NCBI GenBank assembly: GCA_947498625.1
Contig: CANMKR010000002.1
Location: forward strand, 62,001 to 126,000
Direction: 5' to 3'
Length of the DNA stretch: 64,000 bases
DNA from: an uncultured Kangiella sp.
Lineage (GTDB): Bacteria; Pseudomonadota; Gammaproteobacteria; Enterobacterales; Kangiellaceae
How positions within the stretch are numbered: the stretch's first letter is position 1; the number at the start of each line of letters is the position of its first letter. Positions 1 through 64,000 of the stretch are shown one piece after another. Below the pieces are notes generated by a model. That model was not told the origin of the DNA. It saw nothing but the letters and a program-made list of their open reading frames with translations, and did not search any database. Both the position numbers and the translations under genes were made by a program.

Positions 1-1717
1 GAATTTCATCTTTAATCGGATCAGACAATTCTGCTTGCGGCATTTTTTCAACTTCAGCCTCTAAGTCTTCTTTAGAATCTTCAACCATCTTATTTATCGA
101 CTTCATTTCAATGCGCTGCATCATTGGTTTGAATTTATTGATTTTATAATCAGTTAAAACTTCCTGCGCACTATTCCAATGCATATTATCCAATTGCAGG
201 AAGTCTTGAACCTTATCCGATAAAGCTGGCAACACAGGGTTTAAATAAGTCACTAGCACTTTAAATAGGTTAATCCCCAAACTACAGACTAAATGTGCTT
301 CAGCTTTTGTTTCTTCATTTTTAACAAGTTTCCATGGCTCTTTTTCGGCAATATAAGCGTTAGCCTTATCCGCAAGTGACATGATCAACTTGATAGCTTT
401 ACCAAAGTCACGAGCTTCATAATGGTTGGCAATTTGTTCCGAGGAATCTGTGAACTCTTTAAGCAATGCCGGCTCAATGATTTCTGAGCTGAGTTTGCTA
501 TCAAATTGTTTGGTGATAAAACCAGAACAACGACTAGCGATATTGATGAGTTTACCGACTAAGTCAGAGTTTACTCGTTGCGCAAAGTCTTCAAGATTTA
601 GATCGAAGTCATCAATTTTGCTAGATAATTTAGCGGCATAATAATAACGAAGATACTCTGGATTAAGGTGTTCTAGATAAGTTTTAGCTTTAATAAAAGT
701 GCCTTTTGATTTTGACATCTTTTGACCATTAACCGTCACAAACCCATGCGCCCAAACCGCAGTAGGGGTTCTATAGCCTGCACCTTTTAAAACTGAAGGC
801 CAGAATAGAGTATGGAAGTAAATAATATCTTTACCAATGAAGTGATAAATCTCAGCATCAGAGCCTTGCTGCCAATAGTGATCAAAGTTCAAACCATCTG
901 TTTTATCACAGAGGTTTTTAAAACTCGCCATATAACCAATTGGTGCATCTAACCAAACGTAGAAATATTTTCCTTCTTCACCTGGGATTTCCCAACCGAA
1001 ATAGGGCGCATCGCGTGAAATATCCCATTGGCGTAAATCATCTAACCACTCGTTCATCTTATTTTGAACTTCAGATTGAACATGCCCATCGCTCGAGAGC
1101 CATTCACGCAAAAAGGACTCAAAGCCTTTTAAGTCGAAAAAGAAGTGCTCTGACTCTTTTAGTACTGGAGTTGCGCCGGATACTGCCGATTTAGGATTTT
1201 TCAAATCCGTTGGATTATAGGTTGCGCCACAATTATCGCAATTATCGCCGTACTGATCTTCTGAGTCACACTTTGGGCAAGTGCCTTTAACGAAACGATC
1301 CGGCAAGAACATATTCTTTTCTGGATCATACAGCTGATTGATAGTTTTAGAGCTGATATGACCATTTTCTTTAAGCTTAAGATAAATGCCTTGGGTCAGC
1401 TCTTTTGATTCGGAGCTATGAGTAGAGTGGAAATTATCAAATTCAATTAATGCACCAGCAAAATCACGCTCATGATTGGCTTGCTGTTCAGCAATAAAGT
1501 CCTCAGGCGTTTTACCTTCTTTTTGCGCGCGCAACATGACCGGCGTTCCATGGGTATCATCGGCACAAACATAGTAACACTCGTGCCCACGTGACTTTTG
1601 AAATCTGACCCAGATATCGGTTTGAACATATTCTAGCAAATGCCCAATATGGATATCGCCATTGGCATAGGGAAGAGCGCTGGTCACAAGGATTTTTCGT
1701 TGGTTTTGTGTGGTCAT
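1..1717 (-). CDS. metG: Methionyl-tRNA synthetase (3' end cut by window edge)
   Basis: Class I aminoacyl-tRNA synthetase that charges tRNA-Met in the cytoplasm. The reading frame runs from an ATG at 1717 off the left edge, giving 572 codons. It shows HIGH (HIGHLLEY, residues 23-30), a zinc-knuckle insertion with paired CxxC motifs coded around 1220-1290, and KMSKSKGTF from residue 333. Full-length MetG of this type has about 670-680 residues, so roughly the last 100 residues, the C-terminal tRNA-binding/dimerisation domain, lie outside the window. The SD before the ATG is weak. It is divergent from mrp across a 174-bp gap that must hold both promoters, a common gammaproteobacterial arrangement. 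The identification is secure; only the C-terminus is unseen. Confidence 0.97.
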
Positions 1718-1891
1718 ATTCTGAGCTTTATTAGCGATTTAGCTTTTATCAGTGCAATAGCGGCAAATATACTGGTTTTTGCTATTTTTTTCATTAATTA
1801 ATTGGTGAAATACTGTAAAGCAACTTGGTTTTCAAAGGCAAAAGACTTAGACTTTGTGCCATCAAACGATAATTATTTCCCATAAAGTTTA

Positions 1892-2980
1892 ATGGTCGAG
1901 CAAACACAAATTTCCGAGCAACTGCTTAATTTCAAATCCGAGCTTTTTGACTCGATTCATATACAGTCGAAAAATATTCGTAATATTGAAATTAAGGACA
2001 ATTCTGTAACCATAGAGCTGCGTTTTGGTTTTCCTCTAGGTGCCTATGAAAGTCAGTTACTCAATGAAATCTCCGCCTATCTAGCTGATACGGGTGATCA
2101 ATTAGACTATAAGTTAACCTGTAGCATTAGTATTGATGCGCACTCGCATCCAGCTAAAGTTCAAGCGATGCCCAGCGTTAAAAACATTATCGCAGTAGCT
2201 TCTGGCAAGGGCGGCGTGGGTAAATCAACCACTAGTGTCAATCTTGCTTTAGCTTTGAAAAATTTAGGGGCGACAGTTGGGATCCTGGATGCTGATATTT
2301 ACGGGCCAAGCATGCCAATTATGCTGGGCGCTCAAGGAAAGCATCCTGAATCAACGGATAAGAAAACCATCTATCCAGTTGAAGCTCATGGTGTTCAATC
2401 CATGTCGATTGGTTATTTAGTAAAACCTGAGCAAGCTATGGTTTGGCGTGGACCTATGGCATCTGGTGCCTTGCAACAACTAGTCAATGATACTCAATGG
2501 CAAGATTTAGACTATTTGATTGTCGACTTGCCGCCGGGTACAGGCGACATTCAATTGACCATGGCGCAGAAAATACCGGTTACGGCTGCCTTAGTTGTGA
2601 CAACGCCGCAAGATATCGCATTAGCGGATGCGCGCAAGGCTGTTAGCATGTTTAACAAGGTTTCGGTACCAGTGTTGGGCGTGGTCGAAAATATGGCAAT
2701 GCATACTTGTTCTAATTGTCAGCATGAAGAGCATATCTTTGGAGCTGGTGGCGGTGAAAAACTTGCAAAGGAGATTGGTGTTGAGCTTTTAGGGAGTTTG
2801 CCGCTGGCATTAGCGATCCGCGAAGATACCGATAATGGACAGCCGAGCTTAGTTAAAAACTCTGAAAGTGAAATATCTAATAAATACAAAATGATAGCCT
2901 TGAAACTTGCAGCAAAGCTTTCATTGCAGGAAAAAGAATTTAGGGCCGATTTTCCGACGATTACTATAGAAAACAGCTAG
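1892..2980 (+). CDS. apbC: Fe-S cluster carrier ATPase Mrp/ApbC
   Basis: Cytoplasmic P-loop scaffold that binds and transfers iron-sulfur clusters (Mrp/NBP35/ApbC family). Residues 1-90 form a DUF59/MIP18-like N-terminal domain. The deviant Walker A GKGGVGKST is at 105-113, and DADIYGPSMP and DLPPGTGD follow as in the family. The CxxC cluster ligands CSNC are at residues 273-276. The length of 362 residues is normal. It is divergent from metG, and the next small gene starts 8 bp after its stop, so the two are probably co-transcribed. Family assignment is firm. The physiological target proteins cannot be read from sequence. Confidence 0.95.
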   Translation: MVEQTQISEQLLNFKSELFDSIHIQSKNIRNIEIKDNSVTIELRFGFPLGAYESQLLNEISAYLADTGDQLDYKLTCSISIDAHSHPAKVQAMPSVKNIIAVASGKGGVGKSTTSVNLALALKNLGATVGILDADIYGPSMPIMLGAQGKHPESTDKKTIYPVEAHGVQSMSIGYLVKPEQAMVWRGPMASGALQQLVNDTQWQDLDYLIVDLPPGTGDIQLTMAQKIPVTAALVVTTPQDIALADARKAVSMFNKVSVPVLGVVENMAMHTCSNCQHEEHIFGAGGGEKLAKEIGVELLGSLPLALAIREDTDNGQPSLVKNSESEISNKYKMIALKLAAKLSLQEKEFRADFPTITIENS

Positions 2981-2987
2981 TCATCGA

Positions 2988-3299
2988 ATGAATAAACTAT
3001 TAAAAGTATTTTACTGGAGTTTATTTTTTGGCATGATTTTTATTATAGGCTTTATTGGAACTTACTATTATTTCGATGATGCACAGCGTAAAACTAAATC
3101 GTTTTGCGAAAGATTTGAAATTGGCGCATCTATGGAAGTGATTAAGACGGAAGGGCTAAAGTTTGAAGACAGCTTTGTAATGAATCAAGAGCAAACTTCA
3201 GCAGGATTATATTTGAGCAGCGGTGTGATGACTTTTGCCGGCTGTGAATTGAAATTTAAAAATAGCAAGCTAATCTCCAAAGAACATTGGGTAGATTAA
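2988..3299 (+). CDS. Small single-pass membrane protein, function unknown
   Basis: I do not recognise this 103-residue protein. It begins with an uncleaved-looking hydrophobic segment (about residues 7-28) followed by a soluble domain of about 70 residues that carries two cysteines (in SFCERF and FAGCELKF). That suggests a periplasmic domain anchored in the inner membrane, possibly with one disulfide. It starts 8 bp after apbC and ends just before the REP-like palindrome at 3303, so it looks like the last gene of an apbC transcript. No catalytic motif is visible. Confidence 0.7.
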   Translation: MNKLLKVFYWSLFFGMIFIIGFIGTYYYFDDAQRKTKSFCERFEIGASMEVIKTEGLKFEDSFVMNQEQTSAGLYLSSGVMTFAGCELKFKNSKLISKEHWVD

Positions 3300-3302
3300 G
3301 AG

Positions 3303-3382
3303 CGTCATTCCCGCGTAGGCGGGAATCTCGCTTTGGCAGTTTTGCAGTAATTTATAGGATTCCCGCTTACGCGGCAATGACG
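3303..3382. repeat. REP/MITE-like inverted repeat pair upstream of dcd
   Basis: Two 25-bp arms (3303-3327 and 3358-3382) are inverted copies of each other with two mismatches, separated by 30 bp. Each arm contains its own small palindrome (CCCGCGTAGGCGGG in the first), so the unit can fold as one long hairpin or two short ones. The outer ends read CGTCATT...AATGACG. This is the form of REP-type elements that are dispersed in many gammaproteobacterial genomes. A single related arm occurs at 14909. The element lies between the small gene ending at 3299 and the dcd start codon. Confidence 0.8.
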
Positions 3383-3396
3383 ACAGAGAAGAAAAT

Positions 3397-3963
3397 ATGA
3401 GTATTAAATCAGATAAATGGATCCGTAGAATGTCGGAAAATGAGGGCATGATTGAGCCGTTTGAGCCAGGTCAAGTTCGCCATCAAAATGATCAGCGCAT
3501 CGTGTCATACGGTACCTCTAGTTACGGTTATGATGTTCGCTGCTCGAACGAGTTTAAGATTTTCACCAATGTTCACTCGAGTGTGGTAGATCCGAAAAAC
3601 TTTGATGAGAATAGTTTTGTTGATGTTCAATCGGATGTTTGTATTATTCCACCAAACTCTTTTGCCTTGGCAAGAACGGTAGAATACTTTCGAATTCCAC
3701 GTTCCGTATTGACGGTTTGTTTGGGTAAATCGACCTATGCGCGCTGCGGTATTATTGTAAATGTCACGCCTCTTGAGCCAGAGTGGGAAGGACATGTGAC
3801 TTTGGAGTTTTCTAATACCACGCCATTGCCAGCAAAAATATATGCGAATGAAGGCGTTGCGCAAATGCTGTTCTTTGAATCTGATGAGATTTGTGAGACT
3901 TCTTACGGTGATCGTGGTGGCAAATATCAAGGACAAACTGGCGTTACTTTGCCAAAAACCTAA
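3397..3963 (+). CDS. dcd: dCTP deaminase
   Basis: Deaminates dCTP to dUTP, feeding dUMP and dTTP synthesis; a homotrimeric cytosolic enzyme. The 188-residue length is that of the monofunctional gammaproteobacterial enzyme. The family core [20 protein letters not shown], with the catalytic Glu of the PLEPEWEGH segment, is intact, as is the C-terminal GGKYQGQ nucleotide-binding tail. A GAGAAG ribosome-binding site precedes the ATG, directly after the REP-like element. A strong intrinsic terminator follows at 3984. Confidence 0.97.
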
Positions 3964-3983
3964 AGCTATTCTTCAGCGAATAT

Positions 3984-4009
3984 AAAAGCCTGCTATTGCA
4001 GGCTTTTTT
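3984..4009 (+). terminator. Intrinsic terminator of dcd
   Basis: AAAAGCCTGC-TATT-GCAGGCTTTT hairpin ending in a run of six T, 20 bp after the dcd stop codon. The A-run on the other side means it can also stop minus-strand transcripts coming from the gene at 4025-4450. Confidence 0.9.
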
Positions 4010-4024
4010 GCTAATGAAATGGCG

Positions 4025-4450
4025 TTAATTCCTAGTATAAAGCTCTAAAATAGGAAACTGACTTTTGCCAAAGTGGATAGCAAAAGTTTGCGATTCTTTA
4101 CCTTCGAAACGTAAGCTTTGTTTGCTGGGTGATTCTCTACGACCGTCAGCAAATAAAGCCATTATATCTTCATGACCAAAAATGCGATTGCCGGTAGCGG
4201 TGTTTTTTAAGGTTACGGTAACCCAGCGGTCGCCTTCTTCGTTACTCAGTAAAACATAGTTAATGACTTGAAAGTCACTTTTATCCGGCTGAATATTATC
4301 GTCATTGGCAAAGTTAAATTGTTGCGGATTGGCTACGCTTCGCTCGACGGTTAAACCCATCGGTAATTTTTTATCTTCAGCTATAGCTGTATTTGCTAAA
4401 AGAAAATTTAAACCGAATAGGGCAGTAACTATAAAGTGTTTGTTTGACAT
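4025..4450 (-). CDS. Exported protein of unknown function
   Basis: A 141-residue protein with a Sec signal peptide (hydrophobic core followed by ANTAIA, cleavage likely near residue 24), so probably periplasmic. The mature part is short and rich in beta-forming residues: a middle segment resembling an all-beta domain (YVLLSNEEGDRWVTVTLKN) and a C-terminal FGKSQFPILELYTRN. I do not recognise the family and see no catalytic motif or cysteine. It lies 28 bp downstream of the DUF3108 gene on the same strand, so it may belong to the purM-purN-DUF3108 transcript. Confidence 0.65.
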   Translation of the reverse strand: MSNKHFIVTALFGLNFLLANTAIAEDKKLPMGLTVERSVANPQQFNFANDDNIQPDKSDFQVINYVLLSNEEGDRWVTVTLKNTATGNRIFGHEDIMALFADGRRESPSKQSLRFEGKESQTFAIHFGKSQFPILELYTRN

Positions 4451-4478
4451 TCTAATGATTCCTTTTTTATTATTAAGA

Positions 4479-5207
4479 TTACCATTTGGTAATCACTAGC
4501 TTAGCTTCTTCTTTCCCTTTTTTGATACGTTGAATCTGCACTGGCAACATCTTATTGTCTAGTGCAAACCAATAATTAGTTTGACGTTTGCTACCTTTTT
4601 CGTTCAATTGGATTTTGGCAGTTTCGATATCGCCAATTTGAGTTTTTAGCGTTTCTTGCCCAATCACTTGAAACTCATGGGTTCTAAAACCACCTCGATA
4701 ACTGATAACAATCGGTTTTAAAGGTTTTTGTGCCATTAACTGGCTGCGTAATGAGATCAGTTGAGTTAGCTGGTCGAGTACGCCATCTTGTAAAACCAAT
4801 TCCCAGTTTTTATCTTTATAGGAACCGGTTTCATGGCCTGTTTGCCAGTCAAACTGTTGTAGCAAGTTTGAGTCTTTAAAGGAGCTGTCAGCCAGTCTTT
4901 GGTATTGAATGGGAAAAATTTCACCATCGATAAATTCAAAGCGGCTGGTTTCTTGGCGTTTATCTTTGAAGAAGTAATACTTGATCTTTGATTGCATGGC
5001 GATTTGCCACTGGCCATTATTCAGCTGAACTAAGCTTTGTGAGGCGTTACCAACTTTATCGCCTTTGGCTATTACGTCATACTCAATAGTGTAAGCTTGC
5101 ATTGCTTGTTCTTGTACTGTTTCGGCCGCAACCAATTTTGGGATACCGAATAATAAAATCAGTAATCCAGCTTGAACCCAAATAAGACGTTTATAAAATC
5201 TTGCCAT
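4479..5207 (-). CDS. DUF3108 domain periplasmic protein
   Basis: A 242-residue exported protein of the DUF3108 family. I start it at the ATG at 5207 because the following residues (MARFYKRLIWVQAGLL...) form a proper signal peptide ending near LVAA|ET. Upstream in-frame ATGs would lie deep inside purN and add 49 residues of non-signal sequence. The domain spans most of the mature protein (YTIEYDVIAKGDKVG ... LPVQIQRIKKG). It overlaps the purN 3' end by 17 bp, so the two are probably translationally linked; this purN neighbour is conserved in gammaproteobacteria. The biochemical role is not established. Confidence 0.82.
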   Translation of the reverse strand: MARFYKRLIWVQAGLLILLFGIPKLVAAETVQEQAMQAYTIEYDVIAKGDKVGNASQSLVQLNNGQWQIAMQSKIKYYFFKDKRQETSRFEFIDGEIFPIQYQRLADSSFKDSNLLQQFDWQTGHETGSYKDKNWELVLQDGVLDQLTQLISLRSQLMAQKPLKPIVISYRGGFRTHEFQVIGQETLKTQIGDIETAKIQLNEKGSKRQTNYWFALDNKMLPVQIQRIKKGKEEAKLVITKW

Positions 5208-5838
5208 CGAATATTGCTCGAGCAGCTGCTGAGTCTGCTGAGAGTTTGAAGATGAGTCTTTCGGCACAGAACCAAGCCACCACTTCTGGATAAAGCTGGT
5301 GCTCTTGCTGCTGGATTTTTTCCACCAATGTCTGTTCAGTATCATTTTCATCAACCTTTACTTGCCTTTGGGCAATAATTGGACCACCGTCTAATTCTGC
5401 TGTTACAAAATGAACGCTGGTGCCATGTTCTTTATCGCCATTCTCTAATACCTGCCTGTGGGTATGTAAGCCCTTATATTTCGGCAATAGAGAAGGGTGT
5501 ATGTTGATGATTTTGCCAAGGTAATGCTGAACCAAGTCTGAACTAAGAATTCTCATAAACCCGGCAAGAATCACCAGATCGGGTTGATAGGCGTCAATGG
5601 TTTTAATTAACTCGGCTTCAAAACCTGCTTTATCGCTGAATTCGGTATGATCGACACAAACCGCATCGATATTGGCCATTTCAGCTCGTTCAAGTCCATA
5701 CACATTAGGTTTATTGGAAATGACTGCTTTGATTTCGCCATTAAAAAGCCCTTGCGACTGCGCATCGATAAGGGCTTGCAGGTTGGAGCCATTGCCGGAA
5801 ATAAGTACGACAATGGACTTTTTTGATACGGACGTCAT
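5191..5838 (-). CDS. purN: Phosphoribosylglycinamide formyltransferase (GART)
   Basis: Transfers the formyl group of 10-formyl-THF to GAR, the third step of purine synthesis. The phosphate-binding loop GNGSNLQALID is at residues 15-25. The catalytic triad Asn112, His114 (in INIHPSLLPKYKG) and Asp150 (in AELDGGPI) is complete. The 215 residues are normal. The start ATG is 32 bp after the purM stop, giving the usual purM-purN operon; its 3' end overlaps the DUF3108 gene. Confidence 0.97.
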   Translation of the reverse strand: MTSVSKKSIVVLISGNGSNLQALIDAQSQGLFNGEIKAVISNKPNVYGLERAEMANIDAVCVDHTEFSDKAGFEAELIKTIDAYQPDLVILAGFMRILSSDLVQHYLGKIINIHPSLLPKYKGLHTHRQVLENGDKEHGTSVHFVTAELDGGPIIAQRQVKVDENDTEQTLVEKIQQQEHQLYPEVVAWFCAERLIFKLSADSAAARAIFDGKIL

Positions 5839-5870
5839 GCTTGTTTTAAGCTAACCTAAACAAACGAGGA

Positions 5871-6908
5871 TTAAAGAACGACTTGCTCTTCATCACCTTC
5901 GCGGTTGGCGATTTCGCCAACGCGATAAACGGTTTCCCCTAAAGTTTCTAACAGCTCTTTAGCATTGTTAGCATTTTCTGCAGAAACCACTAGCACCATG
6001 CCAATACCACAGTTGAAGGTGCGGTACATTTCTAAGCGATCGACATTGCCTTGCTCTTGTAACCATTCAAACACTTTTGGCATTTTCCAAGCATTGGTAT
6101 CAACAATGGCTTTACTGGTCTTGGGCATCACGCGAGGCAAGTTTTCTTGTAAACCGCCGCCTGTAATGTGCGAAATAGCTTTAACTTCTACTTCTTTGAA
6201 TAGGCGTAGTAATGGCTTTACATAAATGCGAGTAGGTTCTAATAAAGTTTCGCCCAACGTTTTACCATTCTCAAATTCGCGATTAACGTCTTCGCCGGAC
6301 ACTTCTAAAATTTTACGGATCAATGAATAGCCATTCGAATGAGGGCCAGACGAAGCTAAACCTAACAATACATCGCCAGATTTTACCTTGCTACCATCAA
6401 TGATTTTCTTTTTATCAACGATGCCAACGCAAAAGCCAGCCAAATCATAGTCATCTCCTTCGTACATGCCAGGCATTTCTGCGGTTTCACCGCCGATTAG
6501 GGCACAGCCAGATTGTACACAGCCTTCACCAATGCCTGTAACGACATCCGCAGCCACATCCACATCTAATTTGCCAGTAGCATAGTAATCGAGGAAGAAT
6601 AATGGTTCAGCACCTTGTACAATCAAGTCGTTAACACACATGGCGACTAAGTCGATACCAACGGTATCATGTTTTTTCATGTTCAATGCTAAGCGTAATT
6701 TGGTGCCTACGCCATCGGTGCCTGCCACTAAAGCAGGTTCTTCATAACCAGTAGGTAAATCAAATAAAGCTCCAAAACCACCAATATTACCCATCACTTC
6801 AGGACGGTAAGTTTTCTTAGTGATCCCTTTAATGCGTTCAACTAAAGCATTTCCTGCATCAATATCTACGCCAGCGTCTTTATAGCTTAAAGATTGTTTG
6901 TCACTCAT
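5871..6908 (-). CDS. purM: Phosphoribosylformylglycinamidine cyclo-ligase (AIR synthetase)
   Basis: ATP-dependent ring closure of FGAM to AIR in purine synthesis, acting as a cytosolic dimer. The 345-residue protein begins with [18 protein letters not shown], typical of PurM. It contains the family segments [24 protein letters not shown] and [15 protein letters not shown]. It is the first gene of a purM-purN-DUF3108 minus-strand unit. The upstream region 6909-7012 has no obvious purine-repressor palindrome that I could identify. Confidence 0.97.
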
Positions 6909-7012
6909 TGGATTTCCATTATTTGATTGAATTGAAGGCCGAACCTCTATTGGTTGGCAATTTTACTAGAAGTTGCGGGTAAGGTCGACACTAATCCCAA
7001 GGCAATTCCAAT

Positions 7013-7038
7013 AAAAAAGAGCGCCTTAAGCGCTCTTT
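7013..7038 (-). terminator. Intrinsic terminator of the OmpA-like lipoprotein gene
   Basis: A perfect 9-bp stem AAAGAGCGC/GCGCTCTTT (7016-7038). On the minus strand it is followed by a six-U run (A-run at 7013-7018). It separates the lipoprotein gene from purM. Confidence 0.85.
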
Positions 7039-7099
7039 GAATCATCGATAAAAGGTTTTTACGATGATGAAATGGTAGGGCGTTAGCTTACCAATCGAT

Positions 7100-7774
7100 T
7101 TATCCAGCTGGTTGAATTGGAATAATGGTTAGCTCCACACGACGATTTCTTGAACGACCTGAGTCGGTATCGTTAGAAGCGACCGGATAGGATTCACCAA
7201 AGCCAACGCTTTTTAAACGCTCACCAGCAACATTTCTACTGCGTAAGTAGTTAGAAACGCTAGATGCGCGTCTTTCAGAAAGTTCTTGGTTATAACTCTC
7301 AGAGCCAGTTGAGTCAGTAAAGCCAGCAACTTCTAGTTTAGTATCAGTGAATTTATAAAGAACCTTAGACACTGAATCTAATACGGGTAAGAAATTACCA
7401 TTAATATCATAGCGATTCGTTTCAAAAGTGATATCGCCAGGCATAATTAGGTTGATTTGATCGCCATCACGTTGAACACCTACGCCAGTACCAGCGAGCT
7501 CATCACGCAATTCTTTTTCCTGGTTATCCATATAAGCGCCAACACCTGCGCCAATAGCGCCACAACCAAGTGCTGCATTTCTGGCGGACTTGCTGTTGCG
7601 AGTAGAACCGATAATGCCGCAAACAACCGCGCCAATAGCTCCATATTTTACTGCTTTACTGGTTTTTTCTTCACCTGTGTAGGGATCGAGTACCGTACAA
7701 CCTGAAGTTAATGAAAGGGTCACTGCAACACTAGTTGCAATGGCTATAGGTTTTAGCTTCTTAAGGTTTTTCAT
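7100..7774 (-). CDS. OmpA-family lipoprotein with glycine-zipper domain (YiaD-like)
   Basis: Outer-membrane lipoprotein that probably tethers the envelope to peptidoglycan. A lipoprotein signal peptide ends in the lipobox LTSGC with acceptor Cys26. Residues 44-82 are Gly/Ala-rich (YGAIGAVVCGIIG, GCGAIGAGVGAYMD), a glycine-zipper segment. From about residue 115 the OmpA C-terminal peptidoglycan-binding domain follows (GFTDSTGSESYNQELSERRA, then DSGRSRNRRVELTI, which holds the Asp and Arg that contact diaminopimelate). At 224 residues it matches the YiaD type. It stands alone with its own terminator. Confidence 0.9.
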   Translation of the reverse strand: MKNLKKLKPIAIATSVAVTLSLTSGCTVLDPYTGEEKTSKAVKYGAIGAVVCGIIGSTRNSKSARNAALGCGAIGAGVGAYMDNQEKELRDELAGTGVGVQRDGDQINLIMPGDITFETNRYDINGNFLPVLDSVSKVLYKFTDTKLEVAGFTDSTGSESYNQELSERRASSVSNYLRSRNVAGERLKSVGFGESYPVASNDTDSGRSRNRRVELTIIPIQPAG

Positions 7775-8010
7775 GGTTTTCCTCTTTGTTCCTCATTTTT
7801 TTAAATTATAAGCAAGCAAATCTGAATTTTATCTGAACTGAATCACTGAATAGCTTATTTTAAGGTTATCAGAAAATCATCAAAGAATTCATATTCTTAT
7901 TAAAATTTACATTAACTTATAGCAGTTACTAGCTATATCTAGCGTCTTATTAAAAAACTGTTAGAATAGCGATATTCAATGTCTCTAAGCTAATAAATGA
8001 TAGGACCTTC

Positions 8011-9093
8011 ATGGATAAAAACTTGAAGTTTATATGGGTGTTTGCCGTCTCGTTACTGGTTGCTTTAGCGAGCATGCCGCTTGAATCAAAGGTAATGAAA
8101 GACTTATACACAGCGAGTTGGCCTGTAAAGGACCAAACCTCAGAAGTTAGAGATCGTGCCTTAGGTAATGCGTTTGCACAGGTGTTAGTGCGTGCTAGTG
8201 GTAATGAGAAGGTTCTTAACTCTGCTGCGATAAAGGCTAGCATTGATAATGCTTCTGATTATATGCGTCTATATAGCTATCAAAAGCTTAATCTAGAAGA
8301 ACAAAAAATTTACAGAAAACCCTTATTGTTAAAAGTGAGCTTTGAGCCTGGGGCGGTAACTAATTTATTAAAAGATTCTGCTCAGCCTATATGGAATGAA
8401 AATCGTCCTTTAGGCGCTTTTTGGATCGCAACCGATGTGAATGGTCAGCGGGATATTTCTGCCGATGGGCAAGGCTCTGCTGCTATTGCTGTGCGCAAAC
8501 AAGCCTACCAAAGAGGTTTGCCTGTGATATTGCCATTAATGGATTTAGAGGATAAATCAGCTGTTTCTGCCGCCGATGTTTGGGGCAAATTTTCCGATCC
8601 AGTAAGACGCGCTTCAAGGCGTTATGATGCAGACTATATTGCGATGGGAGCTTTATCGCAAGGTCGCAATGGTTGGCAGGGCAGTTGGCGTATAGATTTT
8701 GGTAATGATGCTATGAGCTTTAGCACCAGTGGCAACTCAAGCCAACAAGTGGTCTCAAAAATGGTGAATAGAGTTGCCGATCGTTTAGCACTTAAATTAG
8801 CAGTGGTATTGAACAGCCAAATTGAAACGGATTACTTAAAAGTTAAAGGCTTAACAGGTATTGAAGCCTACGCCAAAGCGCAAAGTATCCTAAAGAATTT
8901 GAGCATGGTGAGCTCTGTGGATGCCATCGAAGTTAAAGAAGATGAAGTTCTTTTTAAGTTAGGACTGCAATCCTCGACTCAGTACTTGATTGATGCTTTA
9001 CAAATGAGTAATAATTTGCGCAGAACAGCTGCTGATCCTTATGGTGAATCTTCCATTAATCAGTTGCCTTTAGTGTATAATTGGCGCGATTAA
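8011..9093 (+). CDS. DUF2066 domain exported protein
   Basis: A 360-residue protein of the DUF2066 family, whose role is undefined. The N-terminal hydrophobic segment (residues about 6-24) is a signal peptide or anchor. The family start LYTASWPVKDQTSEVRDRAL...VLVRASGNEKVL is clear. It is the first gene of a three-gene unit with a CDP-alcohol phosphatidyltransferase and hda (gaps of 34 and 3 bp). This order is conserved in gammaproteobacteria, but nothing in the sequence explains why these genes travel together. Confidence 0.85.
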   Translation: MDKNLKFIWVFAVSLLVALASMPLESKVMKDLYTASWPVKDQTSEVRDRALGNAFAQVLVRASGNEKVLNSAAIKASIDNASDYMRLYSYQKLNLEEQKIYRKPLLLKVSFEPGAVTNLLKDSAQPIWNENRPLGAFWIATDVNGQRDISADGQGSAAIAVRKQAYQRGLPVILPLMDLEDKSAVSAADVWGKFSDPVRRASRRYDADYIAMGALSQGRNGWQGSWRIDFGNDAMSFSTSGNSSQQVVSKMVNRVADRLALKLAVVLNSQIETDYLKVKGLTGIEAYAKAQSILKNLSMVSSVDAIEVKEDEVLFKLGLQSSTQYLIDALQMSNNLRRTAADPYGESSINQLPLVYNWRD

Positions 9094-9127
9094 ATATTTC
9101 CACAGAATAACATAAAAATTACTAAAC

Positions 9128-9697
9128 ATGAGTTTAAGCCTGATCCCTAATCTTATTACTATTTTAAGAGTGCTCTTAATAGCGCCTTTTATATGGTATT
9201 TGCTGCAAGGAAATTATGAATTTGCCTTAATCATATTTCTGGTAGCAGGGGCTTCTGATGGTTTAGATGGACTGCTTGCTAAGCGTTTCAAATGGCAAAG
9301 TCGCTTTGGCTCAATTACGGACCCATTAGCGGATAAAATGTTGCTATTCGTTGCGTTATTACTACTGGCGATGAAAGGTCATATATCTTGGAGCCTTTTT
9401 TGGGTTGCCACCGTAAGAGATATAATCATTATTAGCGGTGCGACTTGGTTCCATTTCACTTACGGCCGTTATGAAATGCGACCTTCTCTAATCTCTAAAT
9501 GGAATACGGCTTTACTGATTTTGTTGGTGCTATTGATTCTAGTTAGCATGGCTTGGTATGCCATTGATGCACAATTGCTGAATGCACTTGAGTGGGTCAT
9601 TATCGTAACCTGTATTATTAGTGGCGCTCACTATTTGTGGTTGGGCCGACAGGCCTATCTGGAAAAAAAATCTGAACAAACAGCTAATAGTATCTAG
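9128..9697 (+). CDS. CDP-alcohol phosphatidyltransferase family membrane enzyme
   Basis: Integral membrane enzyme of phospholipid synthesis. The signature DxxDGxxA(R/K)...GxxxDxxxD is complete: D44, D47-G48, A51, K52, G61, D65 and D69, with Lys replacing the usual Arg at 52. The four Asp bind the metal ions. About five to six hydrophobic segments are visible in 189 residues. The substrate, most likely a PgsA-like use of CDP-diacylglycerol with glycerol phosphate, cannot be fixed from sequence. It lies between the DUF2066 gene and hda. Confidence 0.88.
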   Translation: MSLSLIPNLITILRVLLIAPFIWYLLQGNYEFALIIFLVAGASDGLDGLLAKRFKWQSRFGSITDPLADKMLLFVALLLLAMKGHISWSLFWVATVRDIIIISGATWFHFTYGRYEMRPSLISKWNTALLILLVLLILVSMAWYAIDAQLLNALEWVIIVTCIISGAHYLWLGRQAYLEKKSEQTANSI

Positions 9698-9700
9698 CTC

Positions 9701-10396
9701 ATGCTGCAAATTCCTTTGGACTTTGAATTAAAAGTCGACGCCACCTTTGATAATTTTATGCCAGGGGACAATGCTATCCTTTTGTCAGCTCTGCGGGCTT
9801 TATCTAAAACTGAAAACGACTTTATCTATATTCATGGAGTCAGAGGTTCCGGCAAAACGCACTTACTACAAGCGCTCGCTCATCAAGCTAGCGATTTTCA
9901 AGATTATAACTTAGCTTACTTACCGCTAGATACTGAAGGTTTGACACCTGAATTACTGAGTGGCTTTGTTGGGTTTGACTGTGTTTGTCTTGATGACATC
10001 AGCTCAATCACAGAGCAAGCTAATGCACTTGATTGGCAGGAAGCGATTTTTCACTTGTATAACCAGCTTAAAGAACAAAATAGAGCGCTAATCATTACCG
10101 GGAATGAAGCGCCAACCGGTATTGATATACAGTTAAAGGATTTGCAGTCGCGCTTAAGTGCTATGTATATCCACGAGATCAAACCTTTATCGGATGAAGA
10201 TAAAAAGGCTTACATACAAAAGAAGGCAGAAGAAAAAGGCTTAATGCTAACGGAGGAGTTGGCTGCTTATCTTTTGGCTAGAGGACAAAGGGATCTCAAT
10301 AGCCTTAATCAGTCCATAATCAAATTAGATGCTGCATCTTTGCAAGCACAACGAAAAATTACTAAGCCTTTTATTAAAGAAGTTTTAGGTTTATAG
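9701..10396 (+). CDS. hda: DnaA regulatory inactivator Hda
   Basis: AAA+ protein related to DnaA domain III. With the DNA-loaded sliding clamp it promotes hydrolysis of DnaA-bound ATP and so prevents re-initiation of replication. The N-terminus MLQIPLDF fits the clamp-binding motif that Hda carries at its extreme N-terminus. Walker A is GVRGSGKTH (residues 46-54) and Walker B CVCLDDI. The 231-residue length and lack of a DNA-binding domain IV separate it from DnaA. It starts 3 bp after the preceding stop. Confidence 0.94.
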   Translation: MLQIPLDFELKVDATFDNFMPGDNAILLSALRALSKTENDFIYIHGVRGSGKTHLLQALAHQASDFQDYNLAYLPLDTEGLTPELLSGFVGFDCVCLDDISSITEQANALDWQEAIFHLYNQLKEQNRALIITGNEAPTGIDIQLKDLQSRLSAMYIHEIKPLSDEDKKAYIQKKAEEKGLMLTEELAAYLLARGQRDLNSLNQSIIKLDAASLQAQRKITKPFIKEVLGL

Positions 10397-10411
10397 CACT
10401 AGTATAAAAGT

Positions 10412-10771
10412 TTAGGATTCGGCAGCAGCTTTTTCGTCAAATAAAAACTCAAGACTTGCTTTCGCATGACGTAAATGTGGGATCACGATAGAGCCGCCAA
10501 CTAATAAGGCTACGCCCATGGCTTCATCAATTTCGTCACGATTCCAATCCAATTTAACCGCTTGTTCTAAGTGGTAATCAATGCAGTCGTTGCATCGCAA
10601 AACCATTGAGGATACCAACCCCAGCAGTTCTTTAGTTCTTTTATCTAAAGCGCCTTCGCCATAAGCTGTTTTATCCAGTCCAAATAAGCGCTTAACTAAA
10701 AGACTATTGGTATCTAAAGCGGCTTCATTACCAGCCAAGCGTTTGGCTCTAAATTCTTCAAAGGGATGCAT
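10412..10771 (-). CDS. Carboxymuconolactone decarboxylase/AhpD-like protein
   Basis: A 119-residue all-helical protein of the CMD/AhpD fold. The family core RTKELLGLVSSMVLRCNDCIDYHLEQAV carries the CxxC...H redox motif (CNDCIDYH). This favours an AhpD-like peroxidase/disulfide role over true carboxymuconolactone decarboxylation. The C-terminal GVALLVGGSIVIPHL helix fits the family. It is convergent with hda and has no pathway neighbours, so the substrate is unknown. Confidence 0.85.
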   Translation of the reverse strand: MHPFEEFRAKRLAGNEAALDTNSLLVKRLFGLDKTAYGEGALDKRTKELLGLVSSMVLRCNDCIDYHLEQAVKLDWNRDEIDEAMGVALLVGGSIVIPHLRHAKASLEFLFDEKAAAES

Positions 10772-10881
10772 AATTATAAGTATTAAAAAAGATTAATCGG
10801 ATTGTACTGCTGATAATAATTATTGCCAATAGTCTAGCTAAACTTTATTTAGGACTAGATATAGACTATTGACTGATAATT

Positions 10882-12045
10882 TTAAGGCAGCTGCTTAAGG
10901 TTAGTGGTAGAAATATCATGCAACGGATAGCAGCCTAAAACCAGTAAATCATGGGTCACTAACTCAAGCTCATGAATGGCTTTTTTTACCTCGATTGATT
11001 CTGAATTACCTTCAAAATCAATATAAAAACGCTCTTGCCATGGCTTGCCAATAATAGGTCGGGATTCAATTTTAGTAATGTTTATCTGGTGTTGTTTGAG
11101 AATGTTCAAACAATCTGCTAGAGAGCCAGCTTGTTGCTGAGTCGTAATTAGAATGCTGGTTTTTGCAGGTACCGCTTCTGGAATCCTTATAGCTGCTTTA
11201 GCGATAAGGATAAAGCGAGTAAAGTTATCTTGATAATTATTTATACCATTGGCAATAATTTGTAAGTCTGAATCCAATGCTGCTTCTTCACTAGCTATGG
11301 CAGCCAAGGACTTTTGTTGTTGTTCTTCTACAAACTTCAGTGCTGAACTGGTGCTATTGCGCATGTGAGTATTTAGATGGCTGTATTTCGTTAAAAAATC
11401 TTTAGACTGAATGATAGCTTGAGGGTGCGAGTAAACATCAGTAATATCTTTAAGTTGAGCTCCGGCTAAACCTATTAAGCAATGTTTTACTCTTAATTTT
11501 TCTTCACCAATAACTTTCATCTCAAACTCCCGGATCAAATCATGGATTTCTGGAATATTGCCCGAAAAAGTATTCTCAATAGGAATGATCCCATAGTCGC
11601 AATCACCATTTTTGACTGCCGAAAAAATGCTCTGAAAATTATCAAAATAATGTGGCTCATAAGCGTAAGGTTTTGTGGAAAAATGGTTTCGCGCAGCAAT
11701 GGCCGAGTAAGAGGTTTTGCTGCCTAAAATGGCTAGCTTACCAGCAGCTTTGAAATCAGTTTCTTGTGCAAGAAAATAATCATACTGAGTTCGTACTGAA
11801 TCATCTAAAATCTTATGGAATAAACTTAGAGTGGTAGAGGTATCGAGTCCTAGCAGTTTGGCATCGCCTAACAAGCGTTTTAATAATTTTTGCTCTTGTT
11901 TTTGATCGCGAATATTAATCTTTTTGCTGTATTTTTCCTCTGCCACCTGCAAACTTAAGGCTCGTCTTTGTGCAAACAGACCCAGCAAGGACTTATCCAG
12001 TTTACTGATAGCTTCTCTGAGCGTTAATAGTTGTTGATTATCCAT
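10882..12045 (-). CDS. pheA: Bifunctional chorismate mutase/prephenate dehydratase (P-protein)
   Basis: Converts chorismate through prephenate to phenylpyruvate, the committed steps to phenylalanine. Residues 1-90 are an AroQ chorismate mutase (LREAISKLDKSLLGLFAQRR...). Residues about 105-285 are prephenate dehydratase (YGIIPIENTFSGNI, NSTSSALKF, NNYQDNFTRFILIA). From about 295 an ACT domain with the Phe-binding motif IESRPI follows. At 387 residues it is a standard P-protein. A TTGACA hexamer (minus strand, 12114-12119) may be its -35 element. I found no Phe-rich leader peptide in the 109-bp upstream gap. Confidence 0.96.
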   Translation of the reverse strand: MDNQQLLTLREAISKLDKSLLGLFAQRRALSLQVAEEKYSKKINIRDQKQEQKLLKRLLGDAKLLGLDTSTTLSLFHKILDDSVRTQYDYFLAQETDFKAAGKLAILGSKTSYSAIAARNHFSTKPYAYEPHYFDNFQSIFSAVKNGDCDYGIIPIENTFSGNIPEIHDLIREFEMKVIGEEKLRVKHCLIGLAGAQLKDITDVYSHPQAIIQSKDFLTKYSHLNTHMRNSTSSALKFVEEQQQKSLAAIASEEAALDSDLQIIANGINNYQDNFTRFILIAKAAIRIPEAVPAKTSILITTQQQAGSLADCLNILKQHQINITKIESRPIIGKPWQERFYIDFEGNSESIEVKKAIHELELVTHDLLVLGCYPLHDISTTNLKQLP

Positions 12046-12199
12046 ATGATGTAAAAAGCGCTAAATAGGTAAGTGGTAAAGAGTTATTTGATTGTTGATT
12101 CACTATTTAACTATGTCAATGTTTTAATAAAGTTATTTCGTAAAATAAGCTACTTTGTGCTATAAATGGCGGACAGTTAAATCAAAATACGTCTGTCTT

Positions 12200-13990
12200 A
12201 TGGAACTTAAAGATTCCGATTCATTCGATGCGAATGAAGATAAAGAAAACAACTCAAGTGACCAGCTAACTAGCGAAGAGCTAAGTAAGATTTTATTGAC
12301 TAGTGCAATGGAATGGAATGCTTGGCGTCAACAACACCCTAAAGAGAAATTGCATTTAGAAGGTTTAGACCTGCGCGGTTTAGATTTATCCGATTACGAT
12401 TTGTCTGAAGTTAGTTTTAAGAAAAGTAATTTATCCTATTCTGATTTGAAGAACGCGATTTTGATTGCGGCTGATTTAACACAAGCTAACCTATGCTATT
12501 GCAATTTGACCAATGCAAAACTGATTGCAGCCAATCTTTATCAAGCTAACTTAAGTCATGCCAATGTCTTGCAGGCTAATTTTTTAACCGCAATGTGTCA
12601 TCAGGCTGATTTCTCAAATGTAGATTTTAAGGAACAGGACTTACGCGGGCAGAATTTAAAAAATGCTAACTTATCTGGTGCTGACTTAAGACGTCAAAAC
12701 CTAGAGGGGATTGACTTACGTGGTGCCAAGTTGATTGGTGCTAACCTCGACAATGTTAATTTAATTGACGCCAACTTAGATGGCGCTAATTTATCTGACG
12801 TTGATCTTTCTAGCTGCGAATTACATGGTACGATTTTTACTAGAAGCACTTTGAATAATTGTAATTTATCGCAACAAGATTTAACCAACTTTAACTTTAC
12901 TGGCAGTGAAATGAAAGGCGTTGATTTACGTGAAGCTAATCTTTCAAAAGCAAAACTTGATGGGGTTGATTTAAGTTCAGCAAAGCTTTGGCAAGTGCAA
13001 ACAAAGGGTTGGTCTATTCGAGGTGTTCAATGCACTCATGCTAGTTGGGATCAAAAAGGGCGAGAATATACCCACTATACACGCAATCAATTTGAAAAAT
13101 TATTTGCTGATAAAATCAGTTTCCAGCTTTATTATCAAAGGCTTTTATCCTACCAAGATTTAGCGACCTTACCCTTCTTGATTGAGCATTTAGAAGCTAG
13201 CTTCTGGGGTTGTAAGTTGCGTATTCGCGAAATTAGGAATGAGCCAGGCGATACGATAGTGGTTATGGTAGTGGAAGATACCGGTGGCTTGAATCCTTCA
13301 ATGCTCGAATCGAGTTTGCAACTTGAAGCCGATAAGTTGCAATCCATTCAGATCAGCTTGCAATCAGAACGCCGCCTTCAGTCCGAAATTCGCGAATCGA
13401 TGCAAGGTATTAAAGATCGTTACTGGCCAAAACTTCTAGAGCTTTCTGAGCAAGACAGTGATGCAAAAATGCGTCGCATGGCAGTTTTATTTACTGATCT
13501 AAAAGGCTTCTCAAATTGGGATAACCGTGAGAGAACTGAAAAGCTTGCCTTATTCCGTGGTTTATTAAAACCAGTCATGAAGCAATGGCAAGCCAGCTAT
13601 CCTAATATGGAAGGCGACTCATTAAGAGCGACCTTTTCCACGGTTAATCATGCCTTGGGCTGCGCTGCAATGATGCAGAAAGTTCTACATGGCGCAGGTT
13701 TTGTAGTCAGAATCGGCTTAGATATTGGCGATGTGAAAATTACTCATAACGAAATTACTGATCAATTAGATATCGAGGGCGATGCCTTGAATTTCGCTGC
13801 CCGTTTAGAAAGCATGGCAGAGCCTGGGGCTGTATTAGTTTCCGAAAATGTTAGGCACTATGCCATTCAAAGTGATTCGCCATTTATATTTAAGGAACAA
13901 AGAATTCCACTAAATAAATCTGTCGGCGATCGCCAAGCCGGTGATATCGTAGTTTGCTTTATGGCGCAAAGCTCGGATGATTTAAAATAA
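12200..13990 (+). CDS. Pentapeptide-repeat protein fused to a class III nucleotidyl cyclase domain
   Basis: About 596 residues from the chosen ATG at 12200; an in-frame ATG at 12155 would add 15, and neither has a clear SD. An acidic N-terminus is followed by about 40 A(D/N)LxX-type pentapeptide repeats (coded about 12350-13010), which fold as a right-handed beta helix. A linker and a coiled-coil-like segment (13300-13450) lead to a C-terminal class III cyclase domain. There both metal Asp are present (FTDLKGFS at about 433 and GDSLRATF at about 473). The purine Asp, transition-state Asn and Arg are also present (LDIEGDALNFAARLE). The substrate Lys of the usual K-x-x-GD segment is replaced (NMEGDS). 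It would make a cyclic nucleotide, or has lost activity. The next gene overlaps its stop by 1 bp. Confidence 0.88.
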   Translation: MELKDSDSFDANEDKENNSSDQLTSEELSKILLTSAMEWNAWRQQHPKEKLHLEGLDLRGLDLSDYDLSEVSFKKSNLSYSDLKNAILIAADLTQANLCYCNLTNAKLIAANLYQANLSHANVLQANFLTAMCHQADFSNVDFKEQDLRGQNLKNANLSGADLRRQNLEGIDLRGAKLIGANLDNVNLIDANLDGANLSDVDLSSCELHGTIFTRSTLNNCNLSQQDLTNFNFTGSEMKGVDLREANLSKAKLDGVDLSSAKLWQVQTKGWSIRGVQCTHASWDQKGREYTHYTRNQFEKLFADKISFQLYYQRLLSYQDLATLPFLIEHLEASFWGCKLRIREIRNEPGDTIVVMVVEDTGGLNPSMLESSLQLEADKLQSIQISLQSERRLQSEIRESMQGIKDRYWPKLLELSEQDSDAKMRRMAVLFTDLKGFSNWDNRERTEKLALFRGLLKPVMKQWQASYPNMEGDSLRATFSTVNHALGCAAMMQKVLHGAGFVVRIGLDIGDVKITHNEITDQLDIEGDALNFAARLESMAEPGAVLVSENVRHYAIQSDSPFIFKEQRIPLNKSVGDRQAGDIVVCFMAQSSDDLK

Positions 13991-14877
13991 TGAAATTCTT
14001 GAAAGCATTGTTGGTTTCAGTTTTCGGGGTGTACAGCTTTACAGCTTATTCGCTACCTACAACGGATATTGGCATTTTGGATTTAGGTAAGCTTATTTCC
14101 TCCGGCAAAAATAAAACCGTGGATCTCAAACCTTTGACTCAACGCGATGGCTACGATAACCAACCAAAGTTTTCTGCTGATGGTAAAACCTTATATTTCA
14201 CTCGTGGCATCACTGATAAAAACGGTAAGTCGCAAACCGATATTATGGCGTATAATTTCGCTGTTCAATCATTTAAGAATATCTCTAATTCATTAGACTC
14301 CAGTGAATATTCACCAACGCCTTATCAAGAGGGTTTCTTAACCATTATTGGCGTAGCAGATTCTAATGGTAAACAGTATTTAAATAAACTGTCTATTGAA
14401 ACAGGTCATCAATCGACTATTTCAGATGAAATAGAACCTATTGGTTATCATGCGTGGCTAAATAAGGCAGAGGCTGCTGTTTTTGTGTTGGGCGATGTGA
14501 TGACGTTGCAAGTGCTAAATACTGAAGACAATGATCATGTTGAGGTGTTAGTGGAAAATATCGGACGTTGTTTGCAACGAATAGCCGAAAATAAAATTAG
14601 CTACACCGTTGAAGAAGAGGGGCAGCATCGTATCTATATTCTTGATGGTGAACATAAAAACCACGATACAGGAATTGTATTACCAAAAGGCGTGCAAGAT
14701 TATGTCTGGCTTAGCGAAAAAGAAGTCATCTTTGGAGAAGATTCGAAGCTATATTTAATGGATGCCGGGCTAAAAGTTGAAATTATAGATCTAAAAGAAT
14801 TAGGGATTAATAGCATCAGTCGTTTGGCTATTGACGAAATAACTAATCGATTGGCCTTAGTTTATAGCCGCAAATAA
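13990..14877 (+). CDS. Exported TolB-like beta-propeller protein
   Basis: A 295-residue protein with a signal peptide (cleavage near SFTAYS|LPT). It carries at least one clear PD40/TolB-type propeller repeat: DNQPKFSADGKTLYFTRG, followed by SSEYSPTPYQEGFLTIIG. Further strands look propeller-like but are degenerate. It is probably a periplasmic binding or scaffold protein. Its ATG overlaps the stop of the cyclase fusion by 1 bp, so translation is coupled. That suggests the envelope protein and the cyclase serve one process, but the process is not evident. Confidence 0.72.
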   Translation: MKFLKALLVSVFGVYSFTAYSLPTTDIGILDLGKLISSGKNKTVDLKPLTQRDGYDNQPKFSADGKTLYFTRGITDKNGKSQTDIMAYNFAVQSFKNISNSLDSSEYSPTPYQEGFLTIIGVADSNGKQYLNKLSIETGHQSTISDEIEPIGYHAWLNKAEAAVFVLGDVMTLQVLNTEDNDHVEVLVENIGRCLQRIAENKISYTVEEEGQHRIYILDGEHKNHDTGIVLPKGVQDYVWLSEKEVIFGEDSKLYLMDAGLKVEIIDLKELGINSISRLAIDEITNRLALVYSRK

Positions 14878-14905
14878 AAAAGCCCAGCATTAGCTAGGCT
14901 TTTTT
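14876..14905. terminator. Bidirectional terminator between the TolB-like gene and pckA
   Basis: A 13-bp stem with one mismatch around an ATTA loop, bounded by an A-run and a T-run. It therefore serves both the plus-strand gene ending at 14877 and the minus-strand pckA ending at 14940. Confidence 0.88.
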
Positions 14906-14908
14906 AAT

Positions 14909-14932
14909 GATTCCCGCTTACGCGAGCATGAC
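14909..14932. repeat. Single REP-like arm
   Basis: GATTCCCGCTTACGCG followed by AGCATGAC closely matches the second arm of the element at 3358-3382 (GATTCCCGCTTACGCGGCAATGAC). The inverted partner is absent here, so it is a solo copy or remnant in the gap between two convergent genes. Confidence 0.7.
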
Positions 14933-14939
14933 AATATTG

Positions 14940-16535
14940 TTAGGCCTTAGGACCCGCAGCTATCAATGCTTGAGCTGCTTCATTGTCGGCAAAGCGGTTG
15001 AAGTTATCAACAAACATACCGGCTAGCTTTTTAGCTTTTGCATCCCACTCAGCTTTGTCCGCATAAGTATCTTGCGGATCTAAGATGTTAGTATCAACGC
15101 CTGTTAGCTCAGTTGGAATTGCTAAGTTAAAGTAAGGTAATTGAGTAAAGTTAGACTGCTCAATTGAACCATCCATAATCGCGTCAATAATGCCGCGTGT
15201 ATCTTGGATAGAAATACGTTTGCCTGTGCCGTTCCAACCGGTGTTAACTAAGTAAACTTCTGCGCCAGCATCAGAGATGCGTTTCTCTAAAACTTCTGCG
15301 TACTGAGTTGGATGTAAGCTTAAGAAAGCTTCACCGAAACATGATGAGAAAGTTGGCGTTGGTTCTGTCACGCCACGTTCTGTGCCGGCTAATTTCGCGG
15401 TAAAGCCTGACAAGAAATAATATTGAGTTTGCTCAGGAGTTAATTTGGCAACTGGTGGTAATACACCAAAAGCATCGGCAGTTAAGAAAACGACTTTTTT
15501 CGCATGCCCAGCCTTAGATACTGGCTTAACGATATTATCGATGTGATAAATCGGGTAAGATACACGAGTGTTTTCAGTTTTGCTGTTATCGTCATAATCG
15601 ATTTTACCATCGGCATCGACAGTCACGTTTTCTAACAAGGCATCGCGACGGATTGCATTATAAATATCTGGCTCAGCTTCTTTGCTTAGCTTAATGGTTT
15701 TTGCATAACAGCCGCCTTCGAAGTTGAATACGCCGTTGTCATCCCAGCCATGTTCGTCATCACCAATCAAAGCACGCTTTGGATCGGTTGAAAGAGTTGT
15801 TTTACCGGTTCCAGATAAACCGAAGAAGATTGCCGTGTCACCATCTTTGCCAACGTTAGCAGAGCAGTGCATAGAAGCGATGCCTTTAAGTGGCAACAGG
15901 TAGTTCATCATTGAGAACATACCTTTTTTCATCTCACCGCCGTACCAAGTGCCACCAATTAACTGAATTTTTTCGGTTAAATTGAAGGCAACAAAGTTTT
16001 CAGAATTTAAGCCATGTTTTTCATAATCAGGATTAGTCGTCTTAGAACCATTCATCACCACAAAGTCTGGTTCAAAGCCCACTAACTCGTCATCAGAAGG
16101 GCGAATAAACATGTTTTTAACGAAGTGTGCTTGCCATGCAACTTGGGTAATAAAGCGTACTTTTAAACGGGTATCTTCATTTGCACCGCAAAATGCATCA
16201 ACCACGAACAAGCGACTTTCAGAAAGTTGTTTGGTGACAAGAGATTTTAAATCGCTCCAAACTTCAGGAGTAATGGATTTGTTATCGTTAACGCCGTTTT
16301 TAGACCACCAAACAGTATCACGAGTCACATCGTCCATGACGATGTATTTATCTTTTGGAGAGCGGCCTGTGAAAATGCCTGTATCTACGTTTACGGCACC
16401 AGATTCAGTTATAACGCCACGTTCATAACCTTGATTGTCGGCACGAGTTTCTTCTTCAAATAATAATTCGTAAGAAGGGTTATAGATAAGTTCCGCAACG
16501 TTGCTGATGCCATATTGGCTAAGGTCAAGTGACAT
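14940..16535 (-). CDS. pckA: Phosphoenolpyruvate carboxykinase (ATP)
   Basis: Decarboxylates and phosphorylates oxaloacetate to PEP, the entry step of gluconeogenesis. The 531 residues are the usual ATP-type length. The kinase motif [11 protein letters not shown] followed by [10 protein letters not shown] is intact. The substrate-loop segment around [20 protein letters not shown] is also intact. A GGAGTGG SD lies just before the ATG. With two dehydrogenases for amino-acid breakdown elsewhere in the window, it fits an organism that grows on amino acids. It is transcribed alone. Confidence 0.97.
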
Positions 16536-16644
16536 TCTCCACTCCTGAATGTGTCGTCAAAATCATGGTACCGAAGCAATCAGGGGTTCATACAGGATTG
16601 CAAAATCAATACATATAAAATTGCGCAACATTATCTCAGAAAAA

Positions 16645-16669
16645 ATTATTAGGCGCGAGCCTTAATAAT
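16645..16669. repeat. Imperfect palindrome upstream of pckA
   Basis: ATTATTAGGC-GCGA-GCCTTAATAAT, an inverted repeat with one extra base in the second arm, 110 bp upstream of the pckA start codon in a 250-bp gap. It could be an operator or the terminal hairpin of an untranslated leader. No T-run follows it in either direction. Confidence 0.35.
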
Positions 16670-16785
16670 AATTATTTGCATCGCAATCTAATAAAAACTT
16701 GGCTGGTAATAAATCGACGAATAAATCAATAGATTTAAGGGCTTATGGTCGGACTAGTTAAAGATGGCGTTGTTTTTATTTGTTG

Positions 16786-17766
16786 TTAAGAAGAGCGTCT
16801 TAAAGATAATTTAGCAATCGCGATTAATGCATCTTTATGTGCGGAAGGCTCTAAAACTGATAGAGCGTTTAAAGCTTTTTCCACTGCTTTTTCTGCAGCT
16901 TGATAGGTATAAGCAATTGAGTCGGTGGATTTGATAATCTGCATTATCGCCTCCATATTATCCAAACCGCCATTTTCGATGGTGCTACGAATCAATTCTG
17001 CGCCAGCTTGATCGGCATTCTCCATTGCATGGATTAATGGCAAGGTTGGTTTGCCTTCTGCTAAATCATCGCCAACGTTTTTGCCTAGCTCTTCAGTATC
17101 GGCAGCATAATCCAGCGCATCGTCAATTAACTGAAAGGCTATACCGAGTTGCATACCGTACTCTTTGAGTGCTAGTTCGATTTTATGATCAGCACCACTT
17201 AAGATTGCAGCCAATTGAGTAGCTGCTGCAAATAGAATTGCCGTTTTTCGTTCTATCACTTCATAGTAGCTGGCTTCGGTCACATCGGGATCATTGACGT
17301 TCATCAGTTGCAACACTTCGCCCGCAGCAATTTGATTGGTGGTATCCGATAAAACATCCATAACGCGCATTTCGCCTACTTCAACCATCATCTGGAAAGC
17401 ACGGCTGTAGAGATAATCGCCAACTAACACAGAGGCCTGATTACCAAACATGGAATTGGCTGTTTCGCGTCCGCGACGTAAATCAGATTCATCAACAACG
17501 TCGTCATGCAATAGGGTAGCAGTATGAATAAGTTCGATGACAGCGGCTAAAATAGACTGAGATTTTTTAGGATCTTCTTGAAACTTAAGCGCTTTAGTCG
17601 CTAATAGCAGTAGCATGGGGCGCAATCGTTTGCCGCCAGCAGCGACAATGTATTGACCCACTTGGTTAACCAAAACCACATCCGATTGGAGGCGATCCAA
17701 GATAATTTGGTTAGTATTTTCAAATTCGCTTTCTACTAAAGCGCGGATTTGCTCAAGTGTCATCAT
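16786..17766 (-). CDS. ispB: Octaprenyl (polyprenyl) diphosphate synthase
   Basis: Trans-prenyltransferase that builds the side chain of ubiquinone/menaquinone. Both Asp-rich motifs are present: DDVVD (first, residues 88-92 from this start) followed by ESDLRRG, and LIDDALDYAAD (second). GGGKRLRPM is in place. I begin at the ATG at 17766 (MMTLEQIRALVESEF...), which matches the usual N-terminus of the 320-residue family. An in-frame ATG at 17841 would add 25 residues without homology to the family. It is divergent from rplU, the standard gammaproteobacterial layout. The actual chain length cannot be read off. Confidence 0.94.
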   Translation of the reverse strand: MMTLEQIRALVESEFENTNQIILDRLQSDVVLVNQVGQYIVAAGGKRLRPMLLLLATKALKFQEDPKKSQSILAAVIELIHTATLLHDDVVDESDLRRGRETANSMFGNQASVLVGDYLYSRAFQMMVEVGEMRVMDVLSDTTNQIAAGEVLQLMNVNDPDVTEASYYEVIERKTAILFAAATQLAAILSGADHKIELALKEYGMQLGIAFQLIDDALDYAADTEELGKNVGDDLAEGKPTLPLIHAMENADQAGAELIRSTIENGGLDNMEAIMQIIKSTDSIAYTYQAAEKAVEKALNALSVLEPSAHKDALIAIAKLSLRRSS

Positions 17767-17964
17767 GTCTACAGCTGGAATTGTCGATTGTTTATCATTA
17801 AAATGCCTCGCAATCCTAGTGAGAGTGGGACATTTGGTCAAGTGCTAATTGCGGCTTAAGGGCTATTTATTAAGGATTTTATTGCTGATCTGACCTGCTT
17901 CAGTGACGTTTTACCAAAAAATGAAGAAAATCCTTATTTTTATTGGTTATTTAGTAGATAGCAC

Positions 17965-17993
17965 TTGCCTCAGAGGGTGAATTCCCTTAAAAT
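17965..17993 (+). promoter_or_regulatory. Sigma-70 promoter of rplU-rpmA with GC-rich discriminator
   Basis: TTGCCT, 17-bp spacer, TAAAAT, followed at once by TCGCGCCCTC. The GC-rich discriminator is typical of promoters repressed by the stringent response, as expected for ribosomal protein genes. It lies 113 bp upstream of the rplU ATG in the 340-bp ispB/rplU gap. That gap otherwise holds the untranslated leader and, presumably, the ispB promoter, for which I saw no clear match. Confidence 0.65.
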
Positions 17994-18106
17994 TCGCGCC
18001 CTCAAACGGTCTATCTTAGTTTTTTACTGGGTTAGACTAAAAAGTAGCTATACATATTAACCATTCTGTTGAGAGATACAGAAAGGTCGTTAACCGGAGA
18101 ATAAAT

Positions 18107-18679
18107 ATGTACGCAGTAATCAAAAGTGGTGGTAAGCAACACCGCGTTAAAGCAGGTCAAGTAGTACGCTTAGAGAAGATCGAAGCGGAAACAGGCTCAA
18201 ATATCGATTTTGAAGAAGTATTGATGGTTGCTGATGGCGATAACGTGACTTTAGGTCAGCCATTAGTAGAAGGTGCTTCTGTTTCAGCTGAAGTGGTAAC
18301 ACACGGTCGCGCTAAGAAAGTTAAAATCTTAAAGTTCAAGCGTCGTAAGCACCACATGAAACAAATGGGCCACCGTCAGTGGTTCACTGAAGTTAAAATT
18401 AACGACATCGTTGTTGGCGGCGCTAAGAAAAAAGCTCCAGCTAAGAAAGCGGCTCCAAAAAAAGCAGCTAAGAAAACAGACGGTGACGACTTAACTCGTA
18501 TTTCAGGCGTAGGTCCTGTAATCGTAGGTAAATTAGCAGATAACGGCATCACTAGTTTTGCGCAAATCGCAGAATGGACAGCTGAAGATATCGCTAAATT
18601 TGACGAAGCATTAAGCTTCAAAGGTCGTATTGAGCGTGATAACTGGATCGCTCAAGCTAAAGAATTCATGGGAGAGTAA
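18107..18679 (+). CDS. rplU: 50S ribosomal protein L21 with C-terminal helix-hairpin-helix extension
   Basis: Residues 1-103 are a complete bacterial L21, which binds 23S rRNA ([18 protein letters not shown] ... [14 protein letters not shown]). L21 normally ends there. Here a Lys/Ala linker (about 106-125, [17 protein letters not shown]) joins a 65-residue domain ([20 protein letters not shown]...). This resembles the HhH/H3TH-like fold found at C-termini of some L21 and NADH-quinone oxidoreductase E proteins. A GGAG SD precedes the ATG. There is no frameshift, and the reading frame is continuous to 3 bp before rpmA, so the fusion is real in this sequence. Confidence 0.95.
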
Positions 18680-18682
18680 ACG

Positions 18683-18937
18683 ATGGCTCATAAGAAAGCT
18701 GGTGGTAGTACTAAAAACGGACGCGATTCCGAAAGTAAACGCCTTGGTGTTAAGCGCTACGGTGGTGAAGAAGTTTCTGCAGGCTCTATTATTGTTCGTC
18801 AACGTGGTACTCGTTTCCACGCTGGTGCTAACGTAGGTATTGGTCGTGACCATACTTTGTTTGCTAAAGCTGACGGCAAAGTTAAATTCGAAGTTAAAGG
18901 TAAAAACAACCGTAAGTTTGTTTCTATCGACGCTTAA
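18683..18937 (+). CDS. rpmA: 50S ribosomal protein L27
   Basis: Ribosomal protein near the peptidyl-transferase centre, 84 residues. The N-terminus [20 protein letters not shown] is the standard uncleaved proteobacterial form. [10 protein letters not shown] is the conserved core. It follows rplU by 3 bp and is closed by a terminator, so obgE is expressed separately or by readthrough. Confidence 0.98.
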
Positions 18938-18971
18938 TTCGAATTAGCTTAACCTCTTTATAAGAGATGAG

Positions 18972-19002
18972 AAAGCCTCGGCAATTGTCGGGGCTTTTTT
19001 TT
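18972..19002 (+). terminator. Intrinsic terminator of rplU-rpmA
   Basis: AAAGCCTCGGCAA/TTGTCGGGGCTTT stem (two G-T pairs) followed by eight T, 35 bp after the rpmA stop. Confidence 0.88.
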
Positions 19003-19066
19003 GCAGGTTATTTTAAGCTCATATATGAGCAGAGTAATCTTCATACTATTTTTATCGAAAATCTAG

Positions 19067-19095
19067 ATTGCGAGCCGGCTAAAGCCAATCGCAAT
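19067..19095. repeat. REP-like hairpin upstream of obgE
   Basis: Outer stem ATTGCGA/TCGCAAT encloses an inner stem GGCT-AA-AGCC, and the unit ends in ...CGCAATGAC. GTCATTGCGA-type ends are common in dispersed gammaproteobacterial palindromes. There is no T-run, so it is not a terminator. Confidence 0.45.
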
Positions 19096-19101
19096 GACTG
19101 A

Positions 19102-20373
<1,272 letters not shown>

Positions 20374-20400
20374 CCTCTGAGCTAAATATGAATTGACCAT

Positions 20401-20430
20401 AAAAAAGCCGCGAATTAACGCGGCTTTTTT
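20401..20430. terminator. Bidirectional terminator between obgE and the DUF1329 gene
   Basis: A perfect stem AAAAAAGCCGCG/CGCGGCTTTTTT around an AATTAA loop. It serves the convergent genes on both sides. Confidence 0.92.
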
Positions 20431-20449
20431 GATCTTACCTAAGCTAACT

Positions 20450-21796
20450 TTATCTTCCTTCGCGTCTTAACGCTGATGAAGTAAATTGCTTGTACTTAAA
20501 CTTCTCACCATTGAAGCTGTACATTTCTTCTTGGTTATTCAAACCTTGAGCAACGTAACGTTTTTCTTTCAAATCGTAGATGTTGGTTACGGTACTCCAA
20601 AGAACCGGTACTTCGTAGTAATTGATAACGTGTGCTTCAGCTACTCTCCATAAGTCACCGTCATTGTCATAATGATCAATTAATACTGCTTGCCAGCTAT
20701 CTTCGTCTAAGTAAACGGTGCGACGAGAATAGATATGGTCTTCGCCTTCTTTCAATTCCGCTTCTAAAACCCACACACGGTGTAATTCATAACGGGTGTA
20801 ATCTTGGTTCAAGTGGCCTGGCTGAATGATGTCTTCATATTTAAGGTTCTTGCTGTGCAACTGATAAGCATTGTAAGGAACATACATTTCTTTTTTGCCA
20901 ACTAATTTCCAGTTATAACGGTCTGGAGAGCCGCTGAACATATCGAAATTATCAACTGTAGCTAAACCATCAGCGCCTAATGCAGGAGCATCGTAAGCAA
21001 CAGTAGGAGTACGAGATGCTCTACGTCGACCTGGGTCATATCTCCAAGCACGACGAGGATCTTTAAGTTGATTCAAAGTTTCATGAACCAATACGACTTC
21101 GCCCGCTTTTCTTGATGGAGCCGTTACACGTTGCTTATACAAGAACAAAAAGTCGTTCTTCTCAGGCTGTTCCTGCACATAGAACTGTAAAGTTTCTTGT
21201 GTGAACTTGAATGGCGTAAAGTTACCATCTTTTTGCGCTGCTACTTGTAAGTACTCGCCTTTAACTGACTCACCACGATAACGAGTTAAGTGGTTCCAAA
21301 TGGCTTCTAAACCACTGTTAGGTATAGGGAAGGGCACACCTACTTGTGCACTTTTTAGGCCTGCGCCATCGTCGCTTAAAGTAGCTTGAGTTGCATTTTT
21401 AATCGAATAGTCATAGACTTTTTGTGGATAAGAAGCAGTTCTATGACTCGGGAAAACTTGGATTTTATAGTCAGGATAGTTCTTAAACATCGCTATTTGA
21501 CCAGCAGATAGCTTATCCTTATGTTGCTCTAAGTTTGCTCGATTGATTACGAACAGAGGTTTTTCGTCGGCATAAGGATCCTGGTGATGATCACCAACTT
21601 TGTATTCACTAGGAGTATTTTGAATACCGCCAGTCCAAGCAGGAATAGTGCCATCTTCATTACCTGCACGTTCTGCACCGATAGGGGTTAACTCACCCTT
21701 TAATTTAGCTGCAGCGGCTTCATCAACTTTTGCGAACCCAGCTTGACTAAGTAAGGTTAGCGCTACTAAGCTAATTATAGATGTTATGTTTTTCAT
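20450..21796 (-). CDS. DUF1329 family exported protein
   Basis: A 448-residue protein with a cleavable signal peptide (cleavage near SQAGFA|KVDE). The rest is one DUF1329 domain: GGIQNTPSEY near the N-terminus, RRTVYLDEDSWQAVLIDHYD near the C-terminus. The family is predicted to have a LolA/LolB-like lipid-binding fold in the outer-membrane/periplasm space. It often sits beside DUF1302 and RND-type genes. Here it is alone between a terminator and a divergent cyclase gene. Its substrate is unknown. Confidence 0.85.
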   Translation of the reverse strand: MKNITSIISLVALTLLSQAGFAKVDEAAAAKLKGELTPIGAERAGNEDGTIPAWTGGIQNTPSEYKVGDHHQDPYADEKPLFVINRANLEQHKDKLSAGQIAMFKNYPDYKIQVFPSHRTASYPQKVYDYSIKNATQATLSDDGAGLKSAQVGVPFPIPNSGLEAIWNHLTRYRGESVKGEYLQVAAQKDGNFTPFKFTQETLQFYVQEQPEKNDFLFLYKQRVTAPSRKAGEVVLVHETLNQLKDPRRAWRYDPGRRRASRTPTVAYDAPALGADGLATVDNFDMFSGSPDRYNWKLVGKKEMYVPYNAYQLHSKNLKYEDIIQPGHLNQDYTRYELHRVWVLEAELKEGEDHIYSRRTVYLDEDSWQAVLIDHYDNDGDLWRVAEAHVINYYEVPVLWSTVTNIYDLKEKRYVAQGLNNQEEMYSFNGEKFKYKQFTSSALRREGR

Positions 21797-22053
21797 GATT
21801 TACTCTCGTACAGTTGGAAACGGACGTAATTTTATACACATAAATAGAGATGTCCAGACTGGTACGATGAGTGTTGAAAAATTTTACAATTCGGATTAGC
21901 GTGTTAACTTATATGTATAAATTAATCTAATGATTGATTTTATTCTGATTTAATAAATTCAATGGCTTGCATAGCTTTTAGGATAAAAAGTATTATGTTT
22001 CGCAATTAAATAGAACTTTTTGCGAATTGAGGAAAAGGACATAAGGAGAGGTT

Positions 22054-23169
22054 TTGAACGTTAGAAATCGCTTTTCAGATACTTTGTTGTTAGAGGCAAA
22101 CTATTCTGGCGAACGTTTGATTGCACTGATTCGGGTTACTATTCATTCATTAATAGGACTCATTCCATTTATTCTATATTTTGTTTTTGAAGATAATCGA
22201 CCAGAGGTTATTATTTCATTAGGCATAGCCCTATCTGCATGCATTATCGCAATATTTAGTTACTGGTTAATTAAAAAACAAATTTACGTTACTGCAGTTG
22301 GTTGGGTTCTAACTGCTTTGGATATTTCGGTTGTTACTCTAGTTCTTTTCCTTGTCGCCATCTATAGCAATCCGCTGATAGCAACAAATAGCTTAGTTAT
22401 TTGGCAAATCTACGGAGTTTTAATTTTTTCCACAACACTAAGGCTCAATCCGCAAATTACTCTATTTGCTGGTGTACTGGCTATAGCGCAGTATTTTTTA
22501 TTAATAGTATTCTTTGTCTACAGATTCGATTTATCCGATCTTGTTCAAGAGTCTATAGAGTATGGTGCATTTAGTTGGTATATTCAGGTCGCAAGAATTA
22601 TCATTTTAATTTTATTCACCCTCGTTGCTTATAGCTTTGTATCAAGAGCTCGTAAATTAGTCATATATTCTGGAACTGATAGTTTAACAGGTTTAAAAAA
22701 TAGAGCTTATTTTGAGCATGTTTTCCCCGCCGAGGTAGCCAAAAGCCGCAAATCAAAACGTCCGTTATCGTTTGTATTTATGGACTTTGATCATTTTAAG
22801 GATGTTAATGATAAATTTGGCCATGCCGTTGGAGACTTGGCTTTGCAGGCAGTTGCCGATGTTTTACAACGATTTGCGGAAAGATCTTCGCAAGTCGCAC
22901 GCTGGGGTGGTGAGGAGTTTGTGATCTTTTATCCTAATCACACTAAAGAAGAAGTATTGAATATCATGCATCAGATCAGAAAGGAGCTATCTCAAGGAGT
23001 TGAGGTGCGCCCCAATTTAATTTTGAACCTGAAATTATGCGCAGGCATAGTTGAATGCCCCGCTGAGTCTGTAGATCCTATATCTATTATAACCTTGGCC
23101 GATGATCGTATGTTGCAGGCTAAAAGCAATGGTCGTGATCAAGTGGTATGGCAGGAAAAGTCGCCATAA
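22054..23169 (+). CDS. Membrane-bound diguanylate cyclase (GGDEF)
   Basis: Makes cyclic di-GMP. About six hydrophobic segments fill residues 25-205 with no recognisable sensor family. The GGDEF domain follows from about 210 (SGTDSLTGLKNRAYF, FMDFDHFKDVNDKFGHAVGD). The active-site motif is GGEEF (RWGGEEFVIF). The RxxD inhibitory site five residues before GGEEF is absent (ERSS instead), so product inhibition through that site is unlikely. The start is TTG, supported by AAGGAG at 22043-22048 with a 5-bp spacer; no in-frame ATG lies nearby. A monocistronic gene. Confidence 0.93.
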   Translation: MNVRNRFSDTLLLEANYSGERLIALIRVTIHSLIGLIPFILYFVFEDNRPEVIISLGIALSACIIAIFSYWLIKKQIYVTAVGWVLTALDISVVTLVLFLVAIYSNPLIATNSLVIWQIYGVLIFSTTLRLNPQITLFAGVLAIAQYFLLIVFFVYRFDLSDLVQESIEYGAFSWYIQVARIIILILFTLVAYSFVSRARKLVIYSGTDSLTGLKNRAYFEHVFPAEVAKSRKSKRPLSFVFMDFDHFKDVNDKFGHAVGDLALQAVADVLQRFAERSSQVARWGGEEFVIFYPNHTKEEVLNIMHQIRKELSQGVEVRPNLILNLKLCAGIVECPAESVDPISIITLADDRMLQAKSNGRDQVVWQEKSP

Positions 23170-23183
23170 AACGTTTAAAGCCT

Positions 23184-23546
23184 CTATATTCTTTTATCTT
23201 GCATTAAATGCAAAGTATTGTCCTCTGAGTCTTTAAATGCGCATAACCAGCTTTCAGAGTCATCGGTTTTATGAATCATCATCGGTTCTTTGATAATAGC
23301 AACCTGTTTATCAACAAGTTCTTGATAAGCTTTATCGATATTCGGCGTTTGATAATAAATAAATGCTTTTGATTCATATTCAGGATTTTTACCTAAATAA
23401 AGTCGAGTACCGGCACAATCAAAGAACGCCATATTTTGCTCTGGAAAAGACATCATTAATGGCAGCCCTAGAGTATTTTGATAGAAATCAATTGCCCGGT
23501 TAATATCTTCTACTTGCACGTGTATTTGTTGAACCCCAGTAATCAT
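23184..23546 (-). CDS. VOC (glyoxalase/bleomycin resistance) family protein
   Basis: A 120-residue single vicinal-oxygen-chelate domain: GVQQIHVQVEDINRAIDFYQ at the start, with the metal His in IHVQV, and DSEDNTLHLMQ at the end. The substrate is unknown; members range from lyases to resistance proteins. It is divergent from a MarR regulator with a perfect palindrome in between, so it is probably a target of that regulator. Confidence 0.88.
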   Translation of the reverse strand: MITGVQQIHVQVEDINRAIDFYQNTLGLPLMMSFPEQNMAFFDCAGTRLYLGKNPEYESKAFIYYQTPNIDKAYQELVDKQVAIIKEPMMIHKTDDSESWLCAFKDSEDNTLHLMQDKRI

Positions 23547-23574
23547 TGCTTTTATGTCCTATTCAGATAAGATA

Positions 23575-23594
23575 TATTTAACCTTTGTTAAATA
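23575..23594. promoter_or_regulatory. Palindromic operator between the VOC gene and the marR gene
   Basis: TATTTAAC-CTTT-GTTAAATA, perfect 8-bp arms in the 67-bp divergent gap, 20 bp before the MarR start codon. MarR dimers typically bind 16-20 bp inverted repeats of this AT-rich kind that overlap both promoters. Confidence 0.75.
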
Positions 23595-23613
23595 ATTCCT
23601 CAAAACTTAACCA

Positions 23614-24054
23614 ATGTCAAACTTAAATCTGCCCGAAGGGGTGGCTGATACGCTAGAAAACCAGTTAGCCAGTGCATTACATAGCCTAAGCATTCATATA
23701 TTGCGGGATGCGCGAAAGAATGATGTCACTTCGGGATTAACTCCTGAGCGTTTGTCGATTCTTTCCATTTTGGTTTACACGGGCTCGAAGACGGTGAATC
23801 AGTTGGCATCGATGGAGCAGGTCAGTGCGCCAGCGATAACTCGTATCGTGAAAAGCCTAGAAAAAGAGGGCTATGTGATTAAAGCTAAATCACGGGCCGA
23901 TCAGAGAGTGGTTTTTGTTTCTGCCACTCGTAAAAGTATTGTTTTGATAGAACAAACTCGAAGCCAAAGGATTGAACGAATCGTCAGCAAAGTGCGCGAG
24001 TTAAGCTCTGAGCAACAAACCCAGTTACATGCCTTACTAAATTTATTAGGCTAG
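23614..24054 (+). CDS. MarR-family transcriptional regulator
   Basis: A 146-residue winged-helix repressor of phenol/antibiotic-type ligands. The DNA-binding part is clear: TVNQLASMEQVSAPAITRIVKSLEKEGYV (recognition helix) followed by the wing SRADQRVVFVSAT. The ends form the dimerisation helices. It probably represses itself and the divergent VOC gene through the palindrome at 23575. Its 3' end overlaps the convergent gene by 9 bp. The inducer is unknown. Confidence 0.92.
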   Translation: MSNLNLPEGVADTLENQLASALHSLSIHILRDARKNDVTSGLTPERLSILSILVYTGSKTVNQLASMEQVSAPAITRIVKSLEKEGYVIKAKSRADQRVVFVSATRKSIVLIEQTRSQRIERIVSKVRELSSEQQTQLHALLNLLG

Positions 24055-24561
24055 CGAAGCTCGGTTTTTTCTTCTTTTTAATAATTCAAGCAAGCTTATG
24101 AATAGCTCGACAATTATCATAATGACTAAAGCGAAAATTAATCCAAAGAGTAACACTTCTTTATTCAGTAATACCTGAAAATCGTAGCTATCCCAAACTT
24201 GCTGACGAATATCGCTAATAGGGCTGAGCAAGGTATGCTGATAACTAGCAAACGTAGAACTTTTAAAACTAGCTTGAGCTTCTTGTAACAGTTGATGGCG
24301 CATTAATACTTGGCTAATAGACTCGCCGCCCTCGATTAACACTTGATCTCCATTACCATTGTAATGATTGATTAGCTTTTCTATGTCACCATTAAAATGT
24401 TTATCGGCGGTGTTTTGGAAAGGTGTTATGGATAATTTAGACTCAGCTAGGCGGGCGTCTAAATTTTTGCCGTAATCAGAAACTAAACCAGGCGCTTGAA
24501 TGCCAATTAAGACTAAAACGGAAAAAGTGATTAATTTGACATAGTTAAAGAGTTTTTTCAC
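24046..24561 (-). CDS. Inner-membrane protein resembling DUF2937
   Basis: 171 residues with two hydrophobic segments (about 8-28 and 133-158) flanking a soluble helical region, and a basic C-terminal tail (LLKRRKNRASLA). The IQAPGLVSDYGKNLDARLAES start fits my memory of the DUF2937 family, but I could not check that. It would be an inner-membrane protein with a periplasmic middle domain. No catalytic motif. The overlap of its 3' end with the convergent marR gene suggests tight packing, not a functional link. Confidence 0.62.
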   Translation of the reverse strand: MKKLFNYVKLITFSVLVLIGIQAPGLVSDYGKNLDARLAESKLSITPFQNTADKHFNGDIEKLINHYNGNGDQVLIEGGESISQVLMRHQLLQEAQASFKSSTFASYQHTLLSPISDIRQQVWDSYDFQVLLNKEVLLFGLIFALVIMIIVELFISLLELLKRRKNRASLA

Positions 24562-24653
24562 AATGATTTTTACAGGCTAAACGGGTGTTAAAATTTAGAA
24601 TCACCTTATCACTGATAAATCATAAAACCTAGTGAGCAAATTCAACTTAACGC

Positions 24654-24687
24654 AAAAAGCCGCAACTGGAGACCAGTGCGGCTTTTT
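24654..24687 (-). terminator. Intrinsic terminator of rpsT
   Basis: Stem AAAAAGCCGC plus ACTGG pairing with CCAGT plus GCGGCTTTTT around an AGA loop, with one bulge. The A-run gives a U-run on the minus strand, 43 bp after the rpsT stop. It can work in both directions. Confidence 0.85.
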
Positions 24688-24730
24688 ATATTCTTTTTGC
24701 TTCTAATCGGTTTTAGATAGAAAAACTAGA

Positions 24731-24991
24731 TTATAGCGCTTGAATACGAGCGTTTAAACGGCTCTTGTGACGTGCAGCTTTATTCTTGTGAATTAAGCCT
24801 TTGTTTGCAGCTACGTCGATCATTGGTACAGCACGCTCATATGCAGATTGAGCAGCTTTTTTGTCACCAGCTTCGATAGCGTAAACTACTTTCTTTAAGT
24901 AGCTACGTAACATTGAACGACGGCTAGCGTTGTGTTGACGACGGTTTTCAGCTTGCTTTGCACGCTTTTTGGCAGATTTGATGTTAGCCAA
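24731..24991 (-). CDS. rpsT: 30S ribosomal protein S20
   Basis: 16S rRNA-binding protein of the small subunit, 86 residues. The start [20 protein letters not shown] and the end [18 protein letters not shown] are standard. An AGGAG SD precedes the ATG. It is divergent from murJ, as in many gammaproteobacteria. Confidence 0.98.
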
Positions 24992-25045
24992 GGTGTTTCT
25001 CCTAAAAAAGGTTTCACGAAAAAATACATAAATTCAAGGTCGCGA

Positions 25046-25074
25046 AATATACCGGTTATTCCTTATATTTTCAA
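25046..25074 (-). promoter_or_regulatory. Sigma-70 promoter of rpsT
   Basis: On the minus strand: TTGAAA, 17-bp spacer, TATATT, then TCGCGACC, a GC-rich discriminator as expected for stringently controlled ribosomal genes. It ends 54 bp upstream of the rpsT ATG. Confidence 0.7.
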
Positions 25075-25247
25075 GAAAAATCGCTCCGATTTAGCAGTTT
25101 TCTGGCGGATTCTAAGAAAATTATGGCAATTGTCTGGCAATTGATTGGATTGGCTGGTGAGTCGCTCTATTTTGCCTTAAACTTGCCAGCAATAAATAAT
25201 ACTAAGCAGTCATAATTAGAGCTTAATAAGCCCAAAGAGAAGCCATA

Positions 25248-26789
25248 ATGGCAAATTTACTCAAATCCAGCACTATCGTTAGCTTTTGGACCATGATGTC
25301 ACGGTTCTTGGGCTTGGCGCGCGACATTGTCCTAGCCAACTTGCTCGGTGCAGAAGGGCGAGCCGATATATTCTTGTTGGCTCAGAAAATTCCAAATTTC
25401 CTACGTCGTTTATTTGGTGAGGGCGCATTCGCCACCGCCTTTGTGCCCGTCTTTTCTGAATACCATGAAAAGCGCACTAAAGAAGAAACGGTTTTATTAC
25501 TCAGTAAAGTGTCAGGAACCCTAGGTGGCTTCTTATTTTTAATTACCATGGTTGGGGTTATAGTTCCTCAGCTTTTAATGGGGATTTTTGGTTATGGTTT
25601 TTATCATACCGATCCAGAAAAATTCTTTCGCGCGTCGGAACTATTAAGAATTACCTTTCCTTATATCTTCTTTATTTCGCTGGTGGCCATGTACAGCGCT
25701 GTGATGAATACCTTGAATAAATTTGCTCTGCCAGCTTTTGCGCCAGTGTTATTGAATTTATCCATTATTGGTATGGCGTTATTTGTTGCTCCGCATATGG
25801 AACATGCCAATGTTGCTTTAGCTTGGGGTATTTTTATTGCCGGCGTTTTGCAGCTGTTATTGTTTTTTCCTTTCTTATGGAAGGCAGGTTACTTACCCAG
25901 GCCGCAATGGGCTTGGAAAGACTCTTCGGTACAGAGAATTTTCAAATTAATGCTGCCTGTTATTTTTGGCGCATCGGTCAGCCAAATTAACTTACTGATT
26001 GACTCGCAAATTGCTTCCTTCTTAGAAGAGGGCAGTATTTCTTGGTTGTATTATTCGGATCGGATGTTGGAATTTCCTTTAGGCATTTTTGGCATTGCGA
26101 TTGCGACGGTATTACTACCAACCTTGTCTAAGTATTTTGCCAAAAATGATATGCAACATTTTTCAGGCACTTTAGACTGGGGTTTGCGTATGGTATTAAT
26201 GATCGGGATCCCAGCGGCTATCGGTTTACTATGGCTTGCCGAACCGATTATGATCAGCGTATTCCAACACGGTGCTTTTGACGCGCATGACTCTTTTAAA
26301 GCTGGCCAAAGTTTACAAGCCTATTCACTAGGCTTAATTGCCTTTATGATGGTTAAAGTATTCTTGACCGGCTTTTATTCGCGCCAGGATCCTAAAACGC
26401 CAGTGAAGATAGGCATCATTGCCGTGGTTAGTAACATTGTTTTAAATCTGGTTTTATTTAAGCCTTTTGGCCATGTCGGTTTAGCCATTGCCACCAGTAT
26501 TTCAGCCTTTATTAATGCCATATTGTTGTACCGGTATTTACATAAGCATGACCAATTAAAAATCTCAAAGTCAACGGCGCTTTGGATTTTAAAATTAGTG
26601 ATTGCCAGTGGACTCTTACTAGCCGGATTATGGTATTTCGACTTTAGTATCGAGCAGTGGCAAGCTTGGAATCGGGTAGAAGCTATTGGCATGATCGTGG
26701 CGACTATTAGCGCTACTATTGTTTCCTATTGTGTACTTTTGATGTTAATGGGGATCCGTACTAAACACTTTAAACTCAGTAATATTTAG
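25248..26789 (+). CDS. murJ: Lipid II flippase MurJ (MviN)
   Basis: Polytopic inner-membrane protein of the MOP superfamily that flips lipid II for peptidoglycan assembly. The 513 residues and about 14 hydrophobic segments are normal. The start SSTIVSFWTMMSRFLGLARDIVLANLLG and the segment RRLFGEGAFATAFVPVFSEY are family hallmarks, including the Arg residues that line the lipid II cavity. It lies divergent from rpsT. In many relatives ribF follows directly; here ribF is 16 kb away, so the block has been split. Confidence 0.96.
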   Translation: MANLLKSSTIVSFWTMMSRFLGLARDIVLANLLGAEGRADIFLLAQKIPNFLRRLFGEGAFATAFVPVFSEYHEKRTKEETVLLLSKVSGTLGGFLFLITMVGVIVPQLLMGIFGYGFYHTDPEKFFRASELLRITFPYIFFISLVAMYSAVMNTLNKFALPAFAPVLLNLSIIGMALFVAPHMEHANVALAWGIFIAGVLQLLLFFPFLWKAGYLPRPQWAWKDSSVQRIFKLMLPVIFGASVSQINLLIDSQIASFLEEGSISWLYYSDRMLEFPLGIFGIAIATVLLPTLSKYFAKNDMQHFSGTLDWGLRMVLMIGIPAAIGLLWLAEPIMISVFQHGAFDAHDSFKAGQSLQAYSLGLIAFMMVKVFLTGFYSRQDPKTPVKIGIIAVVSNIVLNLVLFKPFGHVGLAIATSISAFINAILLYRYLHKHDQLKISKSTALWILKLVIASGLLLAGLWYFDFSIEQWQAWNRVEAIGMIVATISATIVSYCVLLMLMGIRTKHFKLSNI

Positions 26790-26796
26790 TCTTCAG

Positions 26797-27669
26797 ATGC
26801 AAACCTCTTTCTGGCGTTTAATTTCTTTAGCAGTGGTTGCAGTCTTTGCGATGGCAATTGTTCCAGTGATCATAAAAATGATCCAAGTAAATGCTTGGGT
26901 AGTCGGTTTCGTACGTTTGGCAATTGCGGTCGTTGGGTTGTTTGTCTTTGCCAAATTAATTAATCAATCGGTTTGGTCGCAAAGGAAAAACTGGTTGCCC
27001 ATCACCATTATCGGTTTAATTTTTTCTATTCATTGGCTCACCTATTTTTACAGTATTCAGTTTTCTACCGCAGCGATAGCCGCCATTGGCGTTTCTACTT
27101 ACGGTGCTCACTTACTGCTACTGGGTTGGTTTTTTAAAGGGCAGCAACCCAGCTTATTTGAGTTTGCTTGTGTGGTTACAGCTTTTATTGGCGTCTATTT
27201 TATCGTGCCTGAGTTCTCGCTTGAAAACGAAATGACCTTAGGATTAATTCTTGGGGTGGTTTCAGGTTTTTTGTATGCCTGTTTACCATTACTGCATCAA
27301 AAATATAATACGATTAATAATCAAAGAAGGGCATTTGGCCAGTTTTTTATTGCCATGTTAGTGTTTGCTGTAGCACTACCATTCTTACCCCAATCTACTT
27401 TGGAACTCAGCTCGGAGGCCTGGTGGGGACTTGCGGCTATGGGTGTTTTTAGCACACTCATTGGGCATACCTTATGGGTCAAAGTCACTACCGAATTAAA
27501 TCACGTGGTGACCTCCATTGTGTATTATTTATATGTCCCCTTGGCCATGCTATTAAGCTTTTTTGTGCTTAATGAAGCGATGACATCGAATAAAATTATC
27601 GGGGCAAGCTTGATCTTAAGTGCCAATTTAGCGGGTATTATCTACCGTTCTAGGCGCCTGAGTTCATAA
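26797..27669 (+). CDS. EamA/DMT-family transporter
   Basis: A 290-residue membrane protein with about ten hydrophobic helices arranged as two EamA repeats (about 5-135 and 148-285). It is of the drug/metabolite transporter type. The substrate is unknown; members export amino acids, metabolites or drugs. It begins 7 bp after the murJ stop and probably shares its transcript, though nothing indicates a shared function. Confidence 0.88.
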   Translation: MQTSFWRLISLAVVAVFAMAIVPVIIKMIQVNAWVVGFVRLAIAVVGLFVFAKLINQSVWSQRKNWLPITIIGLIFSIHWLTYFYSIQFSTAAIAAIGVSTYGAHLLLLGWFFKGQQPSLFEFACVVTAFIGVYFIVPEFSLENEMTLGLILGVVSGFLYACLPLLHQKYNTINNQRRAFGQFFIAMLVFAVALPFLPQSTLELSSEAWWGLAAMGVFSTLIGHTLWVKVTTELNHVVTSIVYYLYVPLAMLLSFFVLNEAMTSNKIIGASLILSANLAGIIYRSRRLSS

Positions 27670-27697
27670 TTAGTAACATCTTCTAATTAAGCCCAGC

Positions 27698-27745
27698 TTG
27701 ACTATGTAAAAAATTATATAGTAATCTATATAAAAATTTATATAG
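27698..27745 (+). promoter_or_regulatory. Promoter with overlapping palindromic operators (putative PadR sites)
   Basis: TTGACT (27698-27703) could be a -35 element with TAATCT 18 bp later as -10. Three TATATAG/CTATATA half-sites follow. They form two overlapping inverted repeats that share the middle half: TTATATAGTAATCTATATAA (27714-27733) and CTATATAAAAATTTATATAG (27726-27745), the latter a perfect palindrome. The SD GAGGTGA starts at the edge. The next operon encodes a PadR regulator, so autorepression is likely. Confidence 0.7.
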
Positions 27746-27755
27746 AGGTGAGCAA

Positions 27756-28466
27756 ATGGACATCATTCATGAAATTCTTCGATACACCCACATTATTGGT
27801 GGCTTTGTTGGATTGTTTTTATTTTGGATCCCGATCTTTAGCAAAAAGGGCGGTAAGATTCATCGTCAAACTGGTAAATATTGGAGCTGGTTAGGTAGGG
27901 TGGTTGTTTTATCGGCATTAGCGGGCCTATTTTTGTATATCCCCCAAATCATCGAAAAAAACGTTTCACCGAATAACTATGCTTTCTTGTTGTTCTTAGG
28001 CTACTTATCCATTGTCACCTACGTAATTATTGCATTTGGCGTGGCAGTTTTAGATTCGAAAAAGGATCCTAAGGTAATGAACACAGCTTATTGGAAAACA
28101 ATGTTAGCTATTTGTTTTGCAGCAAGTATCTTCATTATAAGCTTTGCCTTAATAGTTAAGCCAGGTTCTATGGCCGTTTTATTAGCCTTAAGCCCAATTG
28201 GTATTCTTACTGGCTTTCAAATCCTACAGTATATTCGAGGTAAGCAGGGCTCACCAAAAGCATGGTTATATGAGCACTTGAACTCAATGCTGGGCGCAGG
28301 CATAGCTTTCCATACTGCTTTTGCCGTATTTGGTATTACTCGAATTTTTGATATTGGTTTAGAGGGTACTATTGCGATTATTCCTTGGATTTTACCAGCT
28401 TTAATTGGTATTCCTGCACAGTTCATTTGGAAGCGCCATTATCAGAAGAAATTCAAAGAGATTTAA
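27756..28466 (+). CDS. Polytopic membrane protein, function unknown
   Basis: 236 residues with seven to eight hydrophobic helices. Several histidines sit at helix ends (YTHIIGG, KIHRQTGK, YEHLNS, AFHTAF), an arrangement seen in DUF2306-like and other predicted haem- or quinone-linked membrane proteins. I cannot place it in a family with certainty. It has a good SD (GAGGTGA) and is followed after 24 bp by a PadR regulator gene, so it is the likely effector gene of a small self-regulated operon. Confidence 0.75.
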   Translation: MDIIHEILRYTHIIGGFVGLFLFWIPIFSKKGGKIHRQTGKYWSWLGRVVVLSALAGLFLYIPQIIEKNVSPNNYAFLLFLGYLSIVTYVIIAFGVAVLDSKKDPKVMNTAYWKTMLAICFAASIFIISFALIVKPGSMAVLLALSPIGILTGFQILQYIRGKQGSPKAWLYEHLNSMLGAGIAFHTAFAVFGITRIFDIGLEGTIAIIPWILPALIGIPAQFIWKRHYQKKFKEI

Positions 28467-28490
28467 TAGCAAGAATAAGAGGCTGACATA

Positions 28491-29042
28491 GTGAGTTTAC
28501 AGCATATTTTACTGGGTATTTTACAAGAGCCTAAAAGTGGCTATGACGTCAAGAAAATGTTTGACGAAATCTTCAGTAACTTTTGGTCAGCAGAGCTCTC
28601 GCAAATTTATCCTCAACTTAAAAAGCTTGCCGATAATGGCAAGCTTTCTATTACTGAAGAAGAGTCTAGCAAAGGCCCCAATAAAAAAGTTTATCAAACT
28701 ACTCAACAAGGCATAGAAGAATTAGTTGATTGGATAGAGCAGGGGCCAGTGGTGCATACCGAACGGCACGCCTATTTAGCGCAAACATTTTTTTTAAATA
28801 GTCTGAGTGGAACTGAAAAGAAACTTGAGTTTATGCAGGCTTTGCACCAAGAAATGCATCAATGGCATCAGCACTTGTGTGGGATATTAGAGCAAGCTAA
28901 GTCTGAGGTCGATAACTTTCCTTATGATGTTCCAGATGAAAGCTTTTATCCGCAGCTAACACTGATGATGGGGGTTAAGAAAGTTGGGGCGATTGTAGAG
29001 TGGTGTGAAGAAGCTATAGAGTTAATTAAGTTGAGATTGTAA
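28491..29042 (+). CDS. PadR-family transcriptional regulator
   Basis: 183 residues. The N-terminal PadR winged helix (MSLQHILLGILQEPKSGYDVKKMF ... IYPQLKKLADNGKLSI) is followed by a helical Vir-type C-terminal dimerisation domain. The start is GTG; an AAGAGG 9-10 bp upstream is a weak SD. It is the second gene behind the membrane protein and probably binds the AT-rich palindromes at 27714-27745. The ligand is unknown. Confidence 0.9.
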   Translation: MSLQHILLGILQEPKSGYDVKKMFDEIFSNFWSAELSQIYPQLKKLADNGKLSITEEESSKGPNKKVYQTTQQGIEELVDWIEQGPVVHTERHAYLAQTFFLNSLSGTEKKLEFMQALHQEMHQWHQHLCGILEQAKSEVDNFPYDVPDESFYPQLTLMMGVKKVGAIVEWCEEAIELIKLRL

Positions 29043-29055
29043 ATAATTGAGTAAT

Positions 29056-29084
29056 AAAAAAGCGGACACCATGTCCGCTTTTTT
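29056..29084. terminator. Bidirectional terminator after the padR gene
   Basis: AAAAAAGCGGACA-CCA-TGTCCGCTTTTTT, a perfect stem with A- and T-runs. It serves the convergent padR gene and leucine dehydrogenase gene. Confidence 0.92.
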
Positions 29085-29104
29085 ATTTAACACTAATTAT
29101 TTGA

Positions 29105-30136
29105 TTATTTAGCCGCTGCCACACGTTGACGCGCTAATTCATCCGCGATAACGTTAGTCGGACGTTTTTCAGCATCAGAAGCTTCGAAGACTTCAGTCAA
29201 AGTGCCGTATATTTCGTCTACTTTTTCTAGTGCTTTGGCTTGATCATAGTTTTCTTCAAAAGAAACATTGATGATGCCGCCAGCATTGATGACATAATCA
29301 GGCGCATAAAGAATGCCACGTTGCATTAAGATATCACCATGACGATCTTCTGCTAATTGGTTATTCGCAGCACCAGCAATGATTTTAGTATCTAAACGCT
29401 TCAAAGTATTGTCATTGACCGTTGCACCTAAAGCGCATGGTGCGTAAATATCAACACTTTGCTCGTAGATTTCATTGATACCTACAGCGGTAGCGCCTAA
29501 GTTATCAACCACGCGATCAATATTGTCTTGGTTAATATCGGTAACGATTAATTCAGCGCCTTCTTTACGCAAGTGTTCACATAGGTAATAACCAACATGA
29601 CCCAGGCCTTGCACTGAGATTTTTAAGCCATCTAAGTCATCACGACCTAGTTTATGCTTGGCTGCTGCTTTAATGCCTTTATAAACGCCGTAAGCAGTTA
29701 CAGGAGAAGGGTCACCTGATTTACCTTCCAGCCCTAAAACGTGGTTGGTTTCTTTATTAACCACAGCCATATCTTTAGGGTTGATGCCCACGTCTTCAGC
29801 AGTAATGTATTTGCCGCTTAATTTATCAACGAAGCGACCAAAAGCGCGGAACAACTCTTCAGACTTCATGGTTTTAGAGTTACCAATGATGACTGATTTA
29901 CCGCCGCCCATTTTTAGACCGGCCATAGCGTTCTTATAAGTCATACCGCGTGATAAACGCAAAGCATCAATTAAAGCGCCTTCGTCAGAGTTATAATCCC
30001 ACATGCGACAACCGCCAACTGCAGGGCCAAGGTTGGTATTGTGGACACAAATAATTGCTTTTAAACCAGACTCAACGTCACGACAAAAAACGATTTGTTC
30101 GTGATCGTCATAAGCTCTTAGATTAAAAACTGCCAT
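29105..30136 (-). CDS. Leucine dehydrogenase-type Glu/Leu/Phe/Val dehydrogenase
   Basis: NAD-dependent oxidative deamination of branched-chain amino acids to 2-keto acids is the likely reaction. The catalytic-lysine segment GLKMGGGKSVIIG and the Asp-containing TAEDVGIN are present. The Rossmann motif is GLGHVGYYLCEHL. At 343 residues it is the short Leu/Phe/Val type, not the 420-450-residue glutamate type. Leu versus Val or Phe cannot be settled here. A downstream bidirectional terminator isolates it. It sits next to an ALDH7 gene, in an amino-acid breakdown neighbourhood. Confidence 0.9.
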   Translation of the reverse strand: MAVFNLRAYDDHEQIVFCRDVESGLKAIICVHNTNLGPAVGGCRMWDYNSDEGALIDALRLSRGMTYKNAMAGLKMGGGKSVIIGNSKTMKSEELFRAFGRFVDKLSGKYITAEDVGINPKDMAVVNKETNHVLGLEGKSGDPSPVTAYGVYKGIKAAAKHKLGRDDLDGLKISVQGLGHVGYYLCEHLRKEGAELIVTDINQDNIDRVVDNLGATAVGINEIYEQSVDIYAPCALGATVNDNTLKRLDTKIIAGAANNQLAEDRHGDILMQRGILYAPDYVINAGGIINVSFEENYDQAKALEKVDEIYGTLTEVFEASDAEKRPTNVIADELARQRVAAAK

Positions 30137-30250
30137 AAAATTCTCCTTATTCTAGAGATTAGTTTTTCTCGTCACTCTATATAAAATTGGACAACAAAAT
30201 AATTAAAAAGACCACTAAACTAATAACAGTTCATGTGGCCTGAAATAAGC

Positions 30251-31771
30251 TTAGCCTAGGTCGAAAGTAATGCCTTGGGCTAGAGTAGGGGTGTCGCCCC
30301 AGAAGATAGTATTGGTTTGACGACGCATGTATGCTTTCCAAGCGTCTGAACCTGCTTCACGACCGCCGCCAGTTTCTTTTTCGCCGCCGAATGCGCCGCC
30401 AATTTCAGCACCAGAAGTACCAATATTGACGTTTGCAATACCGCAGTCAGAACCTACTGAAGATAAGAACTTTTCAGCGTTTGGAACGTGATTAGTGAAG
30501 ATTGCAGACGAAAGACCTGCTTTTGAGTGGTTTTGGATCGCGATGGCTTCTTCGATAGTGTCGAAAGGCATCACGTATAAGATCGCAGCAAAAGTTTCTG
30601 ATTGCACGACGTCCCAATCATTTTCTGCACGAATAATGGTTGGCTCGATGAAGTGACCTGGACCATCAATACGCTTACCACCGAATAGAATCTCGCCGCC
30701 TGTTTCTACCGCTTTAGCAACAGAGTTTTCAAAGTTTTGCACGGCTTGCTCGTCAATTAATGGACCCATTAATGTATCGGTATCTAATGGATTACCAATC
30801 TTAACTTGGCCATAACCTTTAACGATGGCGTTTACGACTTCATCCATACGACTACGGTGAACGATTAAACGACGGGTAGTGGTACAACGTTGACCGCCAG
30901 TACCAACTGAGCCAAATACGATTGAAGGTACCGCTAAGTTCAAGTCAGCAGATTCGTCAACGATTAATGCATTGTTACCTGAAAGTTCTAACAAGACTTT
31001 ACCCATACGTTCAGCAACTTTAACGCCAACCATACGGCCCACTACGCTAGAACCTGTGAAAGACATTTTCTTAACGCGCTTATCTTCAATGAAAGTATTG
31101 GCTAATTTGTTTTCATCAGTGTCGATGAATAAACCGAAGATACCTTTAAGGCCTTCAGCTTCTAAAACTTGGTTACAGATGTTTTGTACTGCAATGGCGC
31201 ACAAAGGTGTTTTTGGAGAAGGTTTCCATACCGTAGTGTTACCACAAATAGCGGCGATGAATGCGTTCCAAGACCAAACCGCTACAGGGAAGTTAAACGC
31301 TGACATAACGCCAGTGATACCAAGAGGATGCCACTGTTCGTACATACGGTGTTCTGGCCGCTCAGAGTGCATGGTTTTACCATAAAGCATACGACCTTGA
31401 CCCACGGCGAAATCCGCCATATCGATCATCTCTTGTACTTCGCCATCACCTTCAGCTTTGATTTTGCCCATTTCAGCAGCGACTAAACTACCCAATGCGT
31501 CTTTATGTTTTCTTAAAGCATCACCAATTTTACGAACTAGCTCACCACGTAATGGTGCTGGAACTTTTTTCCACTCTGCAAATGCAGTTTCTGCTTCTGA
31601 CATCACTTTTTCGTAGTCAGTGGCTGATGATGCATAAACCTTAGCGATTAATTCGCCAGTTGCAGGGTTATAAGATTCAATAACACCAGCGTCTTGAGTG
31701 TCTGTGTAGCCTTCGCCCCAACTTGCTGATTGATTGATGTCTTGGATACCAAGTTCTTTTAAGAAATCCAT
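30251..31771 (-). CDS. ALDH7-type aldehyde dehydrogenase (2-aminoadipate 6-semialdehyde/P6C dehydrogenase)
   Basis: A 506-residue NAD(P)-dependent aldehyde dehydrogenase. The catalytic Glu lies in [11 protein letters not shown] and the catalytic Cys in [11 protein letters not shown]. These forms, with NNA and RCTTTRR, mark the ALDH7/antiquitin group that oxidises 2-aminoadipate semialdehyde (in equilibrium with piperideine-6-carboxylate) to 2-aminoadipate in lysine breakdown. A lysine 6-dehydrogenase-like gene 0.9 kb away would make that substrate. The family call is firm; the substrate is inferred from the subfamily and context. Confidence 0.9.
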
Positions 31772-32011
31772 AGGAAACCTCTAAAATTAAATAAATTAGG
31801 GCAAACAGTGATTAAAACCAACTAATGAGATGGTAATTTACCCGAAATAATATGCGGCGCTACCATACCACCAGAAGGGCATTTTCGCCAGTGAATTTTA
31901 ACGGTCATGACTAAGAAATGAGCAGTTTTAAAGCTGGTCGGATAAGTGATTTAGATAAGCTATTGAACTAGGGTGTTTGGATTACTAAAAGTAATTAAAA
32001 GGTCGAAATTA

Positions 32012-32332
32012 TTATTCTTGATACGGTTTTGATCTAGTAAGATCTGACATAACAGCGAATTTATTAATGATCTTAACTTGTCCGTCAATCAAGGTTTCTC
32101 GCATTTTGTTCCGTATATCTATATCCACTTCAGACCAATCTTGTTCAGTTTCGTACACGTCTAAACTAGGCCATTGAGCGTATGCAATATAGGTGTTTGT
32201 ATCAGAGATATGAAGTCGCGAACCTAAGCTTCCGAAGTTCTTATAGATAATATCGGTGGTGAGTTGCCAGTACTTTAAGAATTTATTTTCTAAGCCTGGC
32301 TTCACGTTAAATTCAAGAACGACAATAAACAA
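32012..32332 (-). CDS. Antibiotic biosynthesis monooxygenase (ABM) domain protein
   Basis: 106 residues folding as one ferredoxin-like ABM domain (MFIVVLEFNVKPGLENKFLKYW ... YIAYAQWPSLDVYE). Members act as cofactor-free monooxygenases, haem-degrading enzymes or small ligand binders. The residues that decide between these are not obvious. It starts 37 bp downstream of the EF-hand gene on the same strand and may belong to the csiV-dehydrogenase-EF-hand transcript. Confidence 0.75.
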   Translation of the reverse strand: MFIVVLEFNVKPGLENKFLKYWQLTTDIIYKNFGSLGSRLHISDTNTYIAYAQWPSLDVYETEQDWSEVDIDIRNKMRETLIDGQVKIINKFAVMSDLTRSKPYQE

Positions 32333-32369
32333 GGGTAGGTTCTTCAGCAGTCATTTTAAGCAAGTGGTT

Positions 32370-32609
32370 TTAGAATTCCCACCAGCAGGTTTGCCACCAT
32401 TCTAAGAATTCGTCGAAGTCGATATGACCGTCATTGTTTTCGTCGATGATGTCAAAGCCTCGTTTGGCTTGTTCTTCTGTGGCATCTGGACTTAGAACTT
32501 GCAGCAACTTCTCAAACTCTTCAACGTCGATTTCGCCATTGCCATCGCGATCAAAAAAGGCAAAGTTTTTACGTACTTCGTTTAAGCTTTCTTCTGATAA
32601 TGGTTTCAT
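32370..32609 (-). CDS. Two-EF-hand calcium-binding protein
   Basis: A 79-residue acidic protein that is nearly all one EF-hand pair: loops DRDGNGEIDVEE (first) and DENNDGHIDFDE (second) have the canonical ligands at positions 1, 3, 5, 9 and 12. There is no signal peptide, so it is cytoplasmic, resembling a calmodulin lobe. It begins 24 bp after the dehydrogenase gene stop. The target is unknown. This calcium sensor lies in the middle of an amino-acid dehydrogenase cluster. Confidence 0.92.
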   Translation of the reverse strand: MKPLSEESLNEVRKNFAFFDRDGNGEIDVEEFEKLLQVLSPDATEEQAKRGFDIIDENNDGHIDFDEFLEWWQTCWWEF

Positions 32610-32633
32610 TTTATTCTCTTAAATTTTGAATTC

Positions 32634-33773
32634 TTAACTTAAAGTGTTTTCATCTAAACGGTAACGTACACGACGTTCTTCTAAATAGTCAATGACTGTT
32701 TTACAACAATCGGCATGGCCGCCAATATGCTCAGGTGCAAAAACGCCTTTTTTATCGAATTTATTCTTAAGCAGTAGTTGCGCAATGGCAGTAGCAGTAA
32801 AGCCAGTAGTGCGAGCCATAGAGGTTTCGTTTTTAACGACATCATACTCGTCATACAAATCGTAAATGTACTCTTTGGTCTTGCCGCCTTCTTGCCCTCG
32901 AATAGTTACTCGCATAACGGTAAACTCTTCTTCTTTAGGTTTTAGCTTCCATTCGTTGATTAAAATTTTAGAAGTAAACTCTAAGGGCGTGATTTCCATA
33001 CCGTTAACTTGTACTGGCTCCTCGCTAAAAAAACCACTGGCTTTTAGGGTTCTGATGGATTCCACATGCCCAGGGTAGCGCAGAGTTTTTTCCTTCATAT
33101 GAGGGATATCCTTCATGGTGAACATCAAACTGCGCAGTCCATCGGTATTGAAAGCTTCTAAAGTACCTATTCTGTCAAATTCGACTAATTCTCTATCGCT
33201 GAGTGCTTCGCGCGTTACCATGCGCCCGTGAGAAATAAAACGAGCAGGGCGGGTGTATTCTTCAATGACATCGATAGGCGAAAAAGGTGCTTTATATTCA
33301 AACGGGCGACGACGCTCTTTCGGTAAACCGCCAACCAAACACTCAAAAGACTCGACTTCCATCCGAGTATTGTGAAAACCTAATAATAAGTTATCCATAC
33401 CAGGAGCAACACCGCAATCGATAACGGCGGTAACATTGTTCTTTTTAGCTAAATAATCCAGCTCCAAACAGTTTTCTGGCGCAAAAGAAATATCCACTAC
33501 ATCTTTGCCGGCTTCGATAATGTTTTTTAAAGTCATAAAGCCTAAATGACCAGGAACGCCACAAACCACCAAATCAAAAGGCGCGATAGCATTTTTTAGC
33601 GCCTCTAAATCGGTGGAGTCTAACTCAAGGGTATTGAGTTGAGGTTGGCGCTTTTTTAAAGTGCTTAATGTTAGCTTATTGATGTCCGCAACCGTAACAT
33701 CATATTTTTCTGATAGGTCGCGAGCCATTACGCTACCGACCATCCCTGCACCTAAAACTATGATACTACTCAT
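32634..33773 (-). CDS. Lysine 6-dehydrogenase-like (saccharopine dehydrogenase family)
   Basis: 379 residues. The Rossmann N-terminus IIVLGAGMVGSVMARDL is followed by the saccharopine-dehydrogenase-type catalytic domain (CGVAPGMDNLLLG, ARTTGFTATAIAQLLL). The length and CGVAPG...GFTATA pattern resemble lysine 6-dehydrogenase, which converts lysine to piperideine-6-carboxylate. With the ALDH7 gene at 30251 this would give lysine to 2-aminoadipate in two steps. A true saccharopine reductase/dehydrogenase is the alternative. Its ATG overlaps the csiV stop as ATGA, so the two are translationally coupled. Confidence 0.82.
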   Translation of the reverse strand: MSSIIVLGAGMVGSVMARDLSEKYDVTVADINKLTLSTLKKRQPQLNTLELDSTDLEALKNAIAPFDLVVCGVPGHLGFMTLKNIIEAGKDVVDISFAPENCLELDYLAKKNNVTAVIDCGVAPGMDNLLLGFHNTRMEVESFECLVGGLPKERRRPFEYKAPFSPIDVIEEYTRPARFISHGRMVTREALSDRELVEFDRIGTLEAFNTDGLRSLMFTMKDIPHMKEKTLRYPGHVESIRTLKASGFFSEEPVQVNGMEITPLEFTSKILINEWKLKPKEEEFTVMRVTIRGQEGGKTKEYIYDLYDEYDVVKNETSMARTTGFTATAIAQLLLKNKFDKKGVFAPEHIGGHADCCKTVIDYLEERRVRYRLDENTLS

Positions 33774-34567
33774 TCCGATTCCTTATTGGTTTTATTAATT
33801 TCTGATGTCTGTAAAGCCTGCTCAGCTTCTAGTGCTTCTTGCTGTTCGATAGTTGCCTGATAAGGCGTGACTTTGATTAGTATTCCCATGGTTGGGTGAT
33901 CAAAATAATTCAAAACGTTAATTTTAATTTTTCGATTTTCTTCTAATAAAAAGTGACCTGCTAAAGGATCTGGTATCTGAACTTCAGAAAGATCCTCTTC
34001 AGACTCTTCAGTAGTGTTTTCAGAAACTAAATCTGCTGCTTCAGAAGTATTATCAGCAGCCAAGCCCAAGTCTTCAGTAAAGTCTGTTGGAAGGGTTGCG
34101 CGAAAACCATTGATTTGGCTTTCAATTAATAAGCCTTTATTGCGACTAAAGCGAATCTTACCAATAAAATCTAATAGGCCTTTTTGTTCAGGTTCGTCGG
34201 ATACAGAAAAGGACAACCAAGAAACGTTTTCTTTATCTTCTAATGGTTGGCGCCAGCCCAAATGTAATAGCGGGCGCATATTAGCGCTCGCTCTTAAACG
34301 TTTAAAAACACCTTCTAGCCTTCTTTCTGAGCGCTTTAAACTTTGATAACCATCAGGCAAAGAAATGGGTTGATTTAAAGTATAATTTTGACGGGAAACT
34401 AAATTTTCATCTTTGGCCAAATAGTTTAATCGCCCGTCTGCATCTAAACGTTTAAAAAATACAAACTCCACATCAAAAACAGTTTGAGCTTTTGCGCTAT
34501 TGCTAAAAGTAAAGTTTGTGATTAATAAGCCAGAAGCCAGGGTTATTAATGTAATTATTCTTTTCAT
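33770..34567 (-). CDS. csiV: CsiV-family periplasmic peptidoglycan-binding protein
   Basis: A 265-residue exported protein. I start at the ATG at 34567 because it directly precedes a signal peptide (MKRIITLITLASGLLITNF ... AKA|QTVFD); an upstream in-frame start at 34612 adds residues that do not suit a signal. The family pattern is clear: VFDVEFVFFKR near the mature N-terminus and PLLHLGWRQPLE in the middle. In Vibrio cholerae CsiV binds peptidoglycan and supports PBP1A. Position next to mfd is conserved in gammaproteobacteria; coupling to the dehydrogenase gene downstream is less expected. Confidence 0.82.
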   Translation of the reverse strand: MKRIITLITLASGLLITNFTFSNSAKAQTVFDVEFVFFKRLDADGRLNYLAKDENLVSRQNYTLNQPISLPDGYQSLKRSERRLEGVFKRLRASANMRPLLHLGWRQPLEDKENVSWLSFSVSDEPEQKGLLDFIGKIRFSRNKGLLIESQINGFRATLPTDFTEDLGLAADNTSEAADLVSENTTEESEEDLSEVQIPDPLAGHFLLEENRKIKINVLNYFDHPTMGILIKVTPYQATIEQQEALEAEQALQTSEINKTNKESE

Positions 34568-34663
34568 AGTATCGTTAGTACTCTTTTGGAACAGAAAGTT
34601 TAGCACGACCAATTAAAATAGGTAGTCTTGACTTTTCGAAATATTACCTTCTGGTTTCTAATT

Positions 34664-37600
34664 TCATTCTGAAATTTTTTCGATCACCAAACGGATCATT
34701 TTCAATAAAGGTTCTAACTCTTCTTCTTCAGTGAGTATCTTTAACATGACATTATTTTCAAATCTATATAGGGCTGGATTCATTTGAATAAGGCGAATGA
34801 GTTTGGTTGGGTCAACTTGGGTATCTTGGGTAAAGGCAATCCGTATCCCTGATTTCACTAAATCAATTTTAGAAATGCCTAAATTAGCAACATCCAAGGT
34901 TAATTGGGTGATAACAAATAAGTTTTTCAGCGCATCGGGTAATAAACCAAAGCGGTCTATGAACTCTACCTGCAAGGCTTCTAACTGTTCTTGAGTTTTA
35001 GCATTGGCTATGCGTTTGTAAAGCGATAATCGGGTGGCTACATCGCCGACGTAATCATCTGGAATTAACGCGGCCACATCTAAATCAATTTCAGTTTTAT
35101 GCTTCAAAGACTGTTGTAAACTGGGTTCTTTGCCATCTTTTAATGCTTGCACCGCAGACTCCAGCATATCCATATAGAGATTAAAACCAACCGCTTGCAT
35201 TTGTCCTGATTGCTCGTCTCCAAGCAACTCACCTGCGCCACGGATTTCTAAGTCGTGAGTGGCGAGGGTAAAACCTGCACCTAAATCTTCAAGTTGCGAG
35301 ATAGCATCAAGGCGTTTTTCTGCATCACGAGTAATTTTTCGCTCGGCAGGTGTCAATAAATAAGCATAAGCTTGATGGTGAGAGCGTCCCACTCGTCCGC
35401 GCAATTGATGGAGTTGCGCTAAACCAAATTTATCGGCACGCTCGATAATCATGGTATTAGCGTTGGCGTTATCAATTCCAGTTTCGACAATAGTGGTACT
35501 AACTAAAACATTAAAACGCTGATGGCTAAAATCACGCATAACTTGCTCTAGCTGTGTTTCACGCATTTGACCATGAGCAAATCGTACTCTGGCTTCTGGC
35601 AATAGTTCTTGCAACTCATTGGCCGCGCGTTCGATAGACTCAACTGAGTTATGCAAAAAGTAAACCTGACCGCCGCGTAAGACTTCCCTTAAAATAGCTT
35701 CTCTGATCAAAGGCTTGTTATATTCGCGAACAAAAGTTTTCACGGATAAGCGTTTAGCTGGCGGCGTTGCAATAATCGACAAATCGCGCATACCTGACAT
35801 GGACATATTGAGCGTTCTCGGAATAGGAGTCGCTGTTAAGGTTAAAATATCAACTTCGCTACGGTATTTTTTTAGTTGTTCTTTTTGTCGCACACCAAAA
35901 CGATGTTCTTCATCGATAATCAGCAGGCCTAAACGTTTAAATTCAATATCGCCTTGGATTAATTTATGGGTGCCTACTACTATATCAACGGTGCCTGCTT
36001 TTAACCCCGCTAATGTTTGCTTGGTTTCTTTGCCTGTTGCAAAGCGAGATAGCAGGGCTATTTTGATGGGCCAATCAGCAAACCTGTCGGAGAAGGTTTC
36101 GAAGTGCTGTTGAGCCAGTAAGGTTGTTGGAACCAACACAGCCACTTGTTTTCCTGCTTGCGCGGCAATATATGCCGCTCTTAAAGCGACTTCAGTTTTA
36201 CCAAAGCCCACATCACCACAGACAAGCCGATCCATCGGTTGATTGGAGGTCATATCTCGAATGATGGAGTTAATACTGGTGGTTTGATCAACGGTTTCTT
36301 CAAACCTAAATTCTGCTGCAAAGCGATGATAATCGGCCTCATCTAACTCATAAGAAATACCTTCTTTAGCTGCTCGGCGAGCATACACATCCAGTAATTC
36401 TGCAGCTACATCGCGGGCTTTTTCGGCGGCTTTCTTCTTGGCTTTATCCCACGAATCGCTGCCCAGTTTATGCCACGGCGCAAGCTCCGGATTTGAACCT
36501 GAATAGCGGCTAATTAAATGTAACGATTGAATGGGTAGGTAGAATTTGTCGCCACCAGAATATTCAAGCATTAAATATTCAGCTTCGATGTCACCAGAAT
36601 CAAGCTTTATCATGCCACGATAGCGGCCAATGCCTTGCTCATAATGCACAACTGGATCGCCTTCTTTGAGCTCGGCAAGATTGCGAATGACATCTTCTGC
36701 TTGCGGGCTCGCTTTATCCTCACGATTTCTTTTTTGTAGAACTTGCTCGCCGAATAATTCTTCTTCTGTGATCAGGGCAATATTGCGGTAGGCAAAGCCT
36801 TGATGTAAAGGTGCAACACCAATAGCGACTTCATCATCGGCTAATTTGTTTAGATCAGCTAGCGCTTCTAAAGTAGTGACTTTTATATCGTGTCTAGCAA
36901 ACAAGTCCTTTAGCGCTTCTCTACGTCCAGCTGATTCACTCGCAATGTAGGTTTTGCCAGGCCAATGACTTAAAAAACTACGTAATGCTTTTAGTGGATC
37001 TTGCGCTTTATGTTCTATAGTTAACGCAGGAATCGGTGCAGTCAAAAAATCACTATCCGATTGAGTGGGTTCAAAATGTATCCGCAGGCTAGTTTTTAAT
37101 TTTTGATTCAGTTCTTGTATGGATAAGTAGAGTCGATTTGGTGCTAAAATAGGGCGCTCAACATCGTGCCGACGCTGCTCGTAGCGCTCAGTAATTTCGT
37201 GCCAGAAGTTACTTAAGTTCGCTCCAAAGTCACTTAAACTTAAGTAATAGGTTTGTTCTGGTAAGTAATCAAAAAAAGTATTTAGCTCATCGAAAAATAA
37301 TGGCAAATAATATTCGATACCTGCCGGCGAAGCACCATTGGAAACTTCTTGATAGAGCCATACTTTTTGCAAGTCCACATCAAACTCGCTCCGAAAACTT
37401 TGTCTGAATTGAGATATGGCATCATCATCTGTGGGAAACTCTTTAGCCGGTAATAATTCAAAGCTGGAGATTTTTTCATCGGAGAGCTGTGACTCAGGAT
37501 CAAAATAGCGAATAGAATCAATTTCATCATCAAAAAAATCAATTCTTAAGGGTCTTTCCGAACCCATCGGATACAGATCCAAAATCGAGCCGCGGACTGC

Positions 37601-38110
37601 ATATTCTCCATGACTAAACACTTGATTCACATTTTGGTAGCCGGCTTGTTCGAATAAAGAACGAACTTCGTGCATGTCCAGTGCTTGCCCGTTATGCAAC
37701 ATTAGACTGTTTTGCTCGATATAGTCTTTGGGTGCGACTTTAAGTAACAAACTATTTACCGTAATCAAAACAATCCCTTGTTTTAATCTTGGCAATTGAT
37801 AGAGGCTTAATAGACGCTGTGAAACGATATCTTGATGCGGTGAAAAATTATCGTAAGGCAAGGTTTCCCAATCAGGAAATACCAGTAAGGGAATTTCAAG
37901 TGATTGAGATTCTAGAAAGTAGCCAATTTCTTTTTCCAGCAACCCTAAATCGTGCGCATCATCGAGCATAATTACCATAGGTGAATCTAACGAATGGGCT
38001 AGTTGACTGATTGCTAGTGCACGACTTGAACCACTTAATCCACGCCAGTAGTTGATAAAAGGGGTTTTGGATTTGATCTCTGGAATGGGCAGAAGAAGTT
38101 CAGATATCAT
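34664..38110 (-). CDS. mfd: Transcription-repair coupling factor Mfd
   Basis: DNA translocase that removes RNA polymerase stalled at lesions and recruits UvrA. At 1148 residues it is full length. The N-terminal UvrB-like part (about 1-350) contains VLVFPDWETLPYDNFSP. The RNAP-interacting domain (about 480-550) contains EGDPVVHYEQGIGRY. The RecG-like helicase motors follow (CGDVGFGKTEVALRAA Walker A, IDEEHRFG Walker B, TATPIPRTL, QLRGRVGRSHHQAYAYLL). The C-terminal autoinhibitory domain is present. Transcribed with or just before csiV (96-bp gap). Confidence 0.98.
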   Translation of the reverse strand: MISELLLPIPEIKSKTPFINYWRGLSGSSRALAISQLAHSLDSPMVIMLDDAHDLGLLEKEIGYFLESQSLEIPLLVFPDWETLPYDNFSPHQDIVSQRLLSLYQLPRLKQGIVLITVNSLLLKVAPKDYIEQNSLMLHNGQALDMHEVRSLFEQAGYQNVNQVFSHGEYAVRGSILDLYPMGSERPLRIDFFDDEIDSIRYFDPESQLSDEKISSFELLPAKEFPTDDDAISQFRQSFRSEFDVDLQKVWLYQEVSNGASPAGIEYYLPLFFDELNTFFDYLPEQTYYLSLSDFGANLSNFWHEITERYEQRRHDVERPILAPNRLYLSIQELNQKLKTSLRIHFEPTQSDSDFLTAPIPALTIEHKAQDPLKALRSFLSHWPGKTYIASESAGRREALKDLFARHDIKVTTLEALADLNKLADDEVAIGVAPLHQGFAYRNIALITEEELFGEQVLQKRNREDKASPQAEDVIRNLAELKEGDPVVHYEQGIGRYRGMIKLDSGDIEAEYLMLEYSGGDKFYLPIQSLHLISRYSGSNPELAPWHKLGSDSWDKAKKKAAEKARDVAAELLDVYARRAAKEGISYELDEADYHRFAAEFRFEETVDQTTSINSIIRDMTSNQPMDRLVCGDVGFGKTEVALRAAYIAAQAGKQVAVLVPTTLLAQQHFETFSDRFADWPIKIALLSRFATGKETKQTLAGLKAGTVDIVVGTHKLIQGDIEFKRLGLLIIDEEHRFGVRQKEQLKKYRSEVDILTLTATPIPRTLNMSMSGMRDLSIIATPPAKRLSVKTFVREYNKPLIREAILREVLRGGQVYFLHNSVESIERAANELQELLPEARVRFAHGQMRETQLEQVMRDFSHQRFNVLVSTTIVETGIDNANANTMIIERADKFGLAQLHQLRGRVGRSHHQAYAYLLTPAERKITRDAEKRLDAISQLEDLGAGFTLATHDLEIRGAGELLGDEQSGQMQAVGFNLYMDMLESAVQALKDGKEPSLQQSLKHKTEIDLDVAALIPDDYVGDVATRLSLYKRIANAKTQEQLEALQVEFIDRFGLLPDALKNLFVITQLTLDVANLGISKIDLVKSGIRIAFTQDTQVDPTKLIRLIQMNPALYRFENNVMLKILTEEEELEPLLKMIRLVIEKISE

Positions 38111-38291
38111 TTTCTATGGATATTTTGTGGCTCTATGAAATTTGCCGAAATTATAGCTTAGTTAGTATCGACATAATAGGTGGAATAGTTTTAGTGGCTT
38201 GAATTGCAAGACAAAAACCAATTTCGATGATTGCACTAATAAAGCTTTCTCGATATGGTTAGATTATCCACTATGAACCAATTGATGAGTT

Positions 38292-39650
38292 ATGAACAAA
38301 GCCAATCCAGCTACCGATTCAATGATGTATTTTAAGCATGCAGAACATTTTGCTATTAATAAAGCTTTGTTTATTGCAGCTTGGAAAGTTTGGTTTAAAC
38401 GCTTTAAAAATAACGATGGCGTTAATCATCAAATCGATTGGAAGTTTGGCAAAATGCCCATTGGCGCTAGTGACAACTCGTTGAGTGATTTTATTCGCAA
38501 TGAGCAGCGTTTCAGTATGGAAATGCTATGTCGAATGATGGTGCCTTGGTCTTTTAGAAATGATCAGCAAGTGGATGATGTTTTCTTACGCGATTACAAA
38601 GTGCTTTTTGAAATCAGTAGTTTAACCGATGAGAAAGGTCGTGAAGTTATGGCGGCTAATTTATCTGCAAGTGCATTGCAAATCTGGAATGCCATGAGCT
38701 TTGCCGAACAAGATGATTATATGTCCTATGCTGAGTCGCGTGTTCAAGCGGATATAGAAGTGCGCTCAAAAGATCCTGTGGTGCTTGATGATCAAGGCAT
38801 TGAGCTTATTGGAGAAGATACTTACCCACCTTATGTCCCTGCAAAAGATGCTAAAGATATTGATTTCGTGCGCGCTATGGTTGATTGGATCCAGGATGCA
38901 CCTTTTCAGCCTTATTATTTAAAGCAAGCCGCAGGGGATACCGTTTCTGGCTGGGATAATCGTTTATTGGCATTCTTTTGGCCGAAACCTCGTATTGGCT
39001 ATTCTCTGCACCATGCCAATTTAAATCCACTCTATTACCGCGCTAATGAGTTGGCGAAAACTTTAGATAAAGGTGAGGAGTGGGATCAAGAGTGGCGCGA
39101 TATGGCAGTAAAAACTACCAATGAGCTGTTTCAAATCAGTGGTACACCTCAAAAGGATGTGACTATTGATAATGTGAAAGCGGTTATTAAAGCCGCGGTT
39201 GATGGAAATGAAAATGCTACAGCCAAAATGAACTCTGGTTGGTCTTATTTAGCAGCGGTTTGTACTGACCACTTAAATGGCTTAGTGGGGCGCTTACCTA
39301 TGGCAACCTGGAATAGCCGAATTGCAGCCAGTGTTATTTCTCGCTTGGACTTTTTATTGGCAGAAGCAGGTGTAGAAGAGCTGGCTGAGCGATTTGACGG
39401 AATTGGTACTATCCCAGGCTGGGGTGGTACTCGTCCAAGACAATATAGCTTAGATTGGCCTAATGGCTATAGAAGTTGGAATACCCAAGTAAAGGCTAGT
39501 CGATTAATAGGTCAGATGGCTTATATACTTAATAATGATGAACTAGAAGAAGGTAGTCGTAAATATCCTAAGATGCCGTTAGCAGCCGGCGGTACTGGTG
39601 ATTGGACGGTGCGCGGAGTTCAGGGTGTATTGTTTGGAGATGGTTATTAG
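38292..39650 (+). CDS. Unrecognised 452-residue soluble protein
   Basis: I do not recognise this protein. It has no signal peptide or membrane segment and is rich in Trp and aromatic residues. The composition and codon use look like the neighbours, so it is a real gene. The last 150 residues (AAVCTDHLNGLVGRLPMATW, SRIAASVISRLDFLL, then WNTQVKASRLIGQMAYI) faintly recall the DSRVAxAL...W pattern of OGG-fold DNA glycosylase-like proteins. That resemblance is weak and is a guess. It is divergent from mfd and convergent with an HD-GYP gene, with no operon partners. Confidence 0.8.
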   Translation: MNKANPATDSMMYFKHAEHFAINKALFIAAWKVWFKRFKNNDGVNHQIDWKFGKMPIGASDNSLSDFIRNEQRFSMEMLCRMMVPWSFRNDQQVDDVFLRDYKVLFEISSLTDEKGREVMAANLSASALQIWNAMSFAEQDDYMSYAESRVQADIEVRSKDPVVLDDQGIELIGEDTYPPYVPAKDAKDIDFVRAMVDWIQDAPFQPYYLKQAAGDTVSGWDNRLLAFFWPKPRIGYSLHHANLNPLYYRANELAKTLDKGEEWDQEWRDMAVKTTNELFQISGTPQKDVTIDNVKAVIKAAVDGNENATAKMNSGWSYLAAVCTDHLNGLVGRLPMATWNSRIAASVISRLDFLLAEAGVEELAERFDGIGTIPGWGGTRPRQYSLDWPNGYRSWNTQVKASRLIGQMAYILNNDELEEGSRKYPKMPLAAGGTGDWTVRGVQGVLFGDGY

Positions 39651-39683
39651 TTTCAGGTGTTTAGATAAGTTTCCAAGCGGACT

Positions 39684-40931
39684 TTAAAAAGCCTCAGCAC
39701 TTAAACGGCTGTTGATGTATTGCTGCATATCCATACCTAAACTACCATCGGGTAAGGAGCCGGCTATTTTATAAATCTCTTCATTCTTATCTTTATGCTT
39801 TTTCTGTAAGTCAATGATAAGCGGTTTGCACATCTTGCCTTTGTTATCGTAAATGACCTCAACTTTAGGAGATAGCTTGGACTCTGATTCGGCTGAAACC
39901 ACCATTGCAACTTCACCATTAGTCATTTTTACCAGTGAACCTGATGGGTATATACCAACCATTTTGATAAAGGCTTTGGCAAGATTTTTATCAAATTGAC
40001 TCTCTGTATTCTCATAAATTTCTTTTAAAGCTAAACGTGGAGAAGTAGCTTTAAAGTGAGACATTTCGTGAGTCATATCATCGTAACAATCAACAATAGA
40101 AACAATTCGGGTAAACAAAGACAAAGGTCTATTACTTAATTGGTGCGGATAGCCTTTGCCATCAGGGCGTTGATGATGGTTTAGTGCCACTTCCTTAATG
40201 ACTGATTCTAATTGCGCATCAGCATTTAAAAGCTCGAAACCTAAACTAGTATGACGCTCCATAACCCGTCTTTCGGCAACCGATAACTGTGATTTTTTGT
40301 TCACGATATCGATTGGAATTCTGGTTTTACCTATATCATGCAATAAAGCGGCTAAACCTAACTGAGTCAGCTCTTTACGGTTCATGCCAATATAATGGCC
40401 TAAAGCGGTCGATAAAATGGCTACGCGTAGGCTGTGGTTAGCCTCGGTTTTAGAAACATCTTGGATGCGCGTTAACCAAAACAAGGCATTGGCATTAGAA
40501 ACAATACTACTGATACACTTATTAACGATAATCTCTGTTTCTCGCAATGCTATTTTTTTATGCTCGCGAGCATCTTTAAAAATCTTTTCTAAATGCTCTC
40601 GCGCTTGCATGTAAACGCTGTGGGCTCTTGCTAGCTCGTTATTCAGTTCAGTTTTAGGCTGAAGCCCTCGAATTTTACGAGTAAAGGCTTTTTTGTTGTG
40701 CAAAGAAGGGGTGAAGTTTTGACTGGGCTTTATATGCCCGGATGTAGTGCCCGTATAATCATGTTCAATATAAACAAATTTACAGTACTTTCTTAAAACT
40801 TCGATTTCAAAATGGTCTTGAATCACAAGACCTTGCAAAGGAAAGGGCAGATCAGTCCATGGGCGATCTAAATCGATCACATTCATACCTATTTCTAGGG
40901 ATGCTACTGATACTTTAGTTGTTACTAACAT
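39684..40931 (-). CDS. HD-GYP domain cyclic di-GMP phosphodiesterase with N-terminal DUF3391
   Basis: 415 residues from the ATG at 40931, preceded by GGTGGGG. A TTG at 40961 would add ten residues. The N-terminus (VASLEIGMNVIDLDRPWTDL ... FVYIEHDY) is the DUF3391 domain often fused to HD-GYP. The HD motif LLHDIGKTRIP and the full HD-GYP signature HHQRPDGKGYP are intact, so hydrolysis of cyclic di-GMP is expected. It is cytoplasmic, without a receiver domain, and opposes the membrane cyclase at 22054 in the same signalling network. Monocistronic. Confidence 0.93.
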   Translation of the reverse strand: MLVTTKVSVASLEIGMNVIDLDRPWTDLPFPLQGLVIQDHFEIEVLRKYCKFVYIEHDYTGTTSGHIKPSQNFTPSLHNKKAFTRKIRGLQPKTELNNELARAHSVYMQAREHLEKIFKDAREHKKIALRETEIIVNKCISSIVSNANALFWLTRIQDVSKTEANHSLRVAILSTALGHYIGMNRKELTQLGLAALLHDIGKTRIPIDIVNKKSQLSVAERRVMERHTSLGFELLNADAQLESVIKEVALNHHQRPDGKGYPHQLSNRPLSLFTRIVSIVDCYDDMTHEMSHFKATSPRLALKEIYENTESQFDKNLAKAFIKMVGIYPSGSLVKMTNGEVAMVVSAESESKLSPKVEVIYDNKGKMCKPLIIDLQKKHKDKNEEIYKIAGSLPDGSLGMDMQQYINSRLSAEAF

Positions 40932-41141
40932 CGCCCCACCAATGATAACTGGATCTATCAATCAGTGTTAACTGTATCACATAAACTTGATATTACAAAT
41001 GAAAAATAGCAAATCAAAGTTCAGTAAAGTCATTGATTTCGCTAAGTTTTTGATTTTTTTGTATAAAAATGTGTCAATTTAATTTACATGGCATGAATGA
41101 ACGTACAGTTTGTAAGGGTTTAACCGGACTAATAGCCTTGT

Positions 41142-41756
41142 TCACTTTAGGCGATTATTCAATTTTGCTGTATATCTTGGCATTTGATGCCGCTCTAAGT
41201 CGTAAGTGAGCTCCATCTTTTCTGGGTCTAAACTAATGGTCCAAACATTGCTTTTAGCGGCTGAAATTAATTTGGCGGTGTGTTCATCTGCTAAAAAGTG
41301 TTGCTTGAAAGGACCTCCGTTAGAGCCTTTGTAGTTTCCAGCGTAACCACCGTACATAGTGATTTCGTCTGGAGTACCATCTTTGTGACGATGATCATGC
41401 TTCAATAATAAGCCTCGTTCAGTTTTTGTAATGATCCAGGTTCTAGACTTATCTTCGCCAACCTGAAAAGGGATCCGTATTTCTTGATCGGTACAAGATT
41501 GCAGATGGGCAATTAAAGTTTTTCCTGCAAAATCATGATTAGGATCATCAGGAAAGATTGTTTTACCGACAAAGGTTTTGCCGCACTCCATACTAAGCCT
41601 CTGAAAATAGGCGTCTTGCATTGCCATATCGGCTTTTATTCTAGTTTCTTCTCGTGCTTTTTCTAAATCGTTAGAACTTAGCTTTTTAGGTTTCATTTGA
41701 GTTTCGCAGGCGGCTAGAAGGCCAACTGAAATGATTATTAATAGTATTTTGTGCAT
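41142..41756 (-). CDS. Lipoprotein of unknown function
   Basis: 204 residues with a lipoprotein signal peptide ending LLAAC (acceptor Cys17). The Thr/Lys after Cys do not match a retention signal, so it is probably an outer-membrane lipoprotein. Two cysteines in the mature part (MECGKTF, QSCTDQE) could form a disulfide. The centre (TWIITKTERGLLLKHDHRHKD) suggests a beta-rich domain. I do not recognise the family. A 13-bp tandem repeat array lies just upstream. Confidence 0.75.
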   Translation of the reverse strand: MHKILLIIISVGLLAACETQMKPKKLSSNDLEKAREETRIKADMAMQDAYFQRLSMECGKTFVGKTIFPDDPNHDFAGKTLIAHLQSCTDQEIRIPFQVGEDKSRTWIITKTERGLLLKHDHRHKDGTPDEITMYGGYAGNYKGSNGGPFKQHFLADEHTAKLISAAKSNVWTISLDPEKMELTYDLERHQMPRYTAKLNNRLK

Positions 41757-41770
41757 ATTATTTGCTCAGG

Positions 41771-41822
41771 TCATTCGTTCTGTTGATTCGTTCAGATCAT
41801 TCGTTAAGATCGTGCGTTCATT
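41771..41822. repeat. Four tandem copies of a 13-bp repeat
   Basis: TCATTCGTT, TGATTCGTT, TCATTCGTT and TCGTGCGTT begin at 41771, 41784, 41797 and 41810, an exact 13-bp period with a 4-bp variable spacer (CTGT, CAGA, AAGA, CATT). The array fills the 66-bp gap between the crotonase stop and the lipoprotein ATG on the minus strand. Confidence 0.8.
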
Positions 41823-42635
41823 TTATTTATATTCGATGTTTTTACCGGACTGACGCTTAACGGCAATAGTTTGGTTTTTACCGAGAAGTATTCGCCATTG
41901 AGATAAGGTTTCGCTGGCCAAAATGTAACGGTCAAAATCTTGCCAGCGCTTGTGGAATAGCTTCTTAATCGCCTTGATGGCATCAGGAGATTGTTGTTTG
42001 ATTTGTTCCGCTAATTGTTTAGCCGTCTCAATGGGCTGTTCGGATATTTCAGTAATCAAGTTGAGTTCTAGTGCCTGATGCGAGCTTATTTCTTCAGCGG
42101 TCATGCTCAGTTTCATGGCTTGGTCTTTGCTCATGCAATCTCGTAGCGCTAGATTTCCAGCCATATCCGGTATTAATCCCCATTTGGTTTCCATAATGGA
42201 TAAGGAAGAGGAGGGGCTGGCAATTCTAAAATCAGCCCCTAACGCTATTTGCATGCCGCCGCCCCAGCAACGTCCATGGATCGCGACTATGACCGGCACT
42301 TTAAGCCGACGCCAACCCACCGTGACTTTTTGCGCTAAGTTGGCATTACCTGGCAGCCATTTCCATAGCAGCTTAACCGCGTTCCATTTATTGCTCATGA
42401 CCGCTTTAATATCCAAGCCTGAGCAAAAATCTTCGCCATTACCAGTAACTATGACTGCGCGAATAGACCGGTCTTTGGCTATCTGTTTTTGGCAATCTCG
42501 GATAGCCTCGAACATAGCCATATCCAAGGCATTTCTTTTATTGGCTCGATTTAACTGCACCCAAGCAATTTGCTGCTCTATCTTGAGCAGCACCCTGGGC
42601 GATTTTTTAGTTTGCGGATTAGCTTTTGATGTCAT
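41823..42635 (-). CDS. Enoyl-CoA hydratase/isomerase (crotonase) family protein
   Basis: A 270-residue crotonase-fold protein. The CoA-binding and oxyanion-hole segments NKRNALDMAMFEAI, FCSGLDIKAV and HGRCWGGGMQIALGADFRIA are present, followed by ETKWGLIPDMAG. The Glu/Asp pair of true hydratases is not clearly matched, so isomerase, hydrolase or another crotonase activity is possible. It stands alone beside the ribF operon, divergent from it. Confidence 0.87.
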   Translation of the reverse strand: MTSKANPQTKKSPRVLLKIEQQIAWVQLNRANKRNALDMAMFEAIRDCQKQIAKDRSIRAVIVTGNGEDFCSGLDIKAVMSNKWNAVKLLWKWLPGNANLAQKVTVGWRRLKVPVIVAIHGRCWGGGMQIALGADFRIASPSSSLSIMETKWGLIPDMAGNLALRDCMSKDQAMKLSMTAEEISSHQALELNLITEISEQPIETAKQLAEQIKQQSPDAIKAIKKLFHKRWQDFDRYILASETLSQWRILLGKNQTIAVKRQSGKNIEYK

Positions 42636-42799
42636 GTTTAAGTCTTTAATTTATATAGGAAAATAAAAAGTCTTGGGCAAGATAATGGCATATTGAAGAT
42701 AAGTTTGCCATCTTAAGCTGATTCTTATGATTAAAAGGTTAATTCTTGCGTCATTTATGGCTATAATTGCCCGCTTTGACCTTGCTTTAAATCTATTAA

Positions 42800-43762
42800 A
42801 TGCGCCTATTACGCGGACTTTATAATTGCCCAGAACAACTCTTTGCTAAGGGCTGTGTGGCAACTATTGGCAATTTCGATGGAGTGCATGTAGGGCATCA
42901 AGCCATTATTAAGCGTTTAACGGCTAAAGCTAATGATTTGAAATTGCCAAGTGTGGTGGTGCTCTTTGAGCCTCATGCTCAAGAGTTTTTTCGGCCAACT
43001 AAAGCTCCGGCAAGGTTATTTAAATTAACCGACAAAATAGAAGCTTTAAAAGAGCTTGGTGTCGACTTTGTTTTGTGTTTACGTTTTGCTGAGGAGTTGG
43101 CCAATCTTTCTGCGGAAGATTTTGTGCGCAGAGTATTAGTCGAAAGACTAAAGGTTAAACATTTATTTATTGGTGATGACTTTAGATTTGGTCATCAACG
43201 AAAAGGCGATTTTGAATTATTAAAAAGCTATCACTTTGTGGTTGAAGCGAATCAGTCAGTGACTTTCCCTCTTGATAGTGAGCTGACGGGGAAAATTCGT
43301 ATCAGCAGCAGCAAAGTGCGACAAGAAATTGCTAATGGCAATTTTGATATTGCCGAAGGCTTGCTTGGCCGAAGCTATAAAATAACCGGCAAAGTTGCCC
43401 ACGGTGAAAAGCAGGGCAGAAAGTTAGGCTTCGCTACGGCCAATATAAATTTAAAAAGACTGCAGAGCCCGCTAAAAGGTGTTTATGTAGTTCGAGTTAC
43501 TATTGTTGACGCTAATACTAACAGCAATAAAAGTTTGAACGGCGTTGCCAATGTTGGTGTTAAACCAACCTTGGGTGATTATCGAGAAAGATTAGAGATA
43601 CATTTGTTGGATTTTGCCGAATCGATTTATGGTAAAAAATTAACGGTTCAACCGCTAAAGAAGATTCGGGATGAACAAAAATTTGCGACCTTAGATTTGC
43701 TTAAAGAGCAGATCATAAAAGATATTCAAACAGCTAAACATTATTTTAAAAATCAATACTGA
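42800..43762 (+). CDS. ribF: Bifunctional riboflavin kinase/FAD synthetase
   Basis: Makes FMN and then FAD from riboflavin. The N-terminal FAD synthetase has ATIGNFDGVHVGHQAII and the ISSSKVR segment. The C-terminal kinase domain starts near GKVAHGEKQGRKLGFATANI. The 320 residues are standard. It is the first gene of ribF-ileS-lspA-fkpB-ispH; ileS starts 22 bp after its stop. Confidence 0.97.
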   Translation: MRLLRGLYNCPEQLFAKGCVATIGNFDGVHVGHQAIIKRLTAKANDLKLPSVVVLFEPHAQEFFRPTKAPARLFKLTDKIEALKELGVDFVLCLRFAEELANLSAEDFVRRVLVERLKVKHLFIGDDFRFGHQRKGDFELLKSYHFVVEANQSVTFPLDSELTGKIRISSSKVRQEIANGNFDIAEGLLGRSYKITGKVAHGEKQGRKLGFATANINLKRLQSPLKGVYVVRVTIVDANTNSNKSLNGVANVGVKPTLGDYRERLEIHLLDFAESIYGKKLTVQPLKKIRDEQKFATLDLLKEQIIKDIQTAKHYFKNQY

Positions 43763-43784
43763 AAAGTAAATACTGAGAATACTA

Positions 43785-46598
43785 ATGAGTGATTACAAAG
43801 ACACTTTGAACTTACCAAAAACGCAATTCGAAATGCGAGGTAATTTACCGCAACGCGAACCAAAAATGCTTGCGCAATGGGCAAAAAACGATTTGTATCA
43901 GCAAATTCGTAAAGCGCGTGAAGGTCGCGAGCAATTTGTTTTGCATGACGGCCCTCCATATGCCAATGGTAATATTCATATTGGCCACTCAGTAAATAAA
44001 ATCCTTAAAGACATGGTGGTAAAAAGCAAAACTCTAAGCGGTTTTGATTCACCTTATGTTCCAGGTTGGGACTGTCATGGCTTACCGATTGAAAACAATG
44101 TTGAAAAGAAAGTTGGCAAAGCAGGCGTTAAAGTTTCTCATGCCGAATTTCGTGAGAAATGTCGTCAATATGCGCAAAAACAAGTGGATGCTCAGCGAGA
44201 AGATTTTATTCGTTTAGGCGTTTTAGGTGAGTGGGATAATCCGTACCTGACCATGGATTTTGGCTTTGAAGCAAACATTGTTCGAGCCTTATCTCGTTTA
44301 GTTAAAAATAATCACCTGAAAAAAGATGCTAAGCCAGTGTATTGGAGTGTGGTTGGCGGTTCATCATTAGCAGAAGCTGAAGTCGAATATCAAGATAAAA
44401 CATCCTTCTCCATTTATGTGCGTTATCCTTTAGCGGATAAAGAAAAGTTCTTAACTGCATTTGGCAATCCAGAATTAACGGGTGAAGCTTCCGTCGTTAT
44501 TTGGACGACAACTCCATGGACTTTACCATCAAGCCAAGCGGTAACGGTGCATAAAGAGCTAGACTACCAGTTAGTGAAAGCCGGCGATGAGTATTTCGTT
44601 TTAGCAGAAGCTTTAGTTGCAAGTGTTATGCAAGAAGCTGGCATTGAAGAGTCTCGAGTGGTTGGCTCTTGCCAAGGCTCTGCGCTGGAAAACTTGCAAG
44701 TGCAACATCCGTTTTACGATAAGACTTTGCCCGTGATTTGTGGTGAACATGTTACGACAGATGCAGGTACTGGTTTGGTGCATACCGCTCCCGATCACGG
44801 TCCTGACGATTTTGTTGTGGGTAAAAAGTATGGTTTAGGTGTTTTAAATTATGTGATGGCTAATGGCGTTTTTAATGACGAAACCCCAGTTTTTGCAGGT
44901 CAGCATGTTTATAAAGTCGATCAACCTGTTATTGATTTGTTAATTGAAAAAGAACGCTTGTTACATCAAGATAAATTCCGCCACTCTTATCCTCATTGCT
45001 GGCGTACTAAGACCCCATTGATATTCCGCGCTACACCGCAGTGGTTTATTTCAATGCAGCAAAATGCTTTGCAATCTACCGCCATGCAAGAAATCAAAAA
45101 GGTTAAGTGGGTACCTGAGTGGGGCGAAGCGCGCATCGAATCTATGATGGAGTCGCGCCCTGATTGGTGTATTTCTCGTCAAAGAACCTGGGGCGTTCCG
45201 CTGTGTTTATTTATTGATAAACAAACAGGCTTACCGCATCCTGATTCAGCTGAGCTGATGGAAAAAGTGGCAGAAAAAATTGAAACGACAGGTATTCAAG
45301 CTTGGTACGATTTAGATGCTGCTGAATTAGTTGATGCCGATAAATACGAAAAAATTGATGATACCTTAGACGTTTGGTTTGATTCAGGAGTCACTCATTA
45401 TTGTGTGTTAGCGGCGCGTGATTATTTAAATCGTCCAGCTGATTTGTACTTAGAAGGTTCTGATCAACACCGCGGTTGGTTCCAATCGTCGCTGCTTACT
45501 TCTGTCGGAATTTATCAAGAAGCCCCTTATAAGCATTGTTTAACGCATGGCTTTGTGGTCGATAAGGACGGCAAAAAAATGTCAAAGTCTTTGGGTAATG
45601 TTGTAGCGCCTAAAGACGTGATCAATAAATTCGGCGCAGACGTTTTACGCCTGTGGGTTTCTTCTGCGGATTACCGTGGGGAAATGGCGGTTTCAGACGA
45701 AATCATTAAAAGAACTGGCGATAGCTATCGCCGTATTCGAAACACCTCGCGATTCTTATTATCCAATTTAGAGGGTTTTAACCCTAAAACGGATTTAGTT
45801 GCCAAAGAAGACATGATTGCACTGGATCGCTGGGCAGTGGATAAGGCCCTTAAAGCGCAGCAAGAAATTGTTGAAGCGTATGACAACTATAACTTCTGGG
45901 TTGTTGCGCAAAAAATCCAGCATTTCTGTTCGATTGATATGGGATCTTTCTATTTAGATATCATTAAAGATCGTCAGTACACCGCTAAAAAGGGTTCATT
46001 AGCACAGCGCTCTTGTCAAACCGCTATGTATCATATCGTAGAAGCTTTAGTGCGTTGGATGGCGCCCATTTTAAGCTTTACTGCTAATGAAATTTGGCAA
46101 CATATTCCTGAGCCTATTGATGGTGAGCGCGAAGGGAATGTGTTCGTGGCGGAATGGTACCAAGGTTTGTTTGCAGCTGAAGAGTTAGTCCTATCACAGC
46201 AAGACTGGGTAACTATTGCTGCGGTTAAAACGGAAGTGAATAAAGCATTAGAGGCTAAACGAAAAGAGGGTGTTATTGGCGGCTCATTAGAAGCTGAAGT
46301 CACGCTTTGTGTTAACGATGAGTTGTTTACTGTGCTTTCTAAACTAGAAGATGAAATTCGATTTGTAACCATTACTTCTCAAGCAAAATTACAGCAGTCG
46401 AAAGATGGCGAAGCTACTGATTTGGAAGGGCTTAGCTTAGTTATTGAAAAATCGGATAATGAAAAGTGCGAGCGTTGTTGGCATTATCGAAAAGAAGTGT
46501 CGCGTGAAGATGTAGGATCTATTACCGAACATTCAACTATTTGTAATCGCTGTGTTGAAAATGTAGTAGGCGATGGCGAAGTAAGGAAGTTCGCTTAA
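43785..46598 (+). CDS. ileS: Isoleucyl-tRNA synthetase
   Basis: Class I synthetase of 937 residues. HIGH is at 65-68 and KMSKS at 598-602. The CP1 editing domain lies in between ([32 protein letters not shown]). The anticodon-binding domain and the C-terminal zinc finger ([10 protein letters not shown] ... CNRC) mark the bacterial type 1 form, which is the mupirocin-sensitive class. It is in the standard ribF-ileS-lspA order and overlaps lspA by 1 bp. Confidence 0.98.
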
Positions 46599-47149
46599 TG
46601 AGCTTTATAGATAGCGTTAAAAACAAAATAAAATTACTACCAATTAAAGAGTCAGGCTTTGTTTGGCTCTGGTTAACTGTGGTTGCTTTTGTAGCCGATT
46701 ATTGGACAAAACAATGGGCCGATAAGGAATTAGCGCCTGCTTTTTACGGACCAGTTATCGAAGTCATGCCTTATTTCAATTTCAAACTGGCTTATAATGA
46801 AGGTGCTGCGTTCAGTTCTTTTGAAGGCTGGACTTTTATGCTGATTGTTTTGCCTATTATGATTGTAATAGCTTTAATTTTTTGGATGTGGCAAACGCCC
46901 AAACAAAACAAGCTTGTTAACACAGGTTTGTCATTAATTTTAGGCGGTGCCTTCGGCAATATTTATGATCGGATCTTCAATGACGGTAAGGTCATTGATT
47001 TTATCGATTGGTATATTGTTTGGGATGGCGTGGAAAAGCATTGGCCAACTTTTAATATAGCAGATAGTGTGATTTTGATTGGTGTTGGTCTCTTGATAAT
47101 TGATTCAATTAAGAACCCTGAAACTCAAGCTCAAAAAACTGGTCATTAA
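46598..47149 (+). CDS. lspA: Prolipoprotein signal peptidase (signal peptidase II)
   Basis: Inner-membrane aspartyl protease that removes the signal peptide of lipoproteins after diacylglyceryl addition. Four hydrophobic helices are visible. The catalytic Asp pair lies in GGAFGNIYDRIF...GKVIDFID and FNIADS. The 183 residues include a slightly long N-terminus. It overlaps the ileS stop by 1 bp (TAATG), so translation is coupled. Confidence 0.96.
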   Translation: MSFIDSVKNKIKLLPIKESGFVWLWLTVVAFVADYWTKQWADKELAPAFYGPVIEVMPYFNFKLAYNEGAAFSSFEGWTFMLIVLPIMIVIALIFWMWQTPKQNKLVNTGLSLILGGAFGNIYDRIFNDGKVIDFIDWYIVWDGVEKHWPTFNIADSVILIGVGLLIIDSIKNPETQAQKTGH

Positions 47150-47198
47150 TTGTTAAGAAATTAATGGTTTCAAATTAAAAGTTAAAGAAGATTGATAA

Positions 47199-47627
47199 AT
47201 GCAGATTAAAACTGATTCAAGAGCTTTAGTTCATTTTAATGTATTATTAAAAGATGGTTCAGCAGCAGACTCTACTAGAGTTGACGGTAAACCTGTTTGG
47301 TTTGTTTTGGGAGATGGTAGTCTAACCGATTCATTAGAGTCGCAATTGCTTGGCATGCAGCAGGGCGAAACTAAAAAGTTTGAATTAGCAGGCAGCGATA
47401 TTTTTGGTCCTGAAAATCCTGATAATATTCATTTTATGGATATCGATCAGTTTCCAGCAGATCTAAAGTTAGAAGAGGGTGCTATTATTGCATTTGAGCA
47501 AATGGGCGGTGGCTCTATTCCTGGAATGATCTGCGGGACTCAAGGCCATTCAGTAAAAGTTGACTTCAATCATCCTTTAGCTGGCCAAGAGATCATTTTG
47601 GAAGTAGAGATTTTAGAAATTAAATAA
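47199..47627 (+). CDS. fkpB: FKBP-type peptidyl-prolyl isomerase (SlpA-like)
   Basis: A 142-residue cytoplasmic FKBP with an inserted flap domain, as in SlyD/SlpA. ALVHFNVLLKDGSAADST...KPVWFVLGDGSL forms the FK506-binding core, with the flap from about 70-120 and the last strand ILEVEILEIK. It lacks the His-rich tail of SlyD. Its place between lspA and ispH identifies it as FkpB. Confidence 0.93.
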   Translation: MQIKTDSRALVHFNVLLKDGSAADSTRVDGKPVWFVLGDGSLTDSLESQLLGMQQGETKKFELAGSDIFGPENPDNIHFMDIDQFPADLKLEEGAIIAFEQMGGGSIPGMICGTQGHSVKVDFNHPLAGQEIILEVEILEIK

Positions 47628-47665
47628 TCATTAAAAACGTGATTTAAAAGTTAGAGATAGCATCA

Positions 47666-48595
47666 ATGGAAATTATTTTAGCCAATCCTCGTGGTTTTTG
47701 TGCTGGTGTTGACCGAGCCATAGAAATCGTTAATCGCGCCATAGAGATTTTTGGTGCGCCTATTTATGTAAAGCATGAAGTGGTACATAACAAATTTGTA
47801 GTGGATGGCTTACGTGATAAAGGTGCGGTTTTTATCGAAGATTTAAATGATGTGCCACGCGATTCCACCCTGATCTTTAGTGCCCACGGTGTTTCGCAGC
47901 AGGTTCGCAAAGATGCTAAAGAAAGAAATTTAAAAGTGTTTGATGCGACTTGTCCGTTAGTGACTAAAGTGCATATGGAAGTTGCGCGTCACAGCCGTCG
48001 CGGTGAAGAGTGTATCTTGATTGGTCATAGGGGCCACCCGGAAGTAGAAGGAACTATGGGCCAATATGATAACGCAGATGCAGGTATTTATTTGATAGAA
48101 GACATCGCTGATGTTAATCAATTGCAAGTGAATAACGAAAACGAGCTTTATTATGTTTCGCAAACCACCTTGTCAGTGGATGATACTCAAAGAATCGTTG
48201 AGTCCTTAAAGCTAAAATTCCCTAATATAAAAGGCCCAAAAAAGGATGATATCTGTTATGCCACTCAAAACCGTCAAGATGCGGTAAAGCAACTGGCTAA
48301 AGAGTGTGAGCTAATTTTAGTTGTTGGTGCTAAAAACTCGTCAAATTCCTCAAGATTACAGGAGTTAGCTGTCCATAAAGGCCGTAAATCTTACTTGATC
48401 AACAATGCTACAGAGATCCAAAAAGAGTGGCTAGAGGGTATCTCAACGGTTGGAGTGACTGCTGGAGCCTCTGCGCCAGAAGTTTTAGTAAAGGAAGTGA
48501 TTGAATTCCTTGAAAAAAATGGCGGAAAAACCACTCAGGAATCCGATGGTGTCGAAGAAAACATTGTTTTTGTATTACCTGCAGAGTTACGTTAG
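47666..48595 (+). CDS. ispH: 4-hydroxy-3-methylbut-2-enyl diphosphate reductase
   Basis: Last enzyme of the MEP isoprenoid pathway, a [4Fe-4S] reductase producing IPP and DMAPP. The three cluster cysteines Cys12 ([10 protein letters not shown]), Cys96 ([12 protein letters not shown]) and Cys197 ([10 protein letters not shown]) are present, along with TAGASAPE near the C-terminus. The 309 residues are standard. It ends the ribF operon. The pilin genes that follow are in the same position in Pseudomonas-type genomes. IspB in this window uses its products. Confidence 0.98.
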
Positions 48596-48609
48596 AAATA
48601 GTGACCATA

Positions 48610-48640
48610 ACGCATTGAATTCATTGTGAATTCAATGCGT
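48610..48640. repeat. Perfect 14-bp hairpin downstream of ispH
   Basis: ACGCATTGAATTCA-TTG-TGAATTCAATGCGT: fourteen perfectly matched pairs around a 3-base loop, 15 bp after the ispH stop. No T-run follows, so it is not a classical intrinsic terminator. It could stabilise the 3' end or be a protein-binding site in the gap before fimT. Confidence 0.8.
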
Positions 48641-48827
48641 TGATCGCCTAAATTCACCGCTTATCATCTAATTAATACCATTTATCCAAATTTCACTGTT
48701 ATTTACAATCAGTTACGGTATAAATCAACCTAGCAGAATAAGGTCGTTTTAGCTTTATCAGCAAAATTAATATACTGATATTCAAAACCAGCTAATAACC
48801 AACAATTTTAGGATGGATGTTAAGCAA

Positions 48828-49307
48828 ATGAGTTTAAATTCAAAAAGTAAAGCTTTTACCTTGCCGGAACTAATGATAGTAACGGCTATAATTGCTGTAG
48901 TTGCTGCTTTTGCAGTGCCCGGCTTATCTCAGTTTGTGGATTCAAATCGATTAACGGCTTCTGCCAATGATTTGTATTCCAGTCTTTCAATTGCTCGCTC
49001 TGAGGCTATAAAGCGTAATACCAGTGTTACCCTCGCTAATTCTGGTTCTGGCTGGTCTGGAGGCTGGGAAGTTTATGAAACAGCAACACCTGCTACCAAA
49101 ATTTATCAGCAAAATGAAGTGGGAAAAAGCATCAGCGTTGATTCTTCATCTGCCACGGGGACTGTTGTTTTTAACTCTGCAGGGCAAAGCCGTACTAATC
49201 ATTGGGGTGCTAATGGCGTTACATTTTGTCGAACTAACAAGAAAGGCAAAAAAATTGATGTTGCTCCATCTGGTTCTATTAGAATTACTGAGGCAACTTG
49301 CTCATGA
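48828..49307 (+). CDS. fimT: Minor type IV pilin of the FimT/GspH family
   Basis: Pseudopilin-like minor subunit that helps initiate type IV pilus assembly in the inner membrane. The leader ends SKSKA, followed by FTLPELMIVTAIIAVVAAFA, the N-terminal helix with Glu5. The residue before cleavage is Ala, not the usual Gly. The globular part ends with a cysteine pair (TFC...EATCS). I prefer the ATG at 48828; one at 48813 has its AGG directly adjacent. It overlaps pilV as ATGA. First gene of the fimT-pilV-W-X-Y1-E cluster. Confidence 0.88.
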   Translation: MSLNSKSKAFTLPELMIVTAIIAVVAAFAVPGLSQFVDSNRLTASANDLYSSLSIARSEAIKRNTSVTLANSGSGWSGGWEVYETATPATKIYQQNEVGKSISVDSSSATGTVVFNSAGQSRTNHWGANGVTFCRTNKKGKKIDVAPSGSIRITEATCS

Positions 49308-49966
49308 TGAATTATAAAGTTCAGGGTTTAACTCTGCTGGAAGTCCTTATTACTATCTTGATTTTGTCTATCGGAATGTTGGGAATTGCGGCGATTCAGA
49401 TTAAAACGTTAACCACAACCCAAGAAAGTTATTCGCGCTCGCAAGCTGTGGCCATTATTGAGGATGCGACCAGTAAGATTCGAGCAAATCGAGAGTATTT
49501 TGCTACTGAGCCTGAGTCTGTTTCAGGTACTGACGCTGACGGTAATACAGTCGAATTAGCCAACCCTTATACCAATAACGGATCATCAGGTTCTTATTAT
49601 AAATGGTGTCAGGCTGGAGCTACGCCCTATACAGCATCAAATCAATGCACCGGTTCTTGTACAGCTCGTGAGCTAGCTTTGTCCGATATTGATCAAGTCT
49701 GTTTAGCTTTAGATAACTCAGGTATGAAAAACGCGGCGATTGGCGCTACATGTTTTGATCGAGATGCAGGTGCTGATGACTCAGATAATTGTAGTCCGGG
49801 CTCGAAAATGGCGGTTTACGTGGCTTGGCAGCAAGATTTAAGAAAAGGTGAGGTTGAAATTGAGAATACCCGTTGTCAAACACAGCTTGGAGCTACGGCT
49901 GCTCAAGTAGCGGCCACAGGTGTTGATAAAGGGTTTTCTTGTGTGATTGTGGAATTGGTGCCCTAA
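49304..49966 (+). CDS. pilV: Type IV pilus minor pilin PilV
   Basis: 220 residues. The leader MMNYKVQG is cleaved before LTLLEVLITILILSIGMLGI, with Glu at position 5; the L-T-L-L-E-V-L-I form is typical of PilV/GspI. Several cysteines follow (WCQAG, NQCTGSC, QVCLAL, CFDRD). The ATG at 49304 overlaps the fimT stop, preferred over a TTG two codons upstream. PilV, PilW, PilX and PilY1 together prime pilus assembly. Confidence 0.9.
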   Translation: MMNYKVQGLTLLEVLITILILSIGMLGIAAIQIKTLTTTQESYSRSQAVAIIEDATSKIRANREYFATEPESVSGTDADGNTVELANPYTNNGSSGSYYKWCQAGATPYTASNQCTGSCTARELALSDIDQVCLALDNSGMKNAAIGATCFDRDAGADDSDNCSPGSKMAVYVAWQQDLRKGEVEIENTRCQTQLGATAAQVAATGVDKGFSCVIVELVP

Positions 49967-49968
49967 AT

Positions 49969-50736
49969 ATGAAAAGAACAAATTTAAAATTATTGCCTAG
50001 TATGAAAAACCAACAAGGTTTTACTTTGATAGAGCTGATGGTCGGCGGCCTTTTAGGATTGCTGTTGATCGCTGCAGCAGCTACGGTATACCTTTCTAGT
50101 ACCCAAACTAATAGAACCAGCCAAGGCTTATTAAATGCTAAGTCGGATGTTCAGTTAGCCCTAAGTGTTTTACAAGATGATATTGCAAAAGCAGGTTGGG
50201 CTAATAACAATGCAGCTTCATATACGCTCTCTAGCCCTTTTCCAGCAAATATAACAACTTTAGATGGAGGCACAGGTTCGGATTCAATTTCATTACAATA
50301 TGAATCATGTGATAACTCCGATGCCGATAATGGTTGCGCAGCTGACGGTTCAGAAGCAGTTGATTGCACTGGTGCTAGTGTTGCAGGCGGTTCTCTTATT
50401 ACTAACACCTATAGTGTAAACGGTAGCAAAGAATTAGTTTGTAACAGCCAACCTATTATATCTAATGTGGAAAATTTCCAAGTACTATATGGACAGGTAA
50501 CTTCCAGCGGAATCGAGTACGTTACCGCAGCAAACATTACTGATAGATCAAGAATTCACAGCGTCAGATTTGGCTTGATTGTAAGTTCAGATATTAATAC
50601 CTCAAGCAGTAATACTTCAAGAACAATACAGCTATTAGATCAAACGGTGGCTTCAAATGACAAAAAAGTAAGGCTTAAGTATGAATCAACCGTTGTTGTA
50701 TTGAATAAACCTTTCACGTCGAATTTCGGGATTTAA
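49969..50736 (+). CDS. pilW: Type IV pilus minor pilin PilW
   Basis: 255 residues from the ATG at 49969, 2 bp after the pilV stop; an upstream GTG would read through pilV. The leader ends KNQQG, followed by FTLIELMVGGLLGLLLIAAAATVYL, with Glu5. The next segment LLNAKSDVQLALSVLQDDIAKAGW is the PilW hallmark. It is shorter than many PilW proteins. There are five cysteines in the globular domain, four of them clustered within about 30 residues. Confidence 0.9.
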   Translation: MKRTNLKLLPSMKNQQGFTLIELMVGGLLGLLLIAAAATVYLSSTQTNRTSQGLLNAKSDVQLALSVLQDDIAKAGWANNNAASYTLSSPFPANITTLDGGTGSDSISLQYESCDNSDADNGCAADGSEAVDCTGASVAGGSLITNTYSVNGSKELVCNSQPIISNVENFQVLYGQVTSSGIEYVTAANITDRSRIHSVRFGLIVSSDINTSSSNTSRTIQLLDQTVASNDKKVRLKYESTVVVLNKPFTSNFGI

Positions 50737-50738
50737 AT

Positions 50739-51284
50739 ATGATGATTAACCATAAAAACACCGGCTTTTCGTTACTGACAAGTTTATTGCTTTTAGCTGC
50801 CCTGACTGTGGTTGGCTTAGCAATAATGCGCTCAGGAATCTTATCTGAAAAGCAATCAGCTAACGTTCAAGAAGAAAGTGTAACTTTTCACAGCGCTCAG
50901 TCTTCTAATAATGCAACTATAGAAAGTTATCGTTACGACCAAACCATTTTGGCTCAAGCTGTAACCCTTAGTCCTAATGCGACTTTAGATACGTGTTTAG
51001 ATGAGAAAGGCAAAGTCACAATGAATTGTACAAAGCCCACCTCAATTGATAAGTCTGGTGGCATTTTACTTGCGCAAACCAAAACCGAATACAGAGAGTG
51101 TTTAAAAGCCCAGAAATGTACTGGTAATTCATCGGGTTTATTTTCGGACAATACTATCGGTTGTAATGTCTTTGAACATGACGGTGAAGGCTGGTTAGAT
51201 AAGGATGGCGATGGAGCTCTTGATGCCGATGAAACTGCCAGTCAAATTGATCAATGGTCGCTATTGATTTCAGCTTGTTCTTAA
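50739..51284 (+). CDS. pilX: Type IV pilus minor pilin PilX with EF-hand-like loop
   Basis: 181 residues. The leader MMINHKNTG is followed by FSLLTSLLLLAALTVVGLAIMRSG. Position 5 is Thr, not Glu, as in PilX/GspK-type tip pilins, which lack the usual Glu5. The C-terminal region contains DKDGDGALDADE (residues 154-165), a perfect 12-residue EF-hand loop with ligands at 1, 3, 5, 9 and 12. Four cysteines are probably paired (CLDEKGKVTMNC; ECLKAQKC). It lies 2 bp after pilW and 20 bp before pilY1. Confidence 0.88.
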   Translation: MMINHKNTGFSLLTSLLLLAALTVVGLAIMRSGILSEKQSANVQEESVTFHSAQSSNNATIESYRYDQTILAQAVTLSPNATLDTCLDEKGKVTMNCTKPTSIDKSGGILLAQTKTEYRECLKAQKCTGNSSGLFSDNTIGCNVFEHDGEGWLDKDGDGALDADETASQIDQWSLLISACS

Positions 51285-51304
51285 TAGAAACAGGAGAATT
51301 TAAA

Positions 51305-54300
51305 ATGTTTAGTAATTTATTTAAAAAATTAAAGTTAGTCGCTATTTCGGGTGTGATATCCGCAATGGTAGCTTCTCCTGCAATGTCTGAAGACATTGAG
51401 ATTTTCTTTGGCGAAGCTAAAACAGCGAATATGATGTTGGTTCTTGATTTATCAGGCTCCATGGCTTTTTATCCCAATGGACGAGAGTACTTCGCTGTTA
51501 ACGCTGATGGTATTCATGTGGATGGCGATGGTAATGTTGTTGCCGCTGAAGATGAGCTTATCGTCAAAGAGTGGACGGTAACGAAGAATAATTTTACTTT
51601 CGATGATGCTGTTGCTTTACTGCCTGATCCATCAGTAAATTCAAAAGCGAGATATCCGCACCTTCAAGTATTCTGGTACGAAGATAATGGGGTAGATTAC
51701 TGGCTAGATTGGGTTCCTTGGAACGTTTACCCTGGATACATTGATGAGAAACAGAATTTAGGCCGACTAAACAATGGCGAAAGATACCGTTGGTATTATA
51801 AAGACAATCGAGTTACACAATTAAAAGAAGCTATCTATGACTTTCTTGGTGATACAACTGTTACTCGTGATATCGATCAAATTGGTATGATGACTTATGC
51901 AACCGGTAGCGATTACTATGCTAGAAATCCAAATGTTGATTTAATTGAGCAAATTAGGCCATTAGGCAAAGTCACTGCCGGAGAAACTCACCGTGACACC
52001 TTGGTCAATTCAATTTTCAATATGTGGCCGGTAGCGTCAACTCCAACAGCTGAAGGCTACTATCGAGCGACTCAATATTTAGGCGGCTCCTATACTCAAA
52101 ATGGTTCAGCAGTTCCCTCTCCAATTTTAGATGGTGCTTGCGGTTTTAATAACTCGATTGTGTTGTTAACCGATGGTACACCGACAGCCTTTGATAGCAA
52201 TACCCATAGTAGTGTAGAAAAAATCATAGGCAATTGCGACGATAGCGAATCAGGCAGTGCAAACGCTACCAATTACGGTAAAGAATGTACGGAAAATCTT
52301 TCTGCGCACTATTTTGTTAACGACGTTAAAAGTAATTTCCCTGGCTCAACCGTTAATACATCTACGGTAGCTTTTGCCTTGAATGATGCTGTTGCTGAGA
52401 CATTTTTAGAAAATACAGCATCAACACTAAATGGCGAGAAGTTGTTCTTCAAACCAACTGATGCGCAAGAGTTAGCGCAAGTATTTAAGAATATTTTATT
52501 GTCGACTCAAGACAGTACTTCTTTTGTTGCTCCAAGTGTTCCCTTAAGCCAAAGCAACCGTTTGAAGCACAGTAATAATCTTTATATGGCGATGTTTAAA
52601 CCAGAAGGTAAAGAAACCTGGTCTGGTAACTTAAAAAAATATAGCTTAAAAGAAGGTAATATTGTTGATGCAAACGGCGTTGTGGCAGTTGATGTAAATA
52701 ATGGTACTTTCTTAGATACAGCCGAAAGTCACTGGTTCGTAAAAGACTATACAGATCCTCTTAATCCAATTGTGGCTGATGGTAATGAAATTGGTTTAGG
52801 CGGAGCAATGCCAAAGATTTCCGTGGGTACAACTCCCAAAGTCTATAGTAACTTGAATTCAAATAGCCTTAATCAACTTACAGAAACTTTTACTAAAACT
52901 TATGTTAATGATACTAACCTAATAGTTCTTAAGGCATTATTTGGCAATGCTTTATTAACGAAAGACGAAGCTCTGGAAAATTTTGACTGGATAAGAGATC
53001 GAGTTAACGGTAGTACTAATCGTTTTGGTGATGCTCTGCATTCACGTCCGCAAATTTTAGAGTATGCTAACAAAACGGTTGCTTTTATTAGTACTAATGA
53101 AGGCTATCTACATGCAATAGACACAGCAACAGGTGATGAGCTTTGGTCTTTCTTCCCGCGTCAATTATTGAACAAAGTTGAAACTTGGAGAGCCGATCAA
53201 TCGTTAGATCCGACTAACGTTGAGCGCCAATACGGTTTAGATGGACAAATGCATATTCATAGTTTTGTGGATTCTAATGGTGATCAAAAGCATCACTTAT
53301 ATTTTGGCATGAGAAGAGGTGGCAATAATATTTATGCTATGGACGTTAGTAGTGAATCCAATCCTCCGCAAATGTTATTCACGGTATCAGACCAATTTGA
53401 TTTAACAACGGGGCAATTGGGTTATAACACTGCGGGCGATATCGAAAAGCGTGCAACCATTGCGAATTTAGCTCAGTCATGGTCTTTACCCGTTATTGTA
53501 AAGTTACCGGCTAATAATACCGATAAGTATGTCAAGCGCCTTGTATTTCCAGGTGGGTTTGATACTTATTATGATGATACAACTAATACTATAAACCCTA
53601 TTACTGGCATTAAAGGAAATGCCATCTATAGCTTACCTTTCTATGAAAGTACCGCCAGTGTTCCTGCTACCGTTTCAGCAACTACGCTTATTGGAACCGG
53701 TGTTATCAAAAATAGTATTGCTTCTAATCTAACATTTATTGATCTGAATAATGATGAAGTAGTTGATAGTATTTATGCGGCGGATGTTGGCGGTAAAATA
53801 TACCGTGCTGATTTAACCGCGACTACTACTACCGTTGATGTACTGGCTGATGTTGGTTCTGATACAGATGGCTCTTATCGATTTTATGCAAAACCAGATG
53901 TGGTTTTCGCAGACTATAAAGGGGTAAGTTTTGCCACAGTAGCTATTGGCTCAGGCCATAGAAGCGACCCTAAAAACAATGGCTCAATAGATAAATTCTA
54001 CGCCTTTTTTGACCGCGAAATAACGGGTGATCAAGCTTCCAATGATAATGATCCTATAACACCAAATAAATTATTTGATGTAACTACCGGTACTGTAGAT
54101 GCTAATGGTGAAACGAGCTTTTATGAGTTAGATGACATTATTGCTGCGGGTGATGTTGGCTGGTATATAAAACTAGGTGCTGGTGAAAAAGTATTAGCGA
54201 ACAGTACCACTATTGATTTTAACGTCTTCTTCACAACCTTTATCCCAGCTCAGGGATCTAATTGTGGTGTTAGTTCTACCGTGAACAGATTATATGGTGT

Positions 54301-54535
54301 CAGCCTGTTAGAAGGAGCTCCATCTGTTAGAGCTTTTACAACAGGACTGTTAGCGGATCCGACAGATAGATATACCAATGTTAACTATGTTGGTATTGCG
54401 CCAGGTGTGACGATCCTCTTCCCTGAAGACACCTCAATTGCTACACTGGTAGGTACACAAACTGTATGTACGGGTGATAATTGCGACTTCTATAAAGGTG
54501 GCGTTAGAACCGTTAAATGGAGAGAGAAGAAGTAA
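51305..54535 (+). CDS. pilY1: Type IV pilus tip adhesin/assembly factor PilY1
   Basis: 1076 residues, starting at the ATG at 51305 with an AGGAGA SD. The signal peptide is cleaved near ASPAMS|ED. An N-terminal von Willebrand A-like domain carries the MIDAS motif DLSGS at 48-52 and LLTDGTPTAF. The C-terminal half is the PilY1 beta-propeller (FISTNEGYLHAIDTATGDELW ... GMRRGGNNIYAMDV). The calcium-binding loop DLNNDEVVD is at 813-821, matching the site that governs PilY1 function in Pseudomonas. It is the largest gene of the cluster and ends overlapping pilE by 1 bp. Confidence 0.94.
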   Translation: MFSNLFKKLKLVAISGVISAMVASPAMSEDIEIFFGEAKTANMMLVLDLSGSMAFYPNGREYFAVNADGIHVDGDGNVVAAEDELIVKEWTVTKNNFTFDDAVALLPDPSVNSKARYPHLQVFWYEDNGVDYWLDWVPWNVYPGYIDEKQNLGRLNNGERYRWYYKDNRVTQLKEAIYDFLGDTTVTRDIDQIGMMTYATGSDYYARNPNVDLIEQIRPLGKVTAGETHRDTLVNSIFNMWPVASTPTAEGYYRATQYLGGSYTQNGSAVPSPILDGACGFNNSIVLLTDGTPTAFDSNTHSSVEKIIGNCDDSESGSANATNYGKECTENLSAHYFVNDVKSNFPGSTVNTSTVAFALNDAVAETFLENTASTLNGEKLFFKPTDAQELAQVFKNILLSTQDSTSFVAPSVPLSQSNRLKHSNNLYMAMFKPEGKETWSGNLKKYSLKEGNIVDANGVVAVDVNNGTFLDTAESHWFVKDYTDPLNPIVADGNEIGLGGAMPKISVGTTPKVYSNLNSNSLNQLTETFTKTYVNDTNLIVLKALFGNALLTKDEALENFDWIRDRVNGSTNRFGDALHSRPQILEYANKTVAFISTNEGYLHAIDTATGDELWSFFPRQLLNKVETWRADQSLDPTNVERQYGLDGQMHIHSFVDSNGDQKHHLYFGMRRGGNNIYAMDVSSESNPPQMLFTVSDQFDLTTGQLGYNTAGDIEKRATIANLAQSWSLPVIVKLPANNTDKYVKRLVFPGGFDTYYDDTTNTINPITGIKGNAIYSLPFYESTASVPATVSATTLIGTGVIKNSIASNLTFIDLNNDEVVDSIYAADVGGKIYRADLTATTTTVDVLADVGSDTDGSYRFYAKPDVVFADYKGVSFATVAIGSGHRSDPKNNGSIDKFYAFFDREITGDQASNDNDPITPNKLFDVTTGTVDANGETSFYELDDIIAAGDVGWYIKLGAGEKVLANSTTIDFNVFFTTFIPAQGSNCGVSSTVNRLYGVSLLEGAPSVRAFTTGLLADPTDRYTNVNYVGIAPGVTILFPEDTSIATLVGTQTVCTGDNCDFYKGGVRTVKWREKK

Positions 54536-54966
54536 TGAGTGTTAATAAACTTAGCCAGACCCCAAAAGGATTCAGTTTAATTGAGCTAATGATTGTGGTC
54601 GCGGCAGTGGCTATTTTGGCTGCTATCGCTATTCCATCCTATCAGAATCAGGTGATTCGCTCTAAGCGTGCTGATGCAATGGGGGCTGTGTTAGCTGCTT
54701 CACAGGCAGTAGAGCGCTTTAAAGCGAATAATAACTTTAGTTATACTGGTGCGAGTAATGCTTTGTTTTCGACTCAAGTTCCAGCTGATGGCGGCACTGC
54801 TTATTACAATGTTGCTATTAGTAATGTGACGGCTTCAACTTATACTATTACCGCAACACCAACAGGTTCTCAGCCCAGCTCAGATGGTACTATTACTATC
54901 GACCAAGCTGGTAATAAAGGTTGGAAAGGCAAAACTTGCTGGCCTGAATCAGGCTCGACTTGCTAA
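54535..54966 (+). CDS. pilE: Type IV pilin-like protein PilE
   Basis: 143 residues from the ATG at 54535, which overlaps the pilY1 stop (TAATG) and has GAGAAGAAG as SD. The leader MSVNKLSQTPKG is cleaved before FSLIELMIVVAAVAILAAIA, followed by IPSYQNQVIRSKRADAM, the classical pilin helix. The C-terminus KTCWPESGSTC forms the disulfide loop. It is the minor pilin of the cluster, not necessarily the major fibre subunit. A terminator follows. Confidence 0.92.
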   Translation: MSVNKLSQTPKGFSLIELMIVVAAVAILAAIAIPSYQNQVIRSKRADAMGAVLAASQAVERFKANNNFSYTGASNALFSTQVPADGGTAYYNVAISNVTASTYTITATPTGSQPSSDGTITIDQAGNKGWKGKTCWPESGSTC

Positions 54967-54981
54967 GTTTTATTTAATTTT

Positions 54982-55012
54982 AAAAAAGCCCCATTTCTGG
55001 GGCTTTTCTTTT
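54982..55012 (+). terminator. Terminator of the pilin cluster
   Basis: AAAAGCCCCA-TTTC-TGGGGCTTTT stem followed by CTTTTA, 15 bp after the pilE stop. Confidence 0.85.
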
Positions 55013-55055
55013 ACTATCAATTATTTAGCGTAAAATCCCTGCCGATACTTGCCAA

Positions 55056-55074
55056 TCTACATTTCCGATGTAGA
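55056..55074. promoter_or_regulatory. Palindrome upstream of the parA-like gene
   Basis: TCTACAT-TTCCG-ATGTAGA, perfect 7-bp arms around 5 bp, 42 bp before the ATPase start codon. It is a candidate operator or recognition site. The context (ParA-type gene) makes autoregulation plausible but unproven. Confidence 0.55.
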
Positions 55075-55116
55075 ATAATTATGAGCTATCAATAAATAAG
55101 AAAGAGGGGATAAGCA

Positions 55117-55830
55117 ATGCGTGCGAAGGTTTTAAGTTTTGTACAAATGAAAGGTGGTGCAGGGAAAACAACTCTGTGTGCAAATATAGCGTCAACCTTA
55201 TCCGATCGATCTAATGTTTTAATGATTGATACTGACTATCCGCAAAGTTCTTTAGAAACCTGGTATCAAATTCGTAATGAGAAGTATGTTATTGAGAATA
55301 TGCAGGTAAAAACTGCTAAGAACCTTGCTCAATTGCAAAAACTAGTCAGAGATAACCTTAATGATTACGATTATATTCTGATTGATGGTCACCCCAGAAT
55401 TACTAATATTACCCGCGCGGTATTAATGTTATCTGATTTAGCGTTAATTCCTTTAAGTCCTTCGCAAGTGGAAGTCTGGTCAACCAAACACTTAGCTGAG
55501 ATTGTGGAAGAAGCGAAAAAGGCGAATACACATCTAGAGACACGCCTTTGTTGGAATCGTTATAGAGTAAGAACCAACTCAGCAGAAGCGGTTGTGAATG
55601 AAGCTAAAGAGTTATTGAAAATTGAAGCCTTACCTGCAAAATTAGGTAATCGAGTAGCCTATTTAGACTCTTTCGCTCAAGGCCTGACAGTAGCTGAATG
55701 GCATGATCAAGCAGCTAAAGTGGAGATCTGGTCTTTAACTTCCGGTATTGAGCGTCTTTTAGATAAGCAAGGCAGTCATCGCATCAAGACCGAAGCGCAA
55801 GTCGAAAAGTTTGCCAAAGGTAAAAGTTGA
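55117..55830 (+). CDS. Orphan ParA/MinD-family ATPase
   Basis: 237-residue deviant Walker ATPase that probably positions cellular cargo. Walker A is KGGAGKTT with the signature Lys (MKGGAGKTTLCANIAS), the A' motif is MIDTDYPQSSLETW, and Walker B IDGHP. It has no N-terminal helix-turn-helix, so it is the small ParA form. No parB or cargo gene is adjacent: the neighbours are pilE and the trp operon. It has a GAGGGGAT SD and its own palindrome. Pilus or chemotaxis-cluster positioning are possible roles, not shown here. Confidence 0.85.
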   Translation: MRAKVLSFVQMKGGAGKTTLCANIASTLSDRSNVLMIDTDYPQSSLETWYQIRNEKYVIENMQVKTAKNLAQLQKLVRDNLNDYDYILIDGHPRITNITRAVLMLSDLALIPLSPSQVEVWSTKHLAEIVEEAKKANTHLETRLCWNRYRVRTNSAEAVVNEAKELLKIEALPAKLGNRVAYLDSFAQGLTVAEWHDQAAKVEIWSLTSGIERLLDKQGSHRIKTEAQVEKFAKGKS

Positions 55831-55891
55831 TAACTTCAGGCGTGATATTTAAGAACCAGAAGCTAAAAGTAAAACAAATTGAATTAAAAGC

Positions 55892-55920
55892 TTGACCCTA
55901 AATATTTATTACTTTAGATT
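55892..55920 (+). promoter_or_regulatory. Promoter of the trp leader and operon
   Basis: TTGACC, 17-bp spacer, TAGATT. Transcription would start about 55926-55928, at or beside the ATG of the first leader peptide (55927), making it leaderless or nearly so. A weaker alternative is TTGAAT (55879) with TATTTA (55903). The 426-bp gap between the parA-like gene and aroF holds only this promoter and the two attenuator units. Confidence 0.65.
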
Positions 55921-55926
55921 AGCGAC

Positions 55927-55971
55927 ATGAAAAGATTAAACGCAAATATTTCTTGGTGGCACGTTACTTAG
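55927..55971 (+). CDS. trpL: Trp leader peptide 1
   Basis: A 14-residue open frame MKRLNANISWWHVT with tandem Trp codons at 55954-55959, comparable with E. coli TrpL (which has WW near its end). No SD is visible, and the ATG sits where transcription should begin. The stop is followed at once by the GCGGGC antiterminator arm (55975-55980). Ribosome stalling at the Trp codons would leave this arm free to pair with GCCCGC at 56026-56031. Ribosomes reaching the stop would cover it and allow termination. Confidence 0.82.
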   Translation: MKRLNANISWWHVT

Positions 55972-55974
55972 GTA

Positions 55975-56052
55975 GCGGGCAACTTATGTTTTACAGAAAA
56001 TGTGTTTAACAGAAAAGATTACAAAGCCCGCATAAAGCGGGCTTTTTTTTTT
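55975..56052 (+). terminator. Trp attenuator 1 (antiterminator arm plus terminator)
   Basis: The terminator is AAAGCCCGC-ATAAA-GCGGGCTTT (56023-56045) with a ten-T run. Its 5' arm can instead pair with GCGGGC at 55975-55980, just after leader peptide 1. This is the classical 2:3 versus 3:4 choice of translation-coupled attenuation. Confidence 0.85.
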
Positions 56053-56063
56053 GCACTAATTTT

Positions 56064-56159
56064 ATGAATAACTTTATGAATCAACTAACAACTCACAACT
56101 TAATGCATTGCTGGTGGCTATGGCTAAGGCGGGCTTTTGTTCGGGAGTTTTTTATTTAA
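56064..56159 (+). CDS. Trp leader peptide 2
   Basis: A second Trp-rich short frame after the first terminator. In-frame ATGs at 56064, 56076 and 56103 give 31, 27 or 18 residues, none with an obvious SD. The core MHCWWLWLRRAF has Trp codons at 56112, 56115 and 56121. The antiterminator arm GCGGGCTTT (56129-56137) starts 5 bp after the last Trp codon, inside the frame. The stop is 22 bp past it, less ideal than in unit 1. It resembles unit 1 (TGGTGGC ... GCGGGC), suggesting an old tandem duplication. Confidence 0.6.
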   Translation: MNNFMNQLTTHNLMHCWWLWLRRAFVREFFI

Positions 56160-56210
56160 TAAAACTATCCATTCCAAAGCCCGCATATCGAAAAGAATGC
56201 GGGTTTTTTT
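56129..56210 (+). terminator. Trp attenuator 2 (antiterminator arm plus terminator)
   Basis: The terminator is CCCGCAT/ATGCGGG (56180-56203) with a ten-base loop and seven T. The overlapping AAAGCCCGC (56176-56184) is perfectly complementary over 9 bp to GCGGGCTTT at 56129-56137, the antiterminator. It ends 47 bp before the aroF ATG. Confidence 0.78.
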
Positions 56211-56256
56211 ATGCCTATTTGAAACATATTTTAAAATTTACAGTCAGGAAAACACT

Positions 56257-57291
56257 ATGATTATTATATTAAAAGCCAATACCACCGAAGCCCAAGCCAA
56301 GGAAGTATTGCATGAAATTGAAACTGCCGGCCTACAACCGCTACATATGCCCGGTGTCGAGAGAACGGTCTTAGGCGCTTTAGGTGATGAACGAATTTTG
56401 GATGCGCTTAATTTGGAGAAATATCCCCAAGTTGAGAAAGTAAAACCCGTTTTAAGTAAGTATAAACTGGTTAGTCGAGAAATTTATCCGCAAGATACGG
56501 TTATTCAATTAGGTAACACCCCAGTAGGCTCCCAGCAGTTCGCCTTGATGGGCGGACCTTGCGCTATTGAAAATGAAGAGCAGCTATTAGAAACCGCACA
56601 ATACGTGAAATCTGCGGGTGCTACGGTCCTACGTGGTGGCGCTTTTAAGCCTAGAACCAGCCCATATTCATTCCAAGGTTTAGGTGTTGAAGGTTTGAAA
56701 ATCATGGAGCAGGTAGGTAAAGAAACCGGGCTAGATACTATTACTGAATTGATGGATATTAAAGATTTAGATGATGTGGCTAATCATATTTCAGCTATCC
56801 AGATTGGCGCTCGCAATATGCAAAACTACTCTTTGCTAAAAGCAGTCGGCGAAACACAAAAACCAATTCTACTAAAACGTGGCTTATCTGCGACTATCGA
56901 AGAGCTTTTATTGGCGGCGGAATACATTGTTGCTACTGGTAATCCTAACGTAATGATTTGCGAGAGAGGTATTCGCACTTTTGAAACAGCCACTAGAAAT
57001 ACTTTAGACTTAAACGCGGTAGCCTATATTAAAGAAAAAAGTCATTTACCAGTCATCGTTGATCCTTCGCATGGTACTGGAGTTAGAAATTTAGTTTCAC
57101 CAATGGCTAAGGCTGGAGTGGCTTGTGGTGCTGACGGTCTTATTATTGAGTGTCATAGAAGACCTGTAGAGTCAGTTTCTGACGCTGCTCAAGCATTGTC
57201 GCCAACGGATTTTTCTGAGTTACTACAACAGCTTAAGCCCTTTATTGAAGCAAGCGGTCGTACTTTTAAACCTTTGGCAGCTGCAGTTTGA
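56257..57291 (+). CDS. aroF: 3-deoxy-7-phosphoheptulonate synthase, type I-beta
   Basis: Condenses PEP and erythrose 4-phosphate to DAHP, the entry to aromatic synthesis. I start at the ATG at 56257 (CAGGAAAA SD), giving 344 residues; the longer frame to 56137 would run through the attenuator. Residues 1-70 are an N-terminal ferredoxin-like regulatory domain. The barrel follows ([49 protein letters not shown]). This Thermotoga/Bacillus-like I-beta form differs from the AroG/AroF/AroH I-alpha enzymes of enterics. It heads the trp operon, 7 bp before trpE. Confidence 0.94.
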
Positions 57292-57298
57292 GGTGGTA

Positions 57299-58849
57299 AT
57301 GCAAGTTAATACTTTGATAAAAAAGATCAGCTTATCCTTAAGTCCTTTAGAGGTGTATAAAAGGCTCTGTGATAAGGGCTTAAAAGAGCATACAGCGCTA
57401 CTCGAAACGGCTGAAGCTGGCACTCAAGCTCATAGAAAAAGCATTATCGCGATATCTAGCGCAGTGGAAATTAAGGCGTTGAACAATCGAGTAATGCTAA
57501 CTGCTCTTAATGACAATGGTGTCGCTTTTTTGCAGCGATTAGATACAGACGCACTGAGTGATTTTAGTGTTAAAAAAGCTGAATTGTGTTTAGAGCTTGT
57601 TTTAAATCCATTGCCAATTGTTACCGATGAAGATGAGCGATTAGCCCAATCCAGTATTTTAGACGTCTTGAAATTAGTTCAATCGGCTATCCAAACAGGT
57701 AATCTCGAAAACGATGAATCTTCACTATTATTAGGTGCATTTAGTTTTGATCTGGTGGATCAGTTTGAAGCTTTACCGAAGATCAATAAGTCTTACGATG
57801 ACTATATTTTTTATTTGGCTGATCAACTTCTTATTCAATCAATGGATAACAACTCAGCGCAAATTATCGTAAAAGGTTTCGGTCAAAATGCTACTAATGA
57901 TATTAGATTAGGACTTAACATAACTCAGTTAGAAGAGTTTCTGCAAGAAGAGCACAGCCAAGCTCAAGAGCCAAAGGTTACTGTTTCAAATAAAGTATCC
58001 GTTAATTTATCGGATGAAGTGTTTGAAACCCAAGTTAAGCAAGCTAAACAGCATATTATTGATGGTGATGTGTTTCAGGTGGTTTTATCGCGTGATTATC
58101 ATGTGGATTGCCCTAAACCAATTGCTGCTTATGAAAAGCTGCGCAGTTCTAATCCAAGTCCTTATATGTATTTCTTAAACTTTGGCGATAAACAGTTATT
58201 CGGCGCAAGCCCAGAAAGCTGTCTTAAAGTGACATCGCAAAAGGAAGTAAGCTTATATCCAATTGCGGGAACGCGAAAACGAGCATTTAGAAATAATCTC
58301 ATAGATTTTGAGCGTGACTCGCAAGTTGAATATGAGTTAATTGAAGATCAAAAAGAAGCTGCTGAACATATGATGTTAGTTGATTTGGCTCGGAATGATT
58401 TGGCGCGCATTATTCGCAATGGCTCACGCAAAATAACTCAGTTAAAAAAGATTGTTAAATACTCGCATGTGATGCATCTAGTGTCAGAGGTGAAAGGTGT
58501 TCTAAAGGAAAATATTGACTCTCTGGATGCCTATAAGGCGTGTAGCAATATGGGGACATTAACCGGGGCACCGAAAATTAAGGCAATGGAAATTATCCGC
58601 GATTATGAACAAAAAAGCCGTGGATTTTATGGTGGCGCAGTTGCAGTGCTCAATGCTAATGATGAATTTGACAGCGCTATCATTATTCGCTCAGCCCTAG
58701 TTGAAAATAACATGGCAACCATTACCGCGGGCGCTGGAGTTGTTTTCGACTCTATACCTAGTGAAGAAGCACAGGAAACTGATAATAAAGCAAAAGCTGT
58801 ACTTAGTGCCTGCTTGAGTGTTACTAGCGATTCTGAGGTGGCGGCATGA
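57299..58849 (+). CDS. trpE: Anthranilate synthase component I
   Basis: Uses chorismate and ammonia from TrpG to make anthranilate. 516 residues from the ATG at 57299 (GAGGTGG SD overlapping the aroF stop region). The N-terminal Trp-binding motif, usually LLESA, reads LLETA. The chorismate-binding domain holds QVVLSRDY, GASPESCLKV, PIAGTRKR, DLARNDLARI and TLTGAPKIKAMEII. Feedback inhibition by Trp is likely but the Ser-to-Thr change lies in the effector site. It overlaps trpG by 4 bp. Confidence 0.97.
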   Translation: MQVNTLIKKISLSLSPLEVYKRLCDKGLKEHTALLETAEAGTQAHRKSIIAISSAVEIKALNNRVMLTALNDNGVAFLQRLDTDALSDFSVKKAELCLELVLNPLPIVTDEDERLAQSSILDVLKLVQSAIQTGNLENDESSLLLGAFSFDLVDQFEALPKINKSYDDYIFYLADQLLIQSMDNNSAQIIVKGFGQNATNDIRLGLNITQLEEFLQEEHSQAQEPKVTVSNKVSVNLSDEVFETQVKQAKQHIIDGDVFQVVLSRDYHVDCPKPIAAYEKLRSSNPSPYMYFLNFGDKQLFGASPESCLKVTSQKEVSLYPIAGTRKRAFRNNLIDFERDSQVEYELIEDQKEAAEHMMLVDLARNDLARIIRNGSRKITQLKKIVKYSHVMHLVSEVKGVLKENIDSLDAYKACSNMGTLTGAPKIKAMEIIRDYEQKSRGFYGGAVAVLNANDEFDSAIIIRSALVENNMATITAGAGVVFDSIPSEEAQETDNKAKAVLSACLSVTSDSEVAA

Positions 58850-59457
58850 AAGTTTTATTAATCGATAATTATGATTCGTTTATTTATAACCTTCGATACG
58901 AATTAAATGCGCAAGATATTGAGGTGAAAGTTTGTCGCAATGATATTGATTATTCTCAAATGCGATCGCTGGCTTTAAAACATGACGCAATCATTATTTC
59001 GCCAGGTCCATCTAACCCAGAAAATGCAGGGCACTGCCTACGGTTAGTAAAAGATTTTTATGACAAAAAACCAATGCTTGGAATCTGTCTAGGTCATCAG
59101 GTGATTGCGCAGGCTATGGGGGCAAATATTACTCATGCTAAACAAACCATTCATGGTAAAAGCTCACTGATTGATTTGTTAGAGTCGGCTTTATTTTCAA
59201 GGTTAGGTAATAGTATTTCTGTAGCAAGATATCACTCCTTAATTGCAAAAAATATGCCTGAAAAATTAACCGTTACCGCCACTTCTGATGCGGAAGAAGT
59301 TATGGCCATAGAGCATAAAGATTACCCCGTATTTGGGCTGCAATTCCACCCAGAGAGCATTATGACCTTAAAAGGCTCCAATATTTTCAATAATTTTAAA
59401 GCGGTTGTAAATCATCATAAAACCAATGGAGAAATTCCTCATGTTGCAAATGCTTGA
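58846..59457 (+). CDS. trpG: Anthranilate synthase component II (glutamine amidotransferase)
   Basis: Supplies ammonia to TrpE. 203 residues, one class I glutaminase domain: LLIDNYDSFIYNL, SPGPSNPENAG, nucleophile Cys81 in LGICLGHQV, and the His-Glu of LQFHPESI. It is separate from trpD, unlike the E. coli TrpGD fusion. Overlaps both neighbours (4 bp with trpE, 17 bp with trpD). A para-aminobenzoate role for the same subunit is possible but not visible. Confidence 0.97.
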   Translation: MKVLLIDNYDSFIYNLRYELNAQDIEVKVCRNDIDYSQMRSLALKHDAIIISPGPSNPENAGHCLRLVKDFYDKKPMLGICLGHQVIAQAMGANITHAKQTIHGKSSLIDLLESALFSRLGNSISVARYHSLIAKNMPEKLTVTATSDAEEVMAIEHKDYPVFGLQFHPESIMTLKGSNIFNNFKAVVNHHKTNGEIPHVANA

Positions 59458-60448
59458 AACTATTTACCAAGGGCAAAGCTTAAGCTTTGAGCAGGCGAAT
59501 GATTCTTTTGATGAATTATTGGCAGGTCAAGTGGAGATGCCTGTGGCGGCAGCTTTATTGGCGGCTCTGAAGACTAAAGGTGAGTCGGTCGAAGAAATTG
59601 CCGGTGCCGCGCATGCTTTAAGAAAGCGTGCGGTTGAATTTCCGAAAACCGATTACCTGACTAATGACTGTTGTGGCACTGGAGGTGATGGTTTTAATAC
59701 CATTAATGTATCGACTATTTCAGCTTTTGTCGCAGCTACGCTTGGCGTAAAAGTGGTTAAGCACGGAAATAGATCTGTTTCGTCAAAGTGTGGTTCATCT
59801 GATCTGATGGAGGCGTTAGGCATTAATACTCATCTATCGCCAACTGCCAGTAAAGAACTGCTGGATAGTACTAATTTTTGTTTTTTATTTGCTCCTGATT
59901 ATCATCATGGTGTTAAGCATGTGATGCCGATTAGACAGTCATTAAAAACTAGGACTATCTTTAATTTAATTGGTCCTTTGGCAAATCCTGCTGAGCCAGA
60001 AATTCAGCTGTTGGGTGTTTACGATAAAAAGTACTGTAAGCCTTTTGCTGAAATTTTAAATATTCTGGGCACTAAAAAAGCTTTGATTGTACATGGCGCA
60101 GGATTAGATGAAATTGCGTTACATGCGGAGACTTATGCTGTCATGCTAAATCATGGCAGCATTACTGAAATGAAGATATCCCCTGAGGCGCTTGGCTTAC
60201 AAAAATATTCTATAGATGATTTAAAAGTGGCTTCTGTTGAAGATAATTTAACAGCAGCGTTAGAAGTGATAGCCGGCAAGGGTACTGAAGCTCATACTGA
60301 TATGATTGCAGCCAATACAGGCGCATTGCTGTTTTTAAATGATAAAGCTGAGTCTTTAAAAGAAGGGGTTTTGCTAGCAAAAGAGACCATTTTATCGGGC
60401 AAGGTAAAAGAACATTTAGAGCTCATTAAGGAGGCTTCAAATGTCTAA
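59441..60448 (+). CDS. trpD: Anthranilate phosphoribosyltransferase
   Basis: Adds phosphoribose to anthranilate. 335 residues from the ATG at 59441, chosen because GGAGA lies 9 bp upstream; an ATG at 59426 is itself part of that SD. The PRPP motif CGTGGDGFNTINVST and the segment KHGNRSVSSKCGSSDLMEAL are intact, as is RTIFNLIGPLANPA. Its stop overlaps the trpC start by 8 bp. Confidence 0.96.
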   Translation: MLQMLETIYQGQSLSFEQANDSFDELLAGQVEMPVAAALLAALKTKGESVEEIAGAAHALRKRAVEFPKTDYLTNDCCGTGGDGFNTINVSTISAFVAATLGVKVVKHGNRSVSSKCGSSDLMEALGINTHLSPTASKELLDSTNFCFLFAPDYHHGVKHVMPIRQSLKTRTIFNLIGPLANPAEPEIQLLGVYDKKYCKPFAEILNILGTKKALIVHGAGLDEIALHAETYAVMLNHGSITEMKISPEALGLQKYSIDDLKVASVEDNLTAALEVIAGKGTEAHTDMIAANTGALLFLNDKAESLKEGVLLAKETILSGKVKEHLELIKEASNV

Positions 60449-61799
60449 TGTCTTAGCCGCTATAGTTAACTATAAAAGACAATTGGTAACCAATTCCCAA
60501 GATGTAGTGCCTACTGAAAAAAGTACAAGAAGTTTAAAGCAAGCATTATCAAAACCAGAGTTTGGCTTTATTATGGAATGCAAAAAAGCATCGCCATCAA
60601 AGGGACTCATTCGAGAAAGTTTTGATTTAACGGAAATAGTTCCTATCTACAATCAATATGCAGATGCGATATCGGTCTTAACCGAGGAGCGTTTCTTTCA
60701 AGGAAGTTATAAGAACCTTGAATATGTAGCAAAAAATACGAATAAGCCAGTTCTATGTAAAGACTTCATTTTAGAGCCTAAGCAAATAAGACAGGCTAGA
60801 TATTATGGCGCGGATGCTATTTTATTAATGCTTTCAGTTTTGAGTGATGAGGAATATAGAGTTTGCGCTGAAGAAGCAATGAACTATCAGTTAGATATTT
60901 TAACGGAAGTTCATGATAAAACCGAATTGCAAAGAGCAATAGATTTAGGCGCTGAAATAATCGGAATTAATAATAGAAATTTAAAAGATTTATCGACAAG
61001 TTTAGACAATACCAAACAGTTATTTGATTCAATTCCAAAAGATAGAGTGATTGTGACTGAGTCAGGTATCAATTCTCATCAAGATGTTTTGGAGCTATCG
61101 CAATATGCAGATTCTTGTTTAGTTGGATCGTCATTAATGTCCAAAGAGAACCTCGAAATGGCTTGTGCTGAGTTGGTTTATGGAGATATCAAAATCTGCG
61201 GACTAACCAATCAACAAGATCTGTCTTTGGTTGATAAGTTAGCAACCTCAAGTATTGGCGTGATTTTTGCCGATAAGTCCAAGCGTAAAGTCGTGCAGCT
61301 TCTATCAGCTGAAAATAAGCCATTGATTGGTGTGTTTCAAAATCAAACTATGGATTTTATCTTAAACAAAATCACCGAGTATCAATTAAATGGCGTGCAG
61401 CTGCATGGAGATGAATCTCAAACGTTAATTGATGAGCTAAGACAAGAGTTAGGCAATGATTTTTTTATATCTAAAGTGGTTCATGTTAATGGCGGTTTGC
61501 CCGATTTTGATTACAAAAATCTTTCAGAAATATTATTAGATACGCAACTTAAAGAACAGCAAGGCGGAACAGGTGAGGCTTTTGATTGGCAGCTGTTAGA
61601 AAGTGAAGCAATACAGACAAATAAAGCCATGTTTAGAATAGCAGGTGGCTTGGATGCAGATAATGTAGCGCAGCTTAAATCTCTGGGTTTTAGCAAGCTA
61701 GATATTTGCAGTGGTAGCGAGTTGGCAGCTGGAATTAAGTGTCCGAACAAGCTCGATAACTTATTTAAAAATTGCAAAGTAAAAGGTTTTTCAAGATGA
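60441..61799 (+). CDS. trpC: Fused indole-3-glycerol-phosphate synthase/phosphoribosylanthranilate isomerase
   Basis: A 452-residue bifunctional enzyme for two successive Trp steps. The N-terminal TrpC barrel (about 1-250) has [37 protein letters not shown] and TESGI. The C-terminal TrpF barrel begins [12 protein letters not shown] (with the isomerase Cys), then GVQLHGDE and [11 protein letters not shown]. The fusion is as in enterics. A strong AAGGAGG SD precedes the ATG inside the trpD 3' end. It overlaps trpB as ATGA. Confidence 0.96.
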
Positions 61800-63007
61800 C
61801 AACAGCAGTAGAAAGTCAATATGAGTATCAAGGTCCCTATATAGGGCAATATGGTGGTCAATTTGTGCCACAAATTTTAATGCCGGCGTTACAGCAGCTT
61901 GAAGAAGCATTTGAAAACTCTTTAATCGATCAAGAATTTCAATCCGAATTGACCCGGTTATTGAATGATTATGCTGGCCGTCCAACACCGTTAACGGAAT
62001 GCTCTAGTTTCGCTAAACAAAATGGCGTCCGCGTTTTTTTAAAGCGAGAAGATTTATTGCATGGTGGCGCGCATAAGACTAATCAAGTTTTGGCGCAGGC
62101 CTTATTAGCAAAGCGTATGGGCAAAAATCGAATTATCGCTGAGACAGGTGCTGGCCAGCATGGAGTAGCAACGGCTTTGGCATGCGCTTTATTAGGCTTA
62201 GAAGCCACTATTTATATGGGTAGCAAAGATATTGATCGGCAAGCGCCTAATGTTTTTCGAATGAAATTAATGGGGGCAAATGTTATTGCAGTTGATAATG
62301 GTAGCGGTAGCTTAAAGGACGCGATTAATGAGGCTTTAAGAGATTGGGCGGCTTCATACGATGCTACTCACTACCTATTGGGAACCGCTGCGGGGCCACA
62401 CCCATTTCCGAAGATGGTAAAGACTTATCAAAAAATTATCGGTGAAGAAGCAAAGCAACAAATGCTGGAGCAAATTGGTCAGTTACCGGATGCCGTTGTA
62501 GCTTGTGTTGGCGGCGGCTCTAATGCGATTGGTATTTTTGCGGATTTTATCAAAGAAAAAAATGTGCAGTTAATCGGTGTTGAACCAGCAGGAAAAGGTT
62601 TAGATTCAAAGGAGCATGGCGCAACATTGATTAAAGGTACTGAAGGTATTATTCATGGTGCTAGAACTCAAACCTTACAAACTGAAGAAGGACAAATAGT
62701 GGAGTCTCATTCAGTATCTGCCGGGTTAGATTATCCTGCGGTAGGTCCAGAGCATGTGCATTTAATGAAAACAGGACGTGCTCAATACGTCGGCATTAGT
62801 GACGATGAAGCTTTAGAGGCTTTCCAAGAACTTTCACGAACTGAAGGTATTATTCCCGCATTGGAATCTTCCCATGCGCTTGCCTATGTTAAAAAACTTG
62901 CGGAGGAAGCTACTGTGCCAATGAATATTCTGCTCAACTTATCTGGTCGTGGCGATAAGGATTTAACTATGGTTATGGATGAGCTTGCTCAAAGAGGTAA
63001 GAGCTAA
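61796..63007 (+). CDS. trpB: Tryptophan synthase beta chain
   Basis: PLP enzyme joining indole and serine. 403 residues from the ATG at 61796, which overlaps the trpC stop; in-frame upstream codons lie inside trpC. PLP Lys94 is in HGGAHKTNQ. The loop [10 protein letters not shown] and the end LSGRGDKDL are intact. It forms the alpha2beta2 complex with TrpA, whose gene overlaps by 1 bp. Confidence 0.98.
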
Positions 63008-63894
63008 TGCGTTATCAAAAGATGTTTGAGACTAAAAAAGCTAATAACGAATTAGCCTATATTCCATTTGTATTACTTGGCGATCCGACATTTGATCATT
63101 CTTTTCAAATTATTGAGAAACTCATAGAAAGTGGGGCGGATGCTTTAGAGTTGGGTTTTGCTTTTTCCGATCCGGTTGCTGATGGTCCTGTGATTCAAGA
63201 AGCCAGCTTGCGTCCTTTAGACAATGGCTTTAGTTTGAAAGATGGCTTTGTATTAATTCAGAAAGTTAGAAAGCAATATCCGGATATCCCTATCGGAATT
63301 TTAACTTATGCCAATTTAGTTTTTGCCCAAGGTATTTCCCACTATTACGCAATGGCGCAAGAAGCAGGTGTTGACTCAGTTTTAGTGGCTGATTGTCCTG
63401 TTCAAGAAGCTTCATTGTTTGCCGAGCAGGCAGCGGCTCATAATATCGATACCGTTTTTATTGCACCGCCTGATGCAACGGATGAGACACTGGGTCAAGT
63501 GGCCAAGCATTCACAAGGTTATACTTATGTCTTAAGCCGTAAAGGTATTACTGGAACAGAGGTGAGCGCCAATCAGGCTAAAACCGATTTTTTAGAAAAA
63601 CTAAGAGCCTTTAACAGTGCTCCATTAGTACAAGGTTTTGGCATATCAACAGCTGAACATGTTTATCAAGCCGCTGAAGCTGGTGTTGATGGTGTAATTA
63701 CCGGTTCTGCTCTAGTGAAGATCATTAATCAATACTATAATGAGCCACAAATTATGCTTGATGCCATTGCGCAATACGCTAAAACCATAGCGACCGCAGC
63801 CCATCAAGCGCATAACTTAATTCGAGAAGGGCTTATCAATGTCGATAGCGGAAACGATCAAAGAACAACTGTTGGCCATGGAGCAACAAGTTGA
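63007..63894 (+). CDS. trpA: Tryptophan synthase alpha chain with extended C-terminus
   Basis: Cleaves indole-3-glycerol phosphate to indole. 295 residues, whereas the family usually ends near 268. The catalytic Glu48 (ALELGFAFSDP) and Asp59 (VADGPVIQ) are present, as are GVDSVLVADCP and GFGISTAEHV. The last ~25 residues (after HQAHNLIREG) lack family similarity, and their codons overlap the start of the next gene by 56 bp. The extension may be a lost stop codon. Confidence 0.95.
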   Translation: MRYQKMFETKKANNELAYIPFVLLGDPTFDHSFQIIEKLIESGADALELGFAFSDPVADGPVIQEASLRPLDNGFSLKDGFVLIQKVRKQYPDIPIGILTYANLVFAQGISHYYAMAQEAGVDSVLVADCPVQEASLFAEQAAAHNIDTVFIAPPDATDETLGQVAKHSQGYTYVLSRKGITGTEVSANQAKTDFLEKLRAFNSAPLVQGFGISTAEHVYQAAEAGVDGVITGSALVKIINQYYNEPQIMLDAIAQYAKTIATAAHQAHNLIREGLINVDSGNDQRTTVGHGATS

Positions 63895-64000
63895 AGAAGA
63901 GAAATTATTTTTAGTAGGTTATTTGATCCCTATGGTGGATTTAATCCCACAAGGGGATCTAAACGATCTTGAATGGTTTGCTGAGTTTGCTTTGTTTGTA
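63839..64000 (+). CDS. Start of an unidentified gene (cut by right edge)
   Basis: An ATG at 63839 with GAGAAGG 7-8 bp upstream opens a frame that stays open to the end of the window (54 codons). It begins MSIAETIKEQLLAMEQQVEE and continues with an acidic/hydrophobic helical sequence (LFLVGYLIPMVDLIPQGDLN). The N-terminal Glu-rich helix and size of the start recall small YfcL-like proteins, but too little is visible to name it. It overlaps the trpA 3' end by 56 bp in another frame. Confidence 0.6.
   Translation, partial: MSIAETIKEQLLAMEQQVEEEKLFLVGYLIPMVDLIPQGDLNDLEWFAEFALFV

Follow-up and report, generated by a model that had tools for sequence, protein, structure and literature searches.

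Introduction

Regulation by a translating ribosome has its textbook case in the trp attenuator, which teaching presents as a single switch beside a repressor. E. coli trpL supplies the details of the classical trp operon attenuator, and in attenuators of this kind about 20 nt separate the Trp codons from segment 2. Several described leaders come close to the one reported here. The leader RNA of Salmonella mgtCBR carries two leader ORFs ahead of one operon, and they sense ATP and proline (PMC3641672). In Sinorhizobium meliloti, trpL is a leaderless Trp leader ORF serving a single attenuator, and its operon is free of transcription repression (PMC7298713). Two leader-peptide attenuators respond to one signal, macrolide, in the mefA/msrD operon, where the second controls msrD only (PMC10314930). 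Tandem glycine riboswitches double a regulatory RNA for the same signal and are not ribosome-driven (PMC3766115), and for rimP leaders a tandem terminator has been mentioned (PMC2965389). In our full-text literature search, whose coverage did not extend to the main trp reviews and which thus does not establish absence from print, tandem Trp leader attenuators were nowhere reported.

The leader of the aroF-trp operon of an uncultured Kangiella sp. resembles the classical trp attenuator (E. coli trpL, Rfam RF00513) in having a Trp-rich leader ORF, segments 1-4 and a T-run terminator, and differs from it in that two units stand in series, leader 1 is predicted to be leaderless, the genome has no TrpR match, and unit 2 falls below the Rfam cut-off with, in the clade of this species, a stop past segment 2. 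As in mgtCBR, two leader ORFs lie in one leader RNA with one operon downstream, but here both ORFs hold Trp codons and each has its own terminator; the Trp codons in both speak, at the level of sequence, against different signals of the mgtCBR type for the two leaders. With S. meliloti trpL the locus shares a leaderless Trp leader ORF (here predicted) and an operon apparently free of transcription repression, the difference being two attenuators instead of one. It is like mefA/msrD in placing two leader-peptide attenuators and one signal at one operon, and unlike it in that the second does not control a single later gene; the likeness to the glycine riboswitches lies in the doubling, and the difference in the part played by the ribosome.

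The aroF-trp leader and its two units

The window, by which we mean the whole stretch of 64,000 nucleotides analysed, belongs to a 2.3-Mb genome and contains on its forward strand an operon that opens with aroF, whose product is a DAHP synthase of the NF006421/TIGR01361 kind, and continues through trpE, trpG, trpD, a fused trpCF, trpB and trpA to position 63894. Checking of the gene identities bore out the names aroF-trpEGDCFBA given in a preliminary description of this DNA, with the refinement that trpC and trpF form a single fused gene in the window's operon, and on re-reading of the letters all of its sequence statements and coordinates were correct. The parts of the leader and the first gene are as follows.

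55892..55920, + strand: predicted sigma70-type promoter (TTGACC 55892-55897, 17-nt spacer, TAGATT 55915-55920)
55927-55971, + strand: leader ORF 1, encoding MKRLNANISWWHVT and a stop, with Trp codons at 55954-55959
55963..55976, + strand: 1:2 hairpin GTTAC-TTAG-GTAGC, spanning the leader 1 stop
55975-55980, + strand: unit 1 antiterminator arm (segment 2), GCGGGC
56023..56052, + strand: unit 1 terminator, with AAAGCCCGC at 56023-56031 (segment 3), GCGGGC at 56037-56042 (segment 4) and ten Ts at 56043-56052
56064-56159, + strand: leader ORF 2, encoding MNNFMNQLTTHNLMHCWWLWLRRAFVREFFI and a stop, with Trp codons at 56112, 56115 and 56121
56129-56137, + strand: unit 2 antiterminator arm (segment 2), GCGGGCTTT, 9 bp, within leader ORF 2; its partner is AAAGCCCGC at 56176-56184
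56176..56210, + strand: unit 2 terminator, with AAAGCCCGC at 56176-56184 (segment 3), ATGCGGG at 56197-56203 (segment 4) and a T-run at 56204-56210
56257..57291, + strand: aroF (DAHP synthase), first gene of the controlled operon

Judged by its sequence, unit 1 has the architecture of a textbook trp attenuator. GCCCGC at 56026-56031 forms the middle of its GCGGGC/GCCCGC/GCGGGC arms, and the 21 nt from the first Trp codon to segment 2 are conserved in 20 Kangiella, as is the leader 1 motif WWH (20/20, extended to WWHVT in 17/20). The 1:2 hairpin is 100% paired across the 20 species, with a one-sided change at three pairs and a two-sided change at one. Unit 2 has the terminator stem CCCGCAT/ATGCGGG and two further in-frame ATGs in its leader ORF, at 56076 and 56103, and the terminators of both units start with AAAGCCCGCAT. 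Two minor features were also seen: an imperfect 14-nt direct repeat (TGTTTTACAGAAAA / TGTTTAACAGAAAA, window 55987-56016) inside the unit 1 antiterminator loop, and, upstream of the operon, a ParA-like ATPase gene (window 55117-55830, below the NCBIfam cut-off), which, judged by eye, seems to have a counterpart ahead of the trp operon in locus L163 and in some Kangiella besides this one.

A fixed unit rule, devised after the units had been seen, demands a frame that opens with ATG and has TGGTGG upstream of a GC-rich stem and T-run at a distance below 120 nt. On both strands of the window it found exactly two units, those listed above, and even one unit appeared in 0/3000 dinucleotide shuffles of 55880-56256. 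With Rfam RF00513 (Trp_leader), unit 1 scores 41 bits, exactly the gathering score (41 bits), and unit 2 scores 27.3 bits, below it. A covariance model built from 60 units (R1) counted the window's own units among them, so that its scores are not independent; for this reason a second model (R2) used 47 units, all from genera other than Kangiella. When R2 scanned the 2.3-Mb genome, the window's unit 2 ranked first (54.7 bits) and unit 1 second (52.4 bits), the third-best match (44.2 bits) being an ordinary terminator behind a gene. Among the next matches inspected (window 3906-4009, L002 and L216) no further Trp leader was seen, only ordinary terminators, and those inspected in other Kangiella (L217-L219) were ordinary terminators as well. 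The rule, the shuffles, the R2 ranking and the relatives treated below all agree that two Trp leader units, both complete and of a translation-coupled design, follow one another here, as the preliminary description had it; the two-unit leader is real and conserved.

Distribution and ancestry of the tandem units

The region upstream of aroF was readable in 60 loci, a set that omits three loci cut by contig ends (L126, L160, L166), L033 as a duplicate of L013, and G164. The Kangiella MAG represented by L033 has an aroF 82% identical to the window's across nearly its full length, and its leader peptides 1 and 2 are identical to those of L013, from the same genus; G164, outside the counts, has two R2 matches near trpE. 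Both units are present in 20/20 Kangiella, in 13/16 readable loci of other Kangiellaceae (L163 and L170, by eye, with a one-Trp second leader; L168, L169 and L175 have single units) and in 10/14 loci of other families of the order (L113-L121 and L127, the first unit of L119 having been read by eye), and in 0/10 aroF loci of Vibrionaceae. R2 recovered 40/40 units in the 20 Kangiella loci, at 37.6-64.5 bits. A second Trp frame or stem confined to this genome would have spoken against two attenuators; instead, a model free of Kangiella finds every unit of the genus, and the arrangement is family-wide.

When the 60 AroF proteins are placed on a tree, the tandem label is clustered, with 4 changes against a shuffled mean of 15.1. 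Because this tree is unrooted and has long branches, one gain followed by losses and several gains are both compatible with it; the tandem arrangement is older than the genus Kangiella. A natural two-switch version of the trp attenuator, found in most of the family and in others, asks what a second attenuator adds, be it dynamic range, sharpness or noise control.

For comparison, 1.5-kb stretches surrounding strong R1 matches, among the matches listed, were taken as a set of 39 loci. Of these, again among the matches listed, 33 continue into trpE and two (L191, L213) into aroF, four reach neither gene inside the 1.5 kb, and 38/39 hold one unit; counted as one are L203 and L215, to which the frame rule is blind and in which R1 sees one unit, and L212, with an extra frame that has another kind of terminator and is unseen by R1. 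The remaining locus, L195 (G273), has tandem Trp leaders right before trpE with no aroF, a case outside aroF-led operons. In the wider class, 274 genomes searched at E up to 1e-5 gave no tandem pair except in the window's genome, R1 being tuned to this order and finding matches in only 21 genomes, the window's included.

Some loci show remnants or additions at this place. In L123 and L124 a Trp-rich short frame without a terminator lies where the second unit would be, just upstream of aroF (MLTIKVKSWFMWWLLPIYAG and a stop in L123, by eye), and either a decayed unit or translational control would account for it. Short repeat copies resembling TCCAGGGATGGACTGTATG occur between terminator and aroF in L168, L171 and L175, of which L168 and L175 are single-unit loci.

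The preliminary description had suggested a tandem duplication. Within Kangiella, comparison of a block of 36 nt behind the Trp run gives 38% identity for two units that share a genome, as against 82% for unit 1s and 67% for unit 2s compared across the genus, and the nearest unit is the same-position unit in 19/19 and 19/19 cases (L009 left out, its unit 1 having been missed by the automatic table). Terminators of the form AAAGCCCGC...GCGGGCTTT moreover recur elsewhere in the genome, at least in L002 and L216. A recent duplication in Kangiella is not supported, the same-position similarity being far above that within genomes, and the resemblance of the terminators is that of a recurring type. 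In the rest of the family the block is 48% identical within a genome, 54% among unit 1s and 51% among unit 2s, which gives no resolution, and an ancient duplication of the units may have taken place.

Arms and terminators

The first Trp codon stands 16-31 nt from arm 2 in 95/96 units, and the remaining unit has 35 nt; the search for arm 2 started 10 nt past the Trp codon. Over 60 units the terminators have 31 cells in which both sides changed, a value reached in 0/500 shuffles and inflated by relatedness. Arm 2 pairs with its own arm 3 at -14.53 kcal/mol and with those of others at -13.16 kcal/mol (97 units; 0/300 permutations as good); Kangiella unit 1, whose arms hardly vary, shows no such signal (59/300 permutations). 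The comparison of relatives for covariation that had been proposed for both units finds it in the terminators over 60 units and not in the unit 2 antiterminator, which has none on its alignment columns; within Kangiella alone most stem pairs are invariant.

These data bear on the reading in which the second hairpin serves simply as a fail-safe terminator that does not sense Trp, the second Trp-rich frame being incidental. Back-to-back terminators are common, and the same terminator type recurs in the genome; however, the second terminator has at least two near-adjacent Trp codons ahead of it in 20/20 Kangiella, where unit 2 always (20/20) has its short ORF with such codons ahead of segment 2, and in 11/13 other Kangiellaceae tandem loci, and arms 2 and 3 match each other. 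We consider a plain terminator highly improbable.

It might also be that the gates are coupled through RNA, antiterminated unit 1 freeing its arm 4 (GCGGGCTTT) to pair with unit 2 arm 3 (AAAGCCCGC) and so helping to open gate 2. In the window the cross pair (-16.7 kcal/mol) equals the cognate one (-16.6 kcal/mol), a match due to the recurring terminator type, and in 9 tandem genomes of other families the unit 1 arm 2 region prefers its own unit 2 arm 3 (4/500 shuffles as good). Shuffled genomes, however, pair as well for arm 4 in 474/500 cases in Kangiella, 132/500 in other Kangiellaceae and 473/500 in other families, and for arm 2 there is no signal in Kangiella (449/500) or other Kangiellaceae (180/500). 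With one of six tests favouring own pairs (unit 1 arm 2, other families), there is no consistent sign that selection acts in either direction on pairing between the units, and we give such coupling very little credence.

Leader 1 and its promoter

A promoter of the form TTGAC(C/G)-17-TAnnnT ends 6-7 nt ahead of the leader 1 ATG in 20/20 Kangiella, and transcripts are therefore expected to start at or next to the AUG; in the window the predicted start, 55927, is the A of this ATG. A like layout (6-8 nt) is present in 8/13 tandem loci of other Kangiellaceae and 6/10 of other families (L127 with a poorer -10), was not seen in L195, and arose in 14/4000 shuffle controls. In total it occurs in 34/44 tandem loci against 0/53 others, namely 15 aroF-led loci with one full unit (L040 and L125 excluded) and 38 one-unit loci picked by R1 among the matches listed, a contrast inflated by relatedness and weaker than the counts because the rule, which demands TTGAC, recognises a promoter in only 9 of the 53. 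The leaderless state of leader 1 in tandem loci is predicted, and new here. No leaderless layout precedes unit 2 in Kangiella (0/20), other Kangiellaceae (0/11) or other families (0/10). A separate promoter for unit 2 was rejected, with none in the 20 Kangiella (0/20).

Leaderless initiation at one gate and internal initiation at the other may mean that the gates sense partly different things, responding differently to initiation capacity or stress besides charged tRNA-Trp. The layout of 34/44 tandem against 0/53 non-tandem loci (among the matches listed), never seen before unit 2, would fit, as would the leader 2 Shine-Dalgarno of its own, mostly weak, in 16/20 Kangiella. The contrast is nevertheless weakened by promoter recognition in only 9/53 non-tandem loci, both leaders contain Trp codons, and in S. 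meliloti a leaderless trpL serves a single attenuator (PMC7298713). Different signals at the two gates seem unlikely to us.

TrpR and the second attenuator

The TIGR01321 (TrpR) profile has no match in the window's genome (G000), in 43/43 aroF-led tandem genomes or in that of L195 (0/44 in all, several being incomplete and G008 only 55%). Of the 12 aroF-led one-unit genomes examined, which include 7 of the 10 Vibrionaceae, it matches 8/12 and is absent from 4/12, and among the matches listed the one-unit genomes picked by R1 have TrpR in 10/38 cases and none in 28/38. Palindromes resembling the one that we take to be the TrpR box (at least 11 of 12 positions) lie ahead of 9/11 Vibrionaceae/f6 one-unit loci, the TrpR match search having covered 8 of these 11 genomes, and ahead of 0/48 loci from genomes without a TrpR match. 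Lack of TrpR accompanies tandem units and does not predict them. The second attenuator as a replacement for TrpR was rejected, since many one-unit genomes are without TrpR too (28/38 among the matches listed, and 4/12). In E. coli without TrpR, attenuation alone left large subpopulations unsilenced (PMC13178558), which makes the second gate plausible as a substitute second layer, and two attenuators in series may tighten control where the usual tryptophan repressor is absent.

A probable pair of gates in series

The leader probably forms two Trp gates in series, the main doubt being Trp-responsive termination at the window's own unit 2. RNA polymerase would encounter two ribosome-operated terminators one after the other, each gate opening when a ribosome stalls at the Trp codons, usually 16-31 nt before the antiterminator arm, and aroF-trp would be reached only by polymerases past both; overall readthrough would therefore be roughly that of one gate multiplied by that of the other, with a very low level under repression. 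The preliminary description suggested that the response to Trp would be squared or graded. Computation shows the architecture and its conservation, the covarying terminators, the matched arms, the promoter layout and the lack of a TrpR match; the transcript start, translation, Trp response, multiplicative output and hold-apart step are inferred. We think it likely that gate 1 is classical and leaderless and that gate 2 is classical in most Kangiella and of a hold-apart type in the window's clade. Gate 1 would follow the classical trp scheme, with translation of its leader beginning at the extreme 5' end of the RNA, and in most Kangiella gate 2 would work classically as well, with the ribosome at the stop covering arm 2.

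Folding was computed up to arm 4 with ribosome-covered bases barred from pairing, the ribosome being represented by unpaired bases only, so that the meeting of arms 2 and 3 around a ribosome in the 38-nt loop is a steric matter beyond this model. For unit 1, P(2:3) is 0.57 without a ribosome, 1.00 with one stalled and 0.00 with one at the stop. For unit 2 it is 0.99 both without a ribosome and with one at the stop. A ribosome stalled at Trp 56112 or Trp 56115 gives 1.00 and one translating arm 2 gives 0.00; at Trp 56121, the third Trp codon, the value is 0.07, so that in this model a stall there would close gate 2. Folding with and without ribosome-covered segments, a check proposed earlier, switches unit 1 and opens stalled unit 2 (56112 or 56115), and the stop state of unit 2 still forms 2:3, so that termination there requires a steric argument.

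In Kangiella the stalled P exceeds 0.8 in 19/19 first units (L009 unit 1 being absent from the table) and 18/20 second units, and the stop-state P is below 0.2 in 19/19 and 14/20. By the same thresholds, other Kangiellaceae give 9/11 stalled and 11/11 at the stop for unit 1, only 6/11 and 8/11 for unit 2, and 2/5 and 5/5 for the sole or first units of the remaining loci. The other families give 8/8 and 7/8 for unit 1, 8/10 and 8/10 for unit 2, and 3/3 and 3/3 for single units, and Vibrionaceae give 5/9 and 9/9. Masking of segment 2 by a ribosome at the leader 2 stop fails in L003-L008 (P(2:3) 0.5-1.0) and holds in the other 14 Kangiella.

The stop of leader 2 in the window (56157-56159) does lie beyond the antiterminator arm (56129-56137), and the suggestion once drawn from this, that the mechanism of unit 2 may differ, holds for the window's clade, whose long frame is found in 7/20 Kangiella, and not for the other 13, which are textbook-like in that the leader 2 stop ends at or adjoining arm 2's first base. 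In L003-L009 the stop lies 16-32 nt past the start of arm 2, and these seven species form one group in the AroF tree (support 85/85). Long frames are not rare in the families examined, the stop falling before or at the arm in 51 of 96 units, ending 4-15 nt past its start in 22 and later in 23. In the window's clade the frame would cross arm 2 and stop between arms 2 and 3; with Trp present, a passing ribosome would wipe out arm 2, and the terminating ribosome would then hold arms 2 and 3 apart.

Alternatively, regulation in the window's species might fall to unit 1 alone, unit 2 having become a relic in decay with hardly any translation of its leader; because 2:3 forms without a ribosome (P 0.99), its antiterminator would then form by default and keep the gate open. 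In the window's species and L004-L006 no Shine-Dalgarno precedes any in-frame leader 2 ATG (duplex above 0 kcal/mol); in the other 16/20 Kangiella it is favourable at about -1 to -6 kcal/mol, mostly weak, compared with -3.8 to -6.3 kcal/mol for aroF's own. The relic reading is helped by this lack in L003-L006, whose frames also run past arm 2, and by the occurrence of unit loss or decay elsewhere (single units in L168, L169 and L175, one-Trp leaders in L163 and L170, terminator-less frames in L123 and L124). On the other hand, 7/7 long-frame species keep at least three leader 2 Trp codons, the terminator and the antiterminator arm (shortened in L007 and L009), and the R2 score of the window's unit 2 exceeds that of unit 1. 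A relic is in our judgement an improbable account, and two working gates are the reading we retain.

The distance from the leader 2 stop to the T-run is 45-54 nt in the 20 Kangiella species (mean 50.3, sd 2.7), whereas that from Trp to stop varies from 15 to 51 nt; this constancy is suggestive only, because it reflects largely one change of type. The mean is 49.5 nt (sd 5.3, n = 11) in other Kangiellaceae, and in other families the values are scattered (mean 45.6, sd 23.5, n = 10, one at -24). Tentatively, and with considerable doubt, tandem Trp leaders may be seen as a distinct repressor-free architecture of several gammaproteobacterial families, in which a leaderless 5'-end attenuator and then an internally initiated one act as multiplicative checkpoints, and unit 2 of the window's Kangiella clade as novel in keeping its stop about 50 nt before the T-run on whichever side of arm 2, so that the terminating ribosome, in the antiterminator loop behind RNA polymerase, would hold the arms apart. 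The leaderless leader 1 and the long-frame leader 2 are in any case natural variants of, respectively, initiation mode and the position of the stop in the race between ribosome and polymerase. In L127, the leader 2 frame reads through its own terminator and nearly reaches the aroF start.
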